Assembly (NCBI RefSeq): GCF_009496005.1
Contig: NZ_WIBF01000002.1
Coordinates: forward strand, 27,503 to 91,502
Source of the DNA: Tritonibacter litoralis
Lineage (GTDB): Bacteria; Pseudomonadota; Alphaproteobacteria; Rhodobacterales; Rhodobacteraceae
Direction of reading: 5' to 3'
DNA: 64,000 nucleotides
Each line of letters opens with the position of its first letter. Within the stretch, counting starts at the first letter, position 1. This document shows positions 1 through 64,000 of this stretch, piece by piece. The notes under the pieces are model-generated. The model ran no database searches and was not told the DNA's origin. It saw only the letters and a list, made by a program, of their open reading frames with translations. The position numbers and the translations under genes are program-made.

Positions 1-3
1 CGC

Positions 4-38
4 GGCAGGCGCGCCGGGGGACCCCCGGCGCGCCTGCC
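4..38. repeat. Perfect G+C-rich palindrome
   Basis: Two 17-base arms are exact reverse complements around a single central A at base 21. The stretch lies 78 bases downstream of the methylmalonyl-CoA mutase stop codon. No T-run follows on either strand, so a classical intrinsic terminator is not supported. Bases 39-115 contain no gene that I can support. Confidence 0.6.
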
Positions 39-115
39 ATGCCCAAGGCCGCCAAGGGGGTGCACCAGAGGTGCGCCACCTGCGGGCGCGGGAGCCCCAG
101 CCCCTTGGCTCAAGA

Positions 116-2242
116 TTACCCGCGGGCGGTGCGGATCAGGTTCAAAATGTCTTCCGCCGCCTCTGGGATATTGGTGCCCGGGCCAAAGATCGCCTTGACC
201 CCCGCGCCATAAAGAAACTCATAGTCCTGCTGCGGGATCACACCGCCGCAGATCACGATGATATCCTCGGCCCCTTGCGCCTTCAGCTCTTCCACCAACT
301 GCGGTGCCAGCGTTTTGTGGCCGGCCGCCTGCGAGGAAATTCCCACCACATGCACGTCATTGTCGATCGCATCCTGCGCGGCCTCGGCCGGGGTTTGGAA
401 CAGCGGACCCACGTCCACGTCAAAACCGATGTCAGCAAAGGCTGTGGCAATCACCTTGGCCCCGCGGTCATGACCGTCCTGGCCCATTTTCACCACCAAA
501 AGACGCGGGCGGCGGCCTTCTTCTTCGGCAAAGGCCTCAATCGACTTCTGAATGGCGGCAAAGCCTTCGTCGCCCTCATAGGCTGCGCCATAGACGCCTG
601 CCAGAGTCTTTACCTCCGCCGAGTGGCGGCCGAACTCTTTCTCCATTGCCATGCTGATTTCCCCCACAGATGCACGCGCCCGAGCGGCTTCGACCGCCGC
701 CTCAAGCAGGTTGCCGCCTTCCTTGGCGCGGCGGGTGATTTCGTCCAGAGCAGCCGCACAGGCTGCGTCGTCTCGCGTTGCGCGGATGTCTTTCAACCGG
801 GCGATCTGGCTTTCGCGCACGGCGACATTGTCCACGTCCAGAATGTCGATCGGGTCTTCTTGCTCCTTGCGGTATTTGTTGACGCCAACAATTACCTCTT
901 CGCCGCGGTCGATCATGGCCTGGCGGCGGGCGGCTGTCTCTTCGATTCTGAGCTTTGGCATGCCCGAGGCAACGGCTTTGGTCATGCCGCCCATTTCTTC
1001 GGCCTCTTGCATCAAGGCCCAGGCTTTTTCGATCAACTCGTCAGTCAGGCTTTCGATGTAGTAGCTGCCCGCCAGCGGGTCGACCACATTGGTGACGCCG
1101 GTTTCTTCCTGCAGCACCAATTGGGTATTGCGTGCGATCCGGGCCGAGAAATCCGTGGGCAGTGCAATTGCCTCATCCAGCGCGTTGGTGTGCAGGGACT
1201 GCGTGCCGCCCAGCACCGCCGACATCGCCTCATAGGCGGTGCGGATCACGTTGTTATAGGGGTCTTGCTCCTGCAAGCTCACGCCCGAGGTCTGGCAGTG
1301 GGTGCGCAGCATTTTGGAGCGTTCGGATTTTGCGCCAAATTCGGTCATCACCCGGTGCCACAGGGTGCGGGCGGCGCGCAGTTTGGCGATTTCCATGAAG
1401 AAATTCATACCAATGGCAAAGAAGAACGACAGGCGACCGGCAAATTTGTCCACGTCCATGCCTGCGTCCATCGCCGCGCGCACATATTCGCGCCCATCCG
1501 CCAGCGTATAGGCGAGTTCCTGCACCAGGTTCGCGCCGGCCTCTTGCATGTGGTAGCCAGAGATCGAGATCGAGTTGAATTTTGGCATCTCGTTTGAGGT
1601 GAACTCAATAATATCCGAGATGATCCGCATCGACGGTTCCGGCGGATAGATATAGGTGTTGCGGACCATAAATTCCTTCAGAACATCGTTCTGGATGGTG
1701 CCGGACAGCAGCGATTTGTCATGGCCCTGTTCTTCACCGGCGACAATGAAACTGGCCAAGATCGGGATCACGGCGCCATTCATGGTCATCGAGACGGAGA
1801 CTTTGTCCAGCGGGATGCCGTCGAAGAGGATTTTCATATCCTCGACACTGTCGATGGCCACGCCCGCCTTGCCCACATCGCCAACCACACGTTCGTGGTC
1901 ACTGTCATAGCCGCGGTGCGTGGCCAGGTCGAAGGCGACCGAAACACCTTGCTGACCGGCGGCCAGGTTGCGGCGGTAAAAGGCGTTGGATTCTTCGGCG
2001 GTGGAGAAGCCCGCATATTGGCGGATGGTCCAGGGGCGACCGGCGTACATGGTGGCCTTGACGCCGCGGGTAAAAGGGCCAAACCCCGGCAAGGAGCCCA
2101 TATGGTTGAGCTCCTTGGTGTCTTCTTCTGTATAAAGCGGCTTGACCTCGATGCCTTCCAGCGTGTTCCAGGTCAGGTCGTCAAGCGGGCGTCCGCGCAG
2201 CTCTTTTTCAGCCAGATCCCGCCAATCGTTGGTCTTGGTCAT
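116..2242 (-). CDS. scpA: Methylmalonyl-CoA mutase, single-chain, B12-dependent
   Basis: This enzyme isomerises methylmalonyl-CoA to succinyl-CoA using adenosylcobalamin, the last step of propionyl-CoA assimilation. The 708-residue product has the usual length of the fused bacterial mutase. The N-terminal two thirds form the substrate-binding TIM barrel, and the C-terminal B12 domain carries the DGHDRG motif, with the cobalt-ligand histidine near residue 591, and a GGVIP loop further on. The ATG is preceded by GAGGAAG. The start lies inside the 3' end of the upstream sulfotransferase-like gene (35-base overlap), so the two are probably co-transcribed. pccA and pccB in the same block supply its substrate, after an epimerase that is not seen here. 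Confidence 0.97.
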
Positions 2243-3140
2243 TGGGTCTTCCTCGTGTCAGTGTTCTGCGGAACGTTCTTGCGTCGCCCGCTTGGTCTTC
2301 GTGATCGGCGCTGATCTGCGCCAGCCCGTCGGCACCGCCAACAAGCCACATCATGTCGTCGGCATATGTCTCGCGCAGAATTGCGGTCTGCTCGGCGTCA
2401 AAAGGACGCCAGACGCCGAACTGATCCGCCAGCTTTGCGGCGTCTTCGTCCATCAGATAGGTCGACAGCTCCTCAACCCGTGGAGAGCGCGCCAGACGGA
2501 TCCGGGCATGGGCGCGGGGGGCGCGGATCCCGGTGATTGATGTCAGCTGCGCATTGGGGCGACCGCCAAAGGTTTCAAAGGGTTGCACCCAAAGGTTCAC
2601 ATCCGGCAGCGCGGTGGCAATATCGGTGATCACATCGCGCCAGCTGCGTTCGGATTTCACATAACGGTTCAGCATATCTGTGGTCGGGAACGGAAAGCCG
2701 CGCGCCACACCATATGTCAGCGCCGAGGTCCAATAGTGATCAAGCGCGCGGATGTTCAGCACCAGATCTGTCAGCTCTCCATCAAACGCCTCACCAAAGC
2801 GGCGCAGGCGTTCGCCCGCATCCGCATAAAGCGTGCCCAGATGCAGGTTCTGGCGCATGGAGCCAAGGATGTTTTCATCCGAGATTACCAGCTGGTCAAA
2901 CCCTGTGGCGCGTTCGGCAGCCAGTTTCAGCTTGATCCGCCCGCGGGCGCGTTTGGCGGGATCTGTTTTGGGCAGGATTTGTGGCCCCGGCAGCACGCCC
3001 TGGAACAGGCCCGAACGAGTCACCTGCGGGCCCCAATAACAGACGCCATCCATGGCGGCCTGCGCCCGGTTCTGGCGCATGTATTCCTGGAAGGTGGTGG
3101 TGGCGCAGCGATGTGCACCGATATGCAAAGACACTTTCAT
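2208..3140 (-). CDS. Sulfotransferase-like P-loop protein
   Basis: The 310-residue product begins with a short beta strand followed by [14 protein letters not shown], which resembles the PAPS-binding loop of sulfotransferase-family proteins. The open frame continues upstream to 3779, but that part is antisense to a better gene, and the ATG at 3140 puts the nucleotide-binding motif at the usual N-terminal place. Its last 35 bases overlap the start of the methylmalonyl-CoA mutase gene, so translation may be coupled. The acceptor substrate cannot be told from the sequence. A link to propionate metabolism is not implied by its fold; the overlap may only reflect compact gene packing. Confidence 0.7.
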
Positions 3141-3318
3141 GGATGGACCGGTCCTTCTGCCGGAGGCTGTCAAGGCAGCATGTGTTGCGAAACTGTTGCC
3201 AGCTTGTTCCGCAGGTCCTTCCAAGGTGGTTAACATTATGTGTTTTTTTCGGGGCTTATCACGATCAGCCATCGCATTTTGGCCATCATGCCATATATTG
3301 AAACCAACAGGAGGCCCC

Positions 3319-3774
3319 ATGCGATCCCTATTACCCGTTGTTTTGACTGCTTTTCTCGGCTCGACCCTTGCTGCCACAAGTTGGGCAAGCGACGGCAGCA
3401 TGCCAAGCGAAGACGCGCTGTTTCTGGGCGCGTTTGAATCAAATTTGAATGAATTCTTATGGAAAAAACGCCCGGTGGTGATTTTTGCGGACTCCGAGGC
3501 GGATCCGCGATTCCAGGAACAGCTGGAGGAGCTGCAGGACCAGGAAGCGGCGTTGCGGGAACGGGATGTGGTGGTTTTGACCGATACAGATCCCGCTGCC
3601 AAATCCGACCTGCGCCGGCAATTGCGCCCCCGCGGGTTCCAATTGGTGCTGGTGGGTAAAGATGGCGATGTGAAGCTGCGCAAGCCGTTCCCCTGGACCG
3701 TGCGCGAATTGAGCCGGACCATCGACAAGATGCCGCTGCGGGTGCGCGAGATAGAGGAACGGCGGGGCGAATAG
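3319..3774 (+). CDS. DUF4174-type exported protein
   Basis: The 151-residue product starts with a hydrophobic signal peptide and a likely cleavage after the Ala-Ser-Ala-type site near residue 24. The mature part resembles DUF4174 proteins: a small alpha/beta domain with a PVVIFADSE strand, a run of acidic and basic residues, then FQLVLVGKDGDVKLR, typical of a thioredoxin-like fold without a redox CxxC pair. AGGAGG lies six bases before the ATG at 3319. The gene is transcribed against its neighbours and ends one base before the stop of the convergent lipoprotein gene. Its role is unknown; a periplasmic location is inferred. Confidence 0.8.
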   Translation: MRSLLPVVLTAFLGSTLAATSWASDGSMPSEDALFLGAFESNLNEFLWKKRPVVIFADSEADPRFQEQLEELQDQEAALRERDVVVLTDTDPAAKSDLRRQLRPRGFQLVLVGKDGDVKLRKPFPWTVRELSRTIDKMPLRVREIEERRGE

Positions 3775-3775
3775 G

Positions 3776-4345
3776 TCACTTGCCATCCCCCCGCGCGTAA
3801 AACAGCCAGCGGTTTTCGCCATCAACGACGATCATGGCTTTTTCTTCGGGGTCAAACACCAGGTCGGCATTCTCATCCAAAAGCGCCTGCAGGTAATAGC
3901 TCTGCAAGGTTTCTGTCATACACTTGCGTGCAGAGATACCGGGTGAGATCAGACCAACGCCGCGATGCAGGCTGGCCGACATCAACGCCTCGGTCACCGA
4001 ATGGGGGCTCTCCCCTTTGATATCAAAGAAGACCGGTTCCTGTCGGTCCAGGAGGTTCTCACCGGATTGAAAGGTCCGCGCACGGGAAACAGCTGACGAA
4101 ATCCGGGTGGATTTCAGGTCAAAAACCGCTGCGGAACACCGTGCATCTGCATGGAAATAAAGGGTTTCACCCAGGCTCACCCAATCATTAAGGCGGGTGC
4201 GTACGTCATCTTCGCTTTGATTTGAACAACCTGCAATCGCAAGCAGGACCATGCCCGCGCCAATTGCACGTGTGGCCGCCCGCCCGCGTGAAGCCAAGCG
4301 GCGCCGTGCCCTGGTCAGCGACCAGGACGTCTTTTCTTCTGGCAC
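3776..4345 (-). CDS. Predicted lipoprotein of unknown function
   Basis: I place the start at the GTG at 4345 because GGAGGGG sits just upstream, giving 189 residues. A basic N-terminus is followed by a hydrophobic stretch ending in LLAIAGC, a lipobox, so the mature protein would start at that cysteine. The rest contains a second and third cysteine (ADARC, ARKC) that could form a disulfide, and no family I recognise. The gene lies between pccA and the DUF4174 gene and ends one base from its convergent neighbour. The upstream 247 bases to pccA show no other gene. Confidence 0.6.
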   Translation of the reverse strand: MPEEKTSWSLTRARRRLASRGRAATRAIGAGMVLLAIAGCSNQSEDDVRTRLNDWVSLGETLYFHADARCSAAVFDLKSTRISSAVSRARTFQSGENLLDRQEPVFFDIKGESPHSVTEALMSASLHRGVGLISPGISARKCMTETLQSYYLQALLDENADLVFDPEEKAMIVVDGENRWLFYARGDGK

Positions 4346-4592
4346 AATACCCCTCCAACTAGTCTGGCAGGGGCCCACTCTTGGCCCCTGAAAAATCCCT
4401 TGCCCACCAAGGTCTTTCTCAAAGGTAAATGCCAATTGTTTACAGGGGGTTAAGCTTACAATTTGATGTAAACGATTAGGCCGCGGGCGAATTGCGGGCC
4501 GAATTTGCGGCCGCGCCGCCGCCCCATGTCTGCGGCCCGCGCAAAAAGCACGGGAAGACAAGGGGTTATGCGGCGCGGCGCAGGTCACGAGA

Positions 4593-6623
4593 TTATTCGA
4601 ACTCCATGATGACGTCGTCCACCGCGAGGCTGTCGCCGGCACTCGCGTTAATTTTAGTTACGACACCCTTTTTTTCTGCGCGCAGAATATTCTCCATTTT
4701 CATGGCTTCCACGGTGCAGAGCGCCTGGCCTTCCTGAACCTCGTCGCCGACCTCGACCGCAACCGAGACGATCAGACCCGGCATTGGGCAGAGCAGCATC
4801 TTGGAGGTATCGGGCGGCAGTTTTTCGGGCATCAGCTGCGAAAGCTCTGCCTGACGCGGGGAGCGCACGTGGACCTTGAGATCCGCGCCACGGCTGCGGA
4901 TGGCAAAGCCGTGGGTGATCTTGCCCACTTTCATCACCAGTTCGCTGTCGTCAGTCTGAACGGTTGCAAGCTGGTCGCCCGGTGTCCAGTCAGAGGAAAT
5001 CCGGATTGTGGTGCCATCATCAAAAGTGACGGTCGAGCCGTCGCTGTCGGCGGCAATAGACAGCGGATATGTCTGCCCCTGCAAGGCGACAACCCAGTCA
5101 TTGCCAACCTTGCGTTCATGGTTGTCCATCCGGCCCGAGACCTGCGTGCGGCGGATTTCGGCCACCCGGTGCATCGACGCACAGGAGGCCGCGATGCGTT
5201 TCAGATCGCTTTCGGGCAGTTCGACCCCTTCGAAACCGTCAGGATATTCCTCGGCAATAAAGGCGGTGGTCATGTCACCCGAGATGAACTTGGGATGATC
5301 CATCACCGCCGACAGGAATGGCAGGTTGTGACCAATGCCTTCGACCTCGAAACTGTCGAGCGCGGTGCGCATCGCCTCGATCGCGGCGTCGCGGGTTGGC
5401 GCCCAGGTGCAGAGCTTGGCGATCATCGGGTCATAATACATCGAGATCTCGCCGCCCTCATAAACGCCGGTGTCATTGCGCACCACGATGTCGCCCGCAT
5501 CACCGGGTTGGACACCCGGCGTATAGGCTGCGGTTTCCGCAGGGGGGCGGTACCGGATCAGACGACCAATCGACGGCAAGAAGTTGCGATAGGGATCTTC
5601 GGCATAAAGACGGTTTTCGATGGCCCAGCCGGTGAGTTTGACGTCGTCCTGGGACATGGTCAGCTCTTTGCCGGCCGCGACGCGGATCATCTGTTCCACC
5701 AGGTCGACGCCGGTGATCAGCTCGGTCACCGGGTGTTCCACCTGCAGGCGGGTGTTCATTTCCAGGAAGTAGAAGTTCTTGTCGCCATCGACGATAAACT
5801 CCACGGTCCCGGCAGAGGCATAGCCCACGGCCTTGGCCAATGCGACGGCTTGTTCGCCCATGGCTTTGCGGGTGTCTTCGTCCAGGAAGGGGCTCGGGGC
5901 TTCTTCGACGACCTTTTGGTTGCGGCGCTGGATCGAACATTCACGCTCGCCCAGATAGATGCCGTTGCCGTGGCTGTCACACAGCACCTGAATTTCGATA
6001 TGGCGCGGTTGGGTGACGAATTTCTCGATAAAGATCCGGTCATCGCCAAAAGAATTCGCGGCCTCGTTCTTGGAGGACTGGAAGCCTTCGCGCGCTTCTT
6101 CGTCGGTCCAGGCAATCCGCATCCCTTTGCCGCCACCGCCGGCGGAGGCTTTGATCATCACCGGGTAGCCGATTTCATTGGAAATCTTGACCGCCTCATC
6201 CGCGTCCTCAATCAGACCCATGTAACCGGGCACGGTGGAAACGCCTGCCTCCTGAGCGATCTTCTTGGAGGTGATCTTGTCCCCCATGCTTTCGATCGCG
6301 CCCACGGGCGGTCCGACAAAGGCAACGCCAGCTTCGGCCAGAGCCTCGGCAAATTTGGAATTCTCCGACAGGAAGCCATAGCCCGGATGCACAGCCTGTG
6401 CGCCGGAGGTTTTGATCGCCTCCATCACCTTGTCGATGACAATATAAGACTGGTTTGCGGGCGGCGGGCCGATGTGGATGGCTTCATCCGCCATCTGCAC
6501 ATGCAGCGCCTGCTTGTCTGCGTCCGAATAGATGGCAACGGTCTTGATCCCCATTTTGCGCGCAGTCTTGATGACGCGACAGGCAATCTCCCCCCGGTTG
6601 GCAATCAGGATCTTGTCAAACAT
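4593..6623 (-). CDS. pccA: Propionyl-CoA carboxylase, biotin carboxylase/BCCP subunit
   Basis: This alpha subunit carboxylates its own biotin with bicarbonate and ATP, and passes the carboxyl group to the PccB carboxyltransferase to make methylmalonyl-CoA. The 676 residues hold, in order, the biotin carboxylase N-domain, an ATP-grasp domain with a glycine-rich KASAGGGGKGMR loop, the C-domain, a linker domain, and a C-terminal biotinyl domain with EAMKMEN, whose lysine near residue 642 is the biotin site. Length fits PccA rather than the shorter AccC. The partner pccB lies 2.4 kb upstream on the same strand, separated by five small genes, which is looser than the usual pccB-pccA arrangement. 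Confidence 0.96.
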   Translation of the reverse strand: MFDKILIANRGEIACRVIKTARKMGIKTVAIYSDADKQALHVQMADEAIHIGPPPANQSYIVIDKVMEAIKTSGAQAVHPGYGFLSENSKFAEALAEAGVAFVGPPVGAIESMGDKITSKKIAQEAGVSTVPGYMGLIEDADEAVKISNEIGYPVMIKASAGGGGKGMRIAWTDEEAREGFQSSKNEAANSFGDDRIFIEKFVTQPRHIEIQVLCDSHGNGIYLGERECSIQRRNQKVVEEAPSPFLDEDTRKAMGEQAVALAKAVGYASAGTVEFIVDGDKNFYFLEMNTRLQVEHPVTELITGVDLVEQMIRVAAGKELTMSQDDVKLTGWAIENRLYAEDPYRNFLPSIGRLIRYRPPAETAAYTPGVQPGDAGDIVVRNDTGVYEGGEISMYYDPMIAKLCTWAPTRDAAIEAMRTALDSFEVEGIGHNLPFLSAVMDHPKFISGDMTTAFIAEEYPDGFEGVELPESDLKRIAASCASMHRVAEIRRTQVSGRMDNHERKVGNDWVVALQGQTYPLSIAADSDGSTVTFDDGTTIRISSDWTPGDQLATVQTDDSELVMKVGKITHGFAIRSRGADLKVHVRSPRQAELSQLMPEKLPPDTSKMLLCPMPGLIVSVAVEVGDEVQEGQALCTVEAMKMENILRAEKKGVVTKINASAGDSLAVDDVIMEFE

Positions 6624-6656
6624 CGGCTCTCCTTCGGTTTCTTAGGCTTAAACGCC

Positions 6657-6712
6657 AAAACGCCGCCTCTGGCCCCTGTGCAGCGATGCGACAGAAGTCA
6701 GAGACGGCGTTT
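6657..6712 (-). terminator. Possible terminator hairpin upstream of pccA
   Basis: Bases 6658-6671 and 6699-6712 pair over 14 positions with one G-U wobble on the minus strand, around a 27-base loop. The 3' arm runs into TTTTGGCGTTT. It follows the small lipoprotein gene and precedes pccA, so it may end the upstream transcript. The loop is long for a canonical terminator. Confidence 0.4.
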
Positions 6713-6742
6713 GACGTGTGGTTCGGGTTGGGCGCAGGCTGA

Positions 6743-6958
6743 TCAGCAGCTGCGCTGGTATTCCTTGCAATAGATGACATTGGCCGCCGCGCCGACGGCG
6801 GCGCCGGTGACCAGATTGCCATCGAGGAGCGCTGAGCCCACGGTGCCCGCAGCGGCGCCCAAAGCGGCCTGTTCTGCGGTTGTGTCGCCACAGGCCGAAA
6901 GGCCCAGAGCGGCGATGAGGGCTGCCCCCATTGTGAAGCGTCGATAAGAGGTCTGCAC
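6743..6958 (-). CDS. Small glycine-zipper lipoprotein
   Basis: The GTG at 6958 has AAAGGA about nine bases upstream and gives a 71-residue protein. It starts with a basic signal, then a hydrophobic core ending in LGLSAC, a lipobox. The mature part has spaced small residues (AALGAAAGTVGSALL, VTGAAVGAAANV), typical of glycine-zipper outer-membrane lipoproteins related to the 17-kDa antigen/SmpA-like group, and ends with two cysteines (YCKEYQRSC). It lies between pccA and pccB, but nothing in the sequence shows a role in carboxylation. Confidence 0.65.
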   Translation of the reverse strand: MQTSYRRFTMGAALIAALGLSACGDTTAEQAALGAAAGTVGSALLDGNLVTGAAVGAAANVIYCKEYQRSC

Positions 6959-7190
6959 TGCGTCGATCCTTTCTGCATCTTGCGCCGGGATGATCCGACG
7001 TTTTGCAGGCAGGTTGCCGACGGGCGCGTCCGATACAAGACACCTCGTGCCTGATACCGGATCTGTGCAGAAGCTTGCGCAAAAGCGTCTTGGTTTGGGC
7101 AAGGGGTTGCCCATGGCGCCACTGTTTGCGCGCAGGCGCGGCTGCGGGCAAACCCGTCAGAGACAGATATATGACGCAGCCGCAGGCCCA

Positions 7191-7547
7191 TTACCCCTGC
7201 CCTCCGTCAAAGGCTTCGGGAAAGGACGCGCGCGCAACGGCTTCGTTGATTTGCAGCAGCGCCTCGTAATCGGTGGGGTCGAAATCTTCGTCGACCGCAA
7301 CCACTTCGCGCCCAAAGAGCCAGCTGAGGCGACCTGCATCCAGGTTGCCCCGTTCAAACGGCTCCGTTCCAAAATGTTCCCAAAGCGCCTGCATAAAGCC
7401 CGCATCCGCGCGGCGGTCCGCCGGCCTGCGGTCGCGAAACCGTTCGCGAACGGTGATCGGTGTGGCCCCTTTGGGATTGGGACGACGAATGATGAATTGG
7501 AAATCTGTGCCCGGCAGACGGCCGGGGAATCCGCGATGTTTTAACAT
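7191..7547 (-). CDS. Hypothetical protein, 118 residues
   Basis: The product begins MLKHRGFPGRLPG and is rich in arginine, aspartate and aromatic residues, with no signal peptide or membrane segment. A central part reads FMQALWEHFGTEPF and the C-terminal part has DPTDYEALLQINEAVARA, which looks like a helical end. I do not recognise a family. It lies in a series of small minus-strand genes between pccA and pccB. Coding character is supported by third-position G+C bias and by the absence of a better frame; the 232 bases between it and the next lipoprotein gene show no gene. Confidence 0.55.
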   Translation of the reverse strand: MLKHRGFPGRLPGTDFQFIIRRPNPKGATPITVRERFRDRRPADRRADAGFMQALWEHFGTEPFERGNLDAGRLSWLFGREVVAVDEDFDPTDYEALLQINEAVARASFPEAFDGGQG

Positions 7548-7616
7548 GGTGGTGCCTCAAATCCGGCACCATGCGGAGCGGCGGGGGCCGGCCGCAGGGC
7601 CGGTCCCCTGAAGGGT

Positions 7617-7757
7617 TTATTTGTATTTGCCGGTGTAAACCGGTTCTTCAGAGATCGGCTCGGGATCAACCACGACGAACTCTTCCTGACGGCTTGCACA
7701 TGCGGCAACAGCGGCCAGCAGGCCTGCCATTGCAAACAGTTTGATGCTCTTAGACAT
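7617..7757 (-). CDS. Very small lipoprotein, 46 residues
   Basis: The ATG at 7757 is preceded by AGGAG with good spacing. The peptide has a short basic start (MSKSIK), a hydrophobic core and a lipobox LLAAVAAC, so about 27 residues remain after processing. The mature part is acidic then ends in lysines. Roseobacter genomes often carry such tiny lipoproteins, but I recognise no family. It was chosen over a longer frame from 7820 because of the ribosome binding site and the signal peptide. Confidence 0.7.
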   Translation of the reverse strand: MSKSIKLFAMAGLLAAVAACASRQEEFVVVDPEPISEEPVYTGKYK

Positions 7758-7971
7758 TTCAGTCTCCTGTGAACTTTTGCGAAACCAGCGCGCCCCAAGG
7801 GCCGCGCATGCCTCAACCAATAATACTGGTCCGGCCCCGCCGAACCTGCCGTGAGCTTACAGGAGGTGAACGCAAATAAAAATCCCCACTGCACAAGAGG
7901 ATGCGCATGTGTCGACAAAGCCGCAAATTCCTGCCGAAGCGGTGATTGGGATGCAATCAGACATACCGTCA

Positions 7972-8484
7972 TCAGAACGCCTCCCAGATGCAGGTGGCGT
8001 CCTGAGCGCTGTAAAGCTCAAAATACTGGGTCGCCTCGGGATCGGCTTCGCCAAAGGGGACCGGACGGTCCGACAGTGAGATGGCAATCCGCGCGGCTGC
8101 GATCTGATGGTCCTGCACATAGGGCAGCGCCACCGACTGGCAAAGGTGATCCATGTCGCCTGCCGCCTGATCCACGTCGGCCTGCCCTGCACCTTGTGCG
8201 ATGTCAGGTGCAATAAATCGAAATCTGAGCCAGAGCGCACCGGGTGTTTCATCCTGTAACACTTCAGACAAATAGACCGGCTGGCCCGAGGGCACAGACA
8301 GCTGTTGCTGCGCGTCTACCGATGCAGCCCATGCTGCAACTGCACAACCCATAGCGGTAAAAAAAGTGAAAGCAGACAAGAGATGTCCGCAGCCCCGGCA
8401 CCCTGTAAAAGGGCCTCCTCCAGCCGGGGCCGCAGGCGCTGCGCTGGCCGCGCGCGCTATGCTTATCAGGCGTGGGGTGATCAT
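7972..8484 (-). CDS. DUF6497-type exported protein
   Basis: The 170-residue frame encodes a hydrophobic signal-type region around residues 36-58 ending at an Ala-x-Ala site, then a domain with LPYV and ARIAISLSDRPVPFGEADPEATQYFELY, which matches my memory of DUF6497, a family confined largely to Rhodobacteraceae. The N-terminal 35 residues before the signal region are unusual, so the true start may be an internal TTG or ATG nearer residue 36 rather than the ATG at 8484. Two cysteines in the mature domain (LCQS, ATCIWE) could form a disulfide. Function is unknown; periplasmic location is inferred. Confidence 0.65.
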   Translation of the reverse strand: MITPRLISIARAASAAPAAPAGGGPFTGCRGCGHLLSAFTFFTAMGCAVAAWAASVDAQQQLSVPSGQPVYLSEVLQDETPGALWLRFRFIAPDIAQGAGQADVDQAAGDMDHLCQSVALPYVQDHQIAAARIAISLSDRPVPFGEADPEATQYFELYSAQDATCIWEAF

Positions 8485-8644
8485 GGCCGCGATTCGTCCC
8501 CATTGTCAAATGTGCAAATCGTGATTCGTTCGAATCTAAGTGTTTTTACGATAGGTGACACGAATGTCGCACCGCTATCGCTTGAGTTGAACTGATCAAT
8601 GTTCACAGAGGGATAGGTGACAAAAATATGACGCAGGAAATACA
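8485..8644. promoter_or_regulatory. Intergenic stretch with palindrome and direct repeat
   Basis: This 160-base gap is A+T-richer than the flanking genes and lies upstream of the DUF6497 gene. It holds the palindrome GATTCGTTCGAATC (8523-8536) and two copies of GATAGGTGACA (8550-8560 and 8612-8622). No open frame is convincing. A regulatory role is only inferred. Confidence 0.3.
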
Positions 8645-9007
8645 TCATTTCTGCCCTCCCCTACGATTCGCCTGAGCCACCCAACGGCTGCGCTTTGATT
8701 GATTTTCCAAAAGTGCCTGGATCTGCCCCGCCGTCGCGGGCGGGATTTTTCCAAGCACCCGGCCACCTGCCGCAACCCGCCAGCCTGCGGCGGTTGCGGT
8801 CAGGCGCACGACGGGCGAGAACCCGCGCATAGATTGTAAAACCCGCCACATATCCTGCCGGATCTGATGCGCCAAACGGATCGGGTCGCCCGGCGGCAGA
8901 TCCGTTTCGGCCACGACATCCAGACGAGCGGGCCGTTCACGCGTCAGCGTGATCACGGGGCCCAGATCGCCCTCTTCGCGCAGGATATGCCAGTTGCGGT
9001 TTCTCAT
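8645..9007 (-). CDS. Hypothetical protein downstream of pccB
   Basis: The 120-residue product starts three bases after the pccB stop, so it is almost certainly on the pccB transcript. It has no signal peptide or membrane segment. It contains LAHQIRQDMWRVLQSMRGFSPVVRL, a likely helix followed by a strand, and a basic C-terminus (KRSRWVAQANRRGGQK). I recall similar small proteins next to pccB in Roseobacters but know no function. An accessory role to the carboxylase is a guess from position only. Confidence 0.7.
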   Translation of the reverse strand: MRNRNWHILREEGDLGPVITLTRERPARLDVVAETDLPPGDPIRLAHQIRQDMWRVLQSMRGFSPVVRLTATAAGWRVAAGGRVLGKIPPATAGQIQALLENQSKRSRWVAQANRRGGQK

Positions 9008-9010
9008 AAA

Positions 9011-10543
9011 TCAAAGCGGGATGTTGTCGTGTTTCTTCCACGGGTTCTCGAGCTTTTTATTGCGCAGAGACGCAAAGGCGCGCGAGACGCGGCGGCGGGT
9101 GGATTTGGGCTGGATCACCTCGTCGATGAAACCGCGTTCAGCGGCGACAAAGGGGTTGGCAAACCGGTCTTCGTAATCCTTGGTGTGGGCTGCGATCTTG
9201 TCAGCGTCGCCCAGATCCGCACGGTGGATGATCTCGGTGGCACCCTTGGCCCCCATCACCGCGATTTCCGCCGTGGGCCAAGCATAGTTGAAATCGCCAC
9301 GCAGGTGTTTGGACGCCATCACGTCATAGGCACCGCCATAGGCCTTGCGGGTGATCACGGTGACTTTTGGAACAGTCGCCTCACCATAGGCAAACAGCAG
9401 CTTTGCCCCGTGTTTGATAACGCCGCCATATTCCTGAGAGGTGCCCGGCAAAAAGCCTGGGACATCCACAAAGGTCAGGATCGGGATTTCGAAACAGTCG
9501 CAGAAGCGCACAAACCGCGCGGCCTTGCGCGAGGAGTCAATATCCAGACACCCCGCCAGCACCATCGGCTGGTTGGCGACCACGCCCACGGTCTGCCCTT
9601 CGAGCCGAATGAAACCGGTGATCATGTTCTTGGCGTAATCTTCCTGAATCTCGTAGAAGTCGCCTTCGTCCGCGGTTTTCAGGATCAGCTCTTTCATATC
9701 ATAGGGCTGGTTGGGGTTTTCCGGGATCAGCGTATCCAGGCTGGTTTCAATGCGGCCGGGTTCGTCAAAGAAGGGGCGCACAGGCGGTTTTTCGCGGTTG
9801 TTCAGCGGCAGGAAATCAACCAGGCGGCGGACCTCGGCCAGCGCCTCGACGTCGTTTTCAAAGGCCCCATCAGCCACCGATGATTTCTTGGTATGGGTGG
9901 AGGCGCCGCCCAGCTCTTCGGCGGTGACAACTTCGTTGGTAACGGTTTTCACCACATCGGGGCCGGTCACAAACATGTAAGAGGTGTCTTTGACCATAAA
10001 GATGAAGTCGGTCATCGCAGGCGAATATACCGCGCCGCCGGCACAGGGGCCCATGATGACGGAGATCTGCGGGATCACACCCGAGGCCATGATATTGCGC
10101 TGGAAGATCTCAGCATAGCCGGCCAGCGCGTCCACACCTTCTTGAATACGGGCACCACCGGAATCGTTCAGACCAATCACCGGCGCACCGTTCTGGATCG
10201 CCATATCCATGATCTTGCAGATCTTCATCGCATGGGTGTCCGACACCGAGCCGCCCAGAACTGTAAAATCCTGGCTGAACACATAGACCTGACGCCCGTT
10301 GATGGTGCCCCAGCCGGTGATCACACCGTCGCCTGCGGGTTTGTTGTTTTCCATCCCAAAGTCGGTGCAGCGGTGCGACACAAACATGTCGAATTCTTCG
10401 AAACTGTCGGCATCCAGCAAAAGCTCGATCCGTTCGCGGGCGGTCAGCTTGCCGCGTGCGTGTTGGGCGTCGATGCGTTTTTGCCCCCCGCCGAGACGCG
10501 CGTCCTCGCGACGGTCATTCAGTTCTGCTAGAATATCTTTCAT
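9011..10543 (-). CDS. pccB: Propionyl-CoA carboxylase, carboxyltransferase subunit
   Basis: PccB moves the carboxyl group from biotin on PccA to propionyl-CoA. The 510-residue product has the normal length, with two crotonase-like carboxyltransferase halves. It shows [14 protein letters not shown] in the N-terminal half and a conserved [10 protein letters not shown] in the C-terminal half, both typical of acyl-CoA carboxyltransferases. I use the ATG at 10543, which has AGAGGGA upstream, instead of an upstream in-frame start at 10615. The region before it contains TTTGCAAA-type half-sites expected for PccR. Confidence 0.97.
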
Positions 10544-10608
10544 GGCCGGTGTCCCTCTTAGATTCCTGAGGGACCATAGACGTGCCCGTTCTTTGACCAA
10601 AGTTAAAA

Positions 10609-10632
10609 TTCGCAAATTTGCAAATCATTTGC
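10609..10632. promoter_or_regulatory. Candidate PccR operator before pccB
   Basis: TTCGCAAA (10609-10616) directly abuts TTTGCAAA (10617-10624), and a third partial half-site TTTGC follows at 10628. PccR of Rhodobacter sphaeroides is reported to bind paired TTTGCAAA motifs separated by four bases; here the arrangement is similar but the spacing differs. A further CTGCAAA lies near 10658. The site is 66 bases upstream of the pccB start, in the 278-base gap shared with the divergent MFS gene. Confidence 0.65.
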
Positions 10633-10821
10633 GGCGCAGCATTGCTAATTTGAATAACTGCAAATTATCTCATCTTAGTTAGATCTTGGCGCCATACACA
10701 GGGGTCTGCGCGCCACAGCACAGGGAAACCCTTGGACTTGTCGCACCGTGGAAAGTAAACTGATCCGTACAGGTAATTTACTTGTTAACTACCCTTTCAG
10801 CTTCCATTTCCGAGCCCCAAT

Positions 10822-12015
10822 ATGACAGCCAAAACCCCCGCCCATGTTGTCACGCTGATTTTGCTGACAGGCATTGGCGCGCTGAGCATGAATATGTTCA
10901 TCCCCTCCCTGCCCAGCATGGCGACATATTACGAGGTCGACTATCGGGTCATGCAGCTGTCGATCTCGCTGTATCTGGGTTTGAGCGCGGTGGTTCAGGT
11001 CGTGGTCGGGCCGGTGTCGGACCAGATGGGGCGGCGACCGGTGATGTTGTGGAGCCTGGTTGCCTTTATGGTTATGACCGTGGGCTGCATCTTTGCGCCA
11101 ACCGCGTTGAGCTTCCTGATTTTCCGCATGGGTCAAGCCATTGTGGCGACCACTCTAGCTATCAGCCGAGCCTCTATCCGGGACGTGCATGAAACCGACA
11201 AGGCCGCCAGCCAGATCGCATATGTCACCATGGGAATGGCCATTGTGCCGATGATTAGCCCAGCCCTTGGCGGGGTGATTGACCGTTATCTGGATTGGAC
11301 CGCCAATTTCTGGATTCTTTTGTTGCTGGGGGCGATGGTCTGGTTGCTGGCGTATCGCGACTTTGGAGAGACCAAGAGCAGAAGCGGCATGAGCCTCACT
11401 CAGCAGTTTCGCGAATATCCAGAGTTGTTCCGCTCCCCGCGCTTCTGGGGGTATTCGCTGGCTTGTGGGCTGTCGTCGGGTACATTCTTTGCGTACCTCG
11501 GTGGCGCGCCGTTTGTGGGCACCGAAATCTATGGGCTGGAGGCTGACGTCTTGGGCCTGATGATGGGCGCACCGGCGGTCGGGTATTTCTTTGGCAACTA
11601 TATCTCGGGCCGGTTTTCGCAACGCTTTGGCATCAACGCGATGGTCCTTGCGGGCTGCATCATCAATCTGGCTGGTGTCGGGGTCTCGATCGCATTGACC
11701 TTGGCGGGGATGGAGAGCGTCTATACCTTTTTTGGTCTGATGAATTTTGTGGGGCTTGGCAATGGGTTGTCTATTCCAAATGCCACGATGGGCGCAATCT
11801 CGGTTCGACCGAAACTGGCGGGCAGCGCATCCGGTCTGGCCGGCGCTGTGATGATTGGTGTCGGTGCAGTCTTATCAGCACTGGCTGGACGGGTTCTGGT
11901 CGAAGGGTCCACTTCCGTGCCGCTTTTGACCATCATGCTCTTGACCGCTGCGGCGGGCATGCTGTCGATCCTGATGGTGATCCGGCGCGAGCAGAGACTC
12001 AAACTAGCGCTCTAA
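10822..12015 (+). CDS. MFS drug-type efflux transporter (Bcr/CflA-like)
   Basis: The 397-residue protein has about twelve membrane segments. The loop after TM2 reads GPVSDQMGRRPVM, the MFS motif A, and the TM1 region has the MNMFIPSLPSM pattern of the Bcr/CflA branch of DHA1 drug exporters. It sits divergently from pccB and directly before pccR, 105 bases away, so the two may share a transcript. No strong ribosome binding site precedes the ATG at 10822. The substrate is unknown; export of an organic acid or drug would fit the family, but nothing here decides it. Confidence 0.88.
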   Translation: MTAKTPAHVVTLILLTGIGALSMNMFIPSLPSMATYYEVDYRVMQLSISLYLGLSAVVQVVVGPVSDQMGRRPVMLWSLVAFMVMTVGCIFAPTALSFLIFRMGQAIVATTLAISRASIRDVHETDKAASQIAYVTMGMAIVPMISPALGGVIDRYLDWTANFWILLLLGAMVWLLAYRDFGETKSRSGMSLTQQFREYPELFRSPRFWGYSLACGLSSGTFFAYLGGAPFVGTEIYGLEADVLGLMMGAPAVGYFFGNYISGRFSQRFGINAMVLAGCIINLAGVGVSIALTLAGMESVYTFFGLMNFVGLGNGLSIPNATMGAISVRPKLAGSASGLAGAVMIGVGAVLSALAGRVLVEGSTSVPLLTIMLLTAAAGMLSILMVIRREQRLKLAL

Positions 12016-12070
12016 GCCCTGCGACCATTGGGCCGGGGCGGCATGGCGATCCAGGACTTGCACCGTCCGA

Positions 12071-12108
12071 TTTGCAATTCTACAATCTGCGCGACCTGAA
12101 TTTGCAAA
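12071..12108. promoter_or_regulatory. Candidate PccR autoregulatory site
   Basis: TTTGCAAT (12071-12078) and a perfect TTTGCAAA (12101-12108) lie between the MFS stop codon and the pccR start. The second copy ends 12 bases before the ATG at 12121 and overlaps the ribosome binding region (AAAGG). Binding there would be expected to repress translation or transcription of pccR itself. The two half-sites are 22 bases apart, not the short spacing described for PccR. Confidence 0.5.
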
Positions 12109-12120
12109 GGCATGCCACAG

Positions 12121-13521
12121 ATGGCCACCCAAAAGCTTTACGCCGGGGCAAAGCTGCGTGAAATGCGCGCCAAGCTGAGCCTGACCCAAAAGGATTTTGC
12201 CGCCAAGCTTGGGGTCTCCCTGCCCTATCTGAACCAGATGGAGAACAACAACCGGCCGGTGTCCACCACGGTTGTTCTGGCGTTGGCGCAGGAGTTTGGC
12301 CTGGATGTGACCGAACTGTCGACCGGCGACAGCGAGCGGCTTGTCAGCGATATGCGCGAGGCCCTGGCCGATCCGGTGTTTGTTGAGACCATGCCGCCCC
12401 AGGCGGATCTGCGGCTGGCGGCCTCCAATGCGCCGGCCTTGGCGCGGGCCTTTCTGGCGTTGCATCAGGCCTATCGTCAGAACCACGAACGGCTGGCTTC
12501 ACTGGATGAGGCGCTGGGGCGCGAGGATGCGCGGCTACAGGCCTCGCCTTGGGAAGAGGTGCGCGATTTCTTCCATTACTGCGACAATTACATCGATGCG
12601 GTGGATCATGCGGCCGAACGGTTCAGCCGCGCGGCCGAGACCCCAACCGAAGTGCGTGCCACAGCAATTGCGGCCTTGGAACAGGCGGGGGTCACGGTTG
12701 AGCTTTGTGATATGGAGGGGGTGCGCCGCTATGACAAAGAGCGCAAGCTGTTGCAGCTGTCGCAGCTGGCGGCACCGGAGACCCAGGTGTTTCAGCTGTT
12801 GTTGCAAGTGGCGCTGTTGCTGAACAACAGCCTGCTGGAGGCGACGCTGGATTTTGCCAAGTTCCAGACGGAAGAGGCCCGCGCCATCGCCAAGATCGGC
12901 CTTGCGAACTACTTTGCCGGTGCCGCGCTGATGCCCTATGGCCGGTTTCTGGCACAGGCGCAGGCCGACCGGCATGACTTGGAGCGGTTGTCGACGCGGT
13001 TTGGGGCGTCCATCGAACAAGTCGCCCACCGCCTGTCGACCCTGCAACGCCCCGGCGCCAAAGGGGTTCCGTTCTTCTTTGTGCGTGTGGATCAGGCCGG
13101 CACGATCACCAAACGTCATTCGGCCACAAGGCTGCAGTTTGCCCGCTTTGGCGGAGCCTGTCCCCTGTGGAACGTGCACCGCGCCTTTGAAACACCAGGG
13201 CAGTTCCTGCGTCAGCTGGCCGCCACGCCGGATGGGGTGCGCTATATCTCGCTTGCGCGGGATGTCTCCAAATCCTCGGGCCGCTTTGGCGCGCCCCTGC
13301 GCCGCTATGCCATTGCACTGGGGTGCGAGGTCAAACACGCGGGTCTGCTGGTCTATGCCGATGGGATGGATGTGGACAATGACGCCGCCTATGAGCCCAT
13401 CGGCATCTCCTGCCGCATCTGCGAACGCCGCACCTGCCACCAACGCTCTGTCCCACCCTTGGAGCGGCGGCTGCAAGTGGACACCAATACGCGCGGCACC
13501 CTGCCCTATGAGGTGACATAG
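12121..13521 (+). CDS. pccR: Short-chain fatty acyl-CoA regulator PccR (ScfR family)
   Basis: The 466-residue protein starts with an XRE helix-turn-helix (residues about 8-62, with LSLTQKDFAAKLGVSLPYLN). A central ImmA/IrrE-like region follows, and the C-terminal region carries the CRICERRTCHQRS cysteine cluster, as in the RamB/PccR/ScfR family that senses short-chain acyl-CoA and controls propionyl-CoA genes. I chose the second ATG because AAAGG is too close to the ATG at 12112. It probably controls pccB and the linked genes through TTTGCAAA sites. Its own start region carries such a site, which suggests self-control. Confidence 0.92.
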   Translation: MATQKLYAGAKLREMRAKLSLTQKDFAAKLGVSLPYLNQMENNNRPVSTTVVLALAQEFGLDVTELSTGDSERLVSDMREALADPVFVETMPPQADLRLAASNAPALARAFLALHQAYRQNHERLASLDEALGREDARLQASPWEEVRDFFHYCDNYIDAVDHAAERFSRAAETPTEVRATAIAALEQAGVTVELCDMEGVRRYDKERKLLQLSQLAAPETQVFQLLLQVALLLNNSLLEATLDFAKFQTEEARAIAKIGLANYFAGAALMPYGRFLAQAQADRHDLERLSTRFGASIEQVAHRLSTLQRPGAKGVPFFFVRVDQAGTITKRHSATRLQFARFGGACPLWNVHRAFETPGQFLRQLAATPDGVRYISLARDVSKSSGRFGAPLRRYAIALGCEVKHAGLLVYADGMDVDNDAAYEPIGISCRICERRTCHQRSVPPLERRLQVDTNTRGTLPYEVT

Positions 13522-13542
13522 CAGGGGGGGCGATGAGGGCGC

Positions 13543-14028
13543 TTAACCTTGGTCCTCGGTCCCGGCGTCATATTGGACGAAGGCCAAAGGCGTGGACAGA
13601 CGGGCCGCGAACCAGAAGATCGCCGCATAGGCCACACCAAACCCCGCACCAAGAAGCAAGGCGATCCCGTCGAAGTCAAACACATACCGGAACAGCAAAT
13701 ACCCAACGATCCCACCGGATGCAGTAGCAACCGCCCAGCCGGCAAAGCCCGTTTTGATCGCAAACATCGCCAGCGGGATCGTAAGGATGATAGCCGGGAT
13801 AACCCCCATCAGCGAGAACCCCATCAGGACGCCAAAAGCCTCCGCCTGATCCTCAAGGGCTGAAACACCCAGAAAGACCAAAGCCTCAAGACAGATGCCA
13901 ACAACGATCGGCAATATGAACGGCGTCACAACCATAGCAATGCAGCCGATCACAACGGCGCGGCGCCGCACCACAAATGGAACAGGCCTTGCAGATCGAA
14001 ATGCGGGCCAGTTTTGCAAAAAAGACAT
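13543..14028 (-). CDS. Small multi-spanning membrane protein
   Basis: The 161-residue product has a basic, soluble first 25 residues and then four hydrophobic segments: about 26-52, 65-88, 92-115 and 122-143. It ends with an acidic tail. There is no catalytic motif I recognise. The ATG at 14028 is preceded by TAGGAT. It ends 21 bases from the convergent pccR stop, so it is not part of that transcript. The 154 bases upstream towards the YdcH-like gene show no gene. Confidence 0.6.
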   Translation of the reverse strand: MSFLQNWPAFRSARPVPFVVRRRAVVIGCIAMVVTPFILPIVVGICLEALVFLGVSALEDQAEAFGVLMGFSLMGVIPAIILTIPLAMFAIKTGFAGWAVATASGGIVGYLLFRYVFDFDGIALLLGAGFGVAYAAIFWFAARLSTPLAFVQYDAGTEDQG

Positions 14029-14182
14029 GGCAGAAAATCCTAAAAGAAACTGGCCGCCACCTTATTCGTTTTGCCCTCGGTGCCAAGCCCGCCCCAGATC
14101 AGGATCACAAGGTTTTGTAGACGAAAACGGCACCAAGCCAATGCTTGATGCCGCCGTTATCAGGTCCTGACTGGACGGGCCA

Positions 14183-14422
14183 TCAGGCCGCCGACAGGAT
14201 CGACCAGATCTCATCCTTGAGTGCAGCGCGTTGTTTGCGCAGGTCGGTTTCCGCCTCTTGGCTGATGGGTTCCACTTTGGTCTCCGCCCGGTGCACGGCG
14301 CGGTTCACCTCATGATATTTGTCGGCCAGATGGGCGAAATGTTTGTCGGACGATTTGAGCGTGCTGATGGTTTCGACCTTGTCCGGAAACTCGGCGGCCA
14401 GTTCATGGGGTGTGTGGGACAT
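14183..14422 (-). CDS. YdcH-like (DUF465) small protein
   Basis: The 79-residue product is mostly helical and charged, with KHFAHLADKYHEVNRAVHRAE in the middle and a C-terminal LRKQRAALKDEIWSIL, the pattern of the YdcH/DUF465 family. Such proteins are small soluble coiled-coil proteins of unknown role. I use the ATG at 14422, preceded by AGGAGA, instead of an upstream in-frame start at 14473. It lies alone between a membrane protein and betA. Confidence 0.85.
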   Translation of the reverse strand: MSHTPHELAAEFPDKVETISTLKSSDKHFAHLADKYHEVNRAVHRAETKVEPISQEAETDLRKQRAALKDEIWSILSAA

Positions 14423-14530
14423 GGGCGTCTCTCCTCTTTGATGTGTCAAAGATAGAATATTGCCCTGCCCCACACGGCGATTTGATCAGAGTCAAAGGGG
14501 TGTGCGAATTGCGGGTTTTCGCACATTTTT

Positions 14531-16186
14531 TTATCGCTGGGACGTCTGCCAATTTGGGTTGAACCAGGGTTCGGCGTTTGACGATGGCAGGCGGCGGCCC
14601 AGGATGTGGTCGCTGGCTTTCTCTCCGGTCATGATCGACGGACCGTTGAGGTTGCCGTTGGTGATGCGCGGGAAGATGGAGCTGTCGGCGACGCGCAGGC
14701 CCTCGACTCCAATCACCCGGCATTCGGGGTCGACCACGGACATGGGATCATCAACGCTGCCCATCTTGCAGGTGCCACAGGGGTGATAGGCGCTTTCGGC
14801 GTGTTCACGGACAAACCCGTCGAGTTCATCGTCGGTCTGCAGGTCCATACCCGGCTGGATCTCATGTTTGATGAAAGGTTTCATCGCATCCTGGGCAAAG
14901 ACCTCCCGCGTGAGACGGATACATTTGCGAAAGTCGATCCAGTCCTGTTCGGTGGACATGTAGTTAAAGAAGATCTTGGGGTCATCCTTGGGATCTGCCG
15001 ACGACAGGGTGACATTGCCGCGCGAGGGGGAGCGCATGGGGCCCACATGGACCTGGAAACCGTGGCCTTCGGCTGCTGCCTGCCCGTCGTAACGCACCGC
15101 AATGGGCAAGAAGTGATATTGGATATCGGGGTAGTCCACGCCTTTGTCCGACCGCAGGAAGGCCGCGCTTTCGAACTGGTTGGACGCACCAAGCCCGGTT
15201 TTGGTAAACAGCCATTGGGCGCCCACAAAGGCTTTGCCAAAGAGGTTCCAGTATTTGAACAGGGTGATCGGCTGGGTGCAGGCCCATTGGAAATAGAACT
15301 CAAGGTGGTCCTGCAGGTTCTGGCCGACGCCGGGGCGATCGGCGATGACATCAATCCCGTGCTCCGCCAGATGCGCCGCCGGGCCAATGCCCGACAACAT
15401 CAGGAGTTTCGGGGAGTTCAGCGAGGAGGCCGACAGGATCACCTCAGCATTGGCGCGGATCACTTCGACCTTGCCGCCACGCTCAACCTCAACTCCGACG
15501 GCGCGGCCGTCTTCGATCACCACTTTGCGGGCAAAGGCGCGGATCAGGGTGCAGTTGTCACGTTTGAGCGCCGGTTTCAGATAGGCGTTGGCGGCGGACC
15601 AGCGTTGACCTTTGTAGACGGTCATCTCCATCGGGCCAAAGCCCTCTTGCTGCTCGCCATTATAATCCGAGGTCACCGGGTATCCGGCCTGCTGTCCGGC
15701 CTCAACAAAGGCCGCGTGCAGCGGGTTGTCGCGGGGGCCGCGAGAGATATGCAGAGGGCCGTCCGTGCCGCGCCAGTCCGGATCGCCGCCCTGGCCGCTT
15801 TCGTGCCAGTTTTCCATCCGTTTGAAATAGGGCAGAACGTCGGAATAGGCCCAGCCCTGCGCGCCCGCATCGGACCAGTGGTTATAATCGCCTGCGTGAC
15901 CACGCACATAGACCATACCGTTGATCGAGGACGAGCCGCCAATGACCTTGCCGCGCGGCGTCACCAGCTGGCGGTTGTTCAGACCCGGTTCTGGCTGGGA
16001 TTTATAGCCCCAGTCATAGCGGGACATATTCATCGGATAAGACAGCGCGCCCGGCATCTGGATAAAGGGGCCCGCGTCCGTGCCGCCATGTTCGATGACC
16101 AGCACCGATTTCCCAGCCTCTGACAAACGATAGGCCATCGCGCAGCCTGCGCTGCCCGCCCCAACGATCACATAATCCGCGTTCAT
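14531..16186 (-). CDS. betA: Choline dehydrogenase (GMC oxidoreductase)
   Basis: BetA oxidises choline to betaine aldehyde at the membrane using FAD. The 551 residues have the Rossmann start [19 protein letters not shown] at residue 5, the GMC signature [15 protein letters not shown] near residue 84, and a C-terminal HPCGTCKMG containing the active-site histidine region. Length is normal. It is the last gene of a minus-strand series: BCCT, betC, betB, DUF2306, betA. The gap to the DUF2306 gene is only eight bases, which supports one transcript under BetI. Confidence 0.95.
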
Positions 16187-16194
16187 TTTGGCTC

Positions 16195-16587
16195 CTAGAA
16201 CAGTATTTGGTGCATGATCCGCCCTGGCAGCAGCGTGAAGGCTCCCGCGAGGATCAGCGCGTAGAAAAAGAGGTTGCGCATGTGGCGGCGATGGGCGTCG
16301 ATCCGCCCAAGGCGCGCGGTGCGCACGGCCTGCCAGAGCCCCACCAGAGTGAGCACAGACAGGAGATGTATCGGGGAAAACGGGCCAATGAGCCTGATTT
16401 CATTGATAAAGAAGCTGGAGACGGCCACCACGGCCATGCCCCCAACCCAAAACCAGCCTACCAGCCTGTGGGGCAATGTCCCCTTGGGTAGGGCAAGCTG
16501 CGCCGCTCCGACGCCAAGGGCCGCGAAAGCTGCAAAAGCATGCAGCGGGATCGGGCCTTTGGCGGACAGAAGCGGCGCAAAATCCAT
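16195..16587 (-). CDS. DUF2306-type membrane protein
   Basis: The 130-residue product has four predicted membrane segments and the conserved [12 protein letters not shown] and [19 protein letters not shown] patterns of DUF2306 proteins, whose histidines could bind a cofactor. Its ATG shares one base with the betB stop codon, so translation is probably coupled. A protein of this kind sits inside bet loci of other Roseobacters as I recall, but its role in choline use is not known. A partner in passing electrons from choline dehydrogenase to the membrane is a guess from location and histidine content. Confidence 0.8.
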
Positions 16588-18044
16588 CAGAACGCGGCTT
16601 CGACGTCACCCATGCGCACATAAACCGATTTCACCTGGCTGTAGTGCTGGATGGCTTCTTTGGAGTTTTCACGACCGACGCCCGACGCTTTGACCCCGCC
16701 AAACGGCGCTTCGACCGGCGCGTCATTGTAGGAGTTGATAAAGCAGCTGCCCGCCTCAAGCGCGCCGATCACCCGGTGGGCGCGGCTCAGATCCTTGGTG
16801 AAGACACCGGCAGACAGACCAAATTCGGTGTCATTGGCGCGGGCGATCACCTCATCCTCATCCTCGAAATCGAGAACCGCCATGACGGGGCCAAAGATCT
16901 CTTCGCGGGCAATCACCATCTCGTCTTTGACATCGGCAAAGATGGTTGGCTCGATAAAGTAGCCGTCCATATCTGCGCGTTGGCCGCCACAGACCAGACG
17001 AGCACCTTCGGCTTTGCCTTTCTCGATATAGCCCAGAACAATGTTCATCTGGTTTTCCGTGACCATCGGGCCAAAGTTCACGTTTTCATCCATGGGGTCG
17101 CCCAGTTTGGCGTTCGCTGTACGCTCGGCCAGACGGGTGAGGAATTTCTCTTTGATGTCTTTGTGCACAAAGACGCGGGTGCCGTTGGAACACACCTGAC
17201 CCGAGGAGTAGAAGTTGCCGTTGATGGCACCGCCCACCGCATTGTCGATGTCGGCGTCTTCAAAGACGATCATGGGGGATTTGCCGCCCAATTCCATGGT
17301 GACGTGTTTCATGTCTGCTGCTGCCGCGGCATAGACTTTTTTGCCGGTGGGCACCGAGCCGGTGAGCGAGACTTTGTCGACACGTGGATCGCTGACCAGC
17401 GCACCGCCCACTTCGCCCATGCCCTGGATCACATTGTACAGACCTGCGGGCAGACCGGCCTCGACCAGGATTTCCGCCACTTTGAGGGCACAAAGCGGGG
17501 TGGTCTCAGACGGTTTGAACACCATTGCGTTACCACAGGCCAAGGCAGGTGCCCCTTTCCAGCAGGCGATCTGTGTTGGGTAATTCCAGGCGCCGATACC
17601 CACGCAAACGCCGAGGGGCTCGCGCACGGTGTAGACCCAGTCTTCGCCCATCGGGATATGTTCACCGGTCAGGCTGGCGGCGAGACCGCCAAAATACTCC
17701 AACGCATCCGCGCCGGAGGTCGCGTCCGCCACCAGCGTTTCCTGCAGCGGTTTGCCGGTGTCATAGGTTTCCAGCACCGACAGCTCATGATTGCGGTCGC
17801 GGATGATGTCGGCCGCGCGGCGCAGGATGCGGCCGCGTTCGGTGCCGGTCATCTTGGCCCATTCTTTTTGCGCCGCTTTGGCGGAGGCCAGCGCCTGCTC
17901 CACAATGGCCGGGGTTGCGGCATGGACGGTGGCGATCCGTTCACCGGTTGCAGCATAGATCACCGGGATCTCGGCGCCACCGGTGTCTTCGACATACTGA
18001 CCATTGATGAAATGGCTGGCTTTGGGCTGTGCGGGATGTGTCAT
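16587..18044 (-). CDS. betB: Betaine aldehyde dehydrogenase
   Basis: BetB oxidises betaine aldehyde to glycine betaine with NAD+. The 485-residue product shows the aldehyde dehydrogenase elements in order: the [10 protein letters not shown] region, the cofactor-binding [11 protein letters not shown], the catalytic glutamate in [10 protein letters not shown], and the catalytic cysteine in [12 protein letters not shown] use the ATG at 18044; a longer open frame to 18455 runs antisense through betC and lacks a family match. The stop codon overlaps the start of the DUF2306 gene. It is 28 bases after betC. Confidence 0.97.
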
Positions 18045-18072
18045 GGGTATATCTTTTCCGACGTAACGTGTT

Positions 18073-19584
18073 TCATTCGCCGCGCGGGAAACGGGCGTTT
18101 TCTTCGACAACATTGAGGTCCATATGATTGCGCATGTAGCGTTCAGACGCTTTTTGCAGCGGTTGGTAGTCCCAAGGGTAATACCCTCCCTGACGCAGGG
18201 CTTCGTAGACAACCCAGCGGCGCGCTTGGCTGGCCCGGATATCCGCATCGATGGCTTCAAGGTCCCAGCGGGAAATTGATTTGGCCCGCAGCTCCGCAAG
18301 CACCTCTGCAAAGGCGGGATCTTCCGCCAGATTGTTGAGTTCCTTGGGGTCCGCCTCGAGATCAAACAGCTGATCGGGATCGAGCGCGCAGCGGTTGTAC
18401 TTCCACTTGCCTTCACGCCAACACACCAGCGGCGCATAGGAGGCTTCAGCCGCATATTCGATCAACACGGGTTCCTCGCGCGGCGTTCCTTGGGCCAATG
18501 GCACAAGGTTATGGCCGTCGGTCCAAGGGGCAATTTCAGCCATATCTACACCGGCCAGCGCACCAAGCGTCGGAGTGACGTCGATGGTGGACACTGGTGT
18601 TTCGATCAGCCCGGCAGGCAGATCCGGCGCAGCGATCATAAGCGGCACACGGGCGGAGCCTTCAAAGAAGGACATCTTGAACCACAGGCCGCGTTCACCC
18701 AGCATATCGCCGTGGTCAGAGACAAAGAAGATGATCGTGTCCTTGTCTTGGCGCGTGCTTTCCAGCGCCTCGAGGATCTCGCCGATTTTATCGTCGAGGT
18801 AAGAGATATTGGCGAAATAGGCGCGACGCGAACGTTTGATGTCTTCCTCTGAGATATCAAAGCTGCGCCAGTCATTGGCGTCGAAGATGCGTTTGGAATG
18901 GGCGTCCTGCTGCTCGTAGCCAAGGTCGCCGACTTCCGGCAACAGATGTTCGCAGTCTTCGTAGAGATCCCAGTATTTCTTGCGCGCCACATATGGGTCA
19001 TGCGGGTGGGTGAAGGAGACGGTCAGAGCCCAGGGGCGATCGTCTTTGCCACGGCTCAGATCATAGATCTTCTGAGTGGCGTTAAAGGCCACCTCATCGT
19101 CATACTCCATCTGATTGGAAATTTCGGCGACCCCAGCGCCGGTAACAGAGCCCATGTTGTGATACCACCAGTCGATCCGTTCACCCGGTTTTCGGTAGTC
19201 CGGCGTCCAGCCAAAATCGGCCGGGTAAATGTCTGTGGTCAGGCGCTCCTCAAACCCGTGGAGCTGATCCGGTCCGACAAAGTGCATCTTGCCCGATAGA
19301 CAGGTGTAATAGCCCGCACGGCGCAGGTGGTGGGCATAGGTCGGGATGTCGCTGCGGAATTCAGCCGCGTTGTCGTAAACACCAGTGCGCGACGGCAGTT
19401 GGCCCGACATAAATGCCGCCCGCCCCGGAGCACAGAGCGGGGACCCGGTATAGGCATTGGCAAAACGCGTAGACCGAGCGGCCAGTTTTTTGAGATTTGG
19501 CGTATGCAGAAATTCAGCAGGACCATCTGGAAAAAGAGTACCGTTCAACTGGTCCACCATGAGGATCAGGATATTTGGTGACAT
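18073..19584 (-). CDS. betC: Choline-sulfatase
   Basis: BetC hydrolyses choline-O-sulfate to choline and sulfate, feeding BetA and BetB. The 503-residue product begins [12 protein letters not shown], giving the first metal-ligand aspartate. The modified cysteine site CAPGR (Cys51 to Arg55) matches the CxPxR motif of type I sulfatases, where the cysteine becomes formylglycine. [11 protein letters not shown] further along is typical of this family. AAGGA precedes the ATG at 19584. It lies between the transporter and betB on the same strand, so it is likely in the BetI regulon. Confidence 0.95.
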
Positions 19585-19681
19585 AAGGAATGGTCCTTTT
19601 GATCGCTTCTGAGTTTTTTGGGGAGGCGGTCCCCCGCTTATGCGGGGAAAGCCCAAATATTTTTGCGATCAGAGTGCAACG
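19585..19681. other. Gap between BCCT gene and betC with a small hairpin
   Basis: The 97-base gap holds CCCCGC and GCGGGG around a TTAT loop (about 19633-19648). No T-run follows on the minus strand, so a full stop of transcription is not supported; it may be an RNA processing or stability element between transporter and sulfatase messages. Confidence 0.35.
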
Positions 19682-20890
19682 TTAGTGCACTGCCTTGATC
19701 TTCTCAAAGTCGAGGGTGTTTTCCTCGGGGCTTGTCTTGATCGCCATGACCTCTGCCCGTTTGGTGACAAAGATATAAGCGAGACAGGCAACATAGATCC
19801 CGATGACAACAGCGCCGATCCATTGGATTTGCAGCCATTGGCTTTGGAACGCGAGCGTCAAACCGAACAAAACCACCGCGTTTCCGACAACGTATGGCAC
19901 GGTGCCAAAACGTTTGGCCGAAAGGTTCAGGTTGTCGGTGTAAAGACGGATCAAGGAGTCAAACGAGTTGATCACAAAGATGATGCCAACCGCCGCCATA
20001 GAGACGTTGATCATCGTGGTCGTCGCGATCTCGTTCAGGTGATAATAGTAAAGCACCGAGAACCAGATACCCAGCGGGATCGACGGGAAGATCAGGAGTG
20101 CAGCCAGCACTTGCCAGGTCTTAAGGCCACCCACAAAGCGCGAGGTGAACTGGCCGATCATGATGGACCATGCAAACCACCAGAACAGGTAGAATTCATG
20201 GTAATCGGTGAGCGGCAGGATGAACTTGTGGATATTGGCAAAGTAGCCGCCGATGTTGGATGCGGTGCCAAAGAATTCGCCCAGACCCATGCCCGCATAG
20301 GCCCACATGCCCAGGATCAGAGCCAGGAACAGCATTGTGGAGCCCACCGACAGGATACGCACGTATTTGATGTCGGTTGAGGAAAACGCCGCAAAGAGGA
20401 TCACCAGGAAGGTCACCACATAAAACGCCGGGATCACGGTTTCGCCGTCGCCCACGAAGGTTGCGTAATAGGGCAGATAGATCAGGAACAATGCGCCGGT
20501 AAAGGCGCAGGTGCCGATGATGACGATATTGTTGATCAGCTTCACCAGCGGGATTTCAAAGAACTTCACCTTGGGCTCGATGACGCAGAAGTAGAAGGTC
20601 GTCAGGAAATAAAAGCCCCAGATCAAAAAGCCCCAGAAGCCAAATTCCAGTGCCAGCGGGTTGGTAAAGCCATAGGCGGGCTCGGCCGCGGTATCCGCAT
20701 AAAGCGGGAAGTCCCAGGCCAGCGGGAACATGATCAGCCCCACGTCCAGACCGGAGGTGAAGAGGATTGCGATAAAGGTGAACAGCGGCACCGGGGTGAC
20801 CCCGACCACTTCGAGGTTCCACCATTTCAGTGTACAGAAAACCACCAGCCCCAAGGCCATTAGAATTCCAAATGAGATTAAGAGTGTCAT
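19682..20890 (-). CDS. Shortened BCCT-type choline/betaine transporter
   Basis: The 402-residue protein is almost entirely membrane-spanning, with about ten or eleven hydrophobic segments. FWWFAWSIMIGQFTSRFVGG corresponds to the tryptophan-rich TM8 region of BCCT carriers, which import choline or betaine. BCCT proteins are usually 500 residues or more, so this one is short and diverged and may belong to a separate branch. The ATG at 20890 has AGGGAAG upstream. It is the first gene of the choline-sulfate series and lies divergent to betI. Uptake of choline-O-sulfate or choline is inferred from context. Confidence 0.75.
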   Translation of the reverse strand: MTLLISFGILMALGLVVFCTLKWWNLEVVGVTPVPLFTFIAILFTSGLDVGLIMFPLAWDFPLYADTAAEPAYGFTNPLALEFGFWGFLIWGFYFLTTFYFCVIEPKVKFFEIPLVKLINNIVIIGTCAFTGALFLIYLPYYATFVGDGETVIPAFYVVTFLVILFAAFSSTDIKYVRILSVGSTMLFLALILGMWAYAGMGLGEFFGTASNIGGYFANIHKFILPLTDYHEFYLFWWFAWSIMIGQFTSRFVGGLKTWQVLAALLIFPSIPLGIWFSVLYYYHLNEIATTTMINVSMAAVGIIFVINSFDSLIRLYTDNLNLSAKRFGTVPYVVGNAVVLFGLTLAFQSQWLQIQWIGAVVIGIYVACLAYIFVTKRAEVMAIKTSPEENTLDFEKIKAVH

Positions 20891-20990
20891 CAAGTCTTCC
20901 CTGTTGTATGCGCCATCAGAACCGATTGAAGCGCTGTTTTAGACTTGGGGAAATGACATATCAGATTTACCTGAATTCTGAAATCATTTT

Positions 20991-21006
20991 TTGTACGGTC
21001 ATACAA
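20991..21006. promoter_or_regulatory. Candidate BetI operator
   Basis: TTGTACGGTCATACAA has five-base inverted arms (TTGTA and TACAA) and lies between the divergent transporter and betI genes, 57 bases before the betI start. TetR regulators normally bind such a palindrome in the shared control region. The assignment is by position and symmetry only. Confidence 0.55.
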
Positions 21007-21062
21007 GTTTATGGTAAAAGCCATAAGAAATCCCCGACCGACGCAGGAGCAAGACCTGGACT

Positions 21063-21638
21063 ATGGGCAGAAAACGCATACGCGACATCCGCAATGAAGA
21101 GCTGATCGAAGCCACCATTCGCGCCGTCCATCGCCATGGCTATGGCGTTGTTACAATGGCAGAAATCGCGCGGGAGGCCGAGGCGTCCGCCGCTTCGATC
21201 AACTACTACTTTGGCACCAAAGACGGGTTGATGGAGGCCACCATGCGCCACCTGCTGTCCAAATTGCGCCAGGCGATGATTGCGGGCTATCAACAGGCAG
21301 ACAGCCCACGTGCGCGGCTTTATGCGGTGATGGATGCAAACTTTGCCGATCGTCTGTTTACGGTCGAACAATGCAGCATCTGGATGCAATTCTGGGCCAG
21401 CGCGCCCTATTCGCCGCGCCTCACGCGACTGCATCGGATCAACCGATCGCGGGTGCGCAGCCATTTTCTGGCAGAGCTGCAGGAGCTGTTGCCTGCAGAT
21501 CAGGTTGAACCGGCGCGACAGGCATTGCAGTGTTATATGGATGGGGTTTGGCTGCAGGCCGCGCAGTCCGATGTGCCGCTGAATCCGGCTGCGGCTCGTG
21601 CCGCCGCTCACCAAGTTGTTGATCTGATTATACGTTAA
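21063..21638 (+). CDS. betI: TetR-family choline-responsive repressor BetI
   Basis: The 191-residue protein has an N-terminal TetR helix-turn-helix with TMAEIAREAEASAASINYYFGTKDGLM at about residues 31-57, as in BetI. The C-terminal domain (QFWASAPYSPRLTRLHRINRSR) matches the ligand-binding region of BetI, which releases DNA when choline is present. It faces the transporter-betC-betB-betA series and probably represses it and itself through the palindrome at 20991-21006. Confidence 0.92.
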   Translation: MGRKRIRDIRNEELIEATIRAVHRHGYGVVTMAEIAREAEASAASINYYFGTKDGLMEATMRHLLSKLRQAMIAGYQQADSPRARLYAVMDANFADRLFTVEQCSIWMQFWASAPYSPRLTRLHRINRSRVRSHFLAELQELLPADQVEPARQALQCYMDGVWLQAAQSDVPLNPAAARAAAHQVVDLIIR

Positions 21639-21641
21639 ACG

Positions 21642-22634
21642 CTAGCTGCCTGGTTTGCGTATATATTCCAACGCCTGTCCACTGGGGAGGAACCGCAGTG
21701 TCAGGTATTCGCGGTCCAACCGATCAATCTGGTAACACAGGCCTTTGGTGTCATCCTTGCTCCAAGCGTGAAGGGTAAACCCACCCTGCGCCACATGACC
21801 CAGGCATTGTGGAGAAACCGACAGGAATTCACGCGTTGTGGCTGCGCCCAGGTAAAAATTCATACGTGACGGGCCGTGAACGGTAAAACTGTCATTGGGA
21901 TCAATTGTGGACACCCAGGTGCCTTGCAGATCCATCAGCTGTTTATGGGCCTCATCCGCAGGCAAATGCGCGGCCTCCAGCACCTTGACCTCAAGCGCAT
22001 TTGGGGAGTCGTGGAAGACAGTTACCGTCAGCCGCACCAGGGCTCCGGTTGGCAGCTGCATCAGCCTGCGCGCAAGGGATTTGGGAACAGAGGGTTTGAG
22101 ACGGGTCAGAATTTGGCGGTCTTGCCCCACAAAGGAACAGAGAGGCCCGTTTCCGCCGGGGGCCACCCGGCAGGATTCAAAAACCGCCTGCAATGTGCGC
22201 TGCGCTACTTTGGAAACGTCATCTTGCGGCAATAATGCTGAGATCTGCTGGGTAAAATCTGACGTATCCCGCCCCACATCAATGCGTGCAAAATCTAACG
22301 AGGACAGGCTCTGGCGGTGGCATTCTGTGCTGCCCGTGCCGCGAAAATCCTGATCGGATGCGCAGAACTTAACCGACGACGGGACAAGATCCACGCCAAG
22401 GTCGCGCAGGCGCAGATAATAAAAACGGGACGTCAGATCCTGGCTGATCAGCGTCACACAGTCATCGGCAGGAACCGACCGCCATCCCTGGCTGACCCAG
22501 GCGCCGTCTGTTTTCTGGGTGAATGCGACATGGTGATCATCGGCTGTGTCATTACACAAATGAAAGCCCGCCCAGGCAGGGGTCACCGGGCAGAGCATCG
22601 CCAGCGCGATAATTATTCCCAAGAACCAACGCAT
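21642..22634 (-). CDS. Exported DUF1036 protein
   Basis: The 330-residue product begins with a clear signal peptide (MRWFLGIIIALAMLCPVTPAWA). The first mature 80 residues follow the DUF1036 pattern: a cysteine in FHLCND, then a GWRSVPADDCVTL core and SRFYYLRLRD. The remaining 230 residues contain four more cysteines and no motif that I recognise. The ATG at 22634 has AAGGAAG upstream; the longer open frame to 22754 is not needed. It ends three bases from the convergent betI stop. Function is unknown; a periplasmic location is inferred. Confidence 0.8.
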   Translation of the reverse strand: MRWFLGIIIALAMLCPVTPAWAGFHLCNDTADDHHVAFTQKTDGAWVSQGWRSVPADDCVTLISQDLTSRFYYLRLRDLGVDLVPSSVKFCASDQDFRGTGSTECHRQSLSSLDFARIDVGRDTSDFTQQISALLPQDDVSKVAQRTLQAVFESCRVAPGGNGPLCSFVGQDRQILTRLKPSVPKSLARRLMQLPTGALVRLTVTVFHDSPNALEVKVLEAAHLPADEAHKQLMDLQGTWVSTIDPNDSFTVHGPSRMNFYLGAATTREFLSVSPQCLGHVAQGGFTLHAWSKDDTKGLCYQIDRLDREYLTLRFLPSGQALEYIRKPGS

Positions 22635-22766
22635 TACAGCTTCCTTACTTGGGCGGAGCAGTACGGCTTTCACACCAGACCCGCAGATCCAGCACAACAA
22701 GTGCGTGTGTCTTCTATATTGGAATGCCTTTATGAAACGTATTTGTGACGCCATGATGACGCTGTT

Positions 22767-23684
22767 TTAATGGTCAATGGCCGGGGCCGGCGGCGTAATG
22801 CTACGCTTTTTCAAGACGGCTTCGCGCCAACTAATATAGGTAATACTGGTTAAAATCAGCACACCACCCGCGACGACCCAAATGTCTATGGCCTCGCCAA
22901 ACATCAATGCGCCAATCAACGTGGCCCAAACCAATTGCAAAAATGTGACCGGTTGTGAAACGCTAACCGGAGCAGCGGCAAAGGCCAACATCATTGTGTA
23001 ATGACCTGCGGTGGCCAGACAGGCCACCAGGAACAACAGGGCCAGATCCGCGCCGCTGGGCGACACCCAGGTGGCGATGGCAAAGGGCAACAATGCGATG
23101 GGAACCCAGATCGACAGCATGGCCACCACCACCCCAGGTGAGGAGTCGCGCACGCCAAGTTTTGCCAACAGATGTGACACGCCAAAGGTCAGTGCGGTGG
23201 CCAGCATGGCCAAATGGCCCGGCGTGATCTCTCGCAGGCCCGGACGCAGGATAATCAGACTGCCGACAAAGGCTGCCACAATCGCGAGTGTCCGGCGCAG
23301 GGCCATCTTTTCTCCCAGGACAAACACTGCACCGATTGAGATGAAGATCGGCGTCAGATAGCCAATGGCCGTCACCTCGGCCAAGGGGATGCGCGACATG
23401 GCGTAAAACCATCCTCCCACGCCGATGGCATGGACGATCCCCCGTGCGCCCAGCACCAGATGCAGCCGCGGGGTCCATGTTGTGCTGGTAAAGCTGCGCA
23501 GCATTGGCACCACAAAGACCAGCCCCAGAAGATAACGCAGAAAGGCCGTCTCATACGGGGGAAGACGGCCATCCATAAACTTGATCACCACGGTGACCCC
23601 AACAAAGGCCATGCCGGTTGCAAACATCCACAGAACCGCCTGCACCGGGGCGTTTTCATCGCGGGATGCGGTCACATCGGTCAT
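22767..23684 (-). CDS. EamA/DMT-family transporter
   Basis: The 305-residue protein has ten hydrophobic segments in two similar halves, the layout of EamA drug/metabolite exporters. The first half shows PPYETAFLRYLLGLVFVVPM and the second SQPVTFLQLVWATLIGALMFGE, both common EamA patterns. The substrate cannot be told. It lies 94 bases downstream of the argO-like gene on the same strand, so it might share a transcript, but the gap leaves room for its own promoter. Confidence 0.9.
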   Translation of the reverse strand: MTDVTASRDENAPVQAVLWMFATGMAFVGVTVVIKFMDGRLPPYETAFLRYLLGLVFVVPMLRSFTSTTWTPRLHLVLGARGIVHAIGVGGWFYAMSRIPLAEVTAIGYLTPIFISIGAVFVLGEKMALRRTLAIVAAFVGSLIILRPGLREITPGHLAMLATALTFGVSHLLAKLGVRDSSPGVVVAMLSIWVPIALLPFAIATWVSPSGADLALLFLVACLATAGHYTMMLAFAAAPVSVSQPVTFLQLVWATLIGALMFGEAIDIWVVAGGVLILTSITYISWREAVLKKRSITPPAPAIDH

Positions 23685-23778
23685 GGAGCTGCCTTGGGTC
23701 GGGGAGGATCTGCCCTTTACTTAACATGCGAAGAAAGAAAGGAGAAATCCTTCCGCGTACCGATACATTTGGCGCGGC

Positions 23779-24402
23779 TCACCCCAGCAGCAAACGCAGG
23801 GCGATGGCCCACATGATGATGCCGATCCCGACCTCCAGGATCTGCCAGGCGCGGGGACGGGCAAAGACCGGGGCCAACAGGCGCGCGCCATAGGCCAAGA
23901 CCAGAAAGAAGCAGAAGCTGGCGGTCACTGCGCCCAGTCCAAAATGGGTAGGATTGTCATATTGCGACGAGATTGAGCCCAATAAAACCACAGTATCCAA
24001 GTAGACATGCGGGTTCAGCCAAGTGAGCGCCAGCGTGGTCGCCAGAACCGGCCACAGGGGCTGACGTTCAGCTGTGTCTGCCAGCAGCACGTCGCCGCCG
24101 CGCCAGGCGGATTGAAAGCTGCGCAAGCCATACCACAGCAAAAATGCCGCCCCGCCCAGCCGCATCGCCGGTTCAAACCACGGCAGCACCTGTGCCAAAG
24201 ATCCAAACCCCAGCACGCCAGCCGCAATCAGAACCGCATCGGAGCCCGCGCAGGTCAACGCAACTGGCAGAACATGCTGGCGTCGCAGCCCCTGCCGCAG
24301 AACAAAGGCGTTCTGCGCGCCAATCGCCACAATCAGGCTGAGACCCAGAGCGAACCCGGGGGCAAAACCGGGAGCAAAACCGACAATTAGGGCTGAGGAC
24401 AT
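23779..24402 (-). CDS. argO: LysE/ArgO-family amino acid exporter
   Basis: The 207-residue protein has six hydrophobic segments and the LysE-family start LSLIVAIGAQNAFVLRQGL, followed by CAGSDAVLIAAGVLG and TWLNPHVYLDTVVLLG, close to E. coli ArgO (arginine exporter). It is divergent from an ArgP-like regulator, the classic genetic arrangement for this exporter, which supports the call. An unusual repeat of APGF near the N-terminus comes from a short in-frame DNA duplication. Confidence 0.9.
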   Translation of the reverse strand: MSSALIVGFAPGFAPGFALGLSLIVAIGAQNAFVLRQGLRRQHVLPVALTCAGSDAVLIAAGVLGFGSLAQVLPWFEPAMRLGGAAFLLWYGLRSFQSAWRGGDVLLADTAERQPLWPVLATTLALTWLNPHVYLDTVVLLGSISSQYDNPTHFGLGAVTASFCFFLVLAYGARLLAPVFARPRAWQILEVGIGIIMWAIALRLLLG

Positions 24403-24494
24403 GGGGAGGCTCCGTTATCTGGTCGTGGAGTTTGACTAAGCCCTGTGGCGACGTTAATCCAGTTAATACACCTAACTTCAGATTAGCAATTCTA

Positions 24495-25379
24495 ATGCAG
24501 CTCGATCAAAATCAACTGGCGGCCCTGGCGGCTGTTTTGCGGCTTGGCTCCTTTGATCAGGCCGCGCAGGCGCTGCATGTGACACCCTCGGCCATTTCGC
24601 AGCGGATCAAGGCGCTGGAGGAACATTTGGGCGCAACCCTGGTGCATCGGGGCCAGCCCTGTGAGGCAACGCCCATAGGCGCGCGTCTGGCCAAACATGC
24701 CGAAGATATCACCCTGTTGGCCGCCGCCTTGCACCGGGATCTGGGCCTGCCCACCGAACAGGGGCCGACGCGTATCCGGGTGGCCGTCAACGCCGACAGT
24801 CTGGCGACCTGGTTCATTGATGCCATGGCCGCATTGGACGGCGTGTTGTTTGATCTGGTGCTGGATGATCAGGACCACAGCGCCGATTGGCTGCGGCGGG
24901 GTGAGGTCTCAGCCGCGGTGACATCATTGACCACACCGGTGACAGGTTGCGACATGCGCGCGCTTGGCGCGTTGGAATATGAAGCGACGGCCAGCCCCGC
25001 ATTTATGGCGCGCTGGTTTGGCGATGGGGTCACGCGGGCCGCGCTGGAGCGTGCGCCCTGTTTGATTTTCAATGCCAAGGACCAGCTGCAGCGCCGCTGG
25101 TGTGACGCCAATGTAGCCACCGGGTTGGCGCCGCCGACGCATTTCCTGCCCTCGACCCATGCTTTTGTCGATGCAGCGGTGGCAGGTGTTGGTTGGGGAA
25201 TGAACCCGGCGGATCTGGTGCGCGGGCATCTGGCCCAGGGCCGCCTGTGCGCGCTGATCCCTGGCCGGGCGCTGGACATCCCGCTGACGTGGCAGGTGAG
25301 CCGCGTCATGGCCCCTGCCCTTGCGCCCCTGACCAAAGCTGTGCAGAAATCGGCCAAAGCAAAATTAAAGCAACCCTGA
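24495..25379 (+). CDS. argP: LysR-type regulator ArgP/IciA-like
   Basis: The 294-residue protein begins with a LysR winged helix (MQLDQNQLAALAAVLRLGSF, then AAQALHVTPSAISQRIKALE), which is close to ArgP/LysG. ArgP turns on argO in response to arginine or lysine. The ATG at 24495 was preferred over an upstream frame at 24432 because LysR proteins of this branch begin just before the helix. The 92-base divergent gap to argO would hold the binding site. An 18-base gap separates it from the nitroreductase gene, so they may be co-transcribed. Confidence 0.92.
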   Translation: MQLDQNQLAALAAVLRLGSFDQAAQALHVTPSAISQRIKALEEHLGATLVHRGQPCEATPIGARLAKHAEDITLLAAALHRDLGLPTEQGPTRIRVAVNADSLATWFIDAMAALDGVLFDLVLDDQDHSADWLRRGEVSAAVTSLTTPVTGCDMRALGALEYEATASPAFMARWFGDGVTRAALERAPCLIFNAKDQLQRRWCDANVATGLAPPTHFLPSTHAFVDAAVAGVGWGMNPADLVRGHLAQGRLCALIPGRALDIPLTWQVSRVMAPALAPLTKAVQKSAKAKLKQP

Positions 25380-25396
25380 CCAACGCGAGGCCCCTG

Positions 25397-26089
25397 ATGT
25401 TTTCCAAAGACAGCCTGAGTTACGAAGCGCTGCCACTGCCGGACCGGCTGGATTATAGTGACGCGGAAATGCAGGCAGAGGCGGCCAAGTTTCTGGCACA
25501 TATGCGGAAACGTCATTCGATCCGGGAGTTCAGCGACCGACCTGTGGCGCGTGAGGTGATCGCAGACTGCATCCGCACCGCAGGCTCTGCCCCGTCGGGA
25601 GCCAATCACCAGCCGTGGTTCTTTGCGGCGGTGTCATCGGCCGAATTGAAACAGCGGATCCGCGAAGAGGCCGAAGCCGAAGAGCGCAAATTCTATGATG
25701 GCGGTGCGCCGGATGAATGGATCAAGGCGTTGGAACCAATTGGCACCACCGCGGAAAAACCACATCTGACCATTGCGCCCTGGTTGATTGTGGTCTTTGC
25801 CCAGCGCTGGGGCACCTTTGAGGATGGCAGCCGGTACAAAAATTACTATGTCCCCGAAAGCGTCAATATCGCCACCGGGTTTCTGCTGGCGGCCTTGCAC
25901 ACCGCCGGGCTGTCGACCTTGACCCATACGCCCAATCCGATGCGATTTCTGAACGGCGCTTTGGGGCGGCCCGAGGCTGAGAAACCAACAATGATTATCG
26001 CAGTGGGGCACCCCGCAGATACCGCGACCGTGCCGGGTGTGGCCAAGTGGAAAAAACCGCTGGAGGAGATCAGCGCGTTTTTTGAATGA
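25397..26089 (+). CDS. Nitroreductase-fold protein, iodotyrosine deiodinase-like
   Basis: The 230-residue flavoprotein has the nitroreductase fold: RHSIREFSDRPV (FMN phosphate site), TAGSAPSGANHQPW, and a C-terminal GHPADTATVPGVAKWKKPLEEI. These segments, and NIATGFLLAALHTAGL, resemble mammalian and bacterial iodotyrosine deiodinase (IYD) more than classical nitroreductases. The lid region has Glu, Tyr (KFYDGG) and Lys (EWIKAL) in the order that IYD uses to hold the substrate zwitterion, by my eye. Reductive dehalogenation of halotyrosine is therefore possible. It follows argP by 18 bases. Confidence 0.8.
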   Translation: MFSKDSLSYEALPLPDRLDYSDAEMQAEAAKFLAHMRKRHSIREFSDRPVAREVIADCIRTAGSAPSGANHQPWFFAAVSSAELKQRIREEAEAEERKFYDGGAPDEWIKALEPIGTTAEKPHLTIAPWLIVVFAQRWGTFEDGSRYKNYYVPESVNIATGFLLAALHTAGLSTLTHTPNPMRFLNGALGRPEAEKPTMIIAVGHPADTATVPGVAKWKKPLEEISAFFE

Positions 26090-26092
26090 CCG

Positions 26093-26818
26093 TCAGGAGG
26101 CCAAGACCTCCAGCTGGCTGCGCAGCTGTTGGACCGAGGTGGCGGAGGTTTGGCTGAGGCTGCGGATTTCACTGGCAAGGATGGAAAACCCCCTGCCTTG
26201 CTCTCCGGCCCGCGCCGCCTCGATCGAGGCGTTGACTGAGATCATAAAGACCGCCTGGCTGATCTGTTCGATCTGGGACACGGATTTCGAGATCACATCA
26301 CGATTGAACGCCGAACGGCTGCTGCGCTGCGCAACGGCGTAATCCAGCGCGCGCCCAATGCCGCCCACAACATCGTTTAAGGTCGACAACAGGGTTGTGG
26401 CGACAAATTCGGCAAAAGCGACCAGACGGCTTTGATCTGCGCGGTTGCCGCTGTTGCTCAGATCGCGGGCGGCGTTGATGAACTTCTCAAGCTGTTGTTC
26501 CTGCTCTGGCGTGATGGCTTGAACCGCACGCATGGCCACCAGAACATCCGGCGGCAGATCGCTGTGGGCGCGGGTCAACGAGATCCGTTGGGCAATGGCG
26601 GCAAATTCATCCAAAGCTGCGGCAAAGGCTTCGCCACCCAGTGTTTTGCGCGGATCCTCGCAGTTTTGCAAAAGCGCAATCATCACAGCGCGATGCGACA
26701 GCATCCGCATTTTACCACAGAGATTGATCAACTGACCCAATTCGGCCTCGGCCAGTGTATCAGCCTGTGTGTCAGCCTGCGGGGTCTCCGGGCTGTTCAT
26801 CTGAGCAATACCCATCAT
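26093..26818 (-). CDS. Small soluble chemoreceptor-like protein
   Basis: The 241-residue protein has no membrane segment. The N-terminal part (LINLCGKMRMLSHRAVMI) resembles the type IV pilus/nitrate-sensor helical input domain (PilJ-like). The C-terminal part holds SVNASIEAARAGEQGRGF, the highly conserved tip of methyl-accepting chemotaxis proteins, but it stops about 35 residues after the tip, so the second signalling arm is mostly absent. The ATG at 26818 has AAGGAAA upstream. It ends three bases from the convergent nitroreductase-like gene. It may bind a CheA/CheW partner or act as a dominant adapter; neither is shown. Confidence 0.75.
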   Translation of the reverse strand: MMGIAQMNSPETPQADTQADTLAEAELGQLINLCGKMRMLSHRAVMIALLQNCEDPRKTLGGEAFAAALDEFAAIAQRISLTRAHSDLPPDVLVAMRAVQAITPEQEQQLEKFINAARDLSNSGNRADQSRLVAFAEFVATTLLSTLNDVVGGIGRALDYAVAQRSSRSAFNRDVISKSVSQIEQISQAVFMISVNASIEAARAGEQGRGFSILASEIRSLSQTSATSVQQLRSQLEVLAS

Positions 26819-26980
26819 CGTTTCCTTCGTTCACTAGAACTCCATGCAACCTGCGTCTGAGAGGGGGGACGAGGCCGCAATCACCATTGCCGCACACTCA
26901 GCGCTAGGGTGAAAACGTAAACCGGAAATAAACGCTTGGGTAGCAAGGCTTGTTTTCCTTCGGATTTGGACCGGCTGCTG

Positions 26981-27013
26981 AAAAAGCGCTCAGCCCAAGC
27001 TTAATCCTTGGGC
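26981..27013 (-). terminator. Likely terminator of the two-gene cassette
   Basis: On the minus strand GCCCAAG (27013-27007) and CTTGGGC (26999-26993) pair around a seven-base loop, and a CTTTTT run follows a few bases later at about 26981-26985. It lies 42 bases after the end of the cassette gene at 27055. The remaining bases of this 236-base gap hold no convincing gene. Confidence 0.55.
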
Positions 27014-27054
27014 GTGAGGCTCAAACCTTGGAATTGCCGATGACCGATTGGCGA

Positions 27055-27525
27055 TCAGATCCGCAGAGAGCATAGACTATTTGTGTTAGGAACACCTGCT
27101 GTTTCCGGAAAGAGACGAGTAGCTTCTGGATTCTCATGTGGACGAAAGACCAGAACTCCATCTAAAACTATGGCGTACAACTCTCCCCCGCCATCGCTGA
27201 CAAGGTGACTGCCACTCGTTTTGTTCGGAGATTCCTTGAACCACTCCAAAACATAAAAATGGCCGCTACGGTTATTTCTTGACTGGGGAATAAGCGAAGT
27301 TTTCGTAATTTTCCCAATCATATAAGATCGTTTGAACGTTTCTCTGCCGGACCGTTGTCCAATTTTCAATAGACATTGCTTTCGACGAACTTGAACTCCC
27401 TTGTTTCCATACAGCTTCACACGACATTTCTCGCCGCTAAACTCAGAAATCTTTCCAGTGTTCGGATCGTAATCGACAAGTACGGAATCACCTTTTTTAA
27501 GTCTTGCAAGTTTTGGGGTAGGCAT
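27055..27525 (-). CDS. Unrecognised protein of an A+T-richer two-gene cassette
   Basis: The 156-residue protein starts MPTPKLARLKKGDSVLVDYD and has a basic N-terminal half with alternating short strands (CRVKLYGNKGVQVRRKQCLL), suggestive of a small beta-barrel (SH3/KOW-like) by pattern only. The C-terminal half contains YAIVLDGVLVF and ends SLCSLRI. No family is recognised. AAGGAGAG lies within the end of the upstream gene, one base separates stop and start, so translation is coupled. Its codons use A and T at third positions much more often than neighbouring genes, a sign of recent transfer. Confidence 0.7.
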   Translation of the reverse strand: MPTPKLARLKKGDSVLVDYDPNTGKISEFSGEKCRVKLYGNKGVQVRRKQCLLKIGQRSGRETFKRSYMIGKITKTSLIPQSRNNRSGHFYVLEWFKESPNKTSGSHLVSDGGGELYAIVLDGVLVFRPHENPEATRLFPETAGVPNTNSLCSLRI

Positions 27526-27526
27526 T

Positions 27527-27997
27527 TCACTCTCCTTGTTGCAATGCGGTTGACGCTACCTGAAACAGATCGGATAAAAGCGTCATAAAATCCGTTCCAC
27601 CCGTTAGAAGTTTCGCGCCCAGTAAGAGGCAGAGAGCCAACGCAGGGACCGCAATTGCAGTGATCACCCCAGTATACACAGCGAAGAAGAACGCACGACG
27701 TCCGCTGATTTTTGCGTCAACAGACTCCACAGTTTCTTTGACGGAGTCCAAGGCACTTACCGCCTCATCAATAATTGATTGCCTGCGCAGTTTTTTTCGG
27801 GCTTCGATAACAAAGCCTTCTAAACTGTTGTCATCATAGAAGGTCTGCAAACTGAAGGACTCATCTCGCATGATGCGTCGCTCTTCGACTTCGATACGCT
27901 TTTTCTCAAACAGAGCATAAGCGAGTAAAGCAACTTCTTCTTCGTCGCTCCACTTTTGTTGGATTTCGTTAAAAATTTGGTTGGTTTGAAGTTCCAT
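27527..27997 (-). CDS. Unrecognised protein with one C-terminal membrane region
   Basis: The 156-residue product has about 95 charged, helical residues (KKRIEVEERRIMRDE, ARKKLRRQSIIDEAV), then a hydrophobic stretch at about 103-130 (AFFFAVYTGVITAIAVPALA followed by LCLLLGAKL) and a short C-terminal tail. It would be an inner-membrane protein with its large N-terminal part probably in the cytoplasm. It is the first gene of a two-gene unit, coupled to the gene at 27055-27525. Its A+T-richer coding sequence differs from the flanking core genes. Function is not known; a two-gene defence or toxin-immunity pair is one possibility. Confidence 0.7.
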   Translation of the reverse strand: MELQTNQIFNEIQQKWSDEEEVALLAYALFEKKRIEVEERRIMRDESFSLQTFYDDNSLEGFVIEARKKLRRQSIIDEAVSALDSVKETVESVDAKISGRRAFFFAVYTGVITAIAVPALALCLLLGAKLLTGGTDFMTLLSDLFQVASTALQQGE

Positions 27998-28065
27998 GTG
28001 GCAAAGAGCAATATATTAACGTTTGAATAATAATTATCTTGAGGCAGAGAAATTCGATCGTCAAA

Positions 28066-28098
28066 AAAACAAAAAACCCGCCTCACTGGGCGGGTTTT
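28066..28098 (-). terminator. Intrinsic terminator of yebC
   Basis: AAACCCGCC and GGCGGGTTT pair with a six-base loop (28074-28097). On the minus strand the hairpin is followed by a long T-rich run. It stands 25 bases after the yebC stop codon. It also separates yebC from the promoter of the A+T-richer cassette. Confidence 0.85.
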
Positions 28099-28122
28099 AC
28101 TAAGTATTCAGTCAGCGGTGGA

Positions 28123-28863
28123 TCAGAGTTGTTCCATCACCTCGTCCGAGGCCTCGAAGTTGGTGGTGACGCGCTGGACGTCATCATCATCTTCGAGCGC
28201 ATCCACCAGCTTCATTAGCTTTTGCATGTCTTCCAGACCCAGCTCAGTGGTGGTGGTGGGCTTCCAGATCAGCTTGGTGGATTCAGATTCACCCAGTTCG
28301 GCCTCCAGCGCGCTGGACACGTCGTTCAGGTCCGTGTCCGCACAATAGATAATGTGGCCGTCTTCCGAGCTTTCGACATCTTCGGCGCCCGCCTCGATGG
28401 CCGCCATCATCACAGTGTCGGCATCCCCTACAGAAGCGGGGTATGTGACTTCACCCTTGCGGTCGAACATAAAGCCCACGGATCCGGTTTCACCCAGGTT
28501 GCCGCCGTTTTTGGTGAAGGTCGAACGCACAACCGAAGCCGTGCGGTTCTTGTTGTCGGTCATGGTTTCCACGATGACGGCAACGCCATTGGGGCCATAG
28601 CCTTCATAGCGGATCTCATCATAGTTTTCCGCATCGCCGCCAGTCGCCTTTTTGATCGCGCGTTCGATCACATCCTTGGGGACCGAATTCGATTTCGCTT
28701 CTTTTACAGCCAGACGCAGGCGGGGGTTTTTATCGGGATCGGGGTCGCCCATTTTGGCGGCCACGGTGATTTCCTTGGCCAGTTTGGAAAAGAGTTTCGA
28801 ACGTGCGGCATCCTGGCGACCTTTGCGGTGCTGGATGTTTGCCCATTTGGAGTGGCCTGCCAT
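28123..28863 (-). CDS. yebC: YebC/PmpR-family regulatory protein
   Basis: The 246-residue protein starts [18 protein letters not shown] and carries [20 protein letters not shown], the standard YebC/PmpR/TACO1 signatures. Members of the family act as DNA-binding regulators or help ribosomes translate proline-rich stretches. Length is normal and the ATG at 28863 is the usual start. A strong terminator lies just downstream, so it forms a single-gene transcript. Confidence 0.96.
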
Positions 28864-29015
28864 GGTGCATCCTTGCGTTAATAGTCAGATTATCCGAATT
28901 GGCGTTCATATAGCCGCCCTTGGCCGGGTGTTTCAAGCCGCCCTGCCCCAGTTCCATGACATCAAGGCCGAGTTTGTCCCCTTGCCCCGCTGTTCGACAG
29001 GCGTAAGGTGGCCCT

Positions 29016-30788
29016 ATGCGTTTTGATCAATACCTGTTGTTTGGCCTTTTTGGCGTTGTCTTTGGTTTGTTGCTCTGGGGGCGCTACCGCTATGATCTGG
29101 TGGCCTTTGGCGCGCTGATGGTGGCGGTGGTGCTGGGGCTGGTGCCCACCAAAGACGCCTTTGCGGGCTTTGGCCACCCGGCGACGCTGGTGGTGGCGCT
29201 GGTGTTGATCGTCTCGGCCGGTTTGGTCCGGTCTGGGGCAGTGTTTCTGATCACCCGAAGCCTGGTGGACGCCAGTCGCAGTCTGGGCGCACATATCGCG
29301 ATCATGGGTGGCGTAGGCGCGGTGTTGTCGGCGTTTATGAACAATGTGGCGGCGCTGGCGCTGTTGATGCCGGTGGACATCCAGACCGCGAAAAAAGCGG
29401 GGCGTGGACCTGGGCTGTCGCTGATGCCGCTGTCCTTTGCCACCATATTGGGCGGTATGGCCACGTTGATCGGCACGCCCCCCAACATCATTATTGCCAG
29501 CATTCGCGAAGAACAGCTGGGGGCGCCTTTTCATATGTTTGATTTTGCGCCGGTGGGTGGGGTTGCGGCGCTTGTCGGTCTGGCCTTTGTGGCGCTGGTT
29601 GGCTGGCGGCTGATCCCGCAGCGCGACAATGGCACCAGCGATGCAACCCATATTGCGCCCTATATGGCGGAGCTCACCGTGCCCGAGGGCTCGGCCCTGG
29701 TGGGGCAACGGTTGGGCGCCTTGTATCCGGAGGCGGAACAGGCCGATGTGGCCATTCTGGGCCTGATCCGGCAGGGCAAGCGGCGGTACGGACGGGCAGC
29801 GGGCGCGGTTGTGCAGGACGGCGACACGCTGGTTCTGCAGGCCTCTCCCGAAGCACTGGACGAGTTTCGGTCGGCGCTGTCGCTCAATTTTTCCGATGCG
29901 GCCCGGCAAGAAAAGCTGGAGGCCGCAGGCGAAGGTCTGGAGCTGGTTGAGGTGGTGGTGCCCGAAGATGCGCGGATCACCGGACGGTCGGCGCAGTCCA
30001 TTGGCCTGGCCTGGCGACAAAGCACCGTGTTGATGGGCCTGTCCCGCCAAGGCGCGCAGATCACCGGCCACATCCGCCAGAGCGAGATCCGGGCGGGGGA
30101 TATTCTGCTGCTGCTGTGCCCACGCGGACGGGCGCGTGACGTAATCGACTGGCTGGGCTGCCTGCCACTGGAAGACCGGGGGCTGGATGTCACCGCAAAT
30201 GACAAAACCTGGCTGGCCATCGGCATGTTTGGCGCAGCGGTTCTGGCGGCCTCGCTGGGGCTGGTGTACCTGCCGGTGGCGCTGGGATTGGTGATGGTCG
30301 GATATGTGCTGACGGGGATCCTGCCGATTGGGCAGCTTTATGACCATGTGGAATGGCCTGTCGTGGTCCTGTTGGGGTCGATGATCCCCTTGGGGGCGGC
30401 TTTGGAGACCTCGGGCGGGACAGAAATTCTGGCGCAAGGGTTGATCACATTGACCAGCGGCCTGCCGGCCTGGGGCATTCTGGCCGTTTTGATGGTCGTC
30501 ACCATGACCCTGTCGGATGTGTTGAACAACACCGCCACCGCCATTGTGGCTGCCCCGGTGGGCATTCAGATGGCAAATACGCTGGGCGTCTCGGCCGATC
30601 CGTTTCTGATGGCGGTTGCCGTTGCAGCCTCGGCCGCGTTTCTGACGCCCATCGGGCATAAGAACAACACGCTGGTTCTGGGTCCCGGCGGTTACCGGTT
30701 TGGCGATTACTGGCGCATTGGCCTGCCGTTGGAAATCCTGGTGGTCGCCGTCACAATCCCAGCGATCCTGATCTTCTGGCCGCTGTAA
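29016..30788 (+). CDS. SLC13/DASS-family transporter with RCK_C domains
   Basis: The 590-residue protein has membrane segments in the first 190 and last 190 residues, with two TrkA-C (RCK_C) ligand-binding domains in between (SALVGQRLGALYPEAEQADV and ARITGRSAQSIGLAWRQST). Membrane loops include IGTPPNIIIAS and ATAIVAAPVGIQ, typical of the SLC13 anion symporters; bacterial forms with this layout often carry sulfate, taurine or related acids. AAGGTG precedes the ATG. It is convergent with a second protein of the same layout only 250 bases away. Confidence 0.9.
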   Translation: MRFDQYLLFGLFGVVFGLLLWGRYRYDLVAFGALMVAVVLGLVPTKDAFAGFGHPATLVVALVLIVSAGLVRSGAVFLITRSLVDASRSLGAHIAIMGGVGAVLSAFMNNVAALALLMPVDIQTAKKAGRGPGLSLMPLSFATILGGMATLIGTPPNIIIASIREEQLGAPFHMFDFAPVGGVAALVGLAFVALVGWRLIPQRDNGTSDATHIAPYMAELTVPEGSALVGQRLGALYPEAEQADVAILGLIRQGKRRYGRAAGAVVQDGDTLVLQASPEALDEFRSALSLNFSDAARQEKLEAAGEGLELVEVVVPEDARITGRSAQSIGLAWRQSTVLMGLSRQGAQITGHIRQSEIRAGDILLLLCPRGRARDVIDWLGCLPLEDRGLDVTANDKTWLAIGMFGAAVLAASLGLVYLPVALGLVMVGYVLTGILPIGQLYDHVEWPVVVLLGSMIPLGAALETSGGTEILAQGLITLTSGLPAWGILAVLMVVTMTLSDVLNNTATAIVAAPVGIQMANTLGVSADPFLMAVAVAASAAFLTPIGHKNNTLVLGPGGYRFGDYWRIGLPLEILVVAVTIPAILIFWPL

Positions 30789-30833
30789 AGCGACGCGACA
30801 TCATCCAGTCTGTAATCAGCCCGCTGGTTTTGG

Positions 30834-30920
30834 TCAGCCTGTGCCGAACAACATCGACGCAAAGGCAATCGCCAGGCCACCGCTCAGCACCAGGGCAACA
30901 AAAGTTGGTATGGTCTTCAT
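30834..30920 (-). CDS. 28-residue single-span membrane peptide
   Basis: An ATG at 30920 with GAGGA eight bases upstream opens a 28-codon frame ending in TGA. The peptide starts MKTIPTFVALVLSGG, then LAIAFASMLFGTG: one hydrophobic helix with a single positive charge at the N-terminus, and a glycine-rich end. It lies between the two convergent SLC13 genes. I recognise no family. The ribosome site, the charge pattern and the lack of other coding in this 250-base gap support it, but the length makes a chance frame possible. Confidence 0.5.
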   Translation of the reverse strand: MKTIPTFVALVLSGGLAIAFASMLFGTG

Positions 30921-31038
30921 AGTCCCGTCCTCAATCACTCACACGTTCTTTGATATAGGAACGAAATGTGCAGCTTTCAGGGCAGGTATTCCGGACACCA
31001 AGCCTGTTTTTACGGGGAATTTTAGCTGGATTTACCTC

Positions 31039-32817
31039 TTATAAAGGCCAAATGAACGGGATCAGCAGCGAAGCCAGTAGTCCGATGCTGAGGTTCAGAG
31101 GAATCCCAACCCGCAAAAAGTCCGAGAAGCGATAACCGCCGGGGCCGTAAACCAGCATATTTGTCTGATAGCCGATCGGGGTCGCAAAGGAGGCCGAGGC
31201 CGCCACCATCACTGCCACCACCAAGGGGCGCGGATCCAACCCCATCGCCTGGGCCAGCCCGACGGCAACCGGTGTCACAACCACAGCCACCGCATTGTTG
31301 GAGACCAGCTCGGTCAGAACCGAGGTGAGCAGATAGACCGCCCAGACCACCAGGAACGGTGGCAACATGGACAGAACAGGCGCCATCGCATTGGCGATCA
31401 GGCTGACCGCGCCGGAATGTTCCAGCGCCGCCCCAATCGCCAGCATCGCAAAGATCAGCGCCAGGAGGCGGCCGTCGACAAAGGAGAACGCCTCATCCGC
31501 GTCAATACAGCGTGTGGCCAGCACACCTGCGACGGCGAGAACGGCCAACAACAGGATCGGAGCCACGCCAAAGGCGGCCAGAAGAACGATGGCAAAGAGG
31601 GCCACCACAGCAATGGGTGCATGGCTGCGGCGGTAGGCCCGTTGCGAAGGTTGCGAGACCTCGGCCATATCCATATCAGCCGCCAGACGTTGAATATCAC
31701 CTGCCGCGCCTTCCAGCAGCAGAGTATCGCCCACGCGCACCACCAGATCATCAATCTGGACGCCGATGTTCTGGTTCTTGCGGTGGACCGCCAGCACATA
31801 GACACCATAGCGGCGGCGCAAGCGCAGCGCGCCCAGCGAGCGCCCGACCATGCGGCAACCGGGGGTGATCAGAACCTCAACCGTTTTGGTCTCAACCGTG
31901 GAGACCTGATCAACCCGTTTGAGCTCTTTGTTGCGCTGCAGGCTGAGTAGTTCGGTCATCTGGGTGCGCAGAACCACACGGTCGCCGACCTGCAACTCGA
32001 CCCCTTTGAGGTTGCGGCGCAACGAGACATCACCACGCACCACATCAATCAACCGTACGCCTGGGCGTTTGAACAACTGAACGCCGGTGACTTCGCGCCC
32101 GATCAAGTTGCTTTCAGGGGGGATCACGGCCTCGGAAAAGAACTTCATTTTGGATCGATCACTGAGCAGCATCGCCATACTGTCGCGATCCGGCAGCAAT
32201 TTGGGCGCGACAAACCGCAGGTAGATCATGCCCCAGATCACCAGCACAATCCCCAAGGGCGTGACCTCAAAGATGGAAAACGGCTCCAGCCCCTGCGCGC
32301 GGGCAACCCCATCCACCAAAAGGTTGGTCGAGGTCCCGATCAAGGTCAGCGTGCCCCCCAGGATCGCCGCATAAGACAGCGGGATCAGAAGTTTAGAGGC
32401 CGAAACATTCAGCGTGCGCGCGATTTGGATAAAGACCGGGATCATCACCACCACCACTGGCGTATTAGACACCACAGCAGAGGCCGCCACCACAAAGGCC
32501 ATCAGCATCGCAATGGCGAGCTTGGGGCTGACTTCGGCTTTGGAGCGGGCCAATTGGGTAAAGGCATCCAGCGCCCCCGTGCGCACCAGACCGCCCATGA
32601 TGATAAACATCGCCGCAATGGTCCAAGGGGCCGGGTTGGACAGCACCAGAACCCCCGCCTCATAAGGCAGGACACCGGTCAACAGCATCAAGGACACGCC
32701 GATCAGCGCCACCACCTCGGTTGGGTAGATCTCACGCATAAAGCCGACGAACATCAACAGCACAATCCCCAGCGCGATAACCGCGTCGGTAGAGGCTCCA
32801 AACTCGAGAAAATTCAT
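31039..32817 (-). CDS. Second SLC13/DASS-family transporter with RCK_C domains
   Basis: The 592-residue protein has the same layout as the one at 29016-30788: membrane segments, two TrkA-C (RCK_C) domains (SNLIGREVTGVQLFKRPGVRL and CRMVGRSLGALRLRRRYGV), then more membrane segments. TLIGTSTNLLVDG and SNNAVAVVVTPVAVGLAQ are the typical SLC13 loops. It is transcribed toward its relative. The two are clearly not identical, so they are old paralogues or separately gained genes that may carry different anions. Confidence 0.9.
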   Translation of the reverse strand: MNFLEFGASTDAVIALGIVLLMFVGFMREIYPTEVVALIGVSLMLLTGVLPYEAGVLVLSNPAPWTIAAMFIIMGGLVRTGALDAFTQLARSKAEVSPKLAIAMLMAFVVAASAVVSNTPVVVVMIPVFIQIARTLNVSASKLLIPLSYAAILGGTLTLIGTSTNLLVDGVARAQGLEPFSIFEVTPLGIVLVIWGMIYLRFVAPKLLPDRDSMAMLLSDRSKMKFFSEAVIPPESNLIGREVTGVQLFKRPGVRLIDVVRGDVSLRRNLKGVELQVGDRVVLRTQMTELLSLQRNKELKRVDQVSTVETKTVEVLITPGCRMVGRSLGALRLRRRYGVYVLAVHRKNQNIGVQIDDLVVRVGDTLLLEGAAGDIQRLAADMDMAEVSQPSQRAYRRSHAPIAVVALFAIVLLAAFGVAPILLLAVLAVAGVLATRCIDADEAFSFVDGRLLALIFAMLAIGAALEHSGAVSLIANAMAPVLSMLPPFLVVWAVYLLTSVLTELVSNNAVAVVVTPVAVGLAQAMGLDPRPLVVAVMVAASASFATPIGYQTNMLVYGPGGYRFSDFLRVGIPLNLSIGLLASLLIPFIWPL

Positions 32818-33070
32818 AATAACTCAGATCGTCCTAGCTGTTTGGGTCCTGTGGTGACCTTATCAAGCGCACCCGGTTAACAGCACCTTGTCACAAAGAC
32901 CAAAGCGCCTTTCGCCCGGACAGGCCGCCGCCCACATTGCCGGATTGCAAAGAAGGGGGCAAGCCATTCCGAAATAAAGGAAACAAAAGAAATCCTGCGA
33001 AAGCCACGTCGGCTCATTTTGCTGCCATTTAACGGGATAAACAGCCATCTTTTGCCGATCCTGCGCCGGT
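32818..33070. other. Intergenic stretch without a supported gene
   Basis: These 253 bases lie upstream of the second SLC13 gene and downstream of the acetyltransferase gene. An open frame runs through it on the minus strand but has cysteine-rich, unlikely composition and no ribosome site. It probably contains the SLC13 promoter; nothing more can be supported. Confidence 0.4.
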
Positions 33071-33553
33071 TCAGAGCGTCTTTTTGAAAAAGACGCGATC
33101 AAACCCGTCCTCTCTGCGGCGCGCGATCTCTTGGTAGCCGAGATGTGGATAGATCGCGAGGTTTTCGACCATCTTTGCATTGGTATAAAGTGCAACGGCC
33201 TGTGCGCCGCCCTGTCTGGCGCTGTCTTCGCAGAATTGGATCAGCGCCTTGCCCACACCGCGCCCAGTGGCCGAGGGGCGGACTGCGATGTTTTCAAGTT
33301 CAACCACCGTATCACTTCGGAAAAAGACGATATATCCCAGCAGATTGCCGGGTGGTTGGTCCAGTGATCGGTCTGGGGATTGAACCGCGACATAAACATG
33401 GCCTGCGTCAATCAGTGCGGCAAAATCTGCCACCATCGGCGCAGGCTTTTTGCCAATGGCGGCCACATATTGCTGAAACGCCTCTGTGGCGCAGGACTGG
33501 ATGGCGTCCACATCCTGCGGCCGGGCTGGGCGGATTTCAAATTGGTCTTGCAT
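33071..33553 (-). CDS. GNAT-family acetyltransferase
   Basis: The 160-residue protein begins FEIRPARPQDVDAIQ, has the central strand VVELENIAVRPSATGRGVGKALIQF containing the acetyl-CoA binding R-x-x-G-x-G loop, and ends in a typical GNAT final strand (LGYQEIARR). The ATG at 33553 has AGGGG upstream and was preferred to a GTG at 33574. The substrate is unknown. It lies 30 bases downstream of the YmdB-like gene on the same strand and is probably part of that series. Confidence 0.9.
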   Translation of the reverse strand: MQDQFEIRPARPQDVDAIQSCATEAFQQYVAAIGKKPAPMVADFAALIDAGHVYVAVQSPDRSLDQPPGNLLGYIVFFRSDTVVELENIAVRPSATGRGVGKALIQFCEDSARQGGAQAVALYTNAKMVENLAIYPHLGYQEIARRREDGFDRVFFKKTL

Positions 33554-33583
33554 GATCCCCTGCCCCTTTGACACATGGGTGTA

Positions 33584-34402
33584 TCAGTCCGCCACACCTG
33601 CGCTTTGCAACAGACCACCCTGGCGCACCATGCGCACCTTGGTCGCGGCCCCCGTGCGGTCATCGGTTTCCACATAGACACCGGACAGGGTCGCCTCCCC
33701 TTCGGCGGGGGTAAAGCGGCCTTTGGGCATGCCGGTCAGAAAGCGGCGCATGGGCTCTGCCTTTTCCATGCCAATGACGGAGTTATAGTCGCCGCACATG
33801 CCAGCGTCGGTCAGGTAAGCCGTACCGTTTGACAGGATCTGCGCATCGCCTGTGGGCACATGGGTGTGGGTGCCCACCACCAATGAGGCCTTGCCATTGC
33901 AGAAATGACCCATGGCCATCTTCTCGGATGTGGCCTCGCAATGCATGTCAACGATAATGGCCTGCGCCAGCCCCCCACGGGGGTGGGATTTCAGCACCCG
34001 CTCCACCGCCCCAAAGGGGTCGTCAAAGGCCCGTTTCATAAAGACCTGCCCCAGAGCCTGCAGTACCAGAACCTTTTGGCCTTTTGGCGCGGTAAACAGA
34101 CGGTAGCCACGGCCTGGCGCGCCTTTGGCAAAGTTCAAAGGTCGCACGATGCGGCTTTCGCCCTCGATGAACTGCAGCATGTCCTTTTGGTCAAAGGCGT
34201 GATCGCCCAGGGTCAGGCAATCCACACCTGCCGCCAAAAGCGCCTTGGCATGTTCGCCATTCAATCCCATGCCATTGGAGGCGTTTTCGCCGTTCACAAT
34301 GACAAAATCCAATTTCCAGTCTTCCCGCAGTTTGGGAAGCCCTTCGATGACGGCCTTACGCCCTGCGCGGCCCATCACGTCGCCGAGAAATAAAATACGC
34401 AT
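33584..34402 (-). CDS. YmdB-like (TIGR00282) metallophosphoesterase
   Basis: The 272-residue protein starts MRILFLGDVMGRAGR and contains VNGENASNG, LGDHAFDQ and VVGTHTHVPTGD, the metal-binding motifs of the TIGR00282/YmdB family. These are calcineurin-like phosphodiesterases, reported to cleave 2',3'-cyclic nucleotides. The length is normal. It is downstream of the 5-formyl-THF cyclo-ligase gene by 81 bases on the same strand; a similar pairing is seen in other alphaproteobacteria as I recall. Confidence 0.92.
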   Translation of the reverse strand: MRILFLGDVMGRAGRKAVIEGLPKLREDWKLDFVIVNGENASNGMGLNGEHAKALLAAGVDCLTLGDHAFDQKDMLQFIEGESRIVRPLNFAKGAPGRGYRLFTAPKGQKVLVLQALGQVFMKRAFDDPFGAVERVLKSHPRGGLAQAIIVDMHCEATSEKMAMGHFCNGKASLVVGTHTHVPTGDAQILSNGTAYLTDAGMCGDYNSVIGMEKAEPMRRFLTGMPKGRFTPAEGEATLSGVYVETDDRTGAATKVRMVRQGGLLQSAGVAD

Positions 34403-34483
34403 GTCTCTTCCCTTAGGCAGCCGCGCGACCAGCGGCAAGGGGGGAGTTGGATTTGTCTGGTTAAACGCCGGGTTTTTGCAGCC

Positions 34484-35065
34484 TCACCGATCCGAGCGCG
34501 TGAAATCCAGAACCTCTGCTTCGGTCACGATCATATCCAGCGGTTGATCTGTGGGCTCAAGCGGCAGATCCGCGCCCTGTTGCGCGGCATAGGCAAAGCC
34601 AATTGCCAAGGTAGGACGTTTGGCGCGCAATGCCTGCAGCGTGCGGTCATAAAACCCGCCGCCATAGCCCAAGCGGTTGCCCTGTGTGTCAAAGGCCACC
34701 AGCGGCACAATCAAGATTTCAGGATCGAAAAAATCGTCCACCAGGGGAACTTGCGCCCCAAAGGGACCATCGCGCAGAGGGCCATCTGGCTCCCATCGGC
34801 TGAAACGGAGCGGCATCGCCTCCCCCTGGATCACGGGCACCCCCACCGGACCATAGGCCGCAGCCTCGGCCATGGCTGCCAGCGGCGTGATCTCAGTCCG
34901 GATTGGCATGTACCCCGCCAAAGGCACGCCGCGATAGCCTGCCAGAACCTCGGACAGATGGCCTGCAACGCCGGGGCGGCGGTTGGCATGCGCCACCTTG
35001 CGCCGCGCAAAGGCCTCCTTGCGGGCGGTTGCTTTTTCTGCGTTCAAGGCTGTCTTGGCGGTCAT
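34484..35065 (-). CDS. ygfA: 5-formyltetrahydrofolate cyclo-ligase
   Basis: This enzyme turns 5-formyl-THF into 5,10-methenyl-THF using ATP. The 193-residue product has a basic N-terminus (KATARKEAFARRKVAHAN), a central VPLVAFDTQGNRLGYGGGFYDRTL, which is the family signature, and a C-terminal AIGFAYAAQQ. Its start is ten bases after the mgtE stop, so the two are likely on one transcript. The 6S RNA that neighbours ygfA in some bacteria has no room here. Confidence 0.95.
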   Translation of the reverse strand: MTAKTALNAEKATARKEAFARRKVAHANRRPGVAGHLSEVLAGYRGVPLAGYMPIRTEITPLAAMAEAAAYGPVGVPVIQGEAMPLRFSRWEPDGPLRDGPFGAQVPLVDDFFDPEILIVPLVAFDTQGNRLGYGGGFYDRTLQALRAKRPTLAIGFAYAAQQGADLPLEPTDQPLDMIVTEAEVLDFTRSDR

Positions 35066-35074
35066 CGCTCTCTC

Positions 35075-36466
35075 CTACAGCAGCACCACCGCCGCCAGCC
35101 CGAGGAAGGCAAAGAAGCCCACCACATCGGTCACCGTGGTCACAAAGGCCCCAGAGGCCAGCGCCGGGTCCACATTCAACCGGTCAAGGATAATCGGGAT
35201 CACCGTGCCAGCAAGCCCCGCGACGACTAGATTGATCACCATCGCGACGGCGATCACCCCGCCCAGCGCAGGAGAGCCAAACCAGACCATACCCACAACC
35301 GCCATCACGGCCGCAAAGATCACGCCGTTCACCAGACCTACCAGAATCTCGCGTCGGATCACCCGCCAGACGTTGGATCCGGTCAGGTCGCGGGTGGCCA
35401 GGGCGCGCACCGCAACCGTCAGCGACTGGGTGCCTGCATTGCCCCCCATCGAGGCCACAATCGGCATCAGAACCGCAAGCGCGACAAAACCTGCAATCGT
35501 CTCCTCAAACTGGGCAATCACCAGCGAGGCCAGAACCGCCGTCACCAGGTTGACCGCAAGCCAGGGAAAGCGCCGCCGGGTGGTGTTGATCACCTTGTCC
35601 GAAAGCGAGCTTTCCTCACCCACACCGGCCAGACGCAGGATGTCTTCTTCGTGTTCCTCGTCCAGAACAATCATCGCGTCATCAATGGTGATGACGCCGA
35701 CAATACGCCCTTCGTCATCCACCACAGGGGCAGAGATCAGGTGGTATTGGTTAAACGCATAGGCCACGTCTTCCTCATCCATATCGGCGCGGAAGATTTC
35801 AAAGGTTTCTTCGGTCAGGTCCATCAACGGCACGTCACGGCGGGTGGCCATGATCCGCCCCAGGGTGACATTGCCCACGGGATGCAAACGCGGGTTCACC
35901 ACCACCACGTGATAGAATTGCTCCGGTAAGTCTTCGCTGGCGCGCATGTGATCAATGACCTGCCCCACCGTCCAGTGATCCGGGGCCATGACCACCTCGC
36001 GCTGCATCAGACGGCCAGCAGAATTCTCCGGGTAGGCCAGCGATTGTTCCACCGCAACCCGGTCGGAATCTTCCAGAACATCCAGAATGGCCTCTTGCTG
36101 GGGCTCTTCGAGGTCCTCCAGCAGGTCAACGACATCATCGCTTTCCAGTTCCCGCACCGCTTCGGCAAGCACATGGGGATTAAGAAGCGCGATGACCTCT
36201 TCGCGGATGCTTTCATCCAGTTCCGACAGGATCTCCCCGTCAAATCCACGATCATAAAGCTGGATCAGGCGGCGCCGGTCATAGGCGTTGATCTGTTCCA
36301 GAAGGTCGGCGATGTCCGCTGCGTGAAGCGGTTCCATCAGCTTGGTCAGCGTCTCGCGATCCTTGGCGTCCACCGCATAAAGGATGCCCACCACCAGCTT
36401 GCGGCTCAGCTCAAAGGGTTCTTCGGTTGCCTCTTCAAAAACGGCTGTTTCCGTGTCGCTGCTCAT
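35075..36466 (-). CDS. mgtE: Magnesium transporter MgtE
   Basis: The 463-residue protein has the MgtE layout: an N-terminal superhelical domain rich in DLLEDLEEPQQEAILD-type repeats (residues about 20-140), two CBS domains (about 145-270), a plug helix, and five C-terminal membrane segments with the conserved MPIVASMGGNAGTQSL. MgtE is a Mg2+-gated channel of the inner membrane. The ATG is at 36466. It heads a minus-strand series with ygfA, the YmdB-like gene and a GNAT gene. Confidence 0.96.
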   Translation of the reverse strand: MSSDTETAVFEEATEEPFELSRKLVVGILYAVDAKDRETLTKLMEPLHAADIADLLEQINAYDRRRLIQLYDRGFDGEILSELDESIREEVIALLNPHVLAEAVRELESDDVVDLLEDLEEPQQEAILDVLEDSDRVAVEQSLAYPENSAGRLMQREVVMAPDHWTVGQVIDHMRASEDLPEQFYHVVVVNPRLHPVGNVTLGRIMATRRDVPLMDLTEETFEIFRADMDEEDVAYAFNQYHLISAPVVDDEGRIVGVITIDDAMIVLDEEHEEDILRLAGVGEESSLSDKVINTTRRRFPWLAVNLVTAVLASLVIAQFEETIAGFVALAVLMPIVASMGGNAGTQSLTVAVRALATRDLTGSNVWRVIRREILVGLVNGVIFAAVMAVVGMVWFGSPALGGVIAVAMVINLVVAGLAGTVIPIILDRLNVDPALASGAFVTTVTDVVGFFAFLGLAAVVLL

Positions 36467-36603
36467 TTGCGCTGCCCCCCGTTTTTCTTTGGCACAGGAT
36501 AGAAGAAGCAGTTACCGGAAAACAATGACAATTCCACGATTTACCGGCACTCCTGTCGGGGGTATCCTGTGGCTTGCGGTTTGGCAAGGAAAGGACGCTG
36601 GCG

Positions 36604-37896
36604 ATGCGTAAAGATATCATCCTGTGCGGGCACGTGCTGTCGTTTTTGGCCTCTCCGTTTGACCGTGAGGATCCCAAGGACGCAGCACAGCTGCATGAGG
36701 CGGTTTTGCTGCGGGCAGGCCGCGTGGTGGAGCTGGGCAGCCGGGCCGCGATGGAGAAACTGGCCCCCAAAGCTGAGGTGGTGGATCACGGACAAAAGCT
36801 GATCATGGCGGGTTTTGTGGATGCGCATGTGCATTACCCGCAGACCGCCATCATTGCCAGTTGGGGCAAGCGGCTGATTGATTGGCTGAACAGTTATACC
36901 TTTCCAGAGGAAATGAAATTTGGCGATCCTGCCTATGCCGCGGAGGTTGCGGGGCGTTATCTGGAGCTGACCCTGGCCAATGGCACCACCACGGTCTGCA
37001 GCTATTGCACCATCCACCCCGAAAGCGTGGATGCGTTTTTTGCGGCAGCCCAGACGCGTGGACAGCGGGTGGTTGCGGGCAAGACCTGTATGGATCGCAA
37101 CGCGCCCGAGGGGTTGCAGGATACGGCGCAGACTGCATTTGACCAAAGTGCGGCCTTGATAGAACGCTGGCATGGGGTGGACCGGCTGGAATATGCCATC
37201 ACGCCGCGGTTTTCGCCCACCTCCACCCCCGAACAGCTGGAGGCGATGGGTGCTTTGTGGCGGGCGCACCCGGAATGTCTGATGCAGACCCATCTGAGCG
37301 AGCAGCTGGATGAGATCGACTGGGTCAAATCCCTGTTTCCCAATGCGCGGGATTATCTGGACACCTATGAGATGTTTGGCCTGTTGGGGGCCAAAGGGGT
37401 TTATGGCCATGCGATCCATCTGGAAGAGCGCGAGCGCCACCGCCTGCGCGAGTTTGGCGCCGCATTGGTGCATTGCCCGACTTCGAACACGTTTATCGGA
37501 TCTGGCCTGTTTGACATGGGCGGGTTGATGGCCGAAGGCCACCGCATTGGCTTGGCCACGGATACCGGCGGCGGGTCGAGCTTTTCGATGCTGCGCACAA
37601 TGGCGGCCGCTTATGAGGTTGGCCAGCTGCGCGGGCGGCCCCTGCATGGGGCGGAACTTTTGTGGCTGGCAACCCAAGGGTCCGCGCGGGCGCTGCGGAT
37701 CGAAGACAAGGTTGGCAATCTGGCCGCCGGTCTGGAGGCGGATATTGTGGTTCTAGACCTGGCCTCGACCCCGGCGATTGCGCAGCGCGTGGCACAGGTG
37801 GACGACCTGTGGGAGGCGGTGTTTGCAACCGTGATGATGGGTGATGACCGGGCCGTGGCACAGGTCTATGTGGCGGGAGAACCCGTTCAACACTGA
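36604..37896 (+). CDS. guaD: Guanine deaminase
   Basis: GuaD hydrolyses guanine to xanthine and ammonia. The 430-residue amidohydrolase shows the zinc ligands in DAHVHYPQ (residues about 79-86), MQTHLSE, GHAIHL, and a final aspartate in LATDTGGGSSFSM, plus HCPTSN, all guanine-deaminase hallmarks. The ATG at 36604 has AAGGA upstream. It is convergent to a second amidohydrolase, suggesting a small purine-salvage or damage-control pair, although each has its own promoter. Confidence 0.94.
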   Translation: MRKDIILCGHVLSFLASPFDREDPKDAAQLHEAVLLRAGRVVELGSRAAMEKLAPKAEVVDHGQKLIMAGFVDAHVHYPQTAIIASWGKRLIDWLNSYTFPEEMKFGDPAYAAEVAGRYLELTLANGTTTVCSYCTIHPESVDAFFAAAQTRGQRVVAGKTCMDRNAPEGLQDTAQTAFDQSAALIERWHGVDRLEYAITPRFSPTSTPEQLEAMGALWRAHPECLMQTHLSEQLDEIDWVKSLFPNARDYLDTYEMFGLLGAKGVYGHAIHLEERERHRLREFGAALVHCPTSNTFIGSGLFDMGGLMAEGHRIGLATDTGGGSSFSMLRTMAAAYEVGQLRGRPLHGAELLWLATQGSARALRIEDKVGNLAAGLEADIVVLDLASTPAIAQRVAQVDDLWEAVFATVMMGDDRAVAQVYVAGEPVQH

Positions 37897-37926
37897 GCTG
37901 CGCTGGCCGGGCGAGTATGGAAGGAA

Positions 37927-37942
37927 GGGCGCTCCCGCGCCC
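37927..37942. terminator. Short hairpin between two deaminase genes
   Basis: GGGCGC and GCGCCC pair around TCCC, 31 bases after the guaD stop codon. No T-run follows at once on the plus strand, although TATTTTT comes 17 bases later. It may end both convergent transcripts. Confidence 0.4.
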
Positions 37943-37955
37943 TGGCCTCCGGCGG

Positions 37956-37980
37956 AAGTATTTTTGAAAAGATGAAAGCG
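37956..37980. repeat. Intergenic repeat, copy 1
   Basis: AAGTATTTTTGAAAAGATGA continues for five more bases (AAGCG) and is shared, with one change in 25 bases, with 46185-46209. Both copies stand a few bases after the stop codon of a minus-strand gene, here the amidohydrolase at 37987-39366, and read T-rich on that strand. A transcription-end element repeated across the genome is likely. Confidence 0.6.
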
Positions 37981-37986
37981 CGGGCC

Positions 37987-39366
37987 TTATCCGCTTGCGC
38001 TGGCAAGTTCGGCCGCGCGGGCGGAATGACGGGTGATCAGATCAGGGAGATCGAGCGTGGTGACCTGCCCGTCTGCGACAATCTGGCGTCCCTCCACAAA
38101 GAGATGTTTGACCGTCGCGGCCCCGGCCAGCACCAGCGCCGCCGGGTCCCAGCTGCCGCTGCCAGAGGCGGTGCGCGTGTCCCAGATTGCCAGATCAGCG
38201 CGTTTTCCGGGCATGATCCGACCACATTCAGGGCGACCCAGCACATCCGCGCCACCGCGCGTGGCCAGTTCCAGCGCCTCATAAGCGCTCATGGCGTTGG
38301 CCCCTTTGGCAACCCGTTGCAATAGCATCGCCTGACGGGTCTCGTTGATCATGCTGGCCATATCGCTGCTGGCGGAGCCATCCACCCCAAGCCCCACGGG
38401 AACGCCTGCATCACGCATTGCCCGGATCGGCGCAATGCCCGAGCCCAGACGGCAGTTTGAACAGGGGCAGTGGGCGACACCGGTGCGGGTTTTGGCAAAG
38501 AGATCAATCTCTTCTCCGTCAAGTTTTACGCAGTGGGCATGCCAGACGTCCGACCCCACCCAGCCCAGATCCTGGGCATATTGACCCGGACGGCAGCCGA
38601 ATTTTTCCAGCGAATAGGCGATGTCTTCGTCGTTTTCGGCCAGATGTGTATGCAGCATCACGCCCTTGTCCCGCGCCAAAAGCGCTGTGTTGCGCATAAG
38701 GTCGCGGCTGACAGAGAAGGGCGAACAGGGTGCCAGCCCCACACGGATCATCGCCGCGTCGCTTGGGTCATGGAAGGTGTCCACCACCCGGATCATATCC
38801 TCAAGGATTGCGGCTTCGCGCTCTACCAGACTGTCAGGGGGCAGACCGCCGTCGCTTTGACCGATGCTCATGGCGCCGCGGGTGGGCTGGAACCGCAGGC
38901 CGACTTCTTGGGCGGCGGCAATGGTATCATCCAGCCGGGCGCCATTGGGAAAAAGGTAAAGATGATCTGCGGTCAGCGTGCAGCCCGACAGGGCCAGTTC
39001 GGCAAGCCCCAATTGGGTCGACAGATGCATATCCGCAGGGGTAAAGCGTTCCCAGATGGGATAAAGCGTTTGGAGCCAGCCAAACAACAAAGCATCCTGC
39101 GCGCCCGGCACGGCGCGGGTGAGATTTTGGTAGAGATGGTGATGGGTGTTCACAAGGCCCGGCGTCACCATCGTATGTTTGCCGCTGACAACCACGCCTG
39201 TTGTTGTCAGCCCCTGCCCCACAGCCGCAATTGCGCCCGCGCGGATCAGCACATCCGCATCGCGCAACACGCGGCGGTCGTCGTCCATGGTCACAACGCA
39301 AGTTGCGCCCTGGATCAAGGTTTCAGAGGCGGACGGGTCCATATGAGATTGGGGGGCTGACGGCAT
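37987..39366 (-). CDS. 8-oxoguanine-deaminase-like amidohydrolase (TRZ/ATZ family)
   Basis: The 459-residue protein has VNTHHHLYQNLTRAVPG (zinc ligands), LHTHLAENDEDI, WHAHCVKLDGEEI and a final GLGVDGSASSD, the order of the TRZ/ATZ amidohydrolases. The closest match by memory is the 8-oxoguanine deaminase/hydroxydechloroatrazine hydrolase group (LAPCSPFSVS and HCPCSNCRLGSGIAP). It would convert 8-oxoguanine to urate. The ATG at 39366 has AAGGAG eight bases upstream and is preferred to an in-frame GTG at 39375. It is convergent with guaD. Confidence 0.85.
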   Translation of the reverse strand: MPSAPQSHMDPSASETLIQGATCVVTMDDDRRVLRDADVLIRAGAIAAVGQGLTTTGVVVSGKHTMVTPGLVNTHHHLYQNLTRAVPGAQDALLFGWLQTLYPIWERFTPADMHLSTQLGLAELALSGCTLTADHLYLFPNGARLDDTIAAAQEVGLRFQPTRGAMSIGQSDGGLPPDSLVEREAAILEDMIRVVDTFHDPSDAAMIRVGLAPCSPFSVSRDLMRNTALLARDKGVMLHTHLAENDEDIAYSLEKFGCRPGQYAQDLGWVGSDVWHAHCVKLDGEEIDLFAKTRTGVAHCPCSNCRLGSGIAPIRAMRDAGVPVGLGVDGSASSDMASMINETRQAMLLQRVAKGANAMSAYEALELATRGGADVLGRPECGRIMPGKRADLAIWDTRTASGSGSWDPAALVLAGAATVKHLFVEGRQIVADGQVTTLDLPDLITRHSARAAELASASG

Positions 39367-39484
39367 CAGGCACACTCCTTGGATCTGCGCCCGCTTCGGT
39401 CAAGAAGTGTGATTGAGGGTCCGACGGAAGACGGGCAAAAGGACTCGAACCGGAAGTGAATATATCACTGCCCGGTCCGGTTCC

Positions 39485-40276
39485 TCAACCCTGTTGCAAG
39501 CGCTTGAGTGCGGCGGCGTGCAATTCCGGTGTGGCAGCTGCCAAAGCGCGGCCACCGTCGTGGACCGGGCCGCCTTCCCAATTGGTGACAATTCCACCAG
39601 CCGCTTGGATCACCGCAATGGGCGCTTGAATGTCATAGGCGTTGAGCCCCGCTTCGATCACCAGATCCACCTGCCCCGCCGCCAGCAGCGCATAGGCATA
39701 GCAATCCATCCCATATCGGGTCAGTTTGACATGGGCGGCCACCCGTTCAAAGGCGGCGCGGTCTTCGCTGGTACCAACTTCGGGGAATGTGGTAAACAGG
39801 ATCGCCTGATCCAGCGTGGTGGTTGGTTTGGTGCGCAGGGGGCTTGCCCCTTGTGGGCCCGTCATCCGGGCCTGATCAGCGGTCCCGACAAAGCGTTCGC
39901 CAATATAGGGTTGGTCAATAATGCCCAAGAACGGACCATCCGCATCTGACAGCGCAATCAAGACGCCCCAGGTGGGAGTGCCGCTGATAAACCCGCGGGT
40001 GCCATCAATGGGGTCCAGAACCCAGGTCCGTCCAGACGTGCCTGCAACATTTGGAAACTCTTCGCCCAGGATGCCATCTGTTGGACAGTCTTGCGCCAGG
40101 ATATCTCGCATGGCCTGTTCCGCCGCGCGATCCGCAGCTGTGACAGGATCAAACCCGTCGGTCAGCTTATTCTCAGCCTCGACGGTCAAATTGCGAAAGA
40201 AAGGAAGGATTGCAGCACGGGCCGCGTCGGCCAGTTTATGGGCAATCTCAAGATCAGAAAGGGCGGTTCGGGTCAT
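39485..40276 (-). CDS. hisN: Histidinol-phosphatase-like inositol monophosphatase family protein
   Basis: The 263-residue protein has the Mg2+-binding motifs GEEFPN, VLDPIDGTRGFISGTPTWG and YDIQAPIAVIQAAGG of the inositol monophosphatase fold. The GTRGFISG loop is the version seen in HisN-type histidinol phosphatases, which dephosphorylate histidinol phosphate in histidine synthesis. A phosphatase for another sugar or nucleotide phosphate cannot be excluded. I use the ATG at 40276. The 118 bases between it and the amidohydrolase start contain no tRNA, despite a tRNA-like string. Confidence 0.85.
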   Translation of the reverse strand: MTRTALSDLEIAHKLADAARAAILPFFRNLTVEAENKLTDGFDPVTAADRAAEQAMRDILAQDCPTDGILGEEFPNVAGTSGRTWVLDPIDGTRGFISGTPTWGVLIALSDADGPFLGIIDQPYIGERFVGTADQARMTGPQGASPLRTKPTTTLDQAILFTTFPEVGTSEDRAAFERVAAHVKLTRYGMDCYAYALLAAGQVDLVIEAGLNAYDIQAPIAVIQAAGGIVTNWEGGPVHDGGRALAAATPELHAAALKRLQQG

Positions 40277-40356
40277 ACGGCACGCGTGCCACCGAACCGC
40301 CCAATTTACAAGGGTCATTTCCCAAAACCACGAAGGTAATTTGGATGTGACACCTC

Positions 40357-40379
40357 AAGGGCCTGGATCAGGCCCCTTT
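40357..40379 (-). terminator. Possible terminator of the XRE regulator gene
   Basis: GGGCCTG and CAGGCCC pair around a three-base loop. The hairpin lies five bases after the XRE stop codon on the minus strand and is flanked by AAAGG and CCTTG. The T-run is short, so termination may be partial. Confidence 0.45.
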
Positions 40380-40383
40380 GTGC

Positions 40384-40752
40384 TTAGGCAACATCGCTGA
40401 GCACGCGCGCCAGTTCAAACAGGCGACGACGTTGGTTCTCAGGAATTGCATAGTACGACCGTACCAGATCCAGCGCTTCTTTGTCGGTCATCAGATCGTC
40501 CGGAACCATACCACCTTCGGCAGTTTTCTGGTCGTCTTGCAAACCTTCAAAGAAGAAGCTGACCTGAACGTCCAGAGCATCGGAAATATCCCAAAGTCGC
40601 GATGCGCTGACACGGTTCGCGCCAGTTTCGTATTTTTGAATTTGTTGAAATTTAATTCCGACCTTTTCGGCCAGTTGTTGTTGCGTCATACCGATCAGCC
40701 AACGGCGATGCCGGATACGCTTTCCTACATGTACATCCACAGGGTGAGCCAT
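40384..40752 (-). CDS. XRE-family regulator, PraR-like
   Basis: The 122-residue protein starts VDVHVGKRIRHRRWLIGMTQ and continues QQLAEKVGIKFQQIQKYETG and NRVSASRLWDISDALDVQVS, an XRE helix-turn-helix (residues about 12-65) close to Rhizobium PraR and related alphaproteobacterial regulators. The C-terminal half (DKEALDLVRSYYAIPENQRRRLFELAR) is a helical tail found in the same group. Its ribosome site AGGAG is part of an 8-base inverted repeat in the leader, see 40761-40846. Its targets are unknown. Confidence 0.9.
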   Translation of the reverse strand: MAHPVDVHVGKRIRHRRWLIGMTQQQLAEKVGIKFQQIQKYETGANRVSASRLWDISDALDVQVSFFFEGLQDDQKTAEGGMVPDDLMTDKEALDLVRSYYAIPENQRRRLFELARVLSDVA

Positions 40753-40760
40753 GGGTTTCT

Positions 40761-40846
40761 CCTAGTCGTTTTCCACCGCAGAAGCTCAGATTACAGCCGA
40801 AGCTCGCCACCTCGGACCCACACCCGAACCAACGCCGCCGACTAGG
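40761..40846 (-). promoter_or_regulatory. Leader inverted repeat that could cover the ribosome binding site
   Basis: In the leader of the XRE gene, CCTAGTCG (40846-40839) and CGACTAGG (40768-40761) are perfect complements 70 bases apart. The second arm contains the start of AGGAG, the ribosome site nine bases before the ATG. Pairing would hide that site. The rest of this 358-base gap up to 41110 holds the divergent promoters of the XRE gene and the quinone oxidoreductase gene and no further gene. Confidence 0.5.
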
Positions 40847-41110
40847 AATTCCCCATATTCCCTAATCTGAGACATACCACACGGATAAGTTTACGCCCTT
40901 ATCGGTTGAATTCAAGCTCGGATGCCACCCAATTCCGAGTGGCGTGTGTAACGCTATGTTTCTATGAACAAAAATATTCATGCAAAGGTTTTTTTAACAA
41001 TTTGCAACAATCCTCTTACGCTTTGCCGCAGCGTCGAAAGGTAGATCTTCTGGTAATCTTTGCACGAATCACATTCCACCGGACGAATAGCAACCCAGAG
41101 GCGATTATTG

Positions 41111-42073
41111 ATGCTTGCGTACCACGTATCCGACATTAACAGCGCAAAGCTGACCACTCTTGACGCAAAATCACCCAAATCCGATCAAATAAGCGTGAAA
41201 ATCGCGGCATGTGGTTTGAATTTTGCCGATTTGCTAATGATCAAAGGCGCTTATCAAGATACTCCCGAGCTCCCGTTTACACCTGGGCTTGAAATCGCCG
41301 GGGTTGTTACCGAAATCGGTAAAGATACCCATGGGCTGCAGATCGGCGACCGGGTTGCCGTATTTGGCGGGCAGGATGGCCTTGCGGAACAGGGGGTGTT
41401 TGACGCCAATCGCGCCGTTGTTCTGCCGGATGAGATGTCCTTTGTCGAGGCGGCCGGATTTCAAATTGCTTATGGAACCAGCCTTTTGGCGCTGGATCAC
41501 TGCGCCCGGTTGCAACCCGGTGAGACGCTGCTGGTCACCGGGGCCGCAGGTGGTGTTGGGCTGACAGCGGTCGAGATTGGCAAGAAAATGGGGGCCCGCG
41601 TCATTGCCCATGCGCGTGGTGCGGAAAAGCTGGAGGTTGCAAAAGCAGCCGGCGCTGACATTCTGATTGATGCCTCCGAAGATCTGCGCAGCCGTGTCAA
41701 AGAGTTGGGCGGCGCTGATGTGGTATATGAAACTATTGGCGGGGACGTCTGGACCCACGCCTTTCGCGCCACCAACCCCGGTGGGCGGCTGTTGCCAATT
41801 GGGTTTGCAGGCGGAGACGTGCCGCAGATCCCGGCGAACCATTTGTTGGTCAAGAACCTTACCGTGATTGGGCTCTATTTTGGAGGTCTTCTGAAATCGC
41901 ACCCGCAGGTGGTACAGAACTGCCTGTCGCAGCTGTTTACCTGGTACCGTGAAGGCCAGCTGAAACCACATGTGAGCCACCAGATGCCGCTTGCGCAGGT
42001 CGAAGAGGCGCTGGAGCTGTTGCGCACCCGGAAATCAACCGGGAAAATCGTGATAACAATGGACGACGTATAA
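41111..42073 (+). CDS. Quinone oxidoreductase-like MDR protein
   Basis: The 320-residue protein belongs to the medium-chain reductase family. It has an N-terminal GroES-like domain (NFADLLMIKGAYQ, PFTPGLEIAGVV) without the zinc cysteines of alcohol dehydrogenases, and a Rossmann domain with TGAAGGVGLTAVEIGKKMGA. This points to an NADPH:quinone oxidoreductase-type enzyme. The ATG at 41111 has AGAGG upstream. Its substrate is unknown. It is divergent from the XRE gene and convergent with a LysR gene. Confidence 0.9.
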   Translation: MLAYHVSDINSAKLTTLDAKSPKSDQISVKIAACGLNFADLLMIKGAYQDTPELPFTPGLEIAGVVTEIGKDTHGLQIGDRVAVFGGQDGLAEQGVFDANRAVVLPDEMSFVEAAGFQIAYGTSLLALDHCARLQPGETLLVTGAAGGVGLTAVEIGKKMGARVIAHARGAEKLEVAKAAGADILIDASEDLRSRVKELGGADVVYETIGGDVWTHAFRATNPGGRLLPIGFAGGDVPQIPANHLLVKNLTVIGLYFGGLLKSHPQVVQNCLSQLFTWYREGQLKPHVSHQMPLAQVEEALELLRTRKSTGKIVITMDDV

Positions 42074-42115
42074 AGTAGCGAACAAGGGGCGGATCATCCG
42101 CCCCCGGATCCCCGT

Positions 42116-43000
42116 TTACCCAGCCGCCAATCGCAGGGAAGCTGGGCGCATGTCGTCAAAGCCCTGGCGGACCAGATTGGCCAGCTCTTCAACATAAGCC
42201 GCTCGGACCTTATCCGCTCCATAAAGGTTTATGTGCTGGGCCGGCAGCATCGGCAGCGCGCCGTTGCTTTCCACCAGTTCCTGATAATCAGGCTGCGTCC
42301 CTTCCAGCAGAACCCCCACGGCCAGATCCGCGCTGATTGTTGCTTCGACCGATCGGTCGGAGTCGCTGTCGAGCGCCATTTCCCAGGGAATTCCTGCCTC
42401 GTCCAGCGCTTTCACAGCGATACCACGGAAGATACAATGCTTGCTGAAGCCAAGACGCAGCGGGTGGTGACGCCAAGTCGATCCCCCCGGCGCTCCGATC
42501 CAGCGCAGCGGCATTTGGTGAATGGTCTCGGACCCCTCCTGGGCTGTGGTCTCGGTTGTCAGGATCAGGTCGAAATTGCCGTTGGCAAATTCTTCCTTGA
42601 GCATCCGCGTATTGGTGGTTGCCAGATTGACCCGCACACGCGGATAGCTGGCGTTGAACTGTTTCAGGACGCGCGGGATCACCGGATGGACCACATCGTG
42701 CGGCACGCCAAAGTTCACCTCCCCCTCAAAGGCCTGATCCGTCAGACGGCCAATGACCTCGTCGTTGAGCGCAATCATGCGCCGGGCATAGGCCAGCATC
42801 TGCTCGCCAGCGGATGTGAGCGCAATGGTACGCCCGCTGCGGTCCAAAAGTTGCAGGCCCAACAGCTCTTCAAGACGTTTGAGCTGCATCGACACCGCCG
42901 ATTGGGTGAGGTGCAAATACCCGGCCGCGCGTGTCACCCCGCCATTGTCAGCCACCGCGACAAAAGAGCGGAGCGTGGTGATATCAAGATTCCGTACCAT
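42116..43000 (-). CDS. LysR-family transcriptional regulator
   Basis: The 294-residue protein begins NLDITTLRSFVAVADNGGVT and continues RAAGYLHLTQSAVSMQLKRL, a LysR winged helix, followed by the usual effector domain. A good AGGAGG stands seven bases before the ATG at 43000, so the in-frame TTG-type start at 43021 is not used. It is divergent from the DUF1127 gene, whose 133-base leader would hold a binding site. The effector is not known. Confidence 0.92.
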   Translation of the reverse strand: MVRNLDITTLRSFVAVADNGGVTRAAGYLHLTQSAVSMQLKRLEELLGLQLLDRSGRTIALTSAGEQMLAYARRMIALNDEVIGRLTDQAFEGEVNFGVPHDVVHPVIPRVLKQFNASYPRVRVNLATTNTRMLKEEFANGNFDLILTTETTAQEGSETIHQMPLRWIGAPGGSTWRHHPLRLGFSKHCIFRGIAVKALDEAGIPWEMALDSDSDRSVEATISADLAVGVLLEGTQPDYQELVESNGALPMLPAQHINLYGADKVRAAYVEELANLVRQGFDDMRPASLRLAAG

Positions 43001-43133
43001 CACACCTCCTGATGCAATCAATCAAAAACATTCGTTTTTAAAATGTGCCACAGGCTGCCATATGTATCAAGCAAATTGATGAAAGGGTGAAACCCATCAA
43101 ATCTTAACGAATAAGGAATCTAAGGAGATCCTC

Positions 43134-43334
43134 ATGGCTTATCTGTCCTCTGAACGTATCATGCGCCCTGCGCGCCGCTCTGTGTTTGCCGTTCTGGCTG
43201 AGCTGGCCGCCCTGCGCCGTCAACGTAAAGCCCTTGCGCGCCTGTCAGATGTCGAACTGGCCGACATCGGGATCAGTCGCCGTGAAGCAGACATCGAAGC
43301 CGCGCGTCCGTTTTGGTATCTGCCAAGCCGGTAA
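43134..43334 (+). CDS. DUF1127 small protein
   Basis: The 66-residue protein ends with LARLSDVELADIGISRREAD, the DUF1127 signature, after an arginine-rich start. Such proteins in alphaproteobacteria influence phosphate, RNA turnover and stress. AAGGAG stands seven bases before the ATG. The upstream A+T-rich gap of 133 bases is shared with the divergent LysR gene. Confidence 0.92.
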   Translation: MAYLSSERIMRPARRSVFAVLAELAALRRQRKALARLSDVELADIGISRREADIEAARPFWYLPSR

Positions 43335-43397
43335 GACGCCGGTTTGCAACACGGCTGTAAGTGCTTGATCTGGCGTGACAGTCCCGTGAATTTTCCA

Positions 43398-43420
43398 AGG
43401 GTGGCGACCATCGCCACCCT
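43398..43420 (+). terminator. Perfect 10-base-pair hairpin after DUF1127 gene
   Basis: AGGGTGGCGA and TCGCCACCCT pair perfectly around CCA, 64 bases after the DUF1127 stop. A second G+C-rich hairpin (GCCCC and GGGGC) follows from about 43429. There is no T-run, so it may be a stabilising end rather than a terminator. The rest of the gap to 43593 holds no gene. Confidence 0.5.
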
Positions 43421-43593
43421 GGCCGAACGCCCCGGCGGGGGCTGAACTGCTAAGTTGCATATCTTTTAAGTGTTTTGATGCCGCATCCTTGCGGAAAACA
43501 CTTGAACCTTGCCCGACTTCCCCCAATATCTGAGCTAACGCTGTGCGGGTGCGCCGCATGGCTGGAGGAATTATGCGACGGAGACCATTTCAC

Positions 43594-44334
43594 ATGGCAC
43601 AATTTGACCACATCCGGTCCGCCGCGGGCACACGCGCGGCCGAAATCGACGCGGGCTTGCGGGCCCACATGAACAAAGTTTACGGCACCATGTCCATCGG
43701 CATGTTGATCACCTTTGCTGCGGCTTGGGCGATCTCGAACCTGGCGATGCAGGGCGGCCAGCTGACCCCGCTGGGGGCGGCGATCTATACTTCACCTCTG
43801 CGTTGGGTGATCATGTTCTTGCCACTGGCGTTCATCTTTGGCTTTAGCGCGGGCATCAACCGCCTGTCTGCTGCAGCGGCACAGCTGGTGTTTTACGTAT
43901 TTGCAGCCGTTATGGGCCTGTCGATCTCTTGGATCTTCATTGCCTTCACCGGCCAGTCCATCATTCAGGTCTTCCTGATCACCTCGATCGCTTTTGCGGG
44001 TCTGTCGCTTTATGGCTACACCACCAAGCGTGATCTGGGCCCGATCGGCACCTTCCTGATGATGGGTCTGATCGGTCTGATCGTTGCATCCATCGTCAAC
44101 ATCTTCCTGGCCTCTTCGGCGCTGGCCTTTGCCGTTTCGGTGATCGGCGTGCTGCTGTTTGCTGGCCTGACCGCCTATGACACCCAAAACATCAAGAACA
44201 CCTACCTGCAGATGGCCCACTCGGGCGACCAGGAATGGCTGGGCAAAGCCGCCATCATGGGGGCGCTGAGCCTATATCTGGACTTCATCAACATGTTCAT
44301 GCTGCTGCTCCAGCTGTTTGGCGACCGCGAATAA
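43594..44334 (+). CDS. Bax inhibitor-1/YccA-family membrane protein
   Basis: The 246-residue protein has seven membrane segments after a 45-residue cytoplasmic start. The TAYDTQNIK loop and LSLYLDFINMFMLLLQLFG at the C-terminus are the BI-1/YbhL signatures. These proteins are linked to calcium leak and quality control of membrane proteins (YccA binds FtsH). GGAGA precedes the ATG at 43594; an upstream in-frame start at 43543 is less well placed. A strong terminator follows at 44362. Confidence 0.94.
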   Translation: MAQFDHIRSAAGTRAAEIDAGLRAHMNKVYGTMSIGMLITFAAAWAISNLAMQGGQLTPLGAAIYTSPLRWVIMFLPLAFIFGFSAGINRLSAAAAQLVFYVFAAVMGLSISWIFIAFTGQSIIQVFLITSIAFAGLSLYGYTTKRDLGPIGTFLMMGLIGLIVASIVNIFLASSALAFAVSVIGVLLFAGLTAYDTQNIKNTYLQMAHSGDQEWLGKAAIMGALSLYLDFINMFMLLLQLFGDRE

Positions 44335-44361
44335 GCGATCCAAGACAATCAAAACAGCGAG

Positions 44362-44394
44362 GGGCGGGCCAAACGGACCCGCCCTTTTCTTTTG
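44362..44394 (+). terminator. Intrinsic terminator of the Bax inhibitor-1 gene
   Basis: GGGCGGG and CCCGCCC pair around a nine-base loop that can itself fold (CC...GG), followed by TTTTCTTTTG. It lies 28 bases after the stop codon. Confidence 0.85.
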
Positions 44395-44435
44395 TCGTTT
44401 ACCAGGAAAGCAGAGGCGCTGCCTCTGAGAGGATT

Positions 44436-44909
44436 ATGAAGATAACCCCCCTTGCCCCCGAACACGCCGCGCGGTTGGTGCCGATGCTGTTGGACCTGCA
44501 CCAGCTGCATGTGGATCACCAGCCGGACCGGTATCCCGCAAACCCGGATGAGGCGGCGCTGGCCCGTTGGTTGGAGGACTGGCTGTCTGGTGACAGTGTT
44601 CACGCGCTGGTGGCCGAAAGCCCGATGGGCGCTTTGCTGGGGTATACGATCTATGAGGTGCAGGAGCGCCCGTCCCTGCCCGTTACGTACGGCGGCACGC
44701 GGGTGATGCTGCATCATATTGCAGTTGCGGAATCGATGCGCCGCATGGGCATTGGCAAGGCGCTGGTGCGCGCGGTCAAGGACGCGGCGCAGGATCTGGG
44801 GGCAAGCAGCATGGCGACGACCTATGCGCCGTTTAACGCAGCCTCTGCCGGGTTGATGCAGGCCATGGGGCTGGTGCCCAGTGTGATCCATGCGGAACTG
44901 CGCATTTAA
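44436..44909 (+). CDS. GNAT-family acetyltransferase
   Basis: The 157-residue protein begins KITPLAPEHAARLVPMLLDL and has the central MLHHIAVAESMRRMGIGKALVRAV with the acetyl-CoA loop. It is preceded by GAGAGGA before the ATG at 44436. The upstream gene ends in a terminator, so it has its own promoter. The substrate is unknown. Confidence 0.9.
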   Translation: MKITPLAPEHAARLVPMLLDLHQLHVDHQPDRYPANPDEAALARWLEDWLSGDSVHALVAESPMGALLGYTIYEVQERPSLPVTYGGTRVMLHHIAVAESMRRMGIGKALVRAVKDAAQDLGASSMATTYAPFNAASAGLMQAMGLVPSVIHAELRI

Positions 44910-44955
44910 GCAGAGCCTGCGCGGGGATGGTGCCCAAAGGCACCTGTGGGCGCGG

Positions 44956-45099
44956 CTAGCCTTTTAGAGGGCGCACCTCGACCGATGCAGGCAAGAGCGC
45001 CCCTGGCACCACCGTTGTGGCCCGGGGATGACGGATCAGGGAAGCCTCCACCACAAGGGTGGCGACCACCAGAAACATAAAGAATAACACGCGTCTCAT
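44956..45099 (-). CDS. Small signal-anchored peptide, 47 residues
   Basis: The frame from ATG 45099 starts MRRVLFFMFLVVATLVV, an N-terminal membrane anchor or signal peptide, followed by about 30 residues (RHPRATTVVPGALLPASVEV). A GGGAT lies just before the ATG. No family is recognised. It lies convergent to the GNAT gene. The membrane start and basic ends support a real gene, but the ribosome site is weak. Confidence 0.45.
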   Translation of the reverse strand: MRRVLFFMFLVVATLVVEASLIRHPRATTVVPGALLPASVEVRPLKG

Positions 45100-45253
45100 T
45101 GATCCCGTTCCACTCCAGTTCGACCTGTTGGTCACCACTAGCGTGATGGGAAAGGATTGCGAAACTCTTGCTTTTACCTTGCCTTAATAGATGGGTTTTT
45201 AACCAACTGCGGCAGGGCATCAGACCTGCGAAGGGTGCCTGCAGATGACCAAA

Positions 45254-45287
45254 GAAAAAGGGCCACGCCAAAAGCGTGACCCTTTTT
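45254..45287 (-). terminator. Intrinsic terminator of rpmG
   Basis: CACGC and GCGTG, extended by GGG/CCC and A/T pairs (AAAAAGGG and CCCTTTTT), form a strong symmetrical hairpin. It is 25 bases after the rpmG stop codon on the minus strand and would work in both directions. Confidence 0.85.
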
Positions 45288-45311
45288 GTAATCCAGTCCG
45301 GATCAGAAGGC

Positions 45312-45479
45312 TTATTTGATTTTGCCTTCTTTGTACTCGACGTGCTTGCGCACAACCGGGTCGTACTTGCGGACAACCATCTTCTCGGTCATGGTGCGTG
45401 CGTTTTTCTTGGTCACGTAGAAGTGGCCCGTGCCCGCGGTCGAGTTCAGGCGGATCTTGATTGTGGTCGGCTTCGCCAT
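45312..45479 (-). CDS. rpmG: 50S ribosomal protein L33
   Basis: The 55-residue product starts [20 protein letters not shown] and continues with [14 protein letters not shown], the bacterial L33 sequence, and ends VEYKEGKIK. It has no zinc cysteines, so it is the cysteine-free form. AGGAGA precedes the ATG at 45479. It forms its own transcript, ended by the hairpin at 45254-45287. Confidence 0.97.
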
Positions 45480-45700
45480 GGTGCTTCTCCTGCGTCCGAA
45501 AAGGCAGGGGCCTTTCGGTGAATTCCATATGAGCGTGCGCTTTTAAACGTCGCGCGCGTGGAGTCAATAGGGTGATCCGGGAATTTCCACGGTTTCATCC
45601 ACAATCTTTAACTCTGCCGCAAGGAACTGTCTGATCTGTTTGAAACGCTTGATCCGTATCGGCCTGTCAGCGACCGTACAAGGACGACCCAAGGCGATTT

Positions 45701-46089
45701 GCACAGAAGGCCTGTAAGCCGGGTTCTGTCCGGGGTTGCCCCCTGGACGGTCATTCATCTGCAGCGCCTGTTGCCAGACGCTTCTAGCTGCCAACCCGGT
45801 CCCTCTCGGTCAAAGCGTACCTAGCGGCGGTATCAGTTGCCTGACCTGCCCGCGCGGGGACCCTATTTGGCATTGCTCCAGGTGGGGCTTGCCGTGCCGC
45901 CCCTGTTGCCAGGGGCGCGGTGGGCTCTTACCCCACCGTTTCATCCTTACCCCGACCTGCGAGGCGGTTTCATTTCTGTGGCGCTTTCCGTCGGGTCACC
46001 CCGCCCGGGCGTTACCCGGCACCGTTGCCTTGTGGAGCCCGGACTTTCCTCGCGGCCCATGGGCCACGCGACCGTCCGGCCTTCTGTGC
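45701..46089 (-). ncRNA. rnpB: RNase P RNA (class A)
   Basis: This is the catalytic RNA of RNase P, which removes tRNA leaders. On the minus strand the 5' end reads GCACAGAAGGCCGGAC and the 3' end CCGGCTTACAGGCCTTCTGTGC-like, so the two ends pair (P1). The conserved P4/J region GAGGAAAGTCCGGGCTCC lies at 46034-46051, and ACAGAACCCGGCTTA near 45715-45729 is the other P4 side. Length, about 389 bases, fits the class A form. Ends are estimated from P1 pairing. Confidence 0.95.
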
Positions 46090-46096
46090 GACGGCT

Positions 46097-46125
46097 GGCC
46101 TACGCGCAAATGCAGAGGACGTCAA
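46097..46125 (-). promoter_or_regulatory. Promoter of rnpB
   Basis: On the minus strand TTGACG (46125-46120) and TAGGCC (46102-46097) are separated by 17 bases, and the RNA start would be seven to eight bases later at about 46089. The -35 is close to the TTGAC consensus; the -10 is weak, as is usual in G+C-rich alphaproteobacteria. Confidence 0.6.
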
Positions 46126-46157
46126 TGGAGATCGGGCGCATCAGGGGCTTTACCCCT

Positions 46158-46209
46158 CTGCGTGCGAAGCACGCATTCACCCCAAAGTATTTTTAAAAAG
46201 ATGAAAGCG
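46158..46209. repeat. Hairpin and intergenic repeat, copy 2
   Basis: TGCGTGC and GCACGCA pair around GAA (46158-46174), and a 25-base stretch at 46185-46209 repeats the one at 37956-37980 with one difference. It lies directly after the stop of the AmpD-like gene on the minus strand. Together they probably end that transcript before the rnpB promoter. Confidence 0.55.
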
Positions 46210-46211
46210 AG

Positions 46212-46871
46212 TTACCCGCTTGGGAGTGCTGCAAAATCAGCGGCTGTGAGCGGGCCTGTGGCATGGGGGCGGTGGCGCAGGCGCACGGCGCGCAGGAGGG
46301 TCTGGTTGTCGCAAGGGGCGGTAAACCCTGCCAGGTGCGCGGCGGCGCGAAAACTGGGCCAATTGGCGTCTTGGGCCGTTTGGCCACTGGAGGCCATGGC
46401 CAGGTTCTGGCGAGCAAGGCGGGGCCAGTCGAATTTGGGGCCTGGGTCAAATTTGCGCCCTGGCGCCATGTCAGAGTGGCCGATGATACCGCGGGCCGGG
46501 ATTGCCCAGCGGGTTTGGATCTGCGTCAGCACGCGTTCCAGCTGCCGCATCTGTGGCTCTGGGAAAGGATGTGCGCCGGTATTGTCCAGTTCGATGCCAA
46601 TGGAACGGGAGTTGATGTCGCCCTCGCCTGCCCATTCGCCGACACCTGCGTGCCAGGCGCGCATGTCCTCATCCACCAGTTGCCACAGGGTTCCTGTGCG
46701 GCTGATCAGATAATGGGCCGAGACCTCGGCCACAGGGTCACAGAGGCGATCCAATGCGGCCGTGGCACTGGTCATTGCCGTGTAGTGAATGACCACCAAG
46801 GAGGGGGTAAGCCCGTCGCGGCGCGGACCGAAATTGGGACTGGGGTGCTGGATCGGTGTCAGCGACTCCAC
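46212..46871 (-). CDS. AmpD-like N-acetylmuramoyl-L-alanine amidase
   Basis: The enzyme would cleave the bond between muramic acid and L-alanine in anhydro-muropeptides during cell wall recycling. The product, about 219 residues, has the amidase_2 zinc ligands in LVVIHYTAM, VSAHYLIS, AWHAGVGEWAG and IIGHSDMAPGRKFDPGP. The N-terminus is uncertain: a GTG at 46871 lies just after the stop of the upstream lipoprotein gene, and an in-frame TTG at 46889 overlaps it. Either way translation is coupled to the upstream gene. A signal peptide is absent, as in the cytoplasmic AmpD group. Confidence 0.88.
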   Translation of the reverse strand: MESLTPIQHPSPNFGPRRDGLTPSLVVIHYTAMTSATAALDRLCDPVAEVSAHYLISRTGTLWQLVDEDMRAWHAGVGEWAGEGDINSRSIGIELDNTGAHPFPEPQMRQLERVLTQIQTRWAIPARGIIGHSDMAPGRKFDPGPKFDWPRLARQNLAMASSGQTAQDANWPSFRAAAHLAGFTAPCDNQTLLRAVRLRHRPHATGPLTAADFAALPSG

Positions 46872-46875
46872 CGGA

Positions 46876-47679
46876 TCAGCGATTGCCAACGGCCAAGCGG
46901 AAGGGGCGCGGATCCCAACCGCAGGCGTAACCGTCGCCATCCGGGTCCAGCGCCTTGCGGTCACGCTCTGGGCCGCCAAGGCGCAGGAATTCGGTCTGGG
47001 CCTCGTCACCGGACCGGAACTGGGCGCAGTTGCGTTCAGACCGGGCACGCAGGTTGACCCCGGCACGGCTGTAGATACGGGTGCCTTTTGGGTGCGATGT
47101 CGCAAGGGCGAAGCGCACGATATTGGGGTCCCCTGCCCCATCGCGCTGTGGCAAGGCGGTGGGCGCGACCTGTTCGAATTGTTCGCGGTTGCGCTGCAGC
47201 CGTTCTGCATCGCTTTCGATGGATTGACGTGAGGAGACCGCGCCAAAGTCGTTTTCATCCGAAATGCCCGGATTCCCGATCAGCTGCGGGGCCGGGTTGG
47301 AGGGGCTGGCCTGCACGGGCGAGACGCCAGAGTTGTCTTGGGCGGCGGTCAGGGCCGCTGCCGCCTCGCGCGCGATATCATCGCTGGAGGCCGTGGTTAC
47401 CGTGCGGGTTTGATTGGGCGGCACATAAGGCGTAGGCGCAGGTGTGGAATTGCCAAAATCCGCCACCGACTGGGCCGGACGGCCCGAGGCCGATGGCAGG
47501 CTTTCGGTTGAGATCTGAGCGGGGGGAACCAGAGGCTCTCCGGTGATGGTTGTTCCGGGCGCAGGTGGCTGGCTGTCAAAGGGATCCAGCACCCCCGCCC
47601 CGCTGTCTGGCACCGTCGGGTCACAGGCCGCAAGGGCAAGGATCGAAGTGAGGACGAACGGGACGGCAATGAGGCGCAT
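46876..47679 (-). CDS. Lipoprotein with C-terminal Excalibur-type domain
   Basis: The 267-residue product starts MRLIAVPFVLTSILALAAC, with a lipobox cysteine. A long proline-, serine- and alanine-rich linker (residues about 20-190) follows, then a C-terminal domain with RNCAQFRSGDEAQTEFLRLG and LDPDGDGYACGWDPRPF, resembling the Excalibur calcium-binding repeat (DxDxDGxxCE), here ending in CGWDP. It would sit on a membrane with the calcium site at the end of a flexible arm. It is coupled to the amidase gene, suggesting a joint cell wall role. Confidence 0.82.
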   Translation of the reverse strand: MRLIAVPFVLTSILALAACDPTVPDSGAGVLDPFDSQPPAPGTTITGEPLVPPAQISTESLPSASGRPAQSVADFGNSTPAPTPYVPPNQTRTVTTASSDDIAREAAAALTAAQDNSGVSPVQASPSNPAPQLIGNPGISDENDFGAVSSRQSIESDAERLQRNREQFEQVAPTALPQRDGAGDPNIVRFALATSHPKGTRIYSRAGVNLRARSERNCAQFRSGDEAQTEFLRLGGPERDRKALDPDGDGYACGWDPRPFRLAVGNR

Positions 47680-47734
47680 GGGAAAGACCTGTTTCTGGAA
47701 TGCTCGGATGGTTGTTTTTAGGTTTTCTTGAGTG

Positions 47735-49222
47735 TTACCACCACTTGGACGGTTTGGCCACAAATCCAGTGGCCTGTTCCAGCGCGTAAGCGGTGTTCAG
47801 CAAATCACCTTCTTCCCATGGCTTGCCGATGAGCTGCAGCCCAAGCGGCAGGCCTTGGCTATTGAGACCCGCAGGCACTGCAACACCGGGCAGGCCTGCA
47901 AGGTTCAGCGTGACCGAGAAGACGTCCTGGAGATACATTTCCACCGGATCGGCGGAGGCCATATCGCCCAGTCCAAAGGCTGCAGAGGGTGTCACCGGCG
48001 CCAGGATCGCGTCGATGCCAGCGGCAAAGGCGTCCTCGAAGTCCTTTTTGATCAGGGTGCGAACGCGGCGGGCGCGGTTGTAATAGGCGTCATAAAAACC
48101 CGCCGACAGCACATAGGTGCCAACCATGATCCGGCGCTGGGTTTCCGGGCCAAACCCTTGGGCGCGGGTTTTCTCATACATCTCGGTGATGCCGTCGCCT
48201 GCATCCAGCGTGGCACGATGTCCATAGCGGACACCGTCATACCGGGCGAGGTTTGAGGAGGCTTCCGCAGGGGCAATCACGTAATAGGCAGGCAGCGCGT
48301 ATTTGGTGTGCGGCAGGGAGATATCAACGATTTCCGCACCGGCAGCTTTGAGCTTGTCGGCGCCTTCGTTCCACAGTTTTTCAATGGATGCGGGCATGCC
48401 ATCAACGCGGTATTCCTTGGGTAGGCCGATTTTCTTGCCCCGGATGTCTCCGGTCAGCAGCGCTTCGAAATCCGGCACGGCCAGATCTGCGGAGGTGCTG
48501 TCTTTTGGGTCGTGACCGGCCATGGCGCCCAGCATGATCGCTGCGTCGCGTACGGTTTTGGTCATCGGGCCCGCTTGATCCAGAGAGGAGGCATATGACA
48601 CCACACCCCAGCGCGAGCAGCGGCCATAGGTCGGTTTGATGCCAACGGTGCCGGTAAAGGCCGCCGGCTGACGGATCGAGCCGCCGGTGTCGGTGCCGGT
48701 TGCCGCCAGACAGAGGTCCGCCGCCACAGCCGCCGAAGAACCGCCAGAGGAGCCGCCCGGTGTCAACTGAGTGTCATCACCGTCACGTTTCCACGGGTTC
48801 ACGGCCGGGCCGTAGCACGAGCTCTCATTCGAGGAGCCCATGGCGAATTCGTCCATGTTCAACTTGCCCAGCATCACCGCGCCTGCGTCGCGCAGGTTCT
48901 GGGTGACGGTGGATTCATATTCAGGCTTGAACCCTTTTAGGATGTTGGACCCTGCTTGGCTGTCGACACCTTCGGTACAGAACACGTCCTTGATCCCGAT
49001 CGGCAGGCCGCACATGGCAGGCGCGTCGCCTGTTTTCAGGCGTTCATCCGCAGCCTTGGCACGGTCCAGCGCGATGTCGGGTGTTTTGTGGACAAAGGCG
49101 TTCAGCGCATCGGCGGCATCTGCCGCAGCAAGACAGGCTTGGGTCAGTTCAACCGATGTGGTTTCACCCTTGCGCAGCAGGTCGCGGGCCTCGGCGAGGC
49201 CAAGTTTGTTCAGATCGCTCAT
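47735..49222 (-). CDS. gatA: Glutamyl-tRNA(Gln)/aspartyl-tRNA(Asn) amidotransferase subunit A
   Basis: GatA releases ammonia from glutamine for the amidation of misacylated tRNA. The 495-residue amidase-signature protein has the catalytic lysine early on (LPIGIKDV), the serine-rich [18 protein letters not shown] and [15 protein letters not shown], with the Ser-cis-Ser-Lys triad. Length is normal. It starts three bases after the gatC stop. gatB, the third subunit, is not in the window, as in several alphaproteobacteria. Confidence 0.97.
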
Positions 49223-49225
49223 GTC

Positions 49226-49513
49226 TTACTCCACCACTTTTGGGACCGCAAAGAACCCCTCGCGGGAATCGGGGGCATTGGCCAGTACCTTGGCCTGCTG
49301 ATCGCCATCGGTGACCACATCTTCGCGCCGTTTCAAGCGCTGGGGCGTGACCGAGGTCATCGGCTCGACCCCTTCGACATCCACTTCGTTCAACTGCTCG
49401 ATAAAGCCCAGGATATTGTTGAACTCGGTCGCAAGCGCCGGAAGCGCATCATCTTCGACCTTGATCCGGGCCAGTTTCGCCACTTTGGCGGCGGTGCTTT
49501 GGTCAATCGACAT
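49226..49513 (-). CDS. gatC: Amidotransferase subunit C
   Basis: The 95-residue product starts SIDQSTAAKVAKLARIKVED and has FNNILGFIEQLNEVDVEGVEP and a C-terminal EGFFAVPKVVE, the standard GatC sequence. GatC wraps GatA and GatB together. It is directly upstream of gatA. The ceramidase-family gene upstream ends 30 bases before. Confidence 0.96.
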   Translation of the reverse strand: MSIDQSTAAKVAKLARIKVEDDALPALATEFNNILGFIEQLNEVDVEGVEPMTSVTPQRLKRREDVVTDGDQQAKVLANAPDSREGFFAVPKVVE

Positions 49514-49543
49514 GGATTACCCTCATCTTTTGTTACTGGGCAT

Positions 49544-50239
49544 TTACCCCTCTCGCGCGTCACTCGCAAGGGTTGGTGAGGGCTGATCGCCGCTTTGGCT
49601 GCGCCAGGCGCGCCCATAGACCACAATCATCCACCCCAGCATCACTGCATTTAGGATATGCCACATGAAATGTGTCCCCTGCGGGAAGATCTGGCACAGC
49701 GGTTCATCCAGCGTGCGCAGGGTCATCGACAGGACCAAGATCGCCGCGCCAATGCAGAACCCTTGGGCCAACTGCGGCATCCGGCGGGACAGGTACAGCG
49801 CATAGAGCAGGATCAACAGGGGCACCGGCCCATAGACCGCCGAGCTGCCCAGACCCGGAAGCATCTGAAACATCGGCAAGGTCAACGCATAAAAGGGAAA
49901 GAACAACGCGGTGAGCCCATAGGCATAGGCGGGCCGCAATCGCAGGATGTCGCGGTTGATCGCAAAGATGAACACCAGGACAAATCCCGCAATCGGCGTC
50001 ACATCCGCAATCATCGCCCAGATCACCGCATGGGTGTGGAACAGATATGAGCCGACCCCGATCACCGCCTCGATCCCGCACAAGGCTGCGGTCATCGGCG
50101 CGCGGTGCTGCTTTTCCAGGCGCCAGACCAGCAGGGCGACAATCACAAAGGCGAGATTGGTGACCGCATTCCAAGGCTCTGCCCAGTAATGGGGGTCCAG
50201 ACGCTCACAATAGGCATCGACATATCTGTTCAGCTCCAT
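49544..50239 (-). CDS. Ceramidase-superfamily membrane protein
   Basis: The 231-residue protein has seven hydrophobic segments. The zinc-binding residues of the alkaline ceramidase/PAQR superfamily are visible: YCERLDP and EPWNAVTNLAF near the start, GSYLFHTHAVIWAMIADV in the middle, and GTHFMWHILNAVMLGW at the end. A membrane amidohydrolase acting on ceramide-like or other acyl-amide lipids is plausible; no sphingolipid gene is seen nearby. The ATG at 50239 has AGGAG upstream. It lies on the same strand as gatC but is probably unrelated in function. Confidence 0.85.
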   Translation of the reverse strand: MELNRYVDAYCERLDPHYWAEPWNAVTNLAFVIVALLVWRLEKQHRAPMTAALCGIEAVIGVGSYLFHTHAVIWAMIADVTPIAGFVLVFIFAINRDILRLRPAYAYGLTALFFPFYALTLPMFQMLPGLGSSAVYGPVPLLILLYALYLSRRMPQLAQGFCIGAAILVLSMTLRTLDEPLCQIFPQGTHFMWHILNAVMLGWMIVVYGRAWRSQSGDQPSPTLASDAREG

Positions 50240-50307
50240 CACGCTCTCCTGGCATATTTCTGAGCACATGTCTGGATCATCCTAGGTCCAAAACGGAGAA
50301 AGACGCT

Positions 50308-51000
50308 ATGAATATTATCTGGTTAGGGCATGCGAGTTTTCGGCTGGAGAGCGGTAGCACAGTACTGCTGATTGACCCCTGGCTGACCGGCAATCCAATG
50401 TTGAGCGAGGATCAGCACGCGGCCGCCACAGAGGGCGCGACCCATATCCTGCTTACACATGCGCATTTTGATCACTCTGCCGATATTGTCAATTTGGCCA
50501 AATCGCTGAACGTGCCGGTTGTGGGCCAATATGATCTGATGAGCTATTGGGGCGAGGCCGAGAGCATCGAAACCGTTGGCTTCAACAAAGGCGGCACAGT
50601 GGATCTGGACGGTATCAAGGTCTCCATGGTGGCGGCGTCTCACAGTTCCACCTTCGGGTCAGCCGATGGGCCAAAAACCGGCGGAACCGAGGTTGGTTTT
50701 ATGATCGAGGTGGAGGGCAAGACCGTCTATGTCTCGGGCGACACGGACATTATGGCCGACATGCAGTGGATGGGCGATTTCTATAAGCCCGAGATCGGTA
50801 TCCTGTCAGCGGGTGGCCATTTTACCATGGGGATGAAGGGCGCGGCCTATGCGGCCAAGCGGTATTTCAATTTCAAGACGGTGATCCCCTGCCATTACAA
50901 GACCTTCCCGCTGCTTGAGCAGAGCGCCGACGCATTGGCCGCCGCCCTGCCTGAGGTCGATGTGGTGGAACCTGAGGTTCTGAAGCCAATCACGCTTTGA
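50308..51000 (+). CDS. UPF0173 metal-dependent hydrolase
   Basis: The 230-residue protein has the metallo-beta-lactamase fold: WLGHASFRLESG, LLTHAHFDHSADI (HxHxDH), then SGDTDIMADMQ and a final CHYKTFP. UPF0173 proteins such as this are widespread and their substrates are unknown. GGAGAAAG precedes the ATG. Its last 11 bases overlap the 3' end of the convergent tag gene. Confidence 0.93.
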   Translation: MNIIWLGHASFRLESGSTVLLIDPWLTGNPMLSEDQHAAATEGATHILLTHAHFDHSADIVNLAKSLNVPVVGQYDLMSYWGEAESIETVGFNKGGTVDLDGIKVSMVAASHSSTFGSADGPKTGGTEVGFMIEVEGKTVYVSGDTDIMADMQWMGDFYKPEIGILSAGGHFTMGMKGAAYAAKRYFNFKTVIPCHYKTFPLLEQSADALAAALPEVDVVEPEVLKPITL

Positions 51001-51607
51001 GCTGAGGCCGCTTGAAGGCCGCACGCGCCTGATCCACCTCAGCGCGGATGCTGCAGCCTTCCGCGTGATCATTGATCAGCCCCATCGCCTGCATAAAGGC
51101 AAAGCAGGTGGTGGGGCCCACAAATTTCCACCCTCGTTTCTTCAACGCCTTGGACAGGGCCACGGATTCGGGGCTGGTGGTCTGGGTCTGCGGCGGTGGC
51201 AGGGTTTTGGGATCCGGCTCAAACGACCAGAAAAACGCCGCGAGGGATCCCGCCTCTGCTTCCAGCTCAATGGCGCGGGCGGCATTGTTGATCACCGCCT
51301 TGATCTTGCCCCGGTGCCGCACAATGCCTGCGTTTTGCAAAAGCGCTGCGATCTCGGCCTCCCCAAAGGTAGCCACTTTACGGTAGTCAAACCCATGAAA
51401 CGCCGCGCGAAAGTTTTCGCGTTTGTCCAAAATCGTGCGCCAGCTGAGGCCGGACTGAAAGCTTTCGAGGCAGACTTTCTCAAACAGGCGAACGTCATCG
51501 CCCACGGGAAAGCCCCATTCGCGGTCGTGATACTCCAGAAATCCTGGAGCGCCCCCGGCCCATTTGCAGCGATCTTGGCCGTCCGGCGCGCGATAAAGGT
51601 CTGTCAT
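50990..51607 (-). CDS. tag: DNA-3-methyladenine glycosylase I
   Basis: Tag removes 3-methyladenine from DNA. The 205-residue product has RCKW near residue 14, YHDREWGFPV near residue 28, and the C-terminal NDHAEGC, which give the Cys-His/His-Cys zinc site known from E. coli Tag. SGLSWRTILDKRENFR is the helix-hairpin-helix region. Length is normal. It overlaps the convergent UPF0173 gene by 11 bases and starts three bases after the YciI-like gene's stop codon on the same strand. Confidence 0.95.
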   Translation of the reverse strand: MTDLYRAPDGQDRCKWAGGAPGFLEYHDREWGFPVGDDVRLFEKVCLESFQSGLSWRTILDKRENFRAAFHGFDYRKVATFGEAEIAALLQNAGIVRHRGKIKAVINNAARAIELEAEAGSLAAFFWSFEPDPKTLPPPQTQTTSPESVALSKALKKRGWKFVGPTTCFAFMQAMGLINDHAEGCSIRAEVDQARAAFKRPQLKA

Positions 51608-51610
51608 GTG

Positions 51611-51901
51611 TTATGCGTCTTTCAGAAAATTCAGCCGCGCATCGGTGCGGGCGGGGATCATTTCGACGATTTCCGGCACCGCAACACCGTGGATCACAAA
51701 GGGGTCTTGGTTCACGAAATCTGCCAGCTCCGCAGCGGTGCAGTTGTAAGCCCAGATACCACCGCCCTGTTTGTCAACCAGTGTCCCCACGGCCAGAAAC
51801 AGCCCACGTTCGAAACCTTGGGCGATCCAGGCGCGATGGGCCTCCATATGGTCCGCAGCAGCGGCGCGATTGTCAGAGAGGCGCAGAACAACGTTAAACA
51901 T
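51611..51901 (-). CDS. YciI-family small protein
   Basis: The 96-residue protein is a YCII-related dimeric alpha/beta-barrel: MFNVVLRLSDNRAAAADHME, then HRAWIAQGFERGLFLAVG and FVNQDPFVIHGVA. A possible catalytic His-Asp pair is present (HMEAHR, QDPF). The ATG at 51901 has AAGGAAA upstream and is two bases after the TetR stop, so the two are coupled. Its substrate is unknown. Confidence 0.9.
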   Translation of the reverse strand: MFNVVLRLSDNRAAAADHMEAHRAWIAQGFERGLFLAVGTLVDKQGGGIWAYNCTAAELADFVNQDPFVIHGVAVPEIVEMIPARTDARLNFLKDA

Positions 51902-51903
51902 GA

Positions 51904-52488
51904 TCAATTTCCTTCTTGCGTAAATTCAGACGCCGCAGCAGCGGCGTAGTCGAGCATCAAAACAACTTCACCATCGATAAACTCATCATCTTGGAGGGCC
52001 TGTGACAGCGTCGCCACGCCCTGGCTGCGGGCCAGCAAATGGCGCGCGTGCCGCAAAGCAGTGGGCGCATCACAGCCCATTTCTTGGAACTGTTCTGCCA
52101 GCCAATCGCCAAACATGGAAAACAGCGCATTGGCGCGGCTTTGGCTCACGTGGTTTAACTTGCCCAATTCGGACACCAGCGATCCCACGGGGCAACCAAA
52201 CTGCGTGATCTTGGCCCGGTTGCGGATCAGAATGCGGATAAAGCAGCCGATCCGGTCCAGTGGCGTTTGCCCCTGCGCATCCCAGGTTTCCATCATCCCT
52301 TTGGTCTTGGCAATGCGGCGGTCGATGACCGCATCCAGGATCTCATCCTTGGTTTTGAAGTGATGATAGAAATTCCCCCGCGAAATCCCAACGGCGCCTG
52401 CAATATCGGCAAAAGACGTTGCTTCGAACCCTTGCTCATAAAACAGGGTATCCGCGGCCTGGGCGATCTTTTCACGGGTGGATGACAT
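51904..52488 (-). CDS. TetR-family transcriptional regulator
   Basis: The 194-residue protein has an N-terminal TetR helix-turn-helix (TSFADIAGAVGISRGNFYHH, then FKTKDEIL at about residues 24-51) and a TetR C-terminal domain with CPVGSLVSELGKLNH, typical of the TetR_C_11 group of small aldehyde/electrophile sensors (with a cysteine that may sense). Two palindromes lie just upstream at 52502-52543. It heads a short transcript with the YciI gene and perhaps tag. Confidence 0.92.
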   Translation of the reverse strand: MSSTREKIAQAADTLFYEQGFEATSFADIAGAVGISRGNFYHHFKTKDEILDAVIDRRIAKTKGMMETWDAQGQTPLDRIGCFIRILIRNRAKITQFGCPVGSLVSELGKLNHVSQSRANALFSMFGDWLAEQFQEMGCDAPTALRHARHLLARSQGVATLSQALQDDEFIDGEVVLMLDYAAAAASEFTQEGN

Positions 52489-52501
52489 GAGTGTGCGAAT
52501 C

Positions 52502-52543
52502 CTAGGACAGTTGACCTAGAGATGATATAGGACAGATGTCCTA
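52502..52543. promoter_or_regulatory. Two operator-like palindromes before tetR
   Basis: CTAGGACAGTTGACCTAG (52502-52519, one mismatch between arms) and TAGGACAGATGTCCTA (52528-52543, seven-base perfect arms) share the TAGGACA half-site. They are 14 bases upstream of the TetR start, so they are likely the binding sites of that regulator on its own promoter. Confidence 0.65.
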
Positions 52544-52565
52544 GGGCGCGCAAGGTGACAATGGA

Positions 52566-53402
52566 TCAAACCCGATCGCGAGCTTGGTCGAAGGTTTGTA
52601 AATGCTGGAATTCAACAGGCTTTATTGTGCCCGCCCGTGCCTGCCAGAAGATCGACAATGTGACCTTGGCCACGGCCCAGGACAGCAGATGGCGCGGGGT
52701 CACGCCCAGCGCGGCCGCCCAGACCGGCGCGATGCGCAAGGTTCGGGGGACATCCGTGGTCCAGTCCGGTTGTTTGCGTGGGTGGCGGAAGGCATTGGCC
52801 AGCTCATAGGCCGGATCCCCCAGCATCCCCTTAGCGTCAAAGGCACAATAACCGCGCGCGGTGTTCAGGACATTGTCGTGATGCAGATCTCCGTGCAGGG
52901 GCACCCGGTCCGTCTGGGCCTGCAACAGAGTTTGAGCCAGCACGCGTCCTGTGGTGAACTGCATATTCTGCGCGGCCGTGAACCCAGCCGGGACCGGGGC
53001 GTCAAACATCGGCTGGAACACCTGTTCCAATGGCAAAAGCCCCGCGGTGGATTGTGCCGTGTTTTGCAGCCTTTGGGCCACCTCCCCCAGGATCTGCGCA
53101 GCGGCCATGTCGTGACCTGAGCGCGCATAATCGCCCAGCGACGGGCCGGGCAGATCCTCCATCAACACCGCACGGCCCTGCACACGATAAATCCGAGCGG
53201 CGGATTGGCCCTGAAACTGGTCAAGATAGGCAAAGCCCGCCGCTTCGTTTCCCATATCAGTGTGATAGGCTTTTAAAACAGCGGGCTGGCCGTTGGGTTG
53301 CACAACCCGCCAAACGTCCGAGACACGGTGGCTCTGCAAACAGGACAGAAGTGTGACATCAAAGATCTGCGCCGCGGATAGGATCGACGCAGAGGCCTTC
53401 AT
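52566..53402 (-). CDS. APH-type kinase (aminoglycoside/hydroxyurea resistance family)
   Basis: The 278-residue protein has the kinase elements of the small-molecule phosphotransferases: PAVLKAYH (lysine), LMEDLPGPSLGDY, LHGDLHHDNVL (catalytic Asp) and FDAKGMLGDPAYELANAFRH. The last pair is the pattern of streptomycin/hydroxyurea phosphotransferase-like (APH_6_hur) proteins. A true antibiotic target is not certain. Its ATG overlaps the tadA stop codon by four bases. Confidence 0.88.
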   Translation of the reverse strand: MKASASILSAAQIFDVTLLSCLQSHRVSDVWRVVQPNGQPAVLKAYHTDMGNEAAGFAYLDQFQGQSAARIYRVQGRAVLMEDLPGPSLGDYARSGHDMAAAQILGEVAQRLQNTAQSTAGLLPLEQVFQPMFDAPVPAGFTAAQNMQFTTGRVLAQTLLQAQTDRVPLHGDLHHDNVLNTARGYCAFDAKGMLGDPAYELANAFRHPRKQPDWTTDVPRTLRIAPVWAAALGVTPRHLLSWAVAKVTLSIFWQARAGTIKPVEFQHLQTFDQARDRV

Positions 53403-53857
53403 TCCGCGCCACGCTTTTGGGCAAAGAAATCCTTGAGCAGCTGTGCCGCGTCGCGCTCAGCAAGGCCGTCGTAAACTTCGGGTGCGTGATGGGATTGCGG
53501 GTGGTCAAAGACACAGGCCCCATGGGCAACGCCGCCGGATTTCGGATCAGACGCGCCATAATACACCCGCCGAATACGTGCGGCGGCTATGGCGGCGGCA
53601 CACATGGCGCAGGGCTCCAGCGTGACATAAAGGTCATGCCCCAGCAGCCGTTCAGACCCGGTGGCGGCACAGGCGGCGCGGATCACCAGCATTTCCGCAT
53701 GGGCCGTGGGATCGTTTAACGCGCGGGTGCGATTTCCGTCAGCTGCGACAACTGCGCCGTCGGGCCCCACAATAACTGCCCCCACCGGAACCTCGCCCCG
53801 CGCGCCCGCTTTGCGCGCCTCATCCAGCGCCAGATCCATATGAGAGGTAAACCGCAT
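53399..53857 (-). CDS. tadA: tRNA-specific adenosine deaminase
   Basis: TadA makes inosine at position 34 of tRNA-Arg. The 152-residue product has the zinc ligands in DPTAHAEMLVIRAA (His-Ala-Glu) and LEPCAMCAAAI (PCxxC). The ATG at 53857 has AAGAGG upstream; a second ATG at 53839 would remove six residues. It overlaps the next gene, an APH-type kinase, by four bases (ATGA), and is divergent from the pseudouridine synthase gene, 63 bases away. Confidence 0.95.
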   Translation of the reverse strand: MRFTSHMDLALDEARKAGARGEVPVGAVIVGPDGAVVAADGNRTRALNDPTAHAEMLVIRAACAATGSERLLGHDLYVTLEPCAMCAAAIAAARIRRVYYGASDPKSGGVAHGACVFDHPQSHHAPEVYDGLAERDAAQLLKDFFAQKRGAE

Positions 53858-53920
53858 GCCCTCTTCCCTGCCCCAGAATGGATGCTTTCGCAAGGCGCGG
53901 GAATGGTCTATGGCGGGGAC

Positions 53921-54964
53921 ATGACACAGAAACCATCCTCTCCAGATCCCAAATCCTCCCAAACACCCGAAGGGGACCGCATCGCCAAGGTGCTGTCGCG
54001 CGCAGGCGTCGCCTCGCGCCGTGAAGCCGAACGGATGATCGCTGAGGGACGGGTCAGCGTGAACGGAAAGACGATCGACAGCCCTGCGTTGAATGTGACC
54101 GGGCGAGATCGGATCACGGTGGATGGCAAACCCTTGCCGGAGGCCGAAGAAGAGCGGCTGTGGCTCTACTACAAGCCCACGGGTCTGGTCACCACAAATT
54201 CGGACGAAAAAGGCCGCACCACGATCTTTGACGAACTGCCCGAGGATCTGCCACGGGTGATGACGGTGGGTCGGTTGGATTTGAACTCCGAAGGGTTGTT
54301 GTTGCTGACCAATGACGGCGGGATCAAGCGCAAGCTGGAGCTGCCGGAAACCGGCTGGCTGCGCCGCTATCGCGTGCGCATCAACGGTCGCCCCAAGGAC
54401 ACGGATTTTGAACCCTTGCGCAAAGGTCTGGTGATCGACGGCGAACGGTTCCAGCCCATGATTGTGACACTGGATCGCCAACAAGGGGCCAATGCCTGGG
54501 TCACCGTTGGCCTGCGGGAAGGCAAGAACCGCGAGATCCGCCGCGCGATGGAGGACATCGGCTTTGCCGTGAACCGCCTGTTGCGGGTGTCTTATGGGCC
54601 ATTCCAACTGGGGGATCTGAAATCCGGCGAGGTGGAAGAAGTGCGCCGCAAGGTGATGCGCGATCAATTGGGTCTGCAAACCCCGGATGAGCCTGCGCAA
54701 TTGCGCCCCACCCGCAATCGTAAGCCACAACATGGCAAAGGCAGGCCCCAATCTGGCCCGGCGAAGACAATGGGCGGCTCCGGCAAACCCGGCGGCCCGG
54801 CCCCCAAGGGGCGCAAGGCGGCGGACGCCTCTGTGAGCCTGCGAGGCAAAGCGGGACAACCCGGTAAAACGGGCGGTCGCCCCACCGGATCCCGCAGCGG
54901 CACCAAAGGCTCAGGCAAACCCCCATCTAAAGGGCGCCCAATCGGCAAAAATCCCCGCCGCTGA
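53921..54964 (+). CDS. RluB/RsuA-family pseudouridine synthase
   Basis: The 347-residue protein has an S4 RNA-binding domain (RIAKVLSRAGVASRREAERM), then the RsuA catalytic domain with VGRLDLNSEGLLLLTNDG (catalytic Asp) and GLREGKNREIRRAM. It would modify 23S or 16S rRNA. The last ~100 residues are low-complexity, rich in Lys, Gly, Pro and Arg. I use the ATG at 53921; the region upstream overlaps the tadA start. RluB for 23S rRNA is the likely identity. Confidence 0.92.
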   Translation: MTQKPSSPDPKSSQTPEGDRIAKVLSRAGVASRREAERMIAEGRVSVNGKTIDSPALNVTGRDRITVDGKPLPEAEEERLWLYYKPTGLVTTNSDEKGRTTIFDELPEDLPRVMTVGRLDLNSEGLLLLTNDGGIKRKLELPETGWLRRYRVRINGRPKDTDFEPLRKGLVIDGERFQPMIVTLDRQQGANAWVTVGLREGKNREIRRAMEDIGFAVNRLLRVSYGPFQLGDLKSGEVEEVRRKVMRDQLGLQTPDEPAQLRPTRNRKPQHGKGRPQSGPAKTMGGSGKPGGPAPKGRKAADASVSLRGKAGQPGKTGGRPTGSRSGTKGSGKPPSKGRPIGKNPRR

Positions 54965-55058
54965 GACATTTGCACGTAGCTTCCCCCTAGTAAGAACGCC
55001 AATCATCCCCTACCTTTTGCGGCAAGGAATGCTGTGAGCTAGGTGGGGGAGACGTCTC

Positions 55059-55133
55059 GTGCGAAATCTCGCGTTTGTCGCGTTGTTACTGCTGATGCTG
55101 GGCCTCAGCACCGGTTGGATTGTGGGGGTCTGA
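55059..55133 (+). CDS. 24-residue membrane peptide before xpaC
   Basis: A GTG at 55059 follows GGGGGAGA with good spacing and opens 24 codons ending in TGA at 55131. The peptide (MRNLAFVALLLLMLG, then LSTGWIVGV) is one hydrophobic helix with an arginine near the start. The XpaC ATG follows only four bases later, so translation is coupled. I recognise no family. The ribosome site, position and charge layout favour a real gene. Confidence 0.5.
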   Translation: MRNLAFVALLLLMLGLSTGWIVGV

Positions 55134-55137
55134 TCAA

Positions 55138-56034
55138 ATGGCTCAACGGTTTGGTGGAAAATTCAGCCCCGATGGCGCGCCGCAGAACAGTTCTGCAAAG
55201 CCCGCCGCAGGCCCGTTCAAGAACGCGCGTGTGAATCCGGTTGGCCTGCGGGCCAATATGATGGCGGTGCCGGTGGCGGTTTTGCTGTTCTTCTCGCTGT
55301 TCAGCGGGGCCAGCGGCATGGCCCTGGGCCTTTTGGGTGCAGCATCCTGGGCCGGGGCCTGGGTGATGCTGCGCGAGGGGCTCAAGGCCGAGGCTGCGTT
55401 TAACGACCGGCGGGTGGCCAAACGGCCTGCCCTGCCCCGCAAGATTCTGGCGGCTATTTTGGTTGGCATTGGCGCAGGCTTTGCCGCCTGGAAAGCGGAA
55501 CCCGGCGCGGTGATTGCCGTTGTCTATGCGATTGCTGCGGCGGCCTTGCATCTGGCGGCCTTTGGTCTGGATCCCCTGTCCGACAAAGGCGTCGAAGGGG
55601 TGGATGAGTTTCAACAAAACCGTGTGGCACGAGTGATCGATGAGGCCGAGACTCATCTGAGCGCCATGAGCGATGCGGTTTTGCGCGCCCGCGACCGGCA
55701 GGTGGAACGCCGGGTTGATCAGTTTCAATCGGTGGTGCGTGACCTGTTCCGCACGGTCGAAGAAGATCCGCGCGATCTGACGGCGGCCCGCAAATACTTG
55801 ACCGTCTATTTGCTGGGTGCGCGGGATGCGACGGTGAAATTTGCCGATATCTATGCCCGCAGCCAGGACGCGCAGGCGCGCAGTGATTACATGACCTTGC
55901 TGGACGATCTTGAACAGAATTTTGCAGCCCGTAATCGCAAAATGCTGCTGGAGGATCGCAGCGACTTAACGGTTGAAATTGATGTATTGCGCGAAAGATT
56001 GCAGCGCGAAGGCGTCCGGTTGGACGAAACTTAA
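55138..56034 (+). CDS. XpaC-like protein
   Basis: The 298-residue protein has a Gly/Pro/Ala-rich start, two pairs of membrane segments (about residues 42-80 and 99-143), and a helical C-terminal half with YLLGARDATVKFADIYARS and DLEQNFAARNRKMLLED, the XpaC (5-bromo-4-chloroindolyl phosphate hydrolysis) domain. In Bacillus xpaC pairs with yceH/telA. The ATG is at 55138. It heads, after the 24-residue peptide, a five-gene plus-strand series with telA. Confidence 0.88.
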   Translation: MAQRFGGKFSPDGAPQNSSAKPAAGPFKNARVNPVGLRANMMAVPVAVLLFFSLFSGASGMALGLLGAASWAGAWVMLREGLKAEAAFNDRRVAKRPALPRKILAAILVGIGAGFAAWKAEPGAVIAVVYAIAAAALHLAAFGLDPLSDKGVEGVDEFQQNRVARVIDEAETHLSAMSDAVLRARDRQVERRVDQFQSVVRDLFRTVEEDPRDLTAARKYLTVYLLGARDATVKFADIYARSQDAQARSDYMTLLDDLEQNFAARNRKMLLEDRSDLTVEIDVLRERLQREGVRLDET

Positions 56035-56067
56035 ATTCAAATTTGGTGACAGAACGAGGAACTGCTG

Positions 56068-57258
56068 ATGTCCGAGATGATCCAGAAGAAAGCCGCCGAG
56101 GCCGAAGTATTGGTCAAGGAAGTAACTGGCGTTGAACTTGCCTCACCGATGGAAGCGGTGCAGCCGCTTGCAGAGGCGGATGATGCAACCTCGGGCGCGA
56201 TCCGCCAGCGTATGGATGAGATCGACATGGCCAACACCAATTCGATCATCGCTTTTGGATCGGGCGCGCAGGCGGAATTGCAGACCATCAGCCAGGCCAT
56301 GCTGCAGGATGTGCGCAACAAGGACGTGGGCCCTGCTGGCGACAGTCTGCGCGGCATTGTCACGACGATCCGGGGCTTTTCCGTTTCGGAACTGGATGTG
56401 CGGCGCAAACCCTCGTTTTTTGAACGGATCCTGGGGCGCGCTGCGCCGTTTGCCAAATTCACTGCCCGCTATGAGACGGTGCAGGGTCAGATCGACAAGA
56501 TCACCGATGATCTTTTGGCGCATGAACATACGCTGTTGAAAGACATCAAATCGCTTGACCTTCTCTATGACAAAACGCTCGCGTTTTATGATGAGCTGGC
56601 GCTTTATATTGCGGCAGGTGAGGCCAAGCTGGAAGAGCTGGACGGCACTGAGATCCCCGCCAAAGAGGCCGAGGTTCAGGCGGCACCGGAAAATGATCAG
56701 GTTATGAAAGCCCAAGAGCTGCGGGATTTGCGCGCGGCGCGCGATGACTTGGAACGCCGGGTGCATGATCTGAAGCTGACCCGCCAGGTCACCATGCAGT
56801 CCCTGCCCTCGATCCGTCTGGTGCAGGAAAACGACAAATCCCTGGTGACCAAGATCAACTCAACCCTCGTGAACACAGTGCCCTTGTGGGAAACCCAACT
56901 GGCGCAGGCCTTGACCATCCAGCGGTCAACCGAGGCGGCGGCAGCGGTGCGGGATGCCAATGATCTGACCAATGAACTGTTGACCGCCAATGCGTCGAAC
57001 CTGCGCGAAAGCAACAAGATGATCCGCCAGGAAATGGAGCGCGGCGTGTTTGACATCGAAGCGGTGAAACAGGCCAATGCGGATCTGATCGGCACCATTC
57101 AGGAAAGCTTGCAGATCGCCGATGAGGGCAAGGCCAAACGCGCTGCAGCCGAGGATGATCTGAAGAAAATGGAAGCCGAGCTGCGCGACACATTAGCGGC
57201 CGCCAAGGCGCGCCGCGATGGTGTTGGTGACAACGCCGGAACCGCTGTTCCGGCTTAA
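56068..57258 (+). CDS. telA: TelA-family toxic anion resistance protein
   Basis: The 396-residue protein is nearly all helical with long coiled-coil stretches. LDLLYDKTLAFYDELALYIA and LVTKINSTLVNTVPLWETQL match the TelA/KlaA family. TelA is linked to tellurite and colicin tolerance and to membrane stress in general. AGGAACTG precedes the ATG at 56068. It follows XpaC by 33 bases, the standard pairing. Confidence 0.94.
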   Translation: MSEMIQKKAAEAEVLVKEVTGVELASPMEAVQPLAEADDATSGAIRQRMDEIDMANTNSIIAFGSGAQAELQTISQAMLQDVRNKDVGPAGDSLRGIVTTIRGFSVSELDVRRKPSFFERILGRAAPFAKFTARYETVQGQIDKITDDLLAHEHTLLKDIKSLDLLYDKTLAFYDELALYIAAGEAKLEELDGTEIPAKEAEVQAAPENDQVMKAQELRDLRAARDDLERRVHDLKLTRQVTMQSLPSIRLVQENDKSLVTKINSTLVNTVPLWETQLAQALTIQRSTEAAAAVRDANDLTNELLTANASNLRESNKMIRQEMERGVFDIEAVKQANADLIGTIQESLQIADEGKAKRAAAEDDLKKMEAELRDTLAAAKARRDGVGDNAGTAVPA

Positions 57259-57273
57259 CTGGACATCCCTTGA

Positions 57274-58218
57274 ATGCCGTCGTTTGTTGGACAGAGTTTT
57301 GGCTGGGGTGCGCGGGCCTGTGTGGCGGCGCTGGTGCTGGCTGTGGGGGCCTGTGAAAATCCAGGCCAGCAGGTGTCGCTGGTGCCGCCAGCGCGCCCGG
57401 CGGCCCTGGCCCCGCCAGCGCCTTCGGCACAAAGCGAAAAGCTTGCCAATTTCTATCGCGCCCTGCAGCGCGATCTGCTGACGCGGGGGCTGTTGCGCGA
57501 AGATGGTGGCGGGCCGGATACGCCTTATGACGCCGAAGATCTGATCCGCAATTTTGAAACCATCGCGTTTTTTGACGAGCATTTCCGGCAAGGGATTGGC
57601 ACCAAAGGCGCGCTGAGCCGCTGGGAAGGGCCGGTGCGGTTGCAAGCCGTCTTTGCGCCGTCGGTGACACAAGAGCAACGGGCCAGTGATCGCAGGGAAC
57701 TGTCCGGTTATGCTGCGCGTCTGGCGCGGATCACGGGCCATTCGGTGACGGCGGTCAATCAAGGTGGCAATTTCAAGGTGATTTACGCCGGTGTCGACGA
57801 CAAGGACTTTATTCGCAAGGAAGTTCTACGGCAACTGCCGCGCATAAACGCAAGCCAGCTGGACACATTGGTGAACACACCCGAGATCTATTTTTGCCTG
57901 GTGGTTGCGGGCGGGCAGCTGCGTACGCCCTTTGCCTATACCCAAGGGGTGGCGCTGATCCGGGCTGAACACCCAAGCCTGACACGGCGCGCCTGCCTGC
58001 ATGAAGAGGTGGCGCAAGGGCTGGGTCTGCGCAATGACAGCCCGCGCGCGCGGCCTTCGATTTTCAATGATGACGAAGAATTTGCGCGTCTCACCAGCCA
58101 TGATGAGCTGTTGTTGAAGATGTTATATGATGCGCGGTTGTCGCCCGGCATGACGACCGAGACCGCGCATCCGATTGTGACCGAGATCGCCTATGAATTG
58201 ACGGGGGAAACCCCGTGA
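57274..58218 (+). CDS. DUF2927 lipoprotein with a HExxxQG motif
   Basis: The 314-residue protein begins with a signal ending in LVLAVGAC, a lipobox. The mature domain is DUF2927: AEDLIRNFETIAFFDEH, a central RITGHSV, and CLHEEVAQGLGLRNDSP near residue 247, followed by FNDDEEFARLTSHDELLLKMLYD. The HEEVAQGLGL string resembles the zinc site of metallopeptidases (HExxx with a further acid residue). A periplasmic, membrane-tethered peptidase is possible. It follows telA by 15 bases. Confidence 0.82.
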   Translation: MPSFVGQSFGWGARACVAALVLAVGACENPGQQVSLVPPARPAALAPPAPSAQSEKLANFYRALQRDLLTRGLLREDGGGPDTPYDAEDLIRNFETIAFFDEHFRQGIGTKGALSRWEGPVRLQAVFAPSVTQEQRASDRRELSGYAARLARITGHSVTAVNQGGNFKVIYAGVDDKDFIRKEVLRQLPRINASQLDTLVNTPEIYFCLVVAGGQLRTPFAYTQGVALIRAEHPSLTRRACLHEEVAQGLGLRNDSPRARPSIFNDDEEFARLTSHDELLLKMLYDARLSPGMTTETAHPIVTEIAYELTGETP

Positions 58219-58256
58219 ATTGGCACGGCACCAGAGAGAGGTAAGAGGATCAGACC

Positions 58257-59444
58257 ATGGGTATTTTCGACTTTTTGAAGGGTGAGTTTATTGACGTCAT
58301 CCATTGGGTAGATGACACGCATGACACGATGGTCTGGCGGTTTGAACGCGAAGGCCATGAGATCAAATACGGTGCCAAACTGACGGTGCGCGAGGGGCAG
58401 TCGGCGGTCTTTGTGCATGAGGGGCAGCTGGCGGATGTCTTTACCCCCGGTCTTTATATGCTTGAGACCAACAATATGCCGATCATGACCACGCTGCAGC
58501 ATTGGGACCACGGGTTTCAATCGCCGTTCAAGTCAGAGATCTATTTTGTCGACACCACGCGGTTTAATGATCTGAAATGGGGCACCAAAAACCCGATCAT
58601 CTGCCGTGATCCTGAATTTGGTCCCGTGCGTCTGCGCGCTTTTGGCACCTATAGCGTGCGCGTGGTGGATCCAGCCCGCTTCCTGACCGAGATCGTGGGC
58701 ACGGATGGTGAATTCACCATGGATGAGATCTCATTCCAGGTGCGCAATATCATTGTGCAAGAGTTCAGCCGCGTGGTCGCGGGATCTGGCATTCCGGTGC
58801 TGGATATGGCGGCCAATACCGGTGATCTGGGCAAGCTGGTGGCGGCTGAGATTTCCGGCACCATTGCGGAATATGGCCTCGCCATCCCTGAGCTTTATAT
58901 CGAGAACATCTCCCTGCCCCCTGCGGTCGAGGCGGCGATGGACAAGCGCACGCAGATGGGGATTATCGGCGATCTGGGGGCCTATACGCAGTTTTCTGCA
59001 GCCGAAGCGATGACCGCGGCAGCACAGACGCCCAACAGCGGCATGGGTGCCGGGCTAGGCATGGGAATGGGCATGGCGATGGCCCAGCAGATGGGGAACC
59101 AGTTTGGTGCGGGTGCAGCGGGTCCGGCCTCTGGTCCATGGGGCGCGCGTCCCGCCCCCGCTGCGGCACATCCGCAAGCGCCTGTGGCCAGCGGGCATGC
59201 GGCACCGCCCCCTCCCCCGCCGCCGGTGGAGCATGTGTGGCATATCGCCGAAAATGGCGCGACCACCGGCCCCTATTCCAAAGCGCGGATGGGGCGGATG
59301 GCACAGGATGGCACCCTGACCCGCGCCACTTTGGTCTGGACGCCCGGGCAGGACGGATGGAAAGCCGCCGGTGATGTGGCCGAGCTGGCGCAGCTGTTTA
59401 CCATTCTGCCCCCTCCGCCGCCGCCCCCACCACCGGGCGCGTGA
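58257..59444 (+). CDS. SPFH (YdjI-like) protein with C-terminal GYF-type domain
   Basis: The 395-residue protein has an SPFH-type N-terminal domain (residues about 1-260: GQSAVFVHEGQLADVFTPGL, and VVAGSGIPVLDMAANTGDLG), similar to B. subtilis YdjI. A glycine/methionine- and alanine/proline-rich linker follows, and a C-terminal WHIAENGATTGPYSKARMGR region looks like a GYF_2 domain, ending in a poly-proline tail. Proteins of this kind recruit membrane-stress factors. It is preceded by AGAGAGG before the ATG at 58257. Confidence 0.9.
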   Translation: MGIFDFLKGEFIDVIHWVDDTHDTMVWRFEREGHEIKYGAKLTVREGQSAVFVHEGQLADVFTPGLYMLETNNMPIMTTLQHWDHGFQSPFKSEIYFVDTTRFNDLKWGTKNPIICRDPEFGPVRLRAFGTYSVRVVDPARFLTEIVGTDGEFTMDEISFQVRNIIVQEFSRVVAGSGIPVLDMAANTGDLGKLVAAEISGTIAEYGLAIPELYIENISLPPAVEAAMDKRTQMGIIGDLGAYTQFSAAEAMTAAAQTPNSGMGAGLGMGMGMAMAQQMGNQFGAGAAGPASGPWGARPAPAAAHPQAPVASGHAAPPPPPPPVEHVWHIAENGATTGPYSKARMGRMAQDGTLTRATLVWTPGQDGWKAAGDVAELAQLFTILPPPPPPPPPGA

Positions 59445-59473
59445 TCCGAAGCCGAACCTGACCCCTTGTGAAA

Positions 59474-59500
59474 AGGGCGGTGCGTTTTGGGCACCGCCTT
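59474..59500 (+). terminator. Hairpin between the SPFH and zinc-ribbon genes
   Basis: GGCGGTGC (59476-59483) and GCACCGCC (59491-59498) pair perfectly around a seven-base loop; TTCTC follows. It stands 30 bases after the SPFH gene and ten before the next start, and may lower expression of the downstream gene relative to the rest of the operon. Confidence 0.55.
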
Positions 59501-59510
59501 CTCTGTGACG

Positions 59511-60662
59511 ATGAGCCCTGACATGAGCCAGATGCCGCCCCCGCCGCCCGCTGCAACCGAAGCAGAAGAAACCCACCGGTTCCCCTGTGAGCAATGTGGT
59601 GCAGATTACCGGTATCACCCGGACAGCGGCACGTTGACTTGTGATCATTGTGGTCACACGACGCAGATCCGTGAAGAGGCCTCGTCAGGCCCTTGGGGAG
59701 GCGGCAACGGCGCGATGGAGGAGCTGGACTTCAAAGCCGCCGTTGCCAAGGCCTTGCCTGCGACCGAGATGGAGGTGACACGGGTCAGCAGCTGCCCGAA
59801 CTGCGCCGCGCAAGTGGAATTTGATCCCACCACCCACGCCCGCGAATGCCCGTTTTGCGCCACACCCGTGGTGGCAGATACCGGCCCCAATCGGCATATC
59901 AAGCCCAAGGGGGTTGTGCCTTTTGCGGTGGATGAACGCAGCGCGCAGACGGCCATGACCCAATGGCTGGGGCGTTTGTGGTTTGCCCCAAATGGCTTGC
60001 AAGAATATGCCCGCAAAGGGCGCAAGATGGACGGGATCTATGTGCCGTTCTGGACCTATGATGCCGAAACCCGCACCCAATATCGCGGCCAGCGTGGCAC
60101 CGTGTATTATGTCGAGCAAAAGGTGGTTGTCGACGGGAAGAGCCAGACCCGCCGCGTGGCCAAGGTGCGCTGGACCGGTGTTACCGGGCGGGTGCGCCGG
60201 TTCTTTGACGACGTGCTGGTTCTGGCGTCCAAATCACTGCCCAAGCGCAATACCGAAGGGTTGGAGCCCTGGGACCTGTCGCAGCTGGAGCCTTATCAAC
60301 CGCAGTATCTGGCCGGGTTTCGCGCCGAAGCTTACGCGGTGGATCTGGAGGCTGGATTTGCGGAGGCCCGCGCCAAAATGGACCGGGTGATTGAACGGGA
60401 CGTGCGGTTTGACATTGGTGGCGACCGGCAACGGATCGACAGCCTGCGCACGGATGTGAGCGATGTGACGTTCAAACATGTGCTGCTGCCTGTCTGGCTT
60501 GCGGCCTATAAATACCGGGGCAAGACCTATCGCTTTGTCGTGAACGGCCAGTCGGGCCGTGTGCAGGGCGAGCGTCCCTATTCCGCGTGGAAGATTGCCT
60601 TTGCAGTGCTGTTGGGTCTGTTGGTTCTGGGCGGTGTGGCGCTGGTTGGCGGCATGAAGTAA
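59511..60662 (+). CDS. Membrane-anchored double zinc-ribbon protein (YdjG-like)
   Basis: The 383-residue protein starts with two zinc ribbons of the TFIIB type: CEQCGADYRYHPDSG with CDHCG (residues about 24-48), and CPNCAAQVEFDPTTH with CPFC (about 98-118). A long beta-rich domain follows, with VPFWTYDAETRTQYRGQRG, and one C-terminal membrane segment (AVLLGLLVLGGVALVGG). B. subtilis YdjG has the same ribbon-plus-anchor layout. The start could be 59511 or 59523; neither has a strong ribosome site. It follows the SPFH gene. Confidence 0.85.
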   Translation: MSPDMSQMPPPPPAATEAEETHRFPCEQCGADYRYHPDSGTLTCDHCGHTTQIREEASSGPWGGGNGAMEELDFKAAVAKALPATEMEVTRVSSCPNCAAQVEFDPTTHARECPFCATPVVADTGPNRHIKPKGVVPFAVDERSAQTAMTQWLGRLWFAPNGLQEYARKGRKMDGIYVPFWTYDAETRTQYRGQRGTVYYVEQKVVVDGKSQTRRVAKVRWTGVTGRVRRFFDDVLVLASKSLPKRNTEGLEPWDLSQLEPYQPQYLAGFRAEAYAVDLEAGFAEARAKMDRVIERDVRFDIGGDRQRIDSLRTDVSDVTFKHVLLPVWLAAYKYRGKTYRFVVNGQSGRVQGERPYSAWKIAFAVLLGLLVLGGVALVGGMK

Positions 60663-60674
60663 GGGGCAGACAGG

Positions 60675-61121
60675 ATGCGCGCATTGGTGCAACGGGTGGC
60701 CGAGGCCACTGTGCGAGTGGACGGCGAGGTCATAGGCGAGATTGGACCGGGGCTTTTGGTGCTGGTCTGCGCGATGGCGGGGGATGGATCGTCTGAGGCC
60801 GAATATCTGGCGCGCAAGATCGCCAAGATGCGGATATTCCAGGATGCGGCGGGCAAGATGAACCGATCCGTGCTGGATCAGGGCGGCGCAGTGCTGGTTG
60901 TCAGCCAGTTCACCCTGGCCGCAGACACGCGCAGCGGCAATCGGCCCGGTTTTTCCACGGCCGCCCGGCCAGAGGCGGGTGAGGCTTTGTACCTTGAATT
61001 TGTGGATCTGATGCGGGGCCACGGCATCACGGTTGCAACCGGATCCTTTGGCGCGGATATGAAAGTGTCGCTGATCAATGACGGGCCGGTGACCATCTGG
61101 ATCGACAGCGATCAGGCCTGA
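60675..61121 (+). CDS. dtd: D-aminoacyl-tRNA deacylase
   Basis: Dtd removes D-amino acids (and glycine) wrongly attached to tRNA. The 148-residue product starts [20 protein letters not shown] and carries the family marks [17 protein letters not shown] and a C-terminal [20 protein letters not shown], with the Gly-cisPro-like element. Length is normal. It begins 12 bases after the zinc-ribbon gene, so it may be at the end of that operon by read-through. Confidence 0.96.
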
Positions 61122-61140
61122 GCGCGGCGCGGTCTGATTG

Positions 61141-61182
61141 CAGACGTTTAATCGCAGGCGTTCGATCCCAGACGTTCAATCC
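61141..61182. repeat. Three 14-base tandem repeats
   Basis: CAGACGTTTAATCG, CAGGCGTTCGATCC and CAGACGTTCAATCC stand head to tail, followed by CAGG of a fourth. They lie between the dtd stop and the end of the convergent hydrolase gene, whose last codons fall within the third unit. The array may be a termination or slippage site. Confidence 0.55.
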
Positions 61183-62099
61183 CAGGACCATATCCCCTGC
61201 CCCAGCGCCTCGACCGCGAGGGTGATCCGTTCAAAGCTTTCGCCAGCGCGGCGCACCTCGTGGCGGGCGCGCAGGTAGGAATGCACCAGACCGGCCTCAT
61301 TCACCCAATGGGCTTTGCCGCCCGCAGCCAGCAGTTTTTCCACATAAAGCCGCGCGTCATCGCGCAGCGGATCACAATCGGCTGAAAAGGCCACGGTTGG
61401 CACCAGATCCGCGAAATCCAGATCTTCAAGCGGGGCAAAACTGGCATCTGCGCTTTCGCCATTTCCCATTTGGCGCAGCTGTTGCATCTGCAGCAGATCC
61501 GCACGGGTCAGCATCGGCGCAGACATATGTTCCTGATACGAGGGGGTATCCGACACTTTGCCCAACAGAGGATAGACCAAAACCTGCCCCAAAAGCTCGG
61601 CCATGCTGGAGCGGGCTTTGTGTGCCAGTGCCGCACAAAGGTTCGCACCGGCGCTGTCGCCAAACAGAACAACGCCTCCCTGGAAGCTGCTTTGGGTCCA
61701 GGTCAGCGCTTGCCAGCAATCCTCAAAGGCCGCGGGATGCGGATATTCAGGGGCCAGGCGGTAGTCCACTGCGACCACTCGGTATCCGGTATGGGCTGCA
61801 ATCTCGGCGCAGATATCATCATGGCTGTTGAGACCGCCAAAAACAAAGCCACCGCCATGGCAAAACAGCACCGTGCAGGTCGGCTGCCCCACCGTATAAA
61901 CGCGCACCGGAACACCATTTGCATCACGATCCTCGGTGTCCACGCCCGACGGGCGGCGGGCGCGGAACTCGTTGCTCCAGGCGTCATACAGGCGGCGGCG
62001 TTCGGTCAGAGGGGCTGGTGGGTCTTCGCTTGGCAACAGTTCGTCCGTGCGCCGGATAAAGGCCCAGGTCTCTTCGTCGATGAGTTTTTCGTAGTTCAC
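61176..62099 (-). CDS. Alpha/beta hydrolase, hormone-sensitive-lipase family
   Basis: The 307-residue protein has the HGGG oxyanion motif (FCHGGGFVFGGLNSHDD, near residue 81), the nucleophile GDSAGANL (about 147-154), and the late Asp and His (DCDPLRDDA and LVHSYL). This is an ester hydrolase of the HSL/acetylhydrolase group; carboxylic esters are the likely substrates. The ATG is at 62099. The gene follows an acyl-CoA synthetase on the same strand after 71 bases, so the two may work together on acyl esters. Confidence 0.9.
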   Translation of the reverse strand: MNYEKLIDEETWAFIRRTDELLPSEDPPAPLTERRRLYDAWSNEFRARRPSGVDTEDRDANGVPVRVYTVGQPTCTVLFCHGGGFVFGGLNSHDDICAEIAAHTGYRVVAVDYRLAPEYPHPAAFEDCWQALTWTQSSFQGGVVLFGDSAGANLCAALAHKARSSMAELLGQVLVYPLLGKVSDTPSYQEHMSAPMLTRADLLQMQQLRQMGNGESADASFAPLEDLDFADLVPTVAFSADCDPLRDDARLYVEKLLAAGGKAHWVNEAGLVHSYLRARHEVRRAGESFERITLAVEALGQGIWSWD

Positions 62100-62170
62100 C
62101 GCACACCTCCTTAGGGATCCCTATGACGTTAGGGCAGAGATTGCGCGGTGAAAAGAAGTCTTTGCCCCAA

Positions 62171-64000
62171 TCAGATCGCATCCCACGGGCGGGTAAAGGC
62201 GCCAAGGACATGGGACACACTGTCGCTGTCACTGCCGTTCAATGTGACCTGCGCCGCCAGACCCCGGTGTTTGTCATCCACCACATGGTCAACACGGGCC
62301 GCCAAACCGGCTTCGGTCAAAGCGGCGTTGTAGACCCGCGTGATTGCCAGTTTGCGCAGATCCGGTTTGAAGACTTTGCCCACCGCAGTTTTCGGCAGGG
62401 CGTCCAAAATGGTCAAATGTTTGGGGATCGCGGCGCGTTCGTGGATATGGACCTTGGAATAGTCCATCAGCTCAGCCTCGGTGACCTCGGCGCCATCCAC
62501 CAGTTCCACATAGACGCAAGGCAATTCCCCCGCGTGGGCATCCGGCTGGCCAATGGCCCCGGCAAAGGCGACGGCTTCATGGCCCAGCACCGCCTCTTCG
62601 ATCTCGGCCGGGTCGATATTGTGGCCACCCCGGATGATCAAATCCTTGGCCCGGCCTGTGATCCAAAGATAGCCGTCTTCGCCCATGCGTCCCAGATCGC
62701 CGGTGCGCAGGTAAATGCCCTGATAATAGAGGTCCGCGTTTTTGGCAGCTTCGGTATATGTATGGCCCGGAAAGACGCCGGGGTTTGAGACACAGATTTC
62801 ACCCACCTCGCCCACGGCGGCCTCTTGCAGCCCGTCCGCTGTGGATTGCACGATTTTAACATCCGTATAGGGAAACGGAATCCCAACCGAACCGATCTGT
62901 TTTTCCCCCTCAACCGGGTTACAGGACACAAGGCAGGTGGCCTCGGTCAGCCCATAGCCTTCGACGATGTTCACGCCAGAGGTGGCTTGGAACCGGTTAA
63001 ACAGCTCAAGCGGCATCGGCGCTGAGCCCGAAAAGGCGATTTTCACAGAGGAGATATCCGCATCCACCGGGCGCTGCATCAAGGCTGAAACGGCCGTGGG
63101 CACCGTGATAATGAACGAGATTTTCCAGCGTTCGATCAGTTTCCAGAAATTATCAAACACACCTTCGCCGCGATACCCTTGGGGCGTTGGAAACACCACA
63201 TGCGCCCCCGAGGCCACGGCCGCCATCATGATCACATGGCAAGCAAAAACATGGAACATTGGCAAGGGGCACATGATGTTGTCGTTTTCTGAGAACAACA
63301 GCGTCGACCCGATCCATCCGTTGTAGATCAGGCCGGAATATTTGTGCTGCGCCACCTTTGGCATGCCGGTGGTGCCGCCGGTGTGGAAGTAACACGCCAC
63401 CCGGTCGCCGGTGCTGTCAGCGAACGCCAAAGTGGTCGGGTGTTTGCGCATCTCTTTGTTGAAACACAGGTAATCCGCATGGGCCAGATGCGCTTTGTCG
63501 GCCATCTTGGGGCGCAGGAATGGCACGATCCAGGACTTTGGCGGGGTCAGATAGCGGTTCAGATCGACCTCTAGCACCGTGTTCACATGGGGTGCGTGGC
63601 GCACGGCTTCGGCGACCTTTTGTGGCACATCGGTTTTCGGGAAAGGTTTCAGGGTCACCACAACTTTGGCATTGGTTTCCCGCAGGATCGAGGCGATCTG
63701 CTCTGGCTCCAGCAACGGGTTGATCGGGTTCACAATCCCCGCAACCGCACCACCCAAAAACGTATACAGCGCCTCGTTACAGTTTGGCAGCACATAGGCG
63801 ATGGTGTCCTCTTCCCCCACCCCCAGCGCGCGGAACATATTTGCGGCTTGGGTCACACGGGCGTGGAACTCCCGCCAATTCACCGTCTCGGCCTTGTCGG
63901 ATGGGCCAGAGAGCAGCTGATAGCTGACGGCTTTGTGGTCCGGGAATTTCCCCGCTGTCCGTGACAACAACCCATAGAGCGTCTCGGGCATGCCGCGCTC
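62171..64000 (-). CDS. Acyl-CoA synthetase (partial at the window edge)
   Basis: This AMP-forming enzyme activates a carboxylic acid to its CoA ester. The visible part has the P-loop HTGGTTGMPKVAQHKYSG, then VEGYGLTEATCL, YLRTGDLGRMGEDGYLWITG and the catalytic lysine region PKTAVGKVFKPDLR at the C-terminus. There is an in-frame ATG at 63991, giving 606 residues, but the frame is open to base 64000 and related proteins have 15-25 more residues before MPETLYGLL, so the true start probably lies beyond the window. The chain length of the substrate cannot be told. Confidence 0.88.
   Translation of the reverse strand, partial: ERGMPETLYGLLSRTAGKFPDHKAVSYQLLSGPSDKAETVNWREFHARVTQAANMFRALGVGEEDTIAYVLPNCNEALYTFLGGAVAGIVNPINPLLEPEQIASILRETNAKVVVTLKPFPKTDVPQKVAEAVRHAPHVNTVLEVDLNRYLTPPKSWIVPFLRPKMADKAHLAHADYLCFNKEMRKHPTTLAFADSTGDRVACYFHTGGTTGMPKVAQHKYSGLIYNGWIGSTLLFSENDNIMCPLPMFHVFACHVIMMAAVASGAHVVFPTPQGYRGEGVFDNFWKLIERWKISFIITVPTAVSALMQRPVDADISSVKIAFSGSAPMPLELFNRFQATSGVNIVEGYGLTEATCLVSCNPVEGEKQIGSVGIPFPYTDVKIVQSTADGLQEAAVGEVGEICVSNPGVFPGHTYTEAAKNADLYYQGIYLRTGDLGRMGEDGYLWITGRAKDLIIRGGHNIDPAEIEEAVLGHEAVAFAGAIGQPDAHAGELPCVYVELVDGAEVTEAELMDYSKVHIHERAAIPKHLTILDALPKTAVGKVFKPDLRKLAITRVYNAALTEAGLAARVDHVVDDKHRGLAAQVTLNGSDSDSVSHVLGAFTRPWDAI

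Follow-up and report, generated by a model that had tools for sequence, protein, structure and literature searches.

Candidate envelope-maintenance operon of Tritonibacter litoralis joining XpaC/TelA to an SPFH/zinc-ribbon pair

The stretch of Tritonibacter litoralis DNA analysed here (64,000 nt, hereafter the window) carries an operon that is a fixed unit across most of the sampled genera of its family, and in which, to judge from gene content, an XpaC/TelA half and an SPFH/zinc-ribbon half, each found alone elsewhere, are joined. The best explanation in our view is that it serves PspA-independent envelope maintenance, combining a scaffold at the inner membrane with a lipoprotein in the periplasm that is probably non-catalytic; we would give this proposed function a probability of about one half. 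What appears to be new is a conserved microprotein ORF ahead of xpaC and, in the DUF2927 protein, a predicted metzincin-like fold without the zinc histidines.

Layout and spread of the operon

The original prediction described five genes on one strand, spaced by 15-66 nt, with XpaC and TelA as a pair, and both the ORF coordinates and Pfam agree with it. The genes lie on the + strand with gaps of 33, 15, 38 and 66 nt and ATG starts at 55138, 56068, 57274, 58257 and 59511. The first encodes XpaC (55138..56034), a 298-aa membrane protein of family PF10112 (Halogen_Hydrol; 102 bits) with at most three TM-like stretches; its start is the ATG at 55138, and a TTG lies in frame at 55120. Side by side with it is telA (56068..57258; 396 aa; PF05816, 366 bits). 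These are followed by a gene for a lipoprotein-like DUF2927 protein of 314 aa (57274..58218; PF11150, 191 bits), a gene for an SPFH protein of 395 aa (58257..59444; Band_7_1 PF13421, 337 bits) that ends in a GYF_2 domain (PF14237, 72 bits), and a gene for a double zinc-ribbon protein with one C-terminal TM-like stretch (59511..60662, the start being ATG 59511 or 59523). A 24-codon membrane ORF, discussed below, precedes the run and is the first ORF. NCBIfam returned zero matches for the operon proteins, and PADLOC gave only a marginal, chance-like match (TniQ_IF, E 0.0068) on the zinc-ribbon protein.

Within the family, 139 of the 159 genomes have both TelA and SPFH, 3 have TelA alone, 1 has SPFH alone and 16 have neither; in 131 of the 139, SPFH follows TelA on the same strand at a distance of no more than 6 kb. 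All five genes were present in 43 of 50 family loci taken around SPFH, which were chosen from match tables and are not a random draw, and 42 of the 43 keep them on one strand in this order, the exception being L086, where the zinc-ribbon gene is inverted. The predicted fixed order in many genera without pspA is therefore borne out (131/139 adjacent, 42/50 loci in the same order), and the opposite case, in which the five genes would keep company solely in this genome, did not arise. The operon is carried by Phaeobacter, Sulfitobacter, Leisingera and Shimia, with a reduced form in Paracoccus, where XpaC and the peptide are absent from the 14.7 kb stretch of one locus (L198). The 54 family loci and 32 others that we inspected were hand-picked from match tables with odd spacings favoured, and their coordinates are approximate (scripted ORF bounds from stop to stop, with a chosen start).

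Further afield, four of the five genes, all but DUF2927, turn up again in other Alphaproteobacteria, in Gammaproteobacteria and in one Campylobacterales MAG. The 80 named loci comprise 32 that we call Rhodobacterales-like and 48 others, grouped by organism names and for L164 also by gene content; Neomegalonema (L122) belongs to the Rhodobacterales, and two loci are repeats (L188 of the seed locus L049, and L133 of L032). SPFH stands without a nearby TelA in 30 of these 48 (a contig end cuts the view in 2 of the 30) and in all 14 loci taken outside the class, XpaC/TelA stands without SPFH in L107, L108 and L113, and TelA is 38 kb from SPFH in genome G207. Since each half is found alone elsewhere, neither strictly needs the other, which lends weight to an alternative in which two independent stress pairs, XpaC/TelA directed at toxic anions and cell-wall antibiotics and SPFH/zinc-ribbon forming a membrane scaffold, share an operon for co-regulation only. 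That alternative is harder to reconcile with the joint absence of TelA and SPFH from 16 of the 159 family genomes, or with the sample from the class, where the nine genomes whose SPFH match is strong (E <1e-70) all carry TelA, compared with 16 of 190 overall, and seven of the nine have the two genes adjacent. Against it, too, is the spacing of the two genes: SPFH comes immediately after TelA in 19 named loci, and 14 of these have a gap of -1 to 3 nt. We consider mere co-regulation possible, if on the unlikely side.

Upstream of the first ORF we saw nothing resembling a promoter, and promoter and terminator scans performed near chance. The gap between the SPFH and zinc-ribbon genes holds a 10-bp hairpin (59474..59500, + strand), a possible attenuator. 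As a conserved attenuator it was rejected (z -0.52, no better than shuffles); a perfect GC-rich stem of at least 6 occurs in 16 of 83 short junctions, and the hairpin is not widely conserved.

Comparison with PspA-type systems

That PspA is absent from the neighbourhood had been noted before, and our searches extend this to the genome: PspA (PF04012) was not among the scanned neighbours and had no match at E<=1e-5 anywhere in the assembly (99.8% complete, 54 contigs). The TPM protein YdjH (PF04536) likewise had no match in this genome at E<=0.001. PspA was found in 27 of the 159 family genomes, 23 of which also carry SPFH; in 5 of the 23 a single contig holds both, at a distance of 156 kb to 2.3 Mb, and in 18 they are on different contigs.

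The nearest published relative is pspA-ydjGHI of Bacillus subtilis, whose SPFH protein has no membrane anchor of its own and ends in a zinc ribbon (PMC8581546, PMC11237479, PMC9239133), and whose YdjG carries two zinc ribbons together with another domain and a TM segment (PMC11237479). Like that operon, ours pairs an anchorless Band_7-type SPFH protein, in which we saw no TM-like stretch, with a TM protein bearing two zinc ribbons. The proposed likeness to YdjG holds at the level of layout, which is the level at which the two were compared: the zinc-ribbon protein has the published arrangement, with two pairs of CxxC and eight cysteines present in 96-100% of 122 sequences (120 distinct). The proposed likeness to YdjI holds in part, since PF13421 also matches in the Bacillus subtilis control, but the C-terminus differs: in place of the zinc ribbon of the Bacillus protein stands a GYF_2 domain with a proline tail, and no column exceeds 50% Cys in 149 SPFH sequences (147 distinct). 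Unlike pspA-ydjGHI, moreover, the operon involves XpaC, TelA, the microprotein and DUF2927, in a genome where neither PspA nor YdjH was detected.

The GYF_2 domain is flanked by proline runs, and W361, W368 and P385-387 are conserved in 91-94% of the 149 sequences. A proline-rich N-terminus in the zinc-ribbon protein was considered as the GYF ligand and rejected, since no more than 17 of 122 sequences have 'PPP' ahead of their first CxxC; the conserved proline tail of the SPFH protein itself is therefore the likelier ligand. Against the PDB, the sole match of the GYF part was a weak one (E 0.0089), to a gliding-motility protein, and TelA and the zinc-ribbon protein gave chance-like matches only by sequence.

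Two other arrangements invite comparison. Listeria lmo1966-lmo1967 has been likened to B. subtilis XpaC and TelA/YaaN (PMC12791056); the PF10112 and PF05816 genes follow one another here as they do there, whereas here the microprotein precedes the pair and the SPFH and zinc-ribbon genes follow it. Loci with DUF4178 or polyamine genes (L096, and L101-L106 in part) have the same SPFH family beside a zinc-ribbon-containing protein but differ in their partners, which by Pfam are DUF4178 (L101) or spermidine synthase and AdoMet decarboxylase (L096) and not XpaC/TelA. TelA and XpaC are absent from the main text of two PSP surveys, and among titles and abstract openings in open-licence PMC we found no paper on a gene set of TelA, XpaC and SPFH.

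We infer a PspA-like role for TelA from its position in the operon. The TelA model is predicted to be all-helical, with very long helices, at low confidence (pLDDT 73, pTM 0.54). Its best Foldseek match was a designed three-helix bundle (E 1.6e-3), and the best VIA rows were AhlB/SmhB/ClyA-type bundles (rmsd 3.1, 213 aligned) at a Z of 12.5, short of the value of about 13 given by the tool for helical bundles. Neither PspA nor ESCRT-III was among the best 50 rows of Foldseek or of VIA, and TelA as a structural stand-in for PspA thus finds no support in this low-confidence model or its best matches.

The microprotein and the DUF2927 protein

The 24-residue membrane peptide had also been predicted, and it proves to be a conserved ORF: a single-TM microprotein (VRNLAFVALLLLMLGLSTGWIVGV; 55059..55133, + strand) with a GTG start and a stop 4 nt before the xpaC ATG. 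Genome-wide, 123 of 137 matches to its model in the 159 genomes sit 958-1500 nt upstream of TelA, the rows of the model (A4) coming from at most 18 of those genomes, and 5 of the other 14 are also beside an xpaC. Scores of at least 10 bits were reached in 27 of 44 xpaC loci (27/27 of the Rhodobacterales-like ones) versus 4 of 1617 control windows; this count drops L188 and also L170, which has the same peptide as seed L080, and with them it is 29 of 46. When one group at a time was left out, all 11 of the non-alpha loci tested passed, these having been selected by eye among the 17 that fell short of the threshold (L119, L136, L137, L138, L139 and L167 were left out). Pooled pN/pS was 0.62 in frame, against 0.96 and 1.48 in the shifted frames, with pairs near saturation (pooled pS 0.60).

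A peptide match was absent at the locus in 19 of 142 TelA genomes; L208 and L209 have XpaC and TelA with no peptide match at E<0.05, and L033-L036, four SPFH/TelA loci from Alphaproteobacteria of other families, scored only 3.8 to 7.4 bits. The SPFH-less loci L107-L117 are peptide-free, a weak control because xpaC precedes telA only in L113 and L117. Taken together, the comparisons indicate that this ORF encodes a conserved membrane microprotein, 24 to about 34 aa long, which ranks among the best-supported novelties of this work. The microprotein and XpaC behave as a pair, as can also be seen in genomes G292 and G212, where xpaC has relocated and still has the peptide ahead of it.

The ORF could instead be a mere leader peptide, acting only through coupling or attenuation of xpaC translation and yielding a product without a role in the membrane. 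Its stop just ahead of the xpaC ATG would suit such a role, as would the two genomes where xpaC has moved out of the operon (G292 and G212), in which the peptide precedes it at its new place. However, Alpha- and Gammaproteobacteria alike retain the amino-acid pattern, a charged N-end and a single TM stretch. Coupling by itself would not require this, and we find a pure leader doubtful.

The DUF2927 protein is a predicted periplasmic lipoprotein and, to go by its structure model (pLDDT 88.6), has a metzincin-like fold in which the three zinc histidines are apparently replaced. Foldseek gave a best E of 9.8e-4, the sole match at E<=0.001, and VIA a Z of 11.5 to MMP-7 (rmsd 3.1, 151 aligned), with the best 50 rows all metzincins in each; the predicted fold resembles matrixins and other metzincin peptidases, including the MMP-7, karilysin and snapalysin structures. 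Metzincins share the family motif HExxHxxGxxH, whereas DUF2927 has EExxQxxGxxND in its place, invariant in 33 sequences, in a register taken from the helix at 235-250 and the motif spacing rather than from residue-level superposition. E244, E245, Q248, G251, L252, N254 and D255 are among the invariant residues, and the candidate Met-turn methionine, M293, is nearly so. The original prediction had pointed to a HExxx motif in this lipoprotein, which is indeed present in the window (H243-E244-E245-V-A-Q248), but its histidine, H243, varies across the 33 sequences, and DUF2927 as a HExxH metalloprotease is for that reason rejected. With the three zinc histidines apparently lost, the protein is probably a non-catalytic pseudoprotease with a binding or sensing function. 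Sequence and profile searches of the PDB returned nothing useful, and no paper on DUF2927 was found in the open-licence PMC literature.

A further alternative, modelled on HflKC/flotillin scaffolds, is a complex for the quality control or biogenesis of membrane proteins, with DUF2927 as a catalytically active metallopeptidase of the periplasm that uses other ligands and clips damaged envelope proteins; the metzincin-like predicted fold fits it, and invariant E245 at the catalytic Glu place together with possible oxygen ligands (E244, Q248, N254, D255), likewise invariant, makes a non-zinc metal conceivable, but with invariant non-histidine residues at the three zinc-histidine places, as judged by motif spacing, and no protease family matched by sequence, whether in the PDB searches or by Pfam in the 33 members, we think it improbable.

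DUF2927 occurs in 30 of the 32 Rhodobacterales-like named loci versus 0 of the 48 others, a split that is partly circular at L164, and therefore lies outside the wider core. Loci without it include L060, L063 and L065, as well as L071, where a contig of G193 is split.

Proposed working of the operon

For the envelope-maintenance reading we can offer a rough scheme. The tail-anchored zinc-ribbon protein would hold the soluble SPFH protein beneath the inner membrane, where the latter would oligomerise and, through its GYF domain, bind the proline runs on either side of that domain. TelA would dock on this scaffold and, with the membrane-embedded XpaC and the microprotein, stabilise the stressed membrane, these three taking the place held by PspA and YdjH in the Bacillus operon, while DUF2927 might report from the periplasm in Rhodobacterales. 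In its fullest form, in which the single-pass microprotein is an obligate XpaC partner and a sixth, overlooked subunit of a PspA-free membrane-repair machine, TelA works on the SPFH-GYF scaffold and the histidine-free metzincin DUF2927 senses periplasmic damage, the scheme is tentative, and we would not expect every part of it to hold.

Such a scheme would link XpaC/TelA, a 'toxic anion' pair that is poorly understood, with an SPFH/zinc-ribbon scaffold resembling the partner of PspA, in bacteria where PspA was mostly not detected. It would also give XpaC a named candidate partner in the conserved microprotein, and provide a concrete hypothesis for the structure of DUF2927, a family named only as a domain of unknown function. 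These claims are testable, as the operon-bearing Phaeobacter, Sulfitobacter, Leisingera and Shimia are culturable, and likewise Paracoccus with its reduced form.

Some loci have extra genes inserted within them; their names were assigned by eye, save for a cytochrome b561 insert checked against Pfam in two loci. Upstream, a TerC gene stands in 13 of the 50 family loci (Pfam-checked in one).

Layout and conservation of the operon

The xpaC, telA, DUF2927, SPFH-GYF and zinc-ribbon genes lie on the forward strand with starts at 55138, 56068, 57274, 58257 and 59511, and their order, strand and gaps (33, 15, 38 and 66 nt) are as the original prediction gave them. Pfam identifies the first four as XpaC (102 bits), TelA (366 bits), DUF2927 (191 bits) and Band_7_1 with GYF_2 (337 and 72 bits), and gives short zinc-ribbon-type matches only for the last. 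A 24-codon microprotein ORF (55059-55133, forward strand), itself preceded by a G-rich stretch, ends 4 nt ahead of the xpaC ATG. A D-Tyr-tRNA deacylase gene begins 12 nt past the zinc-ribbon gene and was counted outside the operon. On the reverse strand, an APH_6_hur gene of the aminoglycoside/hydroxyurea kinase family (52566-53402, 139 bits) adjoins a gene for a TetR-type regulator (51904-52488).

The operon, the pairing of its peptide with XpaC, and several features of its proteins are conserved. A sample of 159 Rhodobacteraceae genomes, with each genus represented once, has Band_7_1 in 140, TelA in 142 and DUF2927, often in two copies, in 149; TelA and SPFH occur together in 139, TelA without SPFH in three, SPFH without TelA in one, and neither in 16. 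Of the 139 genomes having both, 131 carry SPFH within 6 kb after TelA in the same orientation, seven have the two on separate contigs, and one (G207) has them 38 kb apart. All five genes are present in 43 of 50 family loci that we chose and fetched around SPFH, 42 of these 43 sharing order and strand, and XpaC, TelA, SPFH and the zinc-ribbon protein in 46. Additional genes accompany some loci: a TerC gene lies upstream of the microprotein and xpaC in 13 of the 50 (L043, L057, L076 and ten more), a short cytochrome b561-like gene separates SPFH from the zinc-ribbon gene in 11 (L039, L048, L049, L055-L058, L060, L079, L085 and L088; Pfam check made in L039 and L088), and other genes are inserted between DUF2927 and SPFH in some. 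The T. litoralis genome has a single TerC match (29 bits), on another contig. In one locus (L063) a 330-aa ORF, coiled-coil-like by eye, takes the usual place of DUF2927 between TelA and SPFH. A 1.46 Mb plasmid of Paracoccus ferrooxidans (pFER4, L198) carries TelA, DUF2927, SPFH and the zinc-ribbon gene in order, with neither XpaC nor the microprotein found within a 14.7 kb stretch.

The five genes had been proposed to form a membrane-protection module independent of PspA. PspA has no match in the T. litoralis genome and is found in 27 of the 159 family genomes, 23 of them among the 140 SPFH carriers; PspA thus went undetected in 117 of the operon's 140 hosts in this sample, as the proposal would have it. 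In the 23 genomes with both, PspA lies 156 kb to 2.3 Mb away on the same contig (5) or on another contig (18). A TPM domain likewise gave no match in the T. litoralis genome.

A putative microprotein upstream of xpaC

A short-ORF search ahead of xpaC returned the same pattern at many loci. With a model to which at most 18 of the 159 family genomes contributed rows, a whole-genome six-frame search matched 130 of them at E<=0.1. Of its 137 matches, 123 stand 958-1500 nt ahead of the TelA match in the same orientation, which is where xpaC begins. Five of the remaining 14 also lie beside xpaC (G235, G292, G212, G307 and G320); in G292 and G212 the TelA locus (L041, L044) has no xpaC, and the displaced peptide match directly precedes an xpaC elsewhere (L201, L202). 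Pooled pN/pS was 0.62 in frame vs 0.96 and 1.48 in the shifted frames, for pairs that are near-saturated.

A second sample comprised the best 80 of 595 named relatives, 32 of which we classed as Rhodobacterales-like, mainly from record titles. A model built from the family loci and the window scored at least 10 bits in 29 of 46 named xpaC loci (350-nt window at the xpaC start), as against 4 of 1617 control windows. Leaving out two loci that repeat seeds gives 27 of 44, made up of 27/27 Rhodobacterales-like loci and 0/17 others. Eleven of these others, almost all with gammaproteobacterial record titles, show a variant peptide pattern recognizable by eye; under a model that left out each locus's own group, these 11, the ones tested, all scored 18-44 bits vs at most 4.7 in control windows.

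A match is absent from the locus in 19 of 142 TelA genomes, XpaC is present with no microprotein match in L208 and L209, and scores reach only 3.8 to 7.4 bits in L033-L036. The SPFH-less XpaC/TelA loci L107-L117 gave no match above 5.1 bits, which is a weak control. Judged by sequence, then, the microprotein is a companion of xpaC in operons of this type. The charged N-terminal end and single TM stretch point to a small membrane subunit, which would be produced and bind XpaC. One match without a neighbouring xpaC (L205, from G345, where TelA was undetected) may be a remnant or have arisen by chance.

Protein features and a putative stress role

The DUF2927 protein gave an AlphaFold2 model with pLDDT 88.6 and pTM 0.83. 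The 50 Foldseek matches listed comprise matrix metalloproteinases, karilysin and snapalysin (best E 9.8e-4), and the 50 listed by VIA are MMPs or karilysin, with MMP-7 at Z 11.5 and rmsd 3.1 over 151 residues. Metzincins carry the motif HExxHxxGxxH. In DUF2927 an EExxQxxGxxND motif of the same spacing lies where helix 235-250 ends and puts E, Q and N in the three histidine positions, a register taken from spacing and helix position. Across 33 sequences the invariant residues include C208, C241, E244, E245, Q248, G251, L252, N254 and D255, while H243 varies. DUF2927 is predicted to have a metzincin-like fold without the zinc histidines, our reading being either a pseudoprotease or a site that binds a different metal. 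A lipobox-like Cys near the start of many members, noted by eye, makes it probable that the protein is a periplasmic lipoprotein. Three loci (L120, L122 and L143) carry a tandem DUF2927 pair between TelA and SPFH, and the residue ahead of the EE motif is not His in several of these copies.

No TM-like stretch was found in the SPFH protein, which in this resembles B. subtilis YdjI, described in PMC8581546 as probably soluble and as requiring YdjG and YdjH for membrane foci. GYF-domain residues W361 and W368 and the following P385-P387 are kept in 91-94% of 149 sequences. Eight Cys of the zinc-ribbon protein are kept in 96-100% of 122 sequences, and the protein has a single TM-like stretch, at its C-terminal end; just 17 of the 122 show a proline run ahead of the first CxxC. 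TelA is predicted, in a low-confidence model, to have long helices of 79 and 117 residues.

We propose that SPFH would form a scaffold held beneath the inner membrane by the zinc-ribbon protein, that TelA and XpaC with its microprotein may be membrane-acting partners in the position that PspA and YdjH have elsewhere, and that DUF2927 could serve as a periplasmic reporter. A role in envelope stress would follow from relatives: Listeria TelA is connected with nisin in a title cited in PMC12791056, XpaC-like proteins are mentioned alongside bacteriocin, defensin and daptomycin responses in PMC7864038, and PspA-YdjGHI of B. subtilis is tied to envelope stress in PMC8581546. The component families are already known; search listings of the open-licence literature returned no report of the fixed gene combination, the microprotein or the DUF2927 fold, and the main text of two PSP surveys does not mention TelA or XpaC.

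Distribution beyond the family

In 190 alphaproteobacterial genomes there were 62 SPFH matches at E<=0.001, 53 of them weak. The nine genomes with a strong match (E below 1e-70) all have TelA, vs 16 of 190 overall, and TelA and SPFH are adjacent in seven. One genome of another alphaproteobacterial family (G112, locus L115) has DUF2927 about 4 kb from an opposite-strand TelA, without SPFH. Outside the class, XpaC and TelA were found at none of 14 fetched SPFH loci (L092-L105; 14 of 19 such phylum-sample genomes), and DUF4178 and polyamine genes stand at some.

In the named set, the 32 Rhodobacterales-like loci, some on short contigs, have TelA in 30, XpaC in 29, DUF2927 in 30 and all five genes in 23. 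The other 48 have TelA in 18, XpaC in 17 and the four-gene set in 13, with DUF2927 in none of the 48. Their TelA-bearing loci include Thiothrix, other Thiotrichaceae, Sedimenticola, Competibacteraceae, Granulosicoccaceae and one Campylobacterales MAG; TelA was not found near SPFH in 30 of the 48, two of them with contigs ending too early to judge, these coming from Bacteroidota, Planctomycetota, Spirochaetales, Geobacter, Methylotuvimicrobium and others. Nineteen named loci have SPFH immediately after TelA, and 14 of them show a spacing of -1 to 3 nt between the two genes.

Rhodobacter capsulatus has a band 7/SPFH gene pair, rcc3401-rcc3402, with an FnrL binding site among the strongest, according to PMC4634722. 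On a Vibrio coralliilyticus plasmid (L200), SPFH and the hypothetical gene after it are close to genes annotated with TIR and TRAFs-binding domains, possibly a defence neighbourhood.
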